Origin: a virus
IMG/VR virus record: IMGVR_UViG_3300037258_000026
Coordinates: 1 to 23,364 of that record
DNA: 23,364 bases
Reading direction: 5' to 3' (one strand)
Shown: positions 1-23,364 of the stretch, piece after piece
Position numbering within the stretch: the first letter of the stretch is position 1
Layout: the number at the start of each line of letters is the position of its first letter
The notes under the pieces: generated by a model
What the model was told of the DNA's origin: nothing
The model's input: only the letters and a program-made list of their open reading frames with translations
The model's database searches: none
Program-made: the position numbers and the translations under genes

Positions 1-384
1 CGCAGCGGCCTCTTTGGCCGTGTGGGCGAAATGGCCCGATGGGACATAGGGGTGCTCTTCGTCCCAATCGGCCCAGCTACGCCGTGATGCAACGAGGTTG
101 GACGACCATCCCTTGACCGGATGCGTGTCTACCGCGACGGGGTCGATGTAGGTGGAGGAAGGATCGAAGTCTCCAGGCTGAGTGTGGTGCTGGGCTTTGA
201 GGTCCGCATAGGGGATGCGCTCGACCGTTCCCCCAAAGTCCACATGCGCTAGACCACCAGCGTCGATTGCCAGGACCGTTCCGGTACGTCCTTGATGCGT
301 GACGGTGGAGTCGCCAGCGATGGGCCACGTGCCGGTGGGCCACTTGGGGGATGGATCGGTACTGGACCGCTCGATGATCGTCAC
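1..384 (-). CDS. SH3-like small beta-barrel phage protein, 3' end beyond window
   Basis: This is an open frame of 128 codons starting with GTG at 384 and running off the left edge without a stop. The N-terminal part contains the pattern HQGRTGTVLAIDAGGLAHVD followed by VERIPYADL. That alternation of turns and beta strands is typical of small SH3-like or KOW-like barrels in phage proteins. The later part (WADWDEEHPYVPSGHFA) is polar and unrecognised. It follows the MuF-type minor head gene after a 67-bp gap, so it belongs to the same head-gene transcript. No in-frame ATG precedes the GTG, and the ribosome-binding site is weak (GGAAG). The frame was chosen because its product is compositionally balanced; the competing frame at 77-343 gives an Arg/His-rich shadow. 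Function is unknown. Confidence 0.6.
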   Translation of the reverse strand, partial: MTIIERSSTDPSPKWPTGTWPIAGDSTVTHQGRTGTVLAIDAGGLAHVDFGGTVERIPYADLKAQHHTQPGDFDPSSTYIDPVAVDTHPVKGWSSNLVASRRSWADWDEEHPYVPSGHFAHTAKEAAA

Positions 385-451
385 TGATGGGCTTCCGCGG
401 TCACAGGGACCATTGTGGCCTGAATAGGTGCTCCCTCTAGGGGATGACCAG

Positions 452-3130
452 CTACGCCGGTGTCGTATCCTCAACACCCGATACTGCATAGGGCGACGTG
501 GGCTTCTGGATTTTCAGACCCGTGACATATGCCTGCGCCGCTCCCTGGATGGGACCGTAGGACATGCTGGGCGGCAAGAACGCCTGTGAGCACCTGCAAT
601 TGATGTACTCATTCGGAGGGGCTGATACGTCGCCCGGATACATCATCGAGGAACCGCCGACGATGAAGGGAGCGTTGAGTGGGCGCTCCTGAAGATCCGC
701 CATTCGATGCGTCGTCCTCGTGCGGGAATCGTGATGAGCCAACCAGACGTGCTTACCCACGACGGCAGGTGGCAGATTGCTCGCGTATCCATGTGCCGCT
801 TCGTTGTACGCCCCGATGGTGGCAGTCTGAGCAATCATCTTCGCCCGGTTCATTGACGCCTCATCGAACACCTTGTTGACCCTCGCTGCTATGGCGTCAC
901 GGCCTTCGCCATTCGCCACACCCTGCTGAAGCGCATCCGCTAGTTGCTTCGCCGTAGTACCCGTCACGGTCTGCGCTATCTCGGCTGCTCGGCGTTTGAG
1001 GATGCTCTGGACCGCGCCCAGCGACGACGAGTCGTCCGTGTCGATCGGTAATCCCACCTGGTTCTTCACTTCGTTCTGGGCGAGAATCCCGGCGATGTTG
1101 AGGTGGGGCTGGACTACCTGCTCCGTCTTGTTCGCCCAGAATCCGGGATCGAATATGTCGCTCGGATCCACATCGGGCAGCAACGTTGGCTCTGGTCCCT
1201 CGCCTTCGCCCACCTCTGGAAGCTGCGCTGCGGTTTCGGGGGGTTGCGTGTCCGCTTCGACGTCATCTGGAATGGGTTGAATCGGTGCGTTCTCGACTGA
1301 CTCACCGTCCTCCTTCATCTGTTGGACGACCGATGTCGGGGCTGATTCGCCTTCTAGGGTCTGCGATGGGACGGTGCTCCATTCCTCCGTCGTGTGGGTG
1401 TCGTCACCGGGCTGTGGGTACTTGGGCTTCTTCGCCGCCGCATAACCCGCAGCCACTACAGCAGCCGCTGTGAGAGGCAGCCCCGACGATGAGGATGCTG
1501 GCGGTGGTGCGATACGCCGTGGCTTTTGCTGACCTTGGTTCTGCTCCTCGGACGAGCGCTTGAGCAACCGTCCGCCACGCTTGCCCATCAGACGGCTGAT
1601 GGTGGAATGACGCTGGTCCTCGAAGTGTGCCGCCAACGCCGTCTGGAGCGGTCCCTCGACCTGTGTGTAGTTCTTCTGGTTCGCCGCCGCCGCCGCTTTG
1701 CGATGGCGAGCCGGGACGCCCTTGATGTGGCCCGTCTGCACTGGATGATGGCCCGGTCCGGCGTGGCGCACGTGGCGCAGAATGGCCGAGGTGCTCAGCA
1801 CCGGCACCTTCGTCTTAGGGCCGACCACCCGTAGTTGATGCACTGGGGCGGTGATGGGTTGGCCGCAACTGGCGCATGATGTGAGATTGCCACCACGGAA
1901 ACGGTGCTTCGACTTGCCCTCTAGGGCGGCATCAACTGCCTTGGCCTGGGCTGGTGTCGGCCCAGCCGGTAGGAAGTTGGCCGCTCCACTCGCATCACCG
2001 ATTCCAGCTGGATTGCCTTCGCCAACAAAACCATCACGAGTATCGACACCTCGATATCCCGCATTCTTCATGGCGTTCTCTAACGTTGCCTGAGCATCTT
2101 TGAGCTTCTGCTCGTCCTCATCCTCAGTAAGTTGCGTGCTCTGGATTCGGTCAGTGCTTGACAGTTGTACAGCCGCTATCGCCTGATCGTTCGCCGTATT
2201 CGTCGCCTTGTCGGCCGAATTGCCCTTGGCTAGAGCGAACGCTACGTCCTGTGTTTCTTCCTGCTGTGCTTGGGCCACATCGAGTTGGTCTGTGGACAAC
2301 GAATCCTCGGCGTCGTCGTAGCTCGTCTTTGCTGATTCCACTGCGGTGAGCGCCTGCTGTTGCTGCTGTGCCGCTTGCGCAGCAGTGGTACCTGTCGAAG
2401 ATGAGCCTGACGATGAGGATGCAGCGACCGCCGCTCCAGCTGCTGTCGGATTGGTTGCGGGGAACTTCTTCGCATCGGCAGCGAGCGTAGGGTTCGCTCC
2501 CGTTCCAGCCGAGTGCTGGTTGCCATAGAACGGATGGCCTGCGGCGTGGTCACCCTTACCCGTTCCCGTCCCGGCAGCTGCTGCTTGTGCCTTCGCCTGT
2601 TGGCGCTTCTCCTTGTCCTGCTGGAGCTTTTGCTTCGCATCCTTCGACGCCGTTTTCCCGGCCGTCTTGGATGCGGCTGACTTCTGCTGCTGTTGCGATT
2701 GGGCTTGACCCGACTTGTTGGACGACCCACTCTTCGTCGTCTTGCCGCTACCTGATCCATCGACCGTTCGTACACCGTCGAATTCGCTGACGACAATCGT
2801 GATGGCGCGACTGTTGCCGTGAGCGGCAGCCTTCATTGCTTCCCAGTGAGCCAGTGCAGCCGCTGCCTTTGCCTGTGTGTCGGGATGCACGTGTCCGGTG
2901 TGACCCTTGGACCACGGATTGTGACCCGTCGCCCATATCTTCATCACCGAGATCGCCATCGGAAGTGCCTCTTCGAAGGGATGACCCGATTTCTCGATGC
3001 CGCGAACAACGCCACGTATGTAGGGAGGCAAGCCTCCGGCGCGAGCGACCCAGTTGTCCGTGGTGCTGGCCGAGAATGGTGACTCGTCAATCCGCTGATA
3101 CATGACGATTGGTTCGTCCGTCATGGTCAT
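452..3130 (-). CDS. MuF-type minor head / head morphogenesis protein (892 aa)
   Basis: Likely a portal-associated minor head protein of the Mu gpF family. Residues about 28-105 (LPPYIRGVVRGI...HWEAMKA) match a short helical domain seen in many phage head proteins ('PPYIR..AIAIAV..W..G...AKAAAA..W'). Residues 125-345 are low-complexity Gln/Ala/Ser/Gly sequence that includes the motif GHPFYGNQH near residue 199, known from actinophage structural proteins. A CASC pair lies at 419-422. The C-terminal domain, about 700-855, carries the MuF signature: W796, D801, TRTTH (804-808), PGD (832-834) and the terminal INCRC (843-847). Its ATG overlaps the portal stop by four bases (ATGA). A second Met codon lies two codons in. 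The long disordered centre makes it larger than ordinary MuF proteins. Known members are minor capsid proteins and some are ejected with DNA; the exact role here is inferred. Confidence 0.88.
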   Translation of the reverse strand: MTMTDEPIVMYQRIDESPFSASTTDNWVARAGGLPPYIRGVVRGIEKSGHPFEEALPMAISVMKIWATGHNPWSKGHTGHVHPDTQAKAAAALAHWEAMKAAAHGNSRAITIVVSEFDGVRTVDGSGSGKTTKSGSSNKSGQAQSQQQQKSAASKTAGKTASKDAKQKLQQDKEKRQQAKAQAAAAGTGTGKGDHAAGHPFYGNQHSAGTGANPTLAADAKKFPATNPTAAGAAVAASSSSGSSSTGTTAAQAAQQQQQALTAVESAKTSYDDAEDSLSTDQLDVAQAQQEETQDVAFALAKGNSADKATNTANDQAIAAVQLSSTDRIQSTQLTEDEDEQKLKDAQATLENAMKNAGYRGVDTRDGFVGEGNPAGIGDASGAANFLPAGPTPAQAKAVDAALEGKSKHRFRGGNLTSCASCGQPITAPVHQLRVVGPKTKVPVLSTSAILRHVRHAGPGHHPVQTGHIKGVPARHRKAAAAANQKNYTQVEGPLQTALAAHFEDQRHSTISRLMGKRGGRLLKRSSEEQNQGQQKPRRIAPPPASSSSGLPLTAAAVVAAGYAAAKKPKYPQPGDDTHTTEEWSTVPSQTLEGESAPTSVVQQMKEDGESVENAPIQPIPDDVEADTQPPETAAQLPEVGEGEGPEPTLLPDVDPSDIFDPGFWANKTEQVVQPHLNIAGILAQNEVKNQVGLPIDTDDSSSLGAVQSILKRRAAEIAQTVTGTTAKQLADALQQGVANGEGRDAIAARVNKVFDEASMNRAKMIAQTATIGAYNEAAHGYASNLPPAVVGKHVWLAHHDSRTRTTHRMADLQERPLNAPFIVGGSSMMYPGDVSAPPNEYINCRCSQAFLPPSMSYGPIQGAAQAYVTGLKIQKPTSPYAVSGVEDTTPA

Positions 3131-6100
3131 GCTTCGGCCTCAGCGAGTGCCAGCAGCCCCATCTCATTCTGCTTGAACCAGTGGTGGAAGTCCGTTCCGC
3201 TGTACGGCATCACATCGACGTCGTCGTGGAGCAGCTTCGCCACGACCTCTAGCTCGGCTTCCGTCAAGTCATCATCCTCACGCACAGCGCCCTGCGAAGC
3301 GAGATGCTGCTGCATTTTCTCCTCGTCGTCCTCATCGAGGGAATCCTGCAGTTTGCCGTCGAGTCCGACCCACACGACGTTCTCGCGGTCCGGTCCGTGA
3401 ATCTGACCAGTGTCTTGGCGCTCGGCTTGGGGTAGGTCCACAACCTTGTCCACCTCGGTGGGACCACCGATCTTCGTCACAGCCTGGTTGTAATGATCGG
3501 CACACACAGGAACATACGCCGCACCTTCGGCCCATACGATCGCCTTGGTGGCGGGATGTGAGCCGTACTTGCAGTTCTGTGCGACCTTTAACCCGCCGCG
3601 CCGTACCTCCATGCTGTTGAGCATCCGATTGAGCTTCGCATCGTGCATGTCCGAATCCCACGGACCTTCGTCCTCATCCACACTCCCCACATAGGCCGCG
3701 ACGGTTGTGTGGCCTAGCTTCTCGTGCGCCTTCGTCCGGTGATAGCCGTCTGCGACCTTCAGCTTGACCGATCCGGGCGTCTTGACCAGCATGACGGGTG
3801 CCAGTGCTCCGGTATCGCCCTTGGCGATTCCCTGCGCTATCCCCGCTACTTTCTTCGGGTCACGTGCACCAGGGCGCCGCGCCATGTCGATCTGGTCCAG
3901 CGGTATCTGCTGCGGTCCTGACCAATCCGCGTCGTCCACCCAATCAAGTGTCGATTCGGGATAGTTCTGAGCCAGTGTGTCGTGGACGTGCTTCGTGGTC
4001 TGATCAGCCACGGCTAGTGCTCGGTAGTCCTGTGCCATTTGCGTTGTACGTTCCACCAGTTCGGCGCTGCGCTGACGCCGGTTCTCCAGCTGCGCCATAT
4101 CATGGCGTTCCTTGGCCCGATTGACCTTGCGAAGGATTGCCAACGCTTCCTGGTTCTCACGACTCCGGTGCGTCACCTCTGTGCTCCTCGCCTCAATGAC
4201 GCTACGGGGATAGACGTCAATGTGCTCGCGCTCTAGCCAATCGCTGGCACGGAACCTGTCCTCCCAGTTAAACGAATTCAATGGACGCTGCTCCCAACGG
4301 ATGCGTGCTGCGATGAGTTGGTCCTTCGTCACCCGCGTGCCGCGCCACGATGCGGAACGTCCTCCACCGCCGCCACTCATGCCCCCCGCTCCGGTGGCGG
4401 ACGACTCCTCGCCAATCTCTACCGTGTCGGTGTCCTCTTCGCCAGTGGAGTTGGCTGCCGGGATGCCCAGTACATTCGCCACCTGTGCCGCTGTGGCAAC
4501 ACCGAAGTTGATGACGTCCCCAATCATCGGAGGCTGGAAGATCGATGGTGGCTGGAGTGAGGCGACCTTGGACAGATCGAACCATCCAACTTCGGGACCG
4601 ATACGAGGAGCCAGCCGCTGGTTGACGTGATCCTGAATCTCGGTCAGCAGATTCATGATCGTGAGGGTCCAAAAGGTGTTGTGTTCCCAGAAGGTTCCCA
4701 GATACGTGTGACCATCTGGAATCTCAATCCCTACCGTTTGGTCAACACCTACATATTCGATGGTCTTAATGCGCTCCCACCGCAGGCCCGGATTCAGCTG
4801 TTGGGTACGCCACCCAGAATTGTTGCGCCCTCTAGATTCTGCAATCTGTCGGGCAGCATCTACGGCGCGTTGCTTGGCTGGAATACCGATCCGGTCACAG
4901 AACTTGAGGACTTCTTCTGCAATGTCGATCGACAAAGCATATGACCCGAACTTTTTCCCGGTCTTGTCTCGATCGAATCCCGTGGCTTGTGGGTTTCGAC
5001 GCACTATACGGGCGCTGATGCCGAAACGGATAAGAAGCTCTTGTACATCGAGCACCAACTGATGCGACACACTGACCAACGTGATGAAGGCCCGCGTATC
5101 TGTGGTCGATGCACACCCGTCTGCTGCAAATAGAGCCTGGAGATATGCCACCTGAACCTCGGGCGCAGCCGCAAATACTCCTGGTGTCACCAGTTTGTCG
5201 TGACCCTTGAGTCCCCATAGCCCTTCTTGCTCTAAGAACTTCCTGACTTTTCCACCCTTAATCCCCCACGTATCGCACCGTGGAGGGAGAGTCGTGTACT
5301 TGGTTACTTCGTCTCCCATTTCATGCACCGCGGCTTTGAAGGTATCTACCTCGGGACCATCGGGAGTAGTCAGCACGGGACTGGCAGTGGTCCTTACACA
5401 CCCATCGCCCGTGATAGCCCCAAGCACTGTGGCTTCTGCTTTCGTCATAGATCCATGGCCCGTCATTGGTAACTCAGTAGGGACCGCTACTAGATCACCA
5501 ATCTCTAGGTCTTTAATCGCCGTCCATCCGTGAATATCCACATGGACGGTTTCTCGTATCGCCCTACGTTCTGCCGAATCGCCGGTTCCTGTCACTGGGT
5601 GGCCCGGCTTGCGTCCTTGACGCCTGCGATATTCCTTAGCCGTCTGGTGGACACCCTTGTAAAGAGGATGCTTGGCTGTCACCTCAAGGCGCCGTCCTGA
5701 TTCGGTGGTCACCGCATAACAAGGCTCAATGGCCTGCCATGAAGCAGCTGCTTCAACCTCTTTCGTTCCACCTGGCGTGCTAGTTAGCATCGTAAATACT
5801 TTGCCCACCATGTCTTTAGCCTGATGACGTTCTCCATTGGCCAGACGTACATATTCCGAGGCCCGGAGGCAGCGATATTCCGAGTCGGCGTTCGCATAGA
5901 TCCGCTTCGACGCGTCTCCGATGAGCGAGATGCTGACGCCCAACGCAATCGTGATGTCCGTCTTGGCCTGGTTCGATATCGTCAGCAGTTCCGCTTCCAC
6001 CGCCGTCTGTGCGATCTTCTCGACCTGGATCAGTGGCTTGCCCGAGGTGTCATCCTCGTCATAGTCCGCCTCAGCAAAGATCGTCCGTCCCTTGGCATCC

Positions 6101-6915
6101 ACACCGCTGAACATCGTGTCGAACTGTTCCTGCCAGGCGCGACGAGCACTTGGTTCCTCAAAGGGTGGGGTCGTCACGATGGTCGTTGCCACCATGTCGT
6201 TCTCCAGCAGCTTGACCATGTAACGGTCCATGCCCTTGGCAATGTAGATCGGCAACTTTGCCGCACTCAGCACCGTCTCGGGCACGCGCCAGTCCGTCAG
6301 CGACGGTCGCCATGCGTAGATCATCCGATCGGCCTTCATCGGAAGGTCGCCGTCCATCGGCGTGGTGTAGACGTAGGAGTCGAAGTACCGCTGACCACCG
6401 TTCGATGGGACTGCCGAGACGCAGGCCGAGACAAGGGGCCACAACGCCACAATCTGCTTGCCCGTCAGCTGGGCTTCCCAGGCGAACTTCCCGTACACGA
6501 TGTACTGGCAAATGGTCCATGCCCAGAAAGCCCTACTCGCCGTGTCGGGGTTCGGGCCTCCCGGCGCTTGGGGTGTCGAACGCCCTAACAGCTGCACCAG
6601 GGGTGCCGTTGGGTCGTGGGTAGCGGGGTTCGTCGGGTCCATTCCAGCCCGGAATTCCAGCCCCGCAATCGTGTTGGCGATGAGTTGGACGCACCGCATG
6701 ACGTAGACCTGATTGAGGTAGGAGTCCTCACCGAATGCCTGCGCATCCATATCGAGGATCTGAGGCTGTCCCGGCGATTGCCAGTTGACGTTCTTGGTGG
6801 CAACGGTCGGGCCGTTCCTTCCGCCACCCGAGGTGCGCGGACCGATCAAGAGGTTGCCTAATCCTGCCTTCGGCACGAACGAACGGGTCAGCATTTCACT
6901 GAATCGGCTTGCCAT
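3127..6915 (-). CDS. Portal protein precursor with internal intein and C-terminal ParB-like domain (1262 aa)
   Basis: Forms the dodecameric DNA gate at the phage head vertex. The portal exteins are residues 1-348 and 747-about 830. The N-extein contains the segment VYVMRCVQLIANTIAGL and the conserved stretch ending YANADSEYR. The sequence resumes as TFWTLTIMNLLTEIQ and NQRLAP, as in HK97/SPP1-type portals. Between them sits a complete 398-residue intein. After the portal core come a Gly-rich linker (about 838-856), a charged helical region (900-975), a ParB/sulfiredoxin-like domain (about 1000-1083, with ADGYHRTKAHEKLG) and a CKYG...CADH metal-binding-like patch (1115-1141). The mature spliced protein would have about 864 residues. 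The start ATG overlaps the preceding stop (ATGA), and the stop overlaps the MuF start. The portal identity and intein are clear; the role of the ParB-like tail is not known. Confidence 0.92.
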   Translation of the reverse strand: MASRFSEMLTRSFVPKAGLGNLLIGPRTSGGGRNGPTVATKNVNWQSPGQPQILDMDAQAFGEDSYLNQVYVMRCVQLIANTIAGLEFRAGMDPTNPATHDPTAPLVQLLGRSTPQAPGGPNPDTASRAFWAWTICQYIVYGKFAWEAQLTGKQIVALWPLVSACVSAVPSNGGQRYFDSYVYTTPMDGDLPMKADRMIYAWRPSLTDWRVPETVLSAAKLPIYIAKGMDRYMVKLLENDMVATTIVTTPPFEEPSARRAWQEQFDTMFSGVDAKGRTIFAEADYDEDDTSGKPLIQVEKIAQTAVEAELLTISNQAKTDITIALGVSISLIGDASKRIYANADSEYRCLRASEYVRLANGERHQAKDMVGKVFTMLTSTPGGTKEVEAAASWQAIEPCYAVTTESGRRLEVTAKHPLYKGVHQTAKEYRRRQGRKPGHPVTGTGDSAERRAIRETVHVDIHGWTAIKDLEIGDLVAVPTELPMTGHGSMTKAEATVLGAITGDGCVRTTASPVLTTPDGPEVDTFKAAVHEMGDEVTKYTTLPPRCDTWGIKGGKVRKFLEQEGLWGLKGHDKLVTPGVFAAAPEVQVAYLQALFAADGCASTTDTRAFITLVSVSHQLVLDVQELLIRFGISARIVRRNPQATGFDRDKTGKKFGSYALSIDIAEEVLKFCDRIGIPAKQRAVDAARQIAESRGRNNSGWRTQQLNPGLRWERIKTIEYVGVDQTVGIEIPDGHTYLGTFWEHNTFWTLTIMNLLTEIQDHVNQRLAPRIGPEVGWFDLSKVASLQPPSIFQPPMIGDVINFGVATAAQVANVLGIPAANSTGEEDTDTVEIGEESSATGAGGMSGGGGGRSASWRGTRVTKDQLIAARIRWEQRPLNSFNWEDRFRASDWLEREHIDVYPRSVIEARSTEVTHRSRENQEALAILRKVNRAKERHDMAQLENRRQRSAELVERTTQMAQDYRALAVADQTTKHVHDTLAQNYPESTLDWVDDADWSGPQQIPLDQIDMARRPGARDPKKVAGIAQGIAKGDTGALAPVMLVKTPGSVKLKVADGYHRTKAHEKLGHTTVAAYVGSVDEDEGPWDSDMHDAKLNRMLNSMEVRRGGLKVAQNCKYGSHPATKAIVWAEGAAYVPVCADHYNQAVTKIGGPTEVDKVVDLPQAERQDTGQIHGPDRENVVWVGLDGKLQDSLDEDDEEKMQQHLASQGAVREDDDLTEAELEVVAKLLHDDVDVMPYSGTDFHHWFKQNEMGLLALAEAEA
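4678..5871 (-). mobile_element. Intein with LAGLIDADG homing endonuclease inside the portal gene
   Basis: In-frame protein intron, residues 349-746 of the portal precursor. Block A starts with Cys (CLRASEYVRLANG). Block B has the TxxH motif (VTAKHP, residues 412-417). Two dodecapeptide motifs of a LAGLIDADG homing endonuclease follow: LGAITGDGCV (498-507) and YLQALFAADG (591-600), both with the catalytic acidic residue. The C-terminal splice region reads DGHTYLGTFWEHN (734-746), with the penultimate His and terminal Asn, followed by Thr as the +1 nucleophile. All residues needed for protein splicing appear present, so it should be active. The insertion lies in a strongly conserved portal segment (SEYR / TFW), as expected for a homing site. 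By eye the DNA is more AT-rich than the flanking portal sequence, suggesting separate ancestry. Confidence 0.95.
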
Positions 6916-7112
6916 CAGGCGACTGCTCCCATATAGGTCGGCATTTCAGTGGGGTTCGGTGAACAGGTATGCACGTACTCAGCGGCGAGTGTGACCGAGC
7001 CACTCTCCGAAATAAGCGTCTTGACCACCAGCTGGACGAATCCGCCACACGCTGGGCATATGAAACCGTCAGCCGCCGAATCGCTCCTTGGCAACCGTGG
7101 CTGATAATTCAT
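6915..7112 (-). CDS. Small CxxC zinc-ribbon-like protein (65 aa)
   Basis: Unrecognised 65-residue protein with a CPACGG knuckle at residues 19-24 and a later HTC near residue 49, which together could bind one zinc ion. The ATG at 7112 has a good ribosome-binding site (AAGGA six bases upstream). Its stop overlaps the portal start in an ATGA. It overlaps the end of the upstream membrane-protein gene by 44 bases. Position just before the portal suggests co-transcription with head genes, but no function can be read. Confidence 0.7.
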   Translation of the reverse strand: MNYQPRLPRSDSAADGFICPACGGFVQLVVKTLISESGSVTLAAEYVHTCSPNPTEMPTYMGAVA

Positions 7113-7239
7113 TCAGATCCTTTTGAGGCATCCGTGCCAGCAGCACTGGCAGCATCGTCCGGGCGCAGTATCGCACTCCCAGGTAGAAGGATATTGCTGC
7201 TACTGCAACCAGTAGTGGGATGACTGCCCAGAGGGTCAT
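7069..7239 (-). CDS. Single-pass membrane protein (56 aa)
   Basis: Begins MTLWAVIPLLVAVAAISFYL, one clear N-terminal transmembrane helix, followed by a basic segment (RYCARTMLPVLLARMP) and a short polar tail (DLNELSATVAKERFGG). The start at 7239 was chosen over the longer frame start at 7311 because a strong GGAGAAGG site lies just upstream and the ATG overlaps the previous stop (ATGA). Short membrane proteins with an 'LARMP..L..L...V' tail occur in actinophage genomes near structural genes. No function is known. Confidence 0.75.
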   Translation of the reverse strand: MTLWAVIPLLVAVAAISFYLGVRYCARTMLPVLLARMPQKDLNELSATVAKERFGG

Positions 7240-7382
7240 AGTGCCTTCTCCTCGGATTCGCCCGTTTTCGGGCCGTGGATGGGGCAATCGAAGTTGGTGA
7301 CCTTTATCCATCTGATGCCCATGAGCGGATTACCGGACACGACTGGGTGCTGTGCACAGGTGCACTTCGACTTCGGTTCCAT
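7236..7382 (-). CDS. Cys/His-rich mini-protein (48 aa)
   Basis: 48-residue protein with CTCAQH near the N-terminus and CPIHGP near the C-terminus, a likely zinc-binding pair. The ATG at 7382 overlaps the stop of the 184-aa gene and its own stop overlaps the next ATG, both as ATGA. This is why the start was placed here rather than at 7553. Function is unknown. Confidence 0.65.
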   Translation of the reverse strand: MEPKSKCTCAQHPVVSGNPLMGIRWIKVTNFDCPIHGPKTGESEEKAL

Positions 7383-7936
7383 CAGCGAGGAATCACTTTC
7401 GCCCACCCATGTGCCTTGCCCCCCTTGATTTGGAGTGCAGTGTACTGACCCGATCGGTACTGGTTCGCCTGGGGATTCTTCCAGCATTTCCGTTCGTGCT
7501 GCACCGCGCCACGTTCGGTCTTGTACCGGCGTTCGCAGTAATCGCACATCCACGGGTTAGCCGCTTCGTACTGTGCCTTCTGCTTCTTCACCGCCTCCAA
7601 CCCGGCATAGTGCCGCCGATGTTGGCCCGAGACCGACGCCTGGATGTCCACTTCCTTGCCGTGGGCTTCCTCCCATTTGGCGTGGTAATAGGCGCCCATG
7701 GCTCGTTCAACATCCCGGATGTCGTCCCAGCTTCCAATTCCGTTGGTTAGCACCGCTGGACCATTGTCCGTCAGCACCACTACTGCTACGGCATAGGCGT
7801 TGCCGATGGCCAGACGATTCGTCACGATGCCCTGCGCTACATCGGTGAGGGTTTTCCCCAGTGCAGCCCGGTCCTCGATTGTCGGCTCGGTTCGCCGCTT
7901 CTGTGCCGTGAGGAAGTCGATCGGATCGGCCGTCAT
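7382..7936 (-). CDS. C2H2 zinc-finger-like phage protein (184 aa)
   Basis: Protein of unknown function. The N-terminal half (IEDRAALGKTLTDVAQGIV...VLTNGIGSWDDI) looks globular. The middle (MGAYYHAKWEEAHGKEV) is helical. The C-terminal third carries a C2H2-type finger: CDYC (residues about 131-134) followed by HERKC about 13 residues later. The tail is basic. Four-base overlaps link it to both neighbours. The finger suggests nucleic-acid or protein binding; this is inference from the motif only. Confidence 0.75.
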   Translation of the reverse strand: MTADPIDFLTAQKRRTEPTIEDRAALGKTLTDVAQGIVTNRLAIGNAYAVAVVVLTDNGPAVLTNGIGSWDDIRDVERAMGAYYHAKWEEAHGKEVDIQASVSGQHRRHYAGLEAVKKQKAQYEAANPWMCDYCERRYKTERGAVQHERKCWKNPQANQYRSGQYTALQIKGGKAHGWAKVIPR

Positions 7937-8589
7937 ACCTCCTCGCCTTCGGCCTTGACCTCACCTCGGAAGTTGGTACGACGTTGCTCGTCGGTTGCAT
8001 ATGAGTAGCGGATGTAGGGAGAACGGCCTGGCCCATGATTGGGTGCGAAGGGCACTTCAACACGCTCCGTGTGCTTGCCTTCGTGAATCTCGGTCCATTC
8101 CAGCCGGAACATTTCACGGGCCTCGTGTAGCTCCGTCAGTTCAATGCAGTCCATGAGCCAGTGCAGCCATGTCTCACGGTCATACGTTGCGGCCGGTACG
8201 GGATAGAGGAAACGCACTCGGTAGTCCGTGATGGGGGACCGGCAGTGGTCGCAGATACCCGAATCGTAGGACTGCACCGTCTTGGTAACGATCTCTAGCG
8301 TCAATCCACCAGCGGATGCTCCATGGGTTGACGCGGGGTCACGTTCCTCGTCTAATAGGTGGAATATCCAGCCGTGTCGATAGCGTGCCTTCGCTACCAG
8401 TACCTCTAGATCGGCTGGATATGGCGCCCACTGACGCATTCCCTCAGAGTCGGACAGTGCCTTCTGACGACATTCGTGGCACGTCTCGTTGCTTGCATTG
8501 CCGTGCTCGCAACGAGCTTCTAGGAGATCAGCTAGTTCCTTCTGCGCCACTAGAGGTGACCCCTTCGCCACCGCTTGCCTCTTCACCAT
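7933..8589 (-). CDS. Conserved actinophage-type protein with two Cys knuckles (218 aa)
   Basis: Unrecognised function, but the pattern is familiar from actinophage genomes. It has an N-terminal CEHG...CHEC cluster (about residues 27-40), a CDHC pair near residue 113, then YPVPAATYD and a Trp-rich helix (WLHWLMDCIELTELHEAREMF), ending with the signature APNHGPGRSPY. The ATG at 8589 has a near-perfect AGGAGGT site upstream, so the start is secure even though it lies 62 bases inside the preceding gene. The two Cys clusters suggest metal binding. Confidence 0.82.
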   Translation of the reverse strand: MVKRQAVAKGSPLVAQKELADLLEARCEHGNASNETCHECRQKALSDSEGMRQWAPYPADLEVLVAKARYRHGWIFHLLDEERDPASTHGASAGGLTLEIVTKTVQSYDSGICDHCRSPITDYRVRFLYPVPAATYDRETWLHWLMDCIELTELHEAREMFRLEWTEIHEGKHTERVEVPFAPNHGPGRSPYIRYSYATDEQRRTNFRGEVKAEGEEV

Positions 8590-8746
8590 GAACCTCCTGT
8601 GTCATCTTTGGCACGATCCGATACGCCATTCCTAGCACTGACGCTGCATTCGCCTCGATCTCTCCAGGTGTCTGTAGCTCCTGCACCTCAAAAGCCCACG
8701 GCTTCTTGCGGTGAAGCTCGGCAATCTTGACTGCCCTTGCGTGCAT
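8528..8746 (-). CDS. Small unknown protein (72 aa), overlapped at both ends
   Basis: Begins MHARAVKIAELHRKKPWAFE, continues with GEIEANAASVLGMAYRIVP and ends in a Gly/Glu/Ser-rich tail. The middle looks like a real globular helix pair. It overlaps the preceding gene by 59 bases and the following one by 62, which is unlike the four-base overlaps elsewhere. An alternative GTG at 8686, just after the upstream stop, would give about 52 residues. The upstream ribosome-binding site is weak for either start. Confidence 0.55.
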   Translation of the reverse strand: MHARAVKIAELHRKKPWAFEVQELQTPGEIEANAASVLGMAYRIVPKMTQEVHGEEASGGEGVTSSGAEGTS

Positions 8747-8915
8747 CTCGGAGTTGGCGACCCGGCTTTGGGTGGAGACGCCATTCGGGCACCTTGTCAT
8801 AGACCGTGTTGATGACCCAGTAGGCACCTCCGAATACAACGATCAGTGCGACACAGACGAGGATCACCTCGATGCTGCCGAGTAGTGCGTTCGTGTTGCG
8901 AGACGCCGCCAGCAT
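8688..8915 (-). CDS. Single-pass membrane protein (75 aa)
   Basis: Starts MLAASRNTNALLGSIEVILV and has one transmembrane helix (about residues 13-37), then VPEWRLHPKPGRQLRDARKG. A 'eWR.HP.GR.L' motif after a membrane helix is frequent in small actinophage membrane proteins. The ATG overlaps the stop of the potassium-channel gene (ATGA), supporting this start and suggesting translational coupling to the channel. It may be a partner of the channel, but nothing in the sequence proves that. Confidence 0.7.
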   Translation of the reverse strand: MLAASRNTNALLGSIEVILVCVALIVVFGGAYWVINTVYDKVPEWRLHPKPGRQLRDARKGSQDCRASPQEAVGF

Positions 8916-9274
8916 CAGGTCGCTTCCTTCTCGGCTTCCATTGCGGGGATGTCGAGGTGAGTGCTCATGTGCTCCAGGTGCCGGTGGAGTCGATCCGTCT
9001 CTCTCGATACGTGGTCTGTCGTAATCCCCGAGGTGATGAGTGAGAACGTCGCGGCAAACAGCGGAATGACGGTCAGCATCACCATCACCGCAACCACACG
9101 GCCCAACGGGTGAGTCGGAGTTACGTCCCCATAGCCCACCGTTGTGGCCGTTGTGACGGCCCAATAGAGCCCTGTGGTACTCGGTAGGTGCTCGATACCA
9201 GCAAAGACCAGACCGCCAGCGATATCTAGAACCGCCGCTGTACCAATGGTAACGAGTGCTCGCTTGTGCTTCAC
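8915..9274 (-). CDS. Two-transmembrane potassium channel (ion channel, Kcv/KcsA-like, about 119 aa)
   Basis: Predicted K+ channel subunit of the Ion_trans_2 type. From a GTG at 9274 the product has TM1 (RALVTIGTAAVLDIAGGLVF), a pore helix and the selectivity filter TTVGYGD at residues 44-50, then TM2 (about 58-84, VVAVMVMLTVIPLFAATF). A short His/Glu-rich cytosolic helix (DRLHRHLEHMSTHLD) follows. The filter is canonical, so potassium selectivity is expected, and four copies would form a pore in the host membrane. As sequenced the frame stays open upstream to 9571, giving a 218-aa fusion. The GTG was preferred because it forms a GTGA overlap with the stop of the other frame and lies just before TM1. 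No voltage-sensor or RCK domain is visible. Confidence 0.85.
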   Translation of the reverse strand: MKHKRALVTIGTAAVLDIAGGLVFAGIEHLPSTTGLYWAVTTATTVGYGDVTPTHPLGRVVAVMVMLTVIPLFAATFSLITSGITTDHVSRETDRLHRHLEHMSTHLDIPAMEAEKEAT

Positions 9275-9571
9275 TGGTCCCACTGAATGGGATGGTCCAG
9301 TCCTTGCTGACGCCGTTGCACCATCCGATGGTGGTGGTGAATCTCCTCCATCGTGAACTTCTTCCCCATCATGTCGGGATGGTGCTGGCGACACGCGCCA
9401 ACAGCCCTTCGTTCCACAGTTGTGCTTACGGTAGAGAAGCCATACACCACCGACGAGCGTGACCTCGCCAAGGTCGGCCCCGAATCCGCTCCACCATCCA
9501 TAGAAGGGGCCACCTTCGTTGACCGTTCCCGTCACGACCGCGAGCCAGTGCTGAAAGTGATGCCACCACAT
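9271..9571 (-). CDS. Membrane-associated His/Cys protein, apparently frameshifted
   Basis: The first 59 codons read MWWHHFQHWLAVVTGTVNEG and then GPFYGWWSGFGADLGEVTLV, a membrane segment, then YRKHNCGTKGCWR. This resembles a common actinophage protein type ('Y.fwSGfGsd.gE......yr.HNC...gC.R...C..HHP'). The expected continuation, CRQHHPDM then FTMEEIHHHH and a stop at 9271, lies in the +1 frame from about 9392. The segment is 301 bases, one more than a whole number of codons. Either one base was gained or lost (mutation or assembly error), a programmed frameshift occurs, or the gene is now fused to the channel through a Ser/Pro/Gly-rich linker (residues 60-99 of the 218-aa frame). The ATG at 9571 overlaps the previous stop. 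Confidence 0.6.
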
Positions 9572-9732
9572 CAGGCAGCCTTCCTCTTCCCGCAGTAGGA
9601 ACAGAACTCATGTGGTGGACACGAGGCTGGCAACGCTATGTCCCACACGTGGCCTCGCCAATTCGTGCAATACCAGCGACGGAGCCTCATGTGGAGTCGG
9701 TGCTTCGGAATCGTCACTGTCTCGGCACTCAT
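9571..9732 (-). CDS. Small basic CxxC protein (53 aa)
   Basis: Begins MSAETVTIPKHRLHMRLRRW and ends in a CSYCGKRK knuckle; WYCTNWRGHVWD lies between. The ATG at 9732 has a GGAAG site and forms an ATGA overlap with the previous stop. Cys and His residues suggest one zinc site; function is unknown. Confidence 0.68.
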   Translation of the reverse strand: MSAETVTIPKHRLHMRLRRWYCTNWRGHVWDIALPASCPPHEFCSYCGKRKAA

Positions 9733-9947
9733 TGGAACTTCCAGGCGTCGTCGTAGACAATAAACGCGCCACGTCGTGTGAAATGCCACACCTTGAGATT
9801 CCATATACCCAGGGTGAAGAGCAGACCCACGACGACCCACTTCTCCCACGCAAGTCGGCTATAGATGATGGATATGACCGTCAGTTCTCCCGATAGCGCG
9901 CAGAGAACGATACCGAGGCATCCTGCTATCAACCGTCTGTAGCTCAC
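9729..9947 (-). CDS. Two-helix membrane protein (72 aa)
   Basis: GTG start at 9947 directly after the TAG of the preceding gene. It has two hydrophobic helices: RLIAGCLGIVLCALSGEL near the N-terminus and KWVVVGLLFTLGIWNLKV in the middle, with a short polar C-terminus. One of several small membrane proteins next to the ion channel. No family recognised. Confidence 0.7.
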   Translation of the reverse strand: MSYRRLIAGCLGIVLCALSGELTVISIIYSRLAWEKWVVVGLLFTLGIWNLKVWHFTRRGAFIVYDDAWKFQ

Positions 9948-10247
9948 CTATCCCCAGGACTCCCCGTAGATTTGTTGGTTCGTCGTATGTCCGTGTCCGT
10001 GCTTGTGACTCACAATAGGCGGTGTGTTCTTGCGAGCGGGGGACTTCGCCTTGGCAGGTGTCAACTCACGATCCAGCTCTTGCTGGATGAAGTCATGTCG
10101 TTCCTTCGCCCACTTCAGCTGGACCTTCAACTCGTGGGCATTGCGCCACGTCGCCTCTTCGTAGCCCTCACGCTTCCATTGGCTGAGTTGCGATTCGGTG
10201 ATCGCCAGCTCACGCAGACGTTTGTTGCGATCGCTGTACTGCGCCAC
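9948..10247 (-). CDS. Coiled-coil, His-tailed small protein (99 aa)
   Basis: GTG start at 10247, two bases after the TAA of the preceding gene. Residues 1-65 form charged amphipathic helices with coiled-coil character (RNKRLRELAITESQLSQWKR). The tail is Pro/Lys-rich and ends in a His-rich stretch (SHKHGHGHTTNQQ). No function recognised. Confidence 0.7.
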   Translation of the reverse strand: MAQYSDRNKRLRELAITESQLSQWKREGYEEATWRNAHELKVQLKWAKERHDFIQQELDRELTPAKAKSPARKNTPPIVSHKHGHGHTTNQQIYGESWG

Positions 10248-10249
10248 CG

Positions 10250-10543
10250 TTATTCGAGTCCTACGGTCACCAGGGCACTTCCGCCACTGCTTGATGGCCG
10301 AACGGGAACAGTCGCCACTACTCCCATGTCGGGTGGAGAATCATTTTCTGAAAACCATGTGACACTGCTTGACCCGTAAGGAATCTGCGCCACCGTTGTC
10401 CGCATGGTGGGGATGAGATCACACAGCGGGTGTTTGCCCCATTCGGGGTCGATGAGACGACGAGTCTCTACAGCGAAGTCCCATAGCACGTCATAGCGCC
10501 GTTGGAGCTTCTTCAGCTTCTTGCGTAGCTGCTTCTCCGTCAT
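10250..10543 (-). CDS. Small unknown protein (97 aa)
   Basis: A basic N-terminal helix (TEKQLRKKLKKLQRRYDVLW) is followed by a globular stretch and a Gly/Ser-rich C-terminus ending ALVTVGLE. The ATG at 10543 overlaps the preceding stop (ATGA). The function cannot be read from the sequence. Confidence 0.7.
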   Translation of the reverse strand: MTEKQLRKKLKKLQRRYDVLWDFAVETRRLIDPEWGKHPLCDLIPTMRTTVAQIPYGSSSVTWFSENDSPPDMGVVATVPVRPSSSGGSALVTVGLE

Positions 10544-10827
10544 TGCTCCGCGGCCCCAAGATAGCGAGGGTCACCGGCAAATCCTGGATCGGGCGACACC
10601 GTGGCGTTTCCCCAATCCCAGGTATAGGTCTCGGGGACCAGCGTGACGGAGGGAGTCAGGAGTGACCCTGGCGGGACGTCATCGGGAACTTCACCCCCTT
10701 CAACGTCGATGAATAAACGACCACCTTCTTCATCGAGCCAGCTGACACCTACGATGTGTGTCGTCCAATCCAGCTTCAATAGCTGCTCCATCATGATGCG
10801 GCTGACTTCCATTCGTGCTCTACCCAT
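10540..10827 (-). CDS. Small beta-rich unknown protein (95 aa)
   Basis: Starts MGRARMEVSRIMMEQLLKLD and continues with beta-strand-like segments (HIVGVSWLDEEGGRLFIDV). The pattern resembles a phage capsid-decoration-like or regulatory beta protein but no family is recognised. It overlaps the upstream stop by 8 bases; starting at the second Met (10812) would remove that overlap. Confidence 0.68.
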   Translation of the reverse strand: MGRARMEVSRIMMEQLLKLDWTTHIVGVSWLDEEGGRLFIDVEGGEVPDDVPPGSLLTPSVTLVPETYTWDWGNATVSPDPGFAGDPRYLGAAEQ

Positions 10828-11047
10828 GAGTCAACTCCCTCTTCAGTTTCCGTTTGCAGGGCGCACACGTCACATCGACCTTGGTGGTGAAATCCACTGC
10901 ATCCGCTTGCGTTTGGGGTTTGCAGTAAAGGAATGGTCCAGCACCAGTACCACGATCGATCAGTGCATGAACCACCATCGCTTTGCCGCCAGTGAGTCCT
11001 GTGCCGATGATCCGCTCGGCATCCTTTGGCTTGGCAATAACGGTCAT
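10820..11047 (-). CDS. Small unknown CxxC protein (75 aa)
   Basis: Begins MTVIAKPKDAERIIGTGLTG and ends with a CAPCKRKLKREL segment. The ATG at 11047 was chosen over 11116 because a GGAGGG site lies about 10 bases upstream and the longer form would run toward the structured element. It is the first gene after that element, whose 3' end lies about 90 bases away. Function is unknown. Confidence 0.68.
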   Translation of the reverse strand: MTVIAKPKDAERIIGTGLTGGKAMVVHALIDRGTGAGPFLYCKPQTQADAVDFTTKVDVTCAPCKRKLKRELTHG

Positions 11048-11137
11048 GTACTGCACCCTCCAATCAGTAACGACGGAGGATAACGCAGATTGGAAGCAAA
11101 CGTGCGCACAACTCACACGTGACCTAATGTCGTGGAT
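11048..11137. other. Gap between structured element and next gene
   Basis: About 90 bases with no reading frame on either strand apart from the leader of the 75-aa gene, which carries its GGAGGG ribosome-binding site at about 11055-11060. I see no convincing -35/-10 pair and no terminator. Confidence 0.5.
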
Positions 11138-11258
11138 GCACGGAGAGGGTTGGTAGCCGGGAGTCTAAACCGATTAAGGACGGCCTGCGCTGGGAGCAGC
11201 GTGAACTAACGGGGTTAGGTTCAGACCTCGGAAAGGTTCGTTTCCAACCCCTCCGTGC
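11138..11258. ncRNA. Highly structured 121-nt non-coding element (candidate small RNA)
   Basis: A gene-free stretch bounded by near-perfect complementary arms: 11138-11153 pairs with 11244-11258 (15 bp, one bulged base). Inside are a 5-bp hairpin (11188-11192 with 11197-11201) and, immediately next to it, a 9-bp hairpin with one bulge (11202-11210 with 11214-11223). A 9-bp long-range helix (11163-11171 with 11218-11226, one G-U on the minus-strand RNA) competes with that second hairpin. It starts right after the stop of the 81-aa gene at 11259, so on the minus strand it would lie within the same transcript. It is not a canonical tRNA: the outer stem is too long and no T-arm consensus fits. 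No uridine run follows, so it is not a simple terminator. Strand is undecided; minus is more likely. Confidence 0.55.
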
Positions 11259-11504
11259 TTACATCATCCAGTATTCGGACTGGCGTTCCTCACCCGCATA
11301 TCTCGCAACCCCTGCATGATCGGCCCAGCCATTGGTGGTTTTCTTATCGATCCATTCATGGACGCATTGGCTTTCGCCACACTTCGTGCAGATACCGCCG
11401 ATGATTCCCACTCCTACCGCGCCGATCTCTACCCATCGGTGGTCACATGGTGGTCGCTGAAACTGGCGTGCCCAGTCGAATAGCGCCTCGTGGTCAACCG
11501 TCAC
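11259..11504 (-). CDS. Small Cys-rich protein (81 aa)
   Basis: GTG start at 11504 overlapping the previous stop (GTGA), reading VTVDHEALFDWARQFQ. A CTKCGESQC cluster plus upstream C-D-H and downstream HEW residues suggest a zinc ribbon. It ends ERQSEYWMM with a TAA that directly abuts the structured element. The longer frame start at 11567 has no ribosome-binding support. Function unknown. Confidence 0.68.
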   Translation of the reverse strand: MTVDHEALFDWARQFQRPPCDHRWVEIGAVGVGIIGGICTKCGESQCVHEWIDKKTTNGWADHAGVARYAGEERQSEYWMM

Positions 11505-11674
11505 CCTACTCGTCCTCGGTAGTCCCGAGGTGGCGTGACTTTCCACCATCCCATTCCGTGGTCCCACTGGTTCAATCCGCAGCCGGTACAGGTCCGCACG
11601 TCGTAGCCACCGCTAGTCGAATAGGACCACTTGATGGGACAGCGGGCCGTGTGGTCAGGTGGCCGGTACTTCAC
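11501..11674 (-). CDS. Small CxxC protein (57 aa)
   Basis: Most likely starts at GTG 11674 (VKYRPPDHTARCPIKW) with a GGGAGG site about 13 bases upstream, overlapping the preceding gene by 20 bases. The RTCTGCGLNQWDHG segment and the earlier Cys could bind zinc. The gene ends in a GTGA overlap with the next. Function unknown. Confidence 0.6.
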   Translation of the reverse strand: MKYRPPDHTARCPIKWSYSTSGGYDVRTCTGCGLNQWDHGMGWWKVTPPRDYRGRVG

Positions 11675-11879
11675 AAGTACTGACCATCCTCCCGCCAATC
11701 GGTGGGTCGAAGTCCCCACGCTTAGTCGGAGCCTGGATGTCGTGGATGCTGTGTGCCACCTCGTTCCAGTCACCCGCAGCACATGGACCGTTACCGATGA
11801 TCTCTCGCATCACACCGGCGAGCTTCGCCGTGAGGTCCATCGCCTCACGTTCTTTGGGTGTCAGTTCACTCTTCTCCAT
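11655..11879 (-). CDS. Small helical protein, 'IHDIQ' type (74 aa)
   Basis: Starts MEKSELTPKEREAMDLTAKL and contains GPCAAGDWNEVAHSIHDIQ, a pattern shared with a family of short actinophage proteins of unknown role ('L...W......IVG.GP...D..E....IH.IQ'). It lies 11 bases downstream of the large terminase stop, in the same operon. Confidence 0.75.
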   Translation of the reverse strand: MEKSELTPKEREAMDLTAKLAGVMREIIGNGPCAAGDWNEVAHSIHDIQAPTKRGDFDPPIGGRMVSTCEVPAT

Positions 11880-11890
11880 AACGATTAACT

Positions 11891-13456
11891 CTACGCCGCA
11901 ACCATGCCTGCGCCAACTACTGCAATCTTCGGCGGTGCGTCCGGCATACCCAGATCGGTTGAGTCCATCATCCGGCGCTTCTTCTTCTTACGCTCCTCCC
12001 AGAACGCCTGCACTACAGCATCGCCTTTGTCCGTCGATCGCCCGATGCGCTTCTTGATCTCCTTCTTCGGTTCGATGAGGATTCGGCTGTCACTCTGTAC
12101 CGTCCAGTGTGGTGCCGTGAGGTCACCAAGTAGCTCAGGATCGTCTGGCAATTCGATGTCGGGATCATTGGAGGGGTCGAGTTTTTCCCTGAGCGCCCAC
12201 CACGCGGCGGCTCGCTTATTGACGAACCCCAGTTCACCCGACTTATCCTTGGCGTCCGATTTCGCACCGGCATGGAACGCCACGACGGGATGCCCCTGTT
12301 CTCGTAGACGGTCCGTGACGCCCGCTCCTAGGCCGTCTGTGTCCACGATCGCTATAGCGCCGGGGTTGGCGTCCAGTACGCCCTTGACAAGTCCTGTTGT
12401 CACCATGAGGTCGCTGTACTTGCTCGGTCGCAACTCCTGGATGCGGCTTCCATAGCGGAGTGCTTGAACCGTCACGTCCTCGCCCGAGCGCGCTACGTCC
12501 ACTCCATCGGTCGTGAGGGGTCCTAACTCACGGCCTTCGTTCGCCTTCCAGCGTTCCACCGCAGCCTCGATCCAGCTGAGCGGGATAACGCCGTCCTCAG
12601 CGGACGACATGAACTCACCCAGCACACGGTTGGCATAGGCCGCGCTCGTTGCTCCCCACATGAGCTTGGCATCTTCGGCCCATTTACGGCTGACCCGTCC
12701 GGCTGTGATCGCCATCTCCAGCGTGACGTGGAATGCGTGCCACATGGGGAACTTCGGAGTCCGAGCGTGGATCTCATAGAACACCCCATTTGGCTCACCC
12801 GGAGTCGAGCACGCCAGTGCGAATGCCTCGGTCGTCTCCTCGTCACCCGAGAAGGCACCTTCGGCTGCTTCCCATGTTTTGGCTTCTATCGCTTTGGCCT
12901 CATCGAATACGTAGAGGATCGAGTCAGCGTGTGCACCTTCGATGAAGTCGGCGTTGTCGGACGCCACCGCGAATGCCGTTCCGTGCTTCAGGTTGATATG
13001 GAGGCTCAGCAGTTCGTGGCGAGTAAATGGTCCACGACCCAATCGTTCCCACCGGATGCGCTTTGCCCACTTGTGGATTTCAGGCCACAAGTACTTCTCC
13101 AGCTGGCGCCACGCACCAGCGGTACTAATAACCTTCCAATCCTTCTCCGCTGCTTCTCGTGTGATAACGAACCACAGGATCGCCAGCGCTTCAGTCGCTG
13201 TCTTTCCCAATCCATGAGGACCGCGTACTCCCACCCGCTTGTACTTGATGAGACGTCGGAGCGTTTCTTCCTGATATGGAGTGATCTCTTGACCTTCGGG
13301 CCACTCGATGCAGTCGTGGATGAATGCCACAGGATCGTAGTAGTAGTTCCGTAAACGAACAGTCGCTGCTTTCTGACGTCGATCCTTCGCCGCCTTGTAT
13401 CGTTCCCACTTCTCCTCGGGTGCGAGAATAACGGGAACCGTCTGGATGACGGGCAT
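11891..13456 (-). CDS. terL: Terminase large subunit (521 aa)
   Basis: ATP-driven DNA packaging motor and nuclease that docks on the portal and cuts concatemeric phage DNA. The N-terminal ATPase has Walker A GPHGLGKT (residues 79-86) and Walker B ILYVFDEA (180-187, acidic pair D185-E186). A TAGAWRQLE segment (112-120) precedes a likely coupling region around ACSTPGE (215-221). The C-terminal RNase H-like nuclease shows acidic residues in TTDGVDVARSGED (315-327), IVDTDGLGAG (370-379) and STDKGDAVVQAF (474-485). Length fits the family. The ATG at 13456 is preceded by GGAGAAG. It follows the putative small subunit, with two short genes between, and is separated from the portal by about 5 kb of accessory genes. 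Confidence 0.96.
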   Translation of the reverse strand: MPVIQTVPVILAPEEKWERYKAAKDRRQKAATVRLRNYYYDPVAFIHDCIEWPEGQEITPYQEETLRRLIKYKRVGVRGPHGLGKTATEALAILWFVITREAAEKDWKVISTAGAWRQLEKYLWPEIHKWAKRIRWERLGRGPFTRHELLSLHINLKHGTAFAVASDNADFIEGAHADSILYVFDEAKAIEAKTWEAAEGAFSGDEETTEAFALACSTPGEPNGVFYEIHARTPKFPMWHAFHVTLEMAITAGRVSRKWAEDAKLMWGATSAAYANRVLGEFMSSAEDGVIPLSWIEAAVERWKANEGRELGPLTTDGVDVARSGEDVTVQALRYGSRIQELRPSKYSDLMVTTGLVKGVLDANPGAIAIVDTDGLGAGVTDRLREQGHPVVAFHAGAKSDAKDKSGELGFVNKRAAAWWALREKLDPSNDPDIELPDDPELLGDLTAPHWTVQSDSRILIEPKKEIKKRIGRSTDKGDAVVQAFWEERKKKKRRMMDSTDLGMPDAPPKIAVVGAGMVAA

Positions 13457-13636
13457 TTAGCTTCTCCGCAGAAGCTGGGTGAACTCGTCGTCGTCAAGAA
13501 GGTTTCGTACCGAATGTGCCATCTCGTTGCGTCCACAAAACTTGCACGGAGGTGTGTAGCCGAAGCCGTAGCAGTCCGATTCAGAACGCTCGTAGTCCGG
13601 CTCGTAGTGCTCACACGCTTTAGTTGGTGGGCACAT
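13457..13636 (-). CDS. Small Cys-rich protein (59 aa)
   Basis: Short gene filling the gap between the HTH gene and large terminase. From the ATG at 13636 it reads MCPPTKACEHYEPDYERSES and continues YGFGYTPPCKFCGRNEMAHS, ending FTQLLRRS and a TAA one base before the terminase ATG. Four Cys including CKFC, plus His, suggest a zinc knuckle. It starts two bases after the preceding TAA. Composition and packing support it; no function is known. Confidence 0.72.
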   Translation of the reverse strand: MCPPTKACEHYEPDYERSESDCYGFGYTPPCKFCGRNEMAHSVRNLLDDDEFTQLLRRS

Positions 13637-13638
13637 CG

Positions 13639-13863
13639 TTAAACTCGTACTTTCGGTCGTCGCCCTACCTGATGATCCCAGTCGTTATCGATCCAGCGCT
13701 GAACATCCGAACGCCACCACACATCCGTGGCGTCCAATGAAACAACAGGAGGGAGGAAGCGCCCCGAGGTGCGAAGTATCCACAGATTTTGCCTACTACA
13801 TCCCATCATTTCTAGGACTTCATGGACTCCTACCATGTCCGGTACTGGTCGATTCCTCATCAC
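13639..13863 (-). CDS. AlpA/excisionase-like helix-turn-helix protein (74 aa)
   Basis: Likely winged-HTH DNA-binding protein of the MerR/AlpA/Xis type: VGVHEVLEMMGCSRQNLWIL (helix-turn-helix), RTSGRFLPPV (wing) and VWWRSDVQRWIDN (final helix). Lying between the two terminase genes it could regulate packaging genes or assist packaging-site recognition; this is inference. The start is either GTG 13863 (GTGA overlap) or ATG 13860 (TGATG); the next Met codon lies further in. Confidence 0.82.
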   Translation of the reverse strand: MMRNRPVPDMVGVHEVLEMMGCSRQNLWILRTSGRFLPPVVSLDATDVWWRSDVQRWIDNDWDHQVGRRPKVRV

Positions 13864-14558
13864 ACCACCACTGGAACGCCAGCTAATCCGTCGTCCCCAT
13901 CCTCGTCATCCCAAGCGGGAATGTCCTCTCCATCGGACCACGAGCGAGCCTCCAGTGCGTCCGCCTCCGCTTCGATGCGTTCGATCGCCTCGTCCAGTTG
14001 CTCCTCGGTGATGACCATTTGCTGGATACGGATAGGTGCGTCGAGTCCCAACATCGCCGCTCGGCGTTCCATGATCTTGATGCAGCGGTCCGCTGCCAAT
14101 CGATCGCCTCGCAATGCCTGGACGTAGAGCGGACGCCACAGGGCGTCTAGGCGCCGCACTTCCATACGGCGCACGTACTCCATGGAATCGGGAACCGTGC
14201 GTTCAAGCACACGCATGACGGCCTTTCGGGCCGCACCACCGTCGTTGTACTGGAGTTGGTCCGCAATCTGCTGGTATGTCATTCCCGCGGCACGCAATTC
14301 GAACGCTTCGGCCTCCTTCTTTGCTGCGACGATCATGGAAGGTGCGCCGGGGCGACGACTCACGGGTGTATAGCCCTTCTCCTTGGGCATTAGAGATGCT
14401 TCTTTTGCGCCTCGGGCTAAGCGTGACGGAGTACGTGATTTCTTCGGAGCCTGCTTTCGGACCTTCTTTGCGGACGCAGCTGCCTCTGTGGTGGCTTTCT
14501 TGGCTGGGCGCTTCCGTACCGGCTTCTCGGGTGCTGATTCTGCGGGCTCGGCACTCAT
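13860..14558 (-). CDS. Putative terminase small subunit (232 aa)
   Basis: Probable DNA-recognition subunit of the packaging motor. Residues 1-75 are a Lys/Arg/Ala-rich disordered tail (KRPAKKATTEAAASAKKVRK). A helix-turn-helix follows at about 84-117 (AFELRAAGMTYQQIADQLQY ... ARKAVMRVLER). Then come helices of the type RRLDALWRPLYVQALRGDRLAADRCIKIMERRAAMLGLDAP, given here in outline, which are typical of small-terminase-like HTH proteins next to terL in actinophages. The acidic C-terminus (EDIPAWDDEDGDD) could contact the large subunit. The ATG at 14558 overlaps the methyltransferase stop. Assignment rests on HTH content, length and location. Confidence 0.75.
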   Translation of the reverse strand: MSAEPAESAPEKPVRKRPAKKATTEAAASAKKVRKQAPKKSRTPSRLARGAKEASLMPKEKGYTPVSRRPGAPSMIVAAKKEAEAFELRAAGMTYQQIADQLQYNDGGAARKAVMRVLERTVPDSMEYVRRMEVRRLDALWRPLYVQALRGDRLAADRCIKIMERRAAMLGLDAPIRIQQMVITEEQLDEAIERIEAEADALEARSWSDGEDIPAWDDEDGDDGLAGVPVVV

Positions 14559-15829
14559 GGGGCCTCCACGGTGAAGTCATGGGGCTCGCCACTCGATTCC
14601 AGTACGGGCTTGACACCCGTCACGCGCTGGAATCGGGCCAGCATCGTATCGACGTAGAACGGGTCAATGTCCATAGTGCGACACGCCCGTCCAGCGGAAA
14701 TGCACCCGACGAGCGAGGTGCCTGAACCACCGAAGGGGTCCAGCACGATATCCCCGGCTTTCGATGAGTTGCTAAGTGCCCTCACCGCTAGTTCTACTGG
14801 CTTTTGAGTCGGGTGCAGATCGTTCCGTGTCGGCTGCTCAACATCCCATACCGACACTTCGTTGGTCGGCCCATACCACCAAGGAGCCTTCCCACGACGG
14901 TGCAGGTAGAGACACGGCTCGTGACGCTGCATGTACTGGGCCATGAACGCCCCGTAGTGGGGATTGAGCTTGTTCCAGATGATCTGACTACGGACCTCCA
15001 GGTTGACGGCCCCCACCGCGTCGTAGACCGCCTGACCCTCCGATCCGGCGAACCACAGGTACCACGGTGCCCGGTCCTCGGCCTGCTGCATGATGACGGG
15101 TAGCGCCGCTAGGTACAGCGACGAGTCAGTATCGCCTTCGATGCCCTTCCGGGCCTCTTTTTCCTGCTGACCGCCCGTGTAGTCCACTCCATAGGGTGGA
15201 TCGGTCAACACCAGGTGGGCCTTCTGGCCGTTCATTAGTGCCGCTAGATCCGCCGTATCGGTGGCATCGCCGCAGCTCACACGGTGTGTGATGCCTCCGG
15301 CCTCGCACAGCCACACATCGCCACGCTTGGACTGAATGTCGCCCGCTGGTGTCGGTACCTCGTCGGGTTCCACCACGACGGGGGGATTCAGCCGGTGTTG
15401 AAGGTCTTTGAGGTACTGATCGTCGTAACCAGTCGCCAAAAACAACGCCTCATCGTCAGCAACGTCGAGGATCATCGCCAGTAGGGCTTCGTTGTCCCAT
15501 TCGCCCAGCTCAGACGATCGATTGTCCGCCAAGGCCAGGGCGTGGGCACGCTTGTCGTCCATTTCGACCCACACGACGGCTATCTCGGACCATTTCAGTA
15601 CGTCGCGGGCAGCGAGCAGCCGGTGGTTGCCGATGATGACCTCGCCACGGCCACGGCTACCCTTCTTCTTCCTCGCTACTAGGGCGTTGACCTGCCCGAA
15701 CTTGCGCAGCGACTCCGCTACGGCCTCGATATTGCCTCGGCGTGGGTTGCCTTCAAGCAGGTCCAGCTTGTCGATCGGGAACGCCAGTCCCGCTAAATCA
15801 GCTGCGATTTGTCCCGAAGTGGTGCTCAC
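14555..15829 (-). CDS. DNA (N6-adenine or N4-cytosine) methyltransferase with N-terminal ParB-like domain (424 aa)
   Basis: Predicted to methylate DNA with SAM. Residues about 14-105 form a ParB/sulfiredoxin-like domain: GNPRRGNIEAVAESLRKFGQ, VIIGNHRLLAAR (64-75) and HALALADNRSSE. The catalytic part has motif IV DPPY (210-213), LHPTQKPVELAVRAL (338-352) and the SAM-binding motif DPFGGSGTS (364-372), then MDIDPFYVD. DPPY before the FGGSG motif marks the beta class. The start is GTG at 15829 with a GGAG site; no in-frame ATG lies close upstream. No cognate restriction enzyme is next to it, so it is probably an orphan enzyme protecting phage DNA or acting before packaging. Placement just upstream of the terminase genes is common in actinophages. 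Confidence 0.94.
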   Translation of the reverse strand: MSTTSGQIAADLAGLAFPIDKLDLLEGNPRRGNIEAVAESLRKFGQVNALVARKKKGSRGRGEVIIGNHRLLAARDVLKWSEIAVVWVEMDDKRAHALALADNRSSELGEWDNEALLAMILDVADDEALFLATGYDDQYLKDLQHRLNPPVVVEPDEVPTPAGDIQSKRGDVWLCEAGGITHRVSCGDATDTADLAALMNGQKAHLVLTDPPYGVDYTGGQQEKEARKGIEGDTDSSLYLAALPVIMQQAEDRAPWYLWFAGSEGQAVYDAVGAVNLEVRSQIIWNKLNPHYGAFMAQYMQRHEPCLYLHRRGKAPWWYGPTNEVSVWDVEQPTRNDLHPTQKPVELAVRALSNSSKAGDIVLDPFGGSGTSLVGCISAGRACRTMDIDPFYVDTMLARFQRVTGVKPVLESSGEPHDFTVEAP

Positions 15830-16044
15830 AGTGCTCCATCATGGCCTACTAGCTACCCTCAACCGCGTCATTGCAGTTCAGGCCATGATTTCTAGCACCT
15901 CAGCATCGTCGGTGACCAGTATTTACCTCTTTAGGACACGCGCTGGTCGGGCGGCGGCGTCCCCGTGACGTGTGTGACGTCTGTTCCCATTGGTCTCGCG
16001 CGTTCGGGCGTTTTCTTGGATAACCGGCACCAGCGTCACCCCTG
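15830..16044. other. 215-bp intergenic region upstream of the methyltransferase
   Basis: No credible gene on either strand. It contains a direct repeat GTGACG-TGT-GTGACG (15965-15979) that also gives a 5-bp inverted repeat, GACGT/ACGTC (15967-15971 with 15977-15981), about 140 bases upstream of the methyltransferase start. This could be an operator. I see no good -35/-10 pair; a promoter for the packaging operon would be expected here but cannot be pointed to. Confidence 0.4.
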
Positions 16045-16344
16045 TCACGCCCGATGAATAGTGTTCCCCACCAGATCTACTCGCTTCAACCACTGTCCAT
16101 CATCTCCACGTACCGGGATGCCCCTCATGACCCTCAGACATTCATGTGCTCCTAGGCGCTTATACCGGGCGCTGCCTGGGACCATTGACAGCCGACCCTC
16201 CCACTCCTCGGGTGTCCCTAGGTACAGTCCCACTTCCCACCTATGGTGCTGAACCTCTACTAGGAACACCATCTGGCCCTCGGCTAGGTGATCCCCGAAG
16301 CGCACCTCCTTGGCCGTGACGTCGATTACCTCGGGTCGGCTCAC
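16045..16344 (-). CDS. Small 'RPE-GD' family protein, copy A (99 aa)
   Basis: GTG start at 16344 overlapping the preceding stop (GTGA), reading VSRPEVIDVTAKEVRFGDHL. The opening matches the proteins at 16341-16727 and 18311-18634, so this is one of several diverged paralogues. Mostly beta-strand-like, with a later RVMRGIPV segment also echoed in copy B (RVMRSPM). Such small beta-barrel proteins occur in actinophages without assigned function. The longer frame start at 16371 was rejected in favour of the overlap. Confidence 0.72.
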   Translation of the reverse strand: MSRPEVIDVTAKEVRFGDHLAEGQMVFLVEVQHHRWEVGLYLGTPEEWEGRLSMVPGSARYKRLGAHECLRVMRGIPVRGDDGQWLKRVDLVGNTIHRA

Positions 16345-16727
16345 GTCAGCACCGGGTCGCCATCGTGCCATAGCAACTGGTCCGCTCCCGTGGCGGGATT
16401 ACGGCGCCACAAAACCCCCTTGTCCACCCATACATGCCCCTCGGATCTTCCTCCTCGGAACACCCGACATGGGACATCTTCAACCCCGCTGAATGTCATG
16501 GGGGATCGCATCACTCTGATCGGAGCATCCCACTCGTAGGAGTAGCAGGCTGGATTCCCGCCTTTTTCCAGGTTTTCATCCATCCAAATCACGCAGACCT
16601 CGACAATTCCACCCTCGTAGCGCCAGGCATATACCCGGCGTCCTCCCTCGTCCACCAGATCGTAGAAGTGCAGGTCACCGGCGATCGTGTCCACAATTTC
16701 GGGTCGCTGACGTGAGTAGGGGCTCAC
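16341..16727 (-). CDS. Small 'RPE-GD' family protein, copy B (128 aa)
   Basis: GTG start at 16727 in a GTGA overlap with the preceding 48-aa gene. The N-terminus SRQRPEIVDTIAGDLHFYDL aligns with copy A and with the 107-aa protein at 18311. An APIRVMRSPM segment near residue 70 aligns with RVMRGIPV of copy A. The C-terminal half (GHVWVDKGVLWRRNPATGAD) is specific to this copy. Adjacent placement of A and B suggests an old tandem duplication. Confidence 0.72.
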   Translation of the reverse strand: MSPYSRQRPEIVDTIAGDLHFYDLVDEGGRRVYAWRYEGGIVEVCVIWMDENLEKGGNPACYSYEWDAPIRVMRSPMTFSGVEDVPCRVFRGGRSEGHVWVDKGVLWRRNPATGADQLLWHDGDPVLT

Positions 16728-16870
16728 GTGACGATCCGGGCTTCCACAGCCGCTATCGCTAAGGCGAATCGCTTGTACGACTCAGTGTACTCGATAGCGT
16801 TACGCGCCACCCGCTCCGAGGTGTCCAGCGCGTCGTGCCAGTCCTCGTAGATCATCTTCTTGTCACCCAT
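16724..16870 (-). CDS. Helical mini-protein (48 aa)
   Basis: From the ATG at 16870 it reads MGDKKMIYEDWHDALDTSER, then an amphipathic helix (VARNAIEYTESYKRFALAI), ending VEARIVT. It fills the gap between two neighbours and its stop forms a GTGA overlap with copy B, supporting reality. GAGG lies about 12 bases upstream. Function unknown. Confidence 0.65.
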   Translation of the reverse strand: MGDKKMIYEDWHDALDTSERVARNAIEYTESYKRFALAIAAVEARIVT

Positions 16871-16904
16871 GAATACGGAAATCCTCTACCTCACCCAGGC
16901 TCTC

Positions 16905-17246
16905 CTATGTGCCGTCCTTCGCCACGAACAGTTCGCTCTTTGGGGCCTTCCATTTCCGTACCTGAAGGACTCGCCGCTCATCCCAAAACCCCGCCTCATC
17001 TACCCAGCACCCGATGTGAGGGTGTTCATGCCAGCGTCTCGCCTTACATTCCACCCGTCCAACCGGAAGCTCAAACATGCCAGACATGCCTATGTCGGAC
17101 CTCACCGCATCGCATGTCGGCCCAAAATCATTGGGACACGGGCCTATCAGTACTTCCCACTCCTCCGAGAGCTTTCGCCACCAGGACTCATCCAGTTCTT
17201 GTTCTTGCACGTAACTCGATGCCCATATCCACTCCATCTCCATCAT
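16905..17246 (-). CDS. Unknown Trp/Cys-containing protein (113 aa)
   Basis: Starts MMEMEWIWASSYVQEQELDE at ATG 17246 (ATGA overlap, GAAGG upstream). It contains PCPNDFGPTC, ECKARRWHEH and HIGCWVDEAGFWDERR; the Cys and His residues could bind metal. No family recognised. The longer frame start at 17309 lies inside the preceding gene and was rejected. Confidence 0.68.
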   Translation of the reverse strand: MMEMEWIWASSYVQEQELDESWWRKLSEEWEVLIGPCPNDFGPTCDAVRSDIGMSGMFELPVGRVECKARRWHEHPHIGCWVDEAGFWDERRVLQVRKWKAPKSELFVAKDGT

Positions 17247-17443
17247 GCGCGCTGCCTTCCTCGCTTGATCCATCGCCTGCCTTCTGCCACGATCCGATCC
17301 TCTCGCCAACTCCAGCGTTCGTGCCCGTGTAGCCGGTAGAAGCCGTCATTGATTACCACGGCCTGCTCGTCAGTATCTAAGTTGCGGACCAGAAAGGCCA
17401 CAGACCCCTTCGCCACTACGTGGATGACCCTGGTTGGCTTCAC
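17243..17443 (-). CDS. Small beta-rich protein, distant 'RPE-GD' relative (66 aa)
   Basis: GTG start at 17443 in a GTGA overlap with the preceding frame, reading VKPTRVIHVVAKGSVAFLVR. The spacing of 'KP..VI.V.AK' recalls copies A and C but the GD motif is missing, so this is a tentative, shortened paralogue. It ends RIVAEGRRWIKRGRQRA. An ATG five codons upstream (17458) is an alternative start. Confidence 0.62.
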   Translation of the reverse strand: MKPTRVIHVVAKGSVAFLVRNLDTDEQAVVINDGFYRLHGHERWSWREDRIVAEGRRWIKRGRQRA

Positions 17444-17628
17444 CAGCACACCCTGCATACTCTCGTGGTGTCGGGACTGAGGCTGTCATGGCGGTCCATG
17501 GGCACCCCAACCCCGAATATCCGTTCGTAGACATCGGGACATCCACACCGAGCAGGACTTTTCGTCAATCCGCCATACCCCGCTGGCAACGAATGATCGG
17601 GGGAATCGAGCAGCTTGGCGTGGAACAC
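17440..17628 (-). CDS. Small Cys-rich protein (about 62 aa), start uncertain
   Basis: From GTG 17628 (with GGCGGG upstream) it reads VFHAKLLDSPDHSLPAGYGG, followed by SPARCGCPDVYERI and a C-terminal RVCRVCW, probably a four-Cys zinc site. The product looks like a genuine domain and its stop makes a GTGA overlap with the next gene, matching the operon's style. It overlaps the 3' part of the 147-aa frame by 143 bases in the +1 register. It may be its own gene or the true C-terminus of that gene after a frameshift. An ATG at 17691 is a further candidate start. Confidence 0.6.
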   Translation of the reverse strand: MFHAKLLDSPDHSLPAGYGGLTKSPARCGCPDVYERIFGVGVPMDRHDSLSPDTTRVCRVCW

Positions 17629-17929
17629 GGTCCCGCCTCGTCGCCTGCTCGCGCCGGGAGTGAAACACGTTGCGGATGTGCTCTTCCTCATCCGGCCCAC
17701 CCGCTACCACGGGCTCGTGCCCAGGCCCTCCCACGTGGATTTCGATCTCGAATCCGCCATCCAATTCCTGCTGGATTTTCCGATATGCCTGCTGCATCGG
17801 ATGGCGGTTGTGCAGGATTACGGGTAGCTCGGGAAGCGGAACCGGCACCCCCTGCCACTCCTCAATCGTCTCGGCAAATACATCGAAGAGGATGCGCTGT
17901 TCCTCATACGTCATGGCGGCTTCGCCCAT
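17486..17929 (-). CDS. Unknown protein (147 aa as read; 3' part doubtful)
   Basis: The first about 95 residues look real: MTYEEQRILFDVFAETIEEW, LPELPVILHNRHPMQQAYRK, FEIEIHVGGPGHEPVV. The last about 45 (RVPRQAARFPRSFVASG and onward) read like a shadow of the well-formed +1 frame below. The start is ATG 17929, or ATG 17914 with GGCGAAG upstream. A single-base indel near 17630, or a real long overlap, would explain the pattern. Function unknown. Confidence 0.6.
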   Translation of the reverse strand: MGEAAMTYEEQRILFDVFAETIEEWQGVPVPLPELPVILHNRHPMQQAYRKIQQELDGGFEIEIHVGGPGHEPVVAGGPDEEEHIRNVFHSRREQATRRDRVPRQAARFPRSFVASGVWRIDEKSCSVWMSRCLRTDIRGWGAHGPP

Positions 17930-17936
17930 TTGCCCG

Positions 17937-18314
17937 TTAGCCCCCCGCTGTGCGGCCTACGGCCGTCGCACGGCTACCGGCTACCGGAACGTCCCGATCC
18001 ACCACTTTGCGGCCTCTACGGGCCGCTCGGGGCTTCGTCTTGGCCTCAGTAGGGGCTGGCTCCTCCTCCACAATTTCGCTGATGAGGTACGTCATGCGCT
18101 TTGGATTGAACTTGCGCACGCGGCTGGGGCCTTTGTCCGTCTCCACGAAGATGGTGTAGCCCTTCCTCAGCATCTCCTCGATGACCTTGCGGCCCTTCTC
18201 GATTTCTTCGGGATCATCCCCTCCGACTGTGAGCCGAAGGTCGCCCTTCCCGATGCTGAGAACCTCCAGCATCCCTGGGCACACCACCTCGATATCAGCT
18301 GTTGCGTCGGTCAC
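17937..18314 (-). CDS. Conserved actinophage-type protein (125 aa)
   Basis: GTG start at 18314 (GTGA overlap). The core contains GKGDLRLTVGGDDPEEIEKG, VIEEMLRKGYTIFVETD and VRKFNPKRMTYLISEI. This is an alpha/beta pattern I associate with a widespread small actinophage protein family of unknown function. The C-terminal about 40 residues are Arg/Ala/Lys-rich and probably disordered, suggesting nucleic-acid contact. Confidence 0.8.
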   Translation of the reverse strand: MTDATADIEVVCPGMLEVLSIGKGDLRLTVGGDDPEEIEKGRKVIEEMLRKGYTIFVETDKGPSRVRKFNPKRMTYLISEIVEEEPAPTEAKTKPRAARRGRKVVDRDVPVAGSRATAVGRTAGG

Positions 18315-18634
18315 CCAAATACCTCCAGTTCGCCGTGCTCGTTGAAACTCATCGTCTGGCGCATACTGCGCACCACTGTCACCCTCTCGTCCGGTCGATA
18401 CGAGCGCACCACCGTCGTGTTGGCCTTCCCCCCACGGATAGGAATGGCGAGTCGGAAGTTCATGGGCTTCGGCACTGCCGCTCGCACCGTCACATGGGTT
18501 ACTGAACTTGGCACCTTCGATGGGTCATTGGAAAAGAGGAGTGCTCGGAAGTACACGACAAGTCCCTCTTCGATCTCATCACCGGGCCGGATGTCTTTGG
18601 CGTCGATCGTCAGGATTTCGGGACGGTCACCCAT
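18311..18634 (-). CDS. Small 'RPE-GD' family protein, copy C (107 aa)
   Basis: ATG at 18634, reading MGDRPEILTIDAKDIRPGDE then IEEGLVVYFRALL. This is the clearest member of the family shared with 16045-16344 and 16341-16727. The 'AKD.RPGDE' opening is typical of small phage beta-barrel proteins. A basic middle (AIPIRGGKANTTVVRSYRP) precedes RVTVVRSM. Overlaps the upstream gene by 8 bases. Confidence 0.75.
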   Translation of the reverse strand: MGDRPEILTIDAKDIRPGDEIEEGLVVYFRALLFSNDPSKVPSSVTHVTVRAAVPKPMNFRLAIPIRGGKANTTVVRSYRPDERVTVVRSMRQTMSFNEHGELEVFG

Positions 18635-18836
18635 CTCTCAACCAATCGCTTAGGGTCATCATTGGGCGCCACACCATGGTGAGTGCCGTGCACGTCCCAT
18701 CCTCGGGCTCCCATGGAGCCAGCACAATGTCCAGTAAAAACGCCGGAATCGTCAGTACGAGTGCCATCACAGTGAGGGGGCCAAGGCTGACGAGCGCCAC
18801 CAGACGTAGTGGAATCAACCAAATTGCATTAGGCAC
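18627..18836 (-). CDS. Two-helix membrane protein (69 aa)
   Basis: GTG start at 18836 with GGAG six bases upstream (TTG at 18839 is an alternative). A long hydrophobic stretch, LIPLRLVALVSLGPLTVMAL then VLTIPAFLLDIVLAP, forms one or two membrane helices. The C-terminus TMVWRPMMTLSDWLRDG is amphipathic. No family recognised. Confidence 0.7.
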   Translation of the reverse strand: MPNAIWLIPLRLVALVSLGPLTVMALVLTIPAFLLDIVLAPWEPEDGTCTALTMVWRPMMTLSDWLRDG

Positions 18837-19074
18837 CAACAGCTCCGAACCCCACCCGCGTCACGTAGAGAATCGAGGAGGATGGGATGCACCACCATCC
18901 ATGGCCTGGAAGATTGAAGCTGACGAATCCCTTCTCATCGGGAAGCGACCTCTCCATCACATTCCCTATACGAGGAAGATCCGCCTTGAGGATATCGGTA
19001 TCCGACATCACGGCGCTCTCGACCAGGCAGCCATTGGTCAGCCTTACCCGAATGCACCTGTATCCCATCGTCAC
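18829..19074 (-). CDS. Small unknown protein (81 aa)
   Basis: GTG start at 19074 (GTGA overlap). Reads as beta strands: GYRCIRVRLTNGCLVESAVM, then GFVSFNLPGHGWWCIPSSSI. It overlaps the next gene by 8 bases. No family recognised. Confidence 0.68.
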   Translation of the reverse strand: MTMGYRCIRVRLTNGCLVESAVMSDTDILKADLPRIGNVMERSLPDEKGFVSFNLPGHGWWCIPSSSILYVTRVGFGAVGA

Positions 19075-19367
19075 CCCTTCGCTTTCCGAAGTCGTGTCCA
19101 GCGCCTCGTCTTGAACCAGTCATCCACGACGAACGCCCATAGGAACCACCACGACTCGAAGCGAAGCCATAGCGGCCAGTCGAACCCCGTGCTGGTGTCG
19201 GGATCGAGTCCTGCCTTGATGAGCTGGTGGTTCGTTCTCACCTCTCGCCAGTCCACCACCCACCCGACCGGCGACCACCCGAACATCATTCCCAGCAATC
19301 GCCGCTCGGGGCTCGGCTCGACACCCAATCGGTAGAGCCAGCTGCGTTCTGCCAAGAAGTCCCTCAC
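19071..19367 (-). CDS. Trp-rich small protein (98 aa), possibly membrane-associated
   Basis: GTG start at 19367 (GTGA overlap). Rich in Trp and aromatic residues: LGMMFGWSPVGWVVDWREVR and DWPLWLRFESWWFLWAFVVD, ending in a basic tail (KTRRWTRLRKAKG). The aromatic segments could associate with a membrane surface. Function unknown. Confidence 0.7.
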   Translation of the reverse strand: MRDFLAERSWLYRLGVEPSPERRLLGMMFGWSPVGWVVDWREVRTNHQLIKAGLDPDTSTGFDWPLWLRFESWWFLWAFVVDDWFKTRRWTRLRKAKG

Positions 19368-19621
19368 GACGCGTTCACTCGTATGTAGGTGACTGCCGAG
19401 AGGCCAACGAAGTCATCCACCATCTTCGACTGATTCAGCTGGCTTAGAACGGAGCGGCCTATGCCAATCAGGAAATCATCACTAGGGCGGATCGTGGAAA
19501 AGGCATTGAGCCAGATGTGATTGGCCTTCGCTATCGCTACCAATTCCTCGGACGTGTGGTCCATTTCCAGCTTCTTGCCAGTCTTGTCAGCCCTCTTGCG
19601 GGCATCATCGTTCAGCGTCAC
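19364..19621 (-). CDS. Small helical protein (85 aa)
   Basis: GTG start at 19621 (GTGA overlap). Begins MTLNDDARKRADKTGKKLEM, with a helical core HTSEELVAIAKANHIWLNAF and SVLSQLNQSKMVDDFVGL. No family recognised. Confidence 0.68.
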   Translation of the reverse strand: MTLNDDARKRADKTGKKLEMDHTSEELVAIAKANHIWLNAFSTIRPSDDFLIGIGRSVLSQLNQSKMVDDFVGLSAVTYIRVNAS

Positions 19622-19944
19622 GATGGCAGCACCTGCGTTGCCATCTCCATGACGGTATGGGCGACCGTGTTGGCATCGCCGTCCACTCCATCCGCTATGG
19701 CACGCAGGACTCGCTCCTGACGGTCCAGTACAGCCATCTCAATTGGCGCATAGAGGAACACGTCACGGTGCGCCAGCTGATTGATAAGGCTGCCTGCCTG
19801 GCTCGTGGACAAGCCCGTGATATCGCTCAGGATTTGCGTGACGGTCGCGTACGCTTCGCCGCCGCGCTGGACTCCGGGCTTGGCCAGCCATTCCCTCACC
19901 TGCTCGTCGGTGTATTGCGACCAGTTGCCTACTGAACTACTCAT
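19618..19944 (-). CDS. All-helical small protein (108 aa)
   Basis: ATG at 19944, overlapping the preceding stop (ATGA). Helices include YTDEQVREWLAKPGVQRGGE, ATVTQILSDITGLSTSQAGSL and DRQERVLRAIADGVDGDANT. The arrangement could include a winged or tri-helical DNA-binding fold (TQILSDITGLSTSQAGSLIN resembles an HTH), but this is weak. Function unknown. Confidence 0.7.
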   Translation of the reverse strand: MSSSVGNWSQYTDEQVREWLAKPGVQRGGEAYATVTQILSDITGLSTSQAGSLINQLAHRDVFLYAPIEMAVLDRQERVLRAIADGVDGDANTVAHTVMEMATQVLPS

Positions 19945-20084
19945 GCTGTACTCGCTTCCTCAATTAGTGCCGGGATATCGACTCCTACCCGGAGGAGATA
20001 TGACAGTCCCATTAGGAGCACCAGGTTCTGCTCTTCCCAGCCCGCTAGGGGATCGGCGTCGTCTAAACATGGTGGGTTCCTCAC
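19941..20084 (-). CDS. Mini-protein (47 aa)
   Basis: GTG start at 20084 overlaps the TGA of the 34-aa gene (GTGA). It reads VRNPPCLDDADPLAGWEEQN then LVLLMGLSYLLRVGVDIPAL, ending EEASTA, with a TGA that overlaps the next ATG. Perfect four-base coupling at both ends supports it over a competing ATG frame (MFRRRRSPSG...), which is Arg/Gly/Pro-rich. Confidence 0.65.
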   Translation of the reverse strand: MRNPPCLDDADPLAGWEEQNLVLLMGLSYLLRVGVDIPALIEEASTA

Positions 20085-20185
20085 CTAATGGCTCCGAATA
20101 CCACTAGGAAACCGATGATCAGGACACTCCACAGGACGGACACGACCGCTATTCCAAGAAGAAACCTCACTTGGTCTGGCCTCAC
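20081..20185 (-). CDS. Single-helix membrane mini-protein (34 aa)
   Basis: GTG start at 20185 (GTGA overlap) and a product that is almost entirely one transmembrane helix: VRPDQVRFLLGIAVVSVLWS then VLIIGFLVVFGAIR. The stop overlaps the next gene's GTG. Very short, but packing and hydrophobicity are convincing. Function unknown. Confidence 0.62.
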   Translation of the reverse strand: MRPDQVRFLLGIAVVSVLWSVLIIGFLVVFGAIR

Positions 20186-20451
20186 AGTTCGGTCAGTTCC
20201 GCCATCGTCACCTTCTTCACCTTGCATCCCGGCCAAGCGCAGCGCCACTTCACTTCGAGAACGTCGCCCGCTTGCAGTGCCCGCCGTAGTTCGTGACGAT
20301 TGGTTGGGATGTCAGGATTGATCCACTCATGTTCATGGGGCTCGGGCGGCAATCCCCACATGGGATCGCCATCCTTGTTCTCAAAGGACTGGAGTAGACC
20401 CTTCCAAACTAGGCCATTGAGAATTTCCATTGTCTCGGCGTTACTCGACAT
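20182..20451 (-). CDS. Small Cys-containing protein (89 aa)
   Basis: ATG at 20451. A helical N-terminus (AETMEILNGLVWKGLLQSFE) could be a winged-helix fragment. The C-terminal half contains HEHEWINPD and KWRCAWPGCKVKKVTMAELT, a possible zinc site. Overlaps the upstream gene by 11 bases. Function unknown. Confidence 0.7.
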   Translation of the reverse strand: MSSNAETMEILNGLVWKGLLQSFENKDGDPMWGLPPEPHEHEWINPDIPTNRHELRRALQAGDVLEVKWRCAWPGCKVKKVTMAELTEL

Positions 20452-20662
20452 CGAAGAACTTCAGGGCGGTGGCGAGCAGGTGGTCGTAGTCACCTCTGGT
20501 CATTTCCTCGATAACCCGATTCAACTGCCTGCCGCTCCATCCCGCTCGGCGTGCCGCCTTAGCACACGCTCCCATGATGGCGAAGGCATTGCCGTCCTGA
20601 CCAATCAGCTTCACCGTAGGCTTCACTGTCGGCCAGTCGTGGTCTTTCCCTGTGCTGGTCAT
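20441..20662 (-). CDS. Conserved 'GQDGNAFAI' phage protein (73 aa)
   Basis: ATG at 20662 overlaps the preceding stop (ATGA). Contains VKLIGQDGNAFAIMGACAKA then AARRAGWSG and EMTRGDYDHLLATALKFFDV. This signature ('VKL.GQDGNAFAI.G...A.r.AG......E...GDYDhLL') is one I know from many phage and bacterial small proteins of unknown function. The longer frame start at 20866 gives an implausible Arg/Cys-rich extension and was rejected. Confidence 0.82.
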   Translation of the reverse strand: MTSTGKDHDWPTVKPTVKLIGQDGNAFAIMGACAKAARRAGWSGRQLNRVIEEMTRGDYDHLLATALKFFDVE

Positions 20663-21813
20663 CGGGCACCGGCCAGGAATCGCTCGGCCTCCTCGACCAC
20701 GGACTGGACGACCGGCTGCGTCCCTTTCGTCACATTCTGCGCCAGCCACTGGGCAAAGCGTCCATGCACCTCGACTGCGTGGTCGAAGCAGGCGAGCGGT
20801 GCATCCGCCGCGTCCTCGAAAAGTACGCCTTCGGCACTGAAAAGCAATACCGCACGGTTGAGGCATCTCTCGCAGTTGACATCCACATAGTTCGGTACGT
20901 TCTCGACCTTGATCTCCAGCGGCGCCTCCTGAGCAGCCGCACTCACGAGTGTTGCCTGGCGGGGGCGCTTGTAGAACCCGAATGCCGGGTCATCCTGACT
21001 CGCCTCCACGTTGGCCGTGAAGCGCACCGTATCGCCGCGCTCGGCCATCAGGCTCGCCGGTACCGTTCCCCACACCTTGTAGATACCGGCATCCGTCGTG
21101 ACCTTCACCAGCATCTTGAGGCTCGTTCCGTAGTAGCCCTCGTGGAGCTTGACCGATAGCACTTCGCCCTCGATCACGATGCCGTTGCCTGTGGGGGCCG
21201 TGGTGAGGATTTCCTCCACCACCGGCTCCATCGCCTGCTCGGTGTCACGCTGAACCGCCTTGATGATCGCAGCCAGTTGCTTGTCGCTGAGATTGCCGTA
21301 GCGGCGTCCCTTGCTCAGCACGTCCTTCACGAACGAGTTGGTGCTGGCGTCGAGTGCCGCCCAATCGGCCTTGGCGTGCTCGGCCCGGTATGCTTCCCAC
21401 GCCTTGACGAACCGCTGCATCTTGGCGTCGAGTGCCGCCGCCTTGCGCATTTTCTGGAAGTCAACCGTCGCCTTGGCGAAGCGGTTGTCCAGGCACGTCT
21501 CACCAACTGCGAGGTGGTCGCCCGTAGGCACGTGCTTTACGACCGCCACGTAGCGAATGGCGGCGCCGCAATGGTCGCACTGTCCGCCCGAATGGTACGG
21601 GGTGGTGGTTGCGGCCTCGATCAGGCCACGTAGCCAGCGCATTTTGGCGTTGGTCCAATTCGTGCCCTGCTGCTCGGTGCCGTCGTTCATGGTCCAGGTG
21701 CCACCCTCACCGATGTAGCTGCCTGCTGGGGGATGGTTGTCGTAGGCCCCCACGTAGGCGTAGTCCTCGGTGACGAGGTTGAGGGGGGAATGGATGTCTT
21801 TGCGACTGGTCAT
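20659..21813 (-). CDS. Zinc-ribbon and OB-like phage protein (384 aa)
   Basis: First gene behind the promoter at 21858-21886. The N-terminal part has a CDHCG knuckle (about residues 79-83) with AIRYVAVVKH and VGETCLDNRF, a likely zinc ribbon. The middle is helical (AAALDAKMQRFVKAWEAYRA). Residues about 215-295 look like an OB or S1-like barrel: VIEGEVLSVKLHEGYYGTS, KVWGTVPAS, then GDTVRFTANVEASQDDPAFG and FYKRPRQATL. The C-terminus has a second CERC pair. This architecture recurs in actinophages and suggests single-strand nucleic-acid binding, but no activity can be asserted. The start is ATG 21813, with AAAGGATCG about 12 bases upstream. Confidence 0.8.
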   Translation of the reverse strand: MTSRKDIHSPLNLVTEDYAYVGAYDNHPPAGSYIGEGGTWTMNDGTEQQGTNWTNAKMRWLRGLIEAATTTPYHSGGQCDHCGAAIRYVAVVKHVPTGDHLAVGETCLDNRFAKATVDFQKMRKAAALDAKMQRFVKAWEAYRAEHAKADWAALDASTNSFVKDVLSKGRRYGNLSDKQLAAIIKAVQRDTEQAMEPVVEEILTTAPTGNGIVIEGEVLSVKLHEGYYGTSLKMLVKVTTDAGIYKVWGTVPASLMAERGDTVRFTANVEASQDDPAFGFYKRPRQATLVSAAAQEAPLEIKVENVPNYVDVNCERCLNRAVLLFSAEGVLFEDAADAPLACFDHAVEVHGRFAQWLAQNVTKGTQPVVQSVVEEAERFLAGAR

Positions 21814-21857
21814 TTGCCGGTCGATCCTTTCGTCAGTGTGTTGCCTTGATAGTCCCC

Positions 21858-21886
21858 ATTGTACCCTAGTGGCCTAGGGGATTCAA
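21858..21886 (-). promoter_or_regulatory. Sigma70-type promoter
   Basis: On the minus strand a -35 element TTGAAT (21881-21886) and a -10 element TACAAT (21858-21863) are separated by exactly 17 bases, about 45 bases upstream of the start codon at 21813. Both hexamers match the consensus at four or five positions. It would drive the zinc/OB-like gene and probably the chain of small genes after it. Confidence 0.75.
21864..21879. promoter_or_regulatory. Inverted repeat (possible operator) inside the promoter spacer
   Basis: CCCTAG-TGGC-CTAGGG, a perfect 6-bp inverted repeat with a 4-base centre, fills the -10/-35 spacer of the promoter. A repressor bound there would block RNA polymerase. I found no second exact copy in the window. 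Confidence 0.5.
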
Positions 21887-21905
21887 GCGCCCTGACCTGG
21901 CAGTC

Positions 21906-22112
21906 TTAGGAAACCTGGGCCTTGATGATCCCATCCATGAACCAGTTCACGACCCGATCGTGCACCACCACTCCCATCAGTTCGGCCGCCGTAGGGCTGA
22001 ATCCCGCTGCCACGCACTTCTCGCGGTGGCCGTTGCTTATCTCGATGGCCTGAGCCAAGAAGTCAGCTAACTGCGCTAGAGCCTCTGCGGCCGAAAGGGG
22101 GGCGGGGCTCAT
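21906..22112 (-). CDS. Small helical protein (68 aa)
   Basis: ATG at 22112 overlaps the preceding stop (ATGA); the frame start four codons upstream (22124) is less likely. Reads SAAEALAQLADFLAQAIEIS, then VAAGFSPTAAELMGVVVHDR and a last helix. It ends shortly before the promoter region and has no visible terminator behind it. Function unknown. Confidence 0.68.
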   Translation of the reverse strand: MSPAPLSAAEALAQLADFLAQAIEISNGHREKCVAAGFSPTAAELMGVVVHDRVVNWFMDGIIKAQVS

Positions 22113-22312
22113 GCCACCCGCCATTCCGTTACCCAGCTGGGATCTCCCGGCTTGTGACGTGACTTCTCCGAATAGACGCGTCCCGGCATGATGCGTTCGG
22201 CCAGTAGCGTCTCAACCACGCTCCCTCCAGTAAGCCTCGTCAGGTGACGACGAATAACGCGGCCGTCTACTACGTGCGCTATGTCCAGCGTCCATCGAGC
22301 ACCGCTCGCCAT
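22109..22312 (-). CDS. Small beta-rich protein (67 aa)
   Basis: ATG at 22312 with a strong GGAAGGGG site. Reads MASGARWTLDIAHVVDGRVI, RRHLTRLTGGSVVETLLAER and RVYSEKSRHKPGDPSWVTEW. Looks like a single compact beta domain. No family recognised. Confidence 0.7.
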   Translation of the reverse strand: MASGARWTLDIAHVVDGRVIRRHLTRLTGGSVVETLLAERIMPGRVYSEKSRHKPGDPSWVTEWRVA

Positions 22313-22334
22313 ATCGTTTCCCCTTCCGATTCAT

Positions 22335-22628
22335 TCACCACTTGTAGATCCCATCCTCATCGAGCGCCGACCAGGCGATGTGGGCTTCGTTCCAAGCGCC
22401 AGCGCACGACCAATCCGATGGTGAACGCCCCACATTCTGCTGGAGTTTTTCCGTGATGCATCCAAACACGTACGCAACAATGCCCCATCCCCCGCTCTCA
22501 ATCAATAAACGCGAGACGTCCATGGTGATGGCGATGGTGTCATCATTATCGGTACGGACTGTTCCAGTGACTAAATACCAGTCGGGAAGGCCGTACATGA
22601 GCGTGTCGGGACCAGACACGATCTTCAT
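22335..22628 (-). CDS. Unknown protein (97 aa)
   Basis: ATG at 22628 overlaps the HicA-like stop (ATGA). Reads MKIVSGPDTLMYGLPDWYLV, TGTVRTDNDDTIAITMDVSR, LLIESGGWGIVAYVFGCITE. A mixed alpha/beta fold is likely. It sits just after the HicA-like gene where an antitoxin might be expected, but it does not resemble HicB as far as I can see. Confidence 0.68.
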   Translation of the reverse strand: MKIVSGPDTLMYGLPDWYLVTGTVRTDNDDTIAITMDVSRLLIESGGWGIVAYVFGCITEKLQQNVGRSPSDWSCAGAWNEAHIAWSALDEDGIYKW

Positions 22629-22840
22629 GGAATGTCCAGTCCGTGAGCACGCAGCCGCTTACGGACTGCCTTGACCAGGGTGGGCGACCCCGATGAGATA
22701 GGGATGGGTATGGCGTAGCTCTCATCAGGAGATGTGAGCTTGGGGTGCTTACCTGTGTAGGTGAATGACCATCCCGACTCCTCCGCTAGGTGCACCATGG
22801 CGCGGTAGTCCTTCGGAATCTTGTGACGTAGGCGATTCAT
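22625..22840 (-). CDS. HicA-like small protein (71 aa)
   Basis: Matches the HicA toxin-like dsRBD fold often found alone in actinophages: MNRLRHKIPKDYRAMVHLAE, GWSFTYTGKHPKLTSPDESY, AIPIPISSGSPTLVKAVRKR, LRAHGL. The 'GW....GKHP.l....g....iP.........vr..Lr..Gl' pattern is the family's outline. The catalytic His of HicA mRNA interferases (GSHH) corresponds to the H in GKHP here, so activity is possible but not assured. No HicB partner is adjacent. The ATG at 22840 overlaps the AAA+ stop; the longer frame start at 22990 was rejected. Confidence 0.75.
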   Translation of the reverse strand: MNRLRHKIPKDYRAMVHLAEESGWSFTYTGKHPKLTSPDESYAIPIPISSGSPTLVKAVRKRLRAHGLDIP

Positions 22841-23364
22841 AACGGCCGTAGCGCCTTGGCACGCCTCAGGATGGTTAATTCCTTGATCGCCGCCTCGGGA
22901 TCGTAGAGGTTGCGATGCATCACACCCACTACCTCGGCTGGAGTCAGCAATGTTCCTCCACTCGTCGGGCCACTGATGTCGCCAAGCCATTCGGGATAGA
23001 ACCAGCGCAGCAGACCCGCTATCTGCTCATTGGCGGCGAGTCCGAAATGCTCTCGCACATCCACTCGACCGGGCCGCGTCAATGCGTCGTCTAGTACCTC
23101 GGGGTGGTTGCTTGTCAGCACCGTTATCAATCCCCATGGGCTCGTCACTCCGTCAAGTGCATTGAGCAGGTCACTGAGGGATATCTGGTCCTCGTCATCA
23201 CGCTGGCGCGCCGCGTGGAACACATCAATGTCCTCAATCAACAACATCGAGCGCGGGGCCACACTCGATACGAGATCAATCAGGTTCGACCCCGATGTCA
23301 CGTCGCCCAGCGGGAGGTACCAGATGTCGAGTCCGAAATGATTTGCCAACGCTTTCGCTGCTGA
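22837..23364 (-). CDS. BCS1-like AAA+ ATPase, N-terminus beyond window
   Basis: C-terminal part of a AAA+ ATPase; the frame is open through the right edge (SAAKALANHFGLDIWYLPLG), so the Walker A loop lies just outside. Visible are NLIDLVSSVAPRSMLLIEDID with Walker B LLIEDID, SLSDLLNALDGV, sensor 1 VLTSNHPEVLDDAL, and the arginine-finger segment TRPGRVD. The order and wording match the BCS1/Rix7-type clade of classic AAA proteins, known in bacteria and phages mainly as predicted remodelling ATPases. The mitochondrial namesake's role should not be transferred. The stop overlaps the HicA-like start (ATGA), so the two are probably translated together. Confidence 0.88.
   Translation of the reverse strand, partial: SAAKALANHFGLDIWYLPLGDVTSGSNLIDLVSSVAPRSMLLIEDIDVFHAARQRDDEDQISLSDLLNALDGVTSPWGLITVLTSNHPEVLDDALTRPGRVDVREHFGLAANEQIAGLLRWFYPEWLGDISGPTSGGTLLTPAEVVGVMHRNLYDPEAAIKELTILRRAKALRPL

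Follow-up and report, generated by a model that had tools for sequence, protein, structure and literature searches.

A K+ channel homologue and its partner membrane protein in an apparently undescribed phage family with recurrent filter-less versions

The stretch of DNA analyzed here (the window) is a soil phage fragment of 23,364 bases that almost certainly encodes a homologue of K+ channels, and this protein apparently belongs to an undescribed phage family in which the channel is paired with a second membrane protein. K+ channels have been described from phages before; new here are the family with its partner, the adjacency to lysin genes in some of its members, and the versions that lack the K+ filter. 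With regard to function, we see about an even chance that the pair forms a late-expressed membrane module that alters the conductance of the host membrane and so probably helps to time or carry out lysis.

The channel gene is read on the minus strand from a GTG at 9274 to the stop at 8915, and direct translation gives a product of 119 aa, VKHKRALVTIGTAAVLDIAGGLVFAGIEHLPSTTGLYWAVTTATTVGYGDVTPTHPLGRVVAVMVMLTVIPLFAATFSLITSGITTDHVSRETDRLHRHLEHMSTHLDIPAMEAEKEAT; the plus-strand frame at 8915-9274 is interrupted by stops. The GTG was taken as the start because of the relatives and of the GTGA overlap with the upstream stop. The same frame is open up to an ATG at 9571, and a 218-aa fusion product was considered and disfavoured, as the partner gene of the relatives lies in another frame and stops at the channel start; long open frames such as 9571 to 8915 also arise by chance in GC-rich relatives.

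The initial annotation had described a first transmembrane helix, a pore helix, the filter TTVGYGD and a second transmembrane helix without giving a strand, an order that translation, hydropathy and an AlphaFold model bore out. Hydropathy marked two hydrophobic helices (residues 6-24 and 60-78) with the pore helix and TTVGYGD between them, and the AlphaFold prediction, run for the monomer on an alignment of 14 relatives, placed helices at residues 2-28, 32-44, and 56-106 (mean pLDDT 84.9), with the filter loop between two membrane helices. The window thus encodes, in a tailed phage genome, a short two-TM G(Y/F)GD protein whose T-x-G-Y/F-G-D filter and pore helix lie between the two membrane helices. 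Foldseek ranked NaK as the best match of the model (E = 4e-4), with KcsA matched at TM 0.60-0.62 and approximately 30% identity. The profile search suggested at the outset agreed with this, as Pfam Ion_trans_2 (PF07885) matched with 51.7 bits (E = 7.9e-14; curated cut-off 22.5), and further matches were obtained with PHROG 7872 (E = 2.6e-16) and PHROG 14690 (E = 3e-15), the latter labelled 'cAMP-dependent Kef-type K+ transporter'. All six letters of TVGYGD as well as P71 of the second helix are invariant in alignment A3 (14 sequences). The short His/Glu-rich C-terminal segment recognized earlier was also found, with 5 His and 8 Asp/Glu in residues 85-119. Pfam matched the pore only and the protein ends at residue 119, the RCK domain of bacterial MthK/Kch-type channels being absent. 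The model is consistent with a minimal channel, predicted to be of the tetrameric type, with two membrane helices and a pore loop but without a gating domain, and the canonical filter predicts K+ selectivity, K+ being the likely ion here.

Table 1. Coordinates of the channel, its parts and neighbouring genes in the window, and loci of the filter-less relatives
Feature	Position	Strand	Basis
K+ channel gene	8915..9274	-	translation; PF07885 51.7 bits; PHROG 7872/14690; NaK/KcsA fold (predicted)
First membrane helix, residues 6-24	9203..9259	-	hydropathy; model helix 2-28
Pore helix, residues 32-44	9143..9181	-	AlphaFold model
Selectivity filter TTVGYGD, residues 44-50	9125..9145	-	direct reading; alignment A3
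Second membrane helix, residues 56-84, conserved P71	9023..9109	-	model; alignment A3
His/acid-rich C-terminal tail	8918..9022	-	translation, model, composition
Partner, first part, MWWHHFQHW...HNCGTKGCWRV, first Cys pair of zinc-knuckle-like motif, frame of the channel	9392..9571	-	profile positions 22-77, 46.2 bits
Partner, last part, other frame, CRQHHPDMMGKKFTMEEIHHHHR...; TGA stop overlaps channel GTG	9271..9396	-	profile positions 89-119, 13.3 bits
One-helix membrane protein directly after channel, TGATG stop/start overlap	8688..8915	-	hydropathy
Portal protein with intein	3127..6915	-	PF04860 E = 1.7e-24; LAGLIDADG_3
Terminase large subunit TerL	11891..13456	-	phrog_2 E = 1.9e-31; 52% identity to Streptomyces phage TurkishDelight
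Filter-less channel-fold proteins after partner	L268, L271, L273, L276, L277, L282-L287, L292, L297, L307, L030, L033		

The channel gene is placed between the genes for TerL and the portal protein. TerL is also 48% identical to that of Actinoplanes phage phiAsp2 and, together with the similarity to the TurkishDelight protein, this makes an actinobacterial host likely; megablast of the whole window against phages gave no match. The cluster of small membrane proteins described in the initial annotation (8688-8915, 9729-9947, and 7069-7239) was recovered with at least one hydrophobic helix in each, and the product of 8688-8915 had no family match among the Pfam, PHROG, and PADLOC models. Searches with PF01183 and PF01510 found no endolysin in the 23-kb window. 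The intein of the portal protein carries a LAGLIDADG domain and the C-terminal end of the same gene product a ParB-like domain, while another frame (14555-15829) fuses a ParB-like N-terminal domain to an N6/N4 DNA methyltransferase.

Directly upstream of the channel sits a partner gene (9571 to 9271) that had been overlooked at first. Across the family, the partner is a small membrane protein of approximately 100-130 aa whose Cys/His pattern resembles a zinc knuckle. Its G, Y, SG, and three Cys (C71, C76, and C92) are invariant, and one His is nearly so. No Pfam family covers it, and four queries, the first of them the two frame pieces of the window joined by hand, matched none of 50,697 phage records. 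In all approximately 30 non-redundant phage channel loci inspected, the partner lies immediately upstream of the channel on the same strand, usually with a 4-nt overlap of its stop and the channel start (ATGA or GTGA), which points to coupled translation. In the window itself, the partner profile matched residues 1-60 of the frame from 9571 and residues 40-70 of the second frame ending at 9271, with a change of frame near 9392-9397 and the loss, in comparison with the relatives, of profile positions 78-88 (approximately 11 residues between the Cys pairs). Damage to the gene, a translational frameshift, or an assembly error would each account for this, and as the gene is interrupted, the module may be impaired here. 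A 22-row alignment of the partner proved too diverse for scanning and a 7-row subset worked, while the first regular expression for the partner missed approximately 10 true cases that were recovered by eye. Partner and channel distances were weakly correlated (r = 0.21, Mantel 0/5000), which leaves strong co-evolution of the two proteins unsupported. The gene after the partner in three loci (L274, L278, and L288) encodes a one-helix coiled-coil protein of approximately 107-112 aa, similar among the three, possibly another membrane protein of the lysis region.

When viral contigs were scanned at the protein level with the window sequence alone, no relatives emerged. The first homologue (L021), 45% identical to the window channel, lies beside TerS/TerL; a two-sequence alignment with it found approximately 12 more, and a wider alignment reached 80 loci each from viruses and bacteria, many only distantly related. 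After removal of copies, the family comprises 48 distinct channel sequences, all with a partner gene and nearly all in uncultivated phages. Neither a description of the partner/channel pair nor one of a holin with a K+-channel fold was found in the open-access literature searched. The bacterial relatives, RCK-like by eye, come without the partner, the sole exception among the bacterial loci fetched being a contig of a Frankiaceae MAG (L105), where partner and channel stand amid FAD-linked oxidase, CrcB-like, and MFS-like genes (assigned by eye); this pair is possibly a cellular source or a phage remnant. A partner search of 396 genomes of the same phylum found five intact matches, plus one whose frame contains stops, and among the short stretches fetched for the five intact ones, only the Frankiaceae genome had a channel after the partner. 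In an actinobacterial genome (L310), a 240-aa frame adjacent to a His-rich cation-efflux-like gene has the partner domain at its end, and no channel was found within the 3.3-kb stretch fetched.

The terminase-portal interval given as the site of the gene in the initial annotation holds for the window, where both flanking genes were matched, but not as a fixed home. For instance, the pair precedes TerS/TerL in three relatives (L021, L030, and L033), and in some others the module lies between the head-tail adaptor and the tail terminator. The PHROGs found near relatives include the head-tail adaptor (phrog_442), tail terminator (phrog_17840), major head protein (phrog_10), major tail protein, and connector. 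Where the surroundings are readable, the module thus lies among late packaging, head, and tail genes, at varying spots. In some relatives it also neighbours lysin genes: an endolysin is the next gene after the channel in L089 (phrog_291 E = 1e-18, PF01183) and L273 (phrog_1493 E = 1e-15), the next gene in L208 has a weaker endolysin match (phrog_291 E = 7e-4), and two further loci are weaker cases, with a GH25 gene approximately 250 nt after the channel in L276 (28.4 bits) and a next gene homologous to a lysin-like protein in L098. Partners that occur without a channel can have the same neighbours, with a GH25 endolysin directly next in L298 and L301 (PF01183, 40.4 and 58.1 bits) and a lysin close by in L302 (GH25) and L289 (endolysin). 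Such adjacency is occasional, as a lysin-like gene comes next in only approximately 5 of the 48 channel loci, many contigs being short fragments; searches of whole records found GH25 in only 6/46, and Amidase_2 endolysins in only 2/39, where no adjacency to the module was seen. Nine loci have a VIT-like gene (Fe/Mn transporter family, 21 bits, below the Pfam cut-off), which in seven of them lies two genes before the channel. Small VIT/CCC1-like membrane proteins were observed in the cassettes of L095, L097, L098, L100, L185, and others.

Scanning with the partner profile and reading the gene after the partner uncovered homologues without the TVGYGD filter (Table 1), which make up 16 of the 48 family members, while the other 32, the window channel included, keep a TVGYGD-type filter. 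Most filter-less members read YCxxGxxTTxGC(D). The aromatic position of the pore helix (W or F in 32/32 canonical sequences) is Cys in 13/16 of them, a second pore-helix position (T, V, E, A, or S in canonical sequences) is Gly or Ala in 16/16, and the YG of the filter is replaced by Cys in 12/16, and the loop is usually shortened by one residue. The cysteines occur together, 12 sequences having both and one sequence only one (Fisher p = 2e-10 overall and 0.007 within the filter-less group, descriptive values as the sequences are non-independent). They fall at the positions of interacting aromatic residues of pore helix and filter in KcsA, and a disulfide between them is conceivable. The predicted fold of a Cys variant is still the NaK/KcsA pore, its alignment having held three canonical rows. 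As several filter-less members score under the Pfam cut-off, they would escape a search by domain. When the filter columns were excluded from tree building, five changes were required to account for the filter-less rows, at least four of them on well-supported branches; this number is approximate (93 columns, some long branches), and the tree by itself does not set the direction of gain or loss. A single origin was rejected under the model (AU p = 2.5e-6, same 93 columns with the filter columns left out). Pairwise dN/dS (NG86) ranged from 0.08 to 0.59 in canonical and from 0.10 to 0.39 in filter-less members, which indicates that both versions are maintained by purifying selection.

In the reading that we prefer, the channel is the second gene of a two-gene module, after the zinc-knuckle-like small membrane protein, and the products would be made late in infection and inserted into the host membrane. 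There the pore would alter membrane conductance and potential, with the partner presumably acting as an assembly or gating subunit, and the altered conductance would contribute to the timing or execution of lysis. From its place among genes for packaging, head, and tail, the module is probably produced late, and the late position, the constant membrane partner, and the occasional endolysin adjacency together make a late role at the host membrane, probably linked to lysis, the best guess. For the phage of the window, the lysis link would hold by analogy with its relatives. A plain holin fits poorly, because a K+-selective pore alone pulls the membrane toward the K+ equilibrium potential and does not simply depolarise it. 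The existence of 16 homologues without the filter speaks against K+ selectivity as a family-wide requirement, and as these homologues occupy the same gene position, membrane conductance or the scaffold itself may be what these phages generally need, more than K+ as such. A bolder form of the lysis reading, which we regard as speculative and rather doubtful, is that this phage-specific family of K+-channel fold with its new partner is a lysis-linked pore in which the filter was repeatedly exchanged for a shorter paired-cysteine loop (YCxxGxxTTxGC), the scaffold being recurrently remade into a different pore.

Of the roles proposed in the initial annotation, lysis has gained some support from the endolysin neighbours of relatives, and nothing favours DNA entry or a block of superinfection over it. 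In the latter two cases, the channel would clamp the membrane potential against the DNA of a second phage or aid entry of the phage's own DNA, with no role in lysis. Small membrane proteins are common exclusion factors, and the module is mobile between positions. Entry of T4 and T5 DNA involves changes in host K+ conductance, according to the passages of PMC6163359 that cite this work. Exclusion or entry is nevertheless unlikely in our judgement, as the module lies in late packaging and structural regions, in some relatives beside endolysins, and not in an early region, and no PADLOC defence model matched channel or partner. The late structural context would equally suit a regulated K+ efflux that tunes turgor or the internal K+ level to packaging and assembly, and the VIT-like gene upstream suggests an ion-transport cassette, but such osmotic or ionic tuning seems improbable given that the K+ filter is dispensable in one third (16/48) of the relatives. 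The channel could also be a host-derived passenger (moron) of little consequence, i.e., a captured actinobacterial two-TM channel without the RCK domain. The best cellular relatives, from Actinomycetota and some Bacillota, are indeed two-TM channels with a further domain (RCK-like by eye), and the pair on the Frankiaceae contig stands amid bacterial genes; purifying selection, the near-constant pairing with the partner, and the spread across very diverse phages speak against this origin, which we hold to be quite improbable. That the protein is a channel-fold scaffold or partner subunit with incidental conduction appears least probable of all, since repeated filter loss in proteins that keep both helices, P71, and the partner would fit it, but a perfect TVGYGD-type filter in 32/48 members, including the window channel, is hard to explain without K+ binding.

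Since the first listing of phage K+ channels, their purpose has been an open question, and the constant partner, the late position, the occasional endolysin adjacency, and the natural filter-less versions make this question directly testable. The repeated independent change of a motif that ranks among the most conserved of membrane biology, in a protein that stays under selection, would also be a natural experiment on the potential of the K+ channel scaffold.

A canonical-filter channel among the structural genes of a tailed phage had initially been regarded as unusual; K+ channels in tailed phages as such have precedents. Two-TM K+ channel genes were reported from Mycobacterium phages Myrna and Phabba, Streptomyces phage BillNye, vibriophages, and Acinetobacter and Pseudomonas phages, and a four-TM K+ channel gene from Lactobacillus phage PLE, all with unknown function (Greiner et al. 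2018, PMC6163359), and our protein search with the channel matched 34 phage records. The channels of Myrna, Phabba, and BillNye resemble that of the window in length (119-123 aa), two helices, a K+-channel filter, and their occurrence in tailed phages of Actinobacteria, while those of Phabba and BillNye share 28% identity with it (alignment A1). They differ in surroundings: the Phabba gene lies beside nucleotide-metabolism genes and the BillNye gene among tRNAs and small hypothetical genes, in contrast to the packaging and structural genes of the window, and no annotated neighbour product in these two phages resembles the partner. With KcsA of Streptomyces lividans and with NaK, the window channel shares the predicted pore fold, but it has P71 near the usual glycine hinge of the second helix and a short acidic/His tail, is viral, and is accompanied by a partner gene. 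The closest cellular relatives of the pore are the two-TM channels of Actinomycetota (approximately 45-70% over short matched stretches), which fall in the same part of the tree and carry a further C-terminal domain (RCK-like by eye), whereas the phage protein ends approximately 35 residues after the second helix. Kcv-type channels of chloroviruses, likened here by these features alone, likewise combine a minimal viral pore module with a canonical filter, but belong to a eukaryotic virus and have an established role in infection. The module of the window matched no holin family, while the spot just before the endolysin, as for phage holin genes, is filled in some relatives by the channel or its partner.
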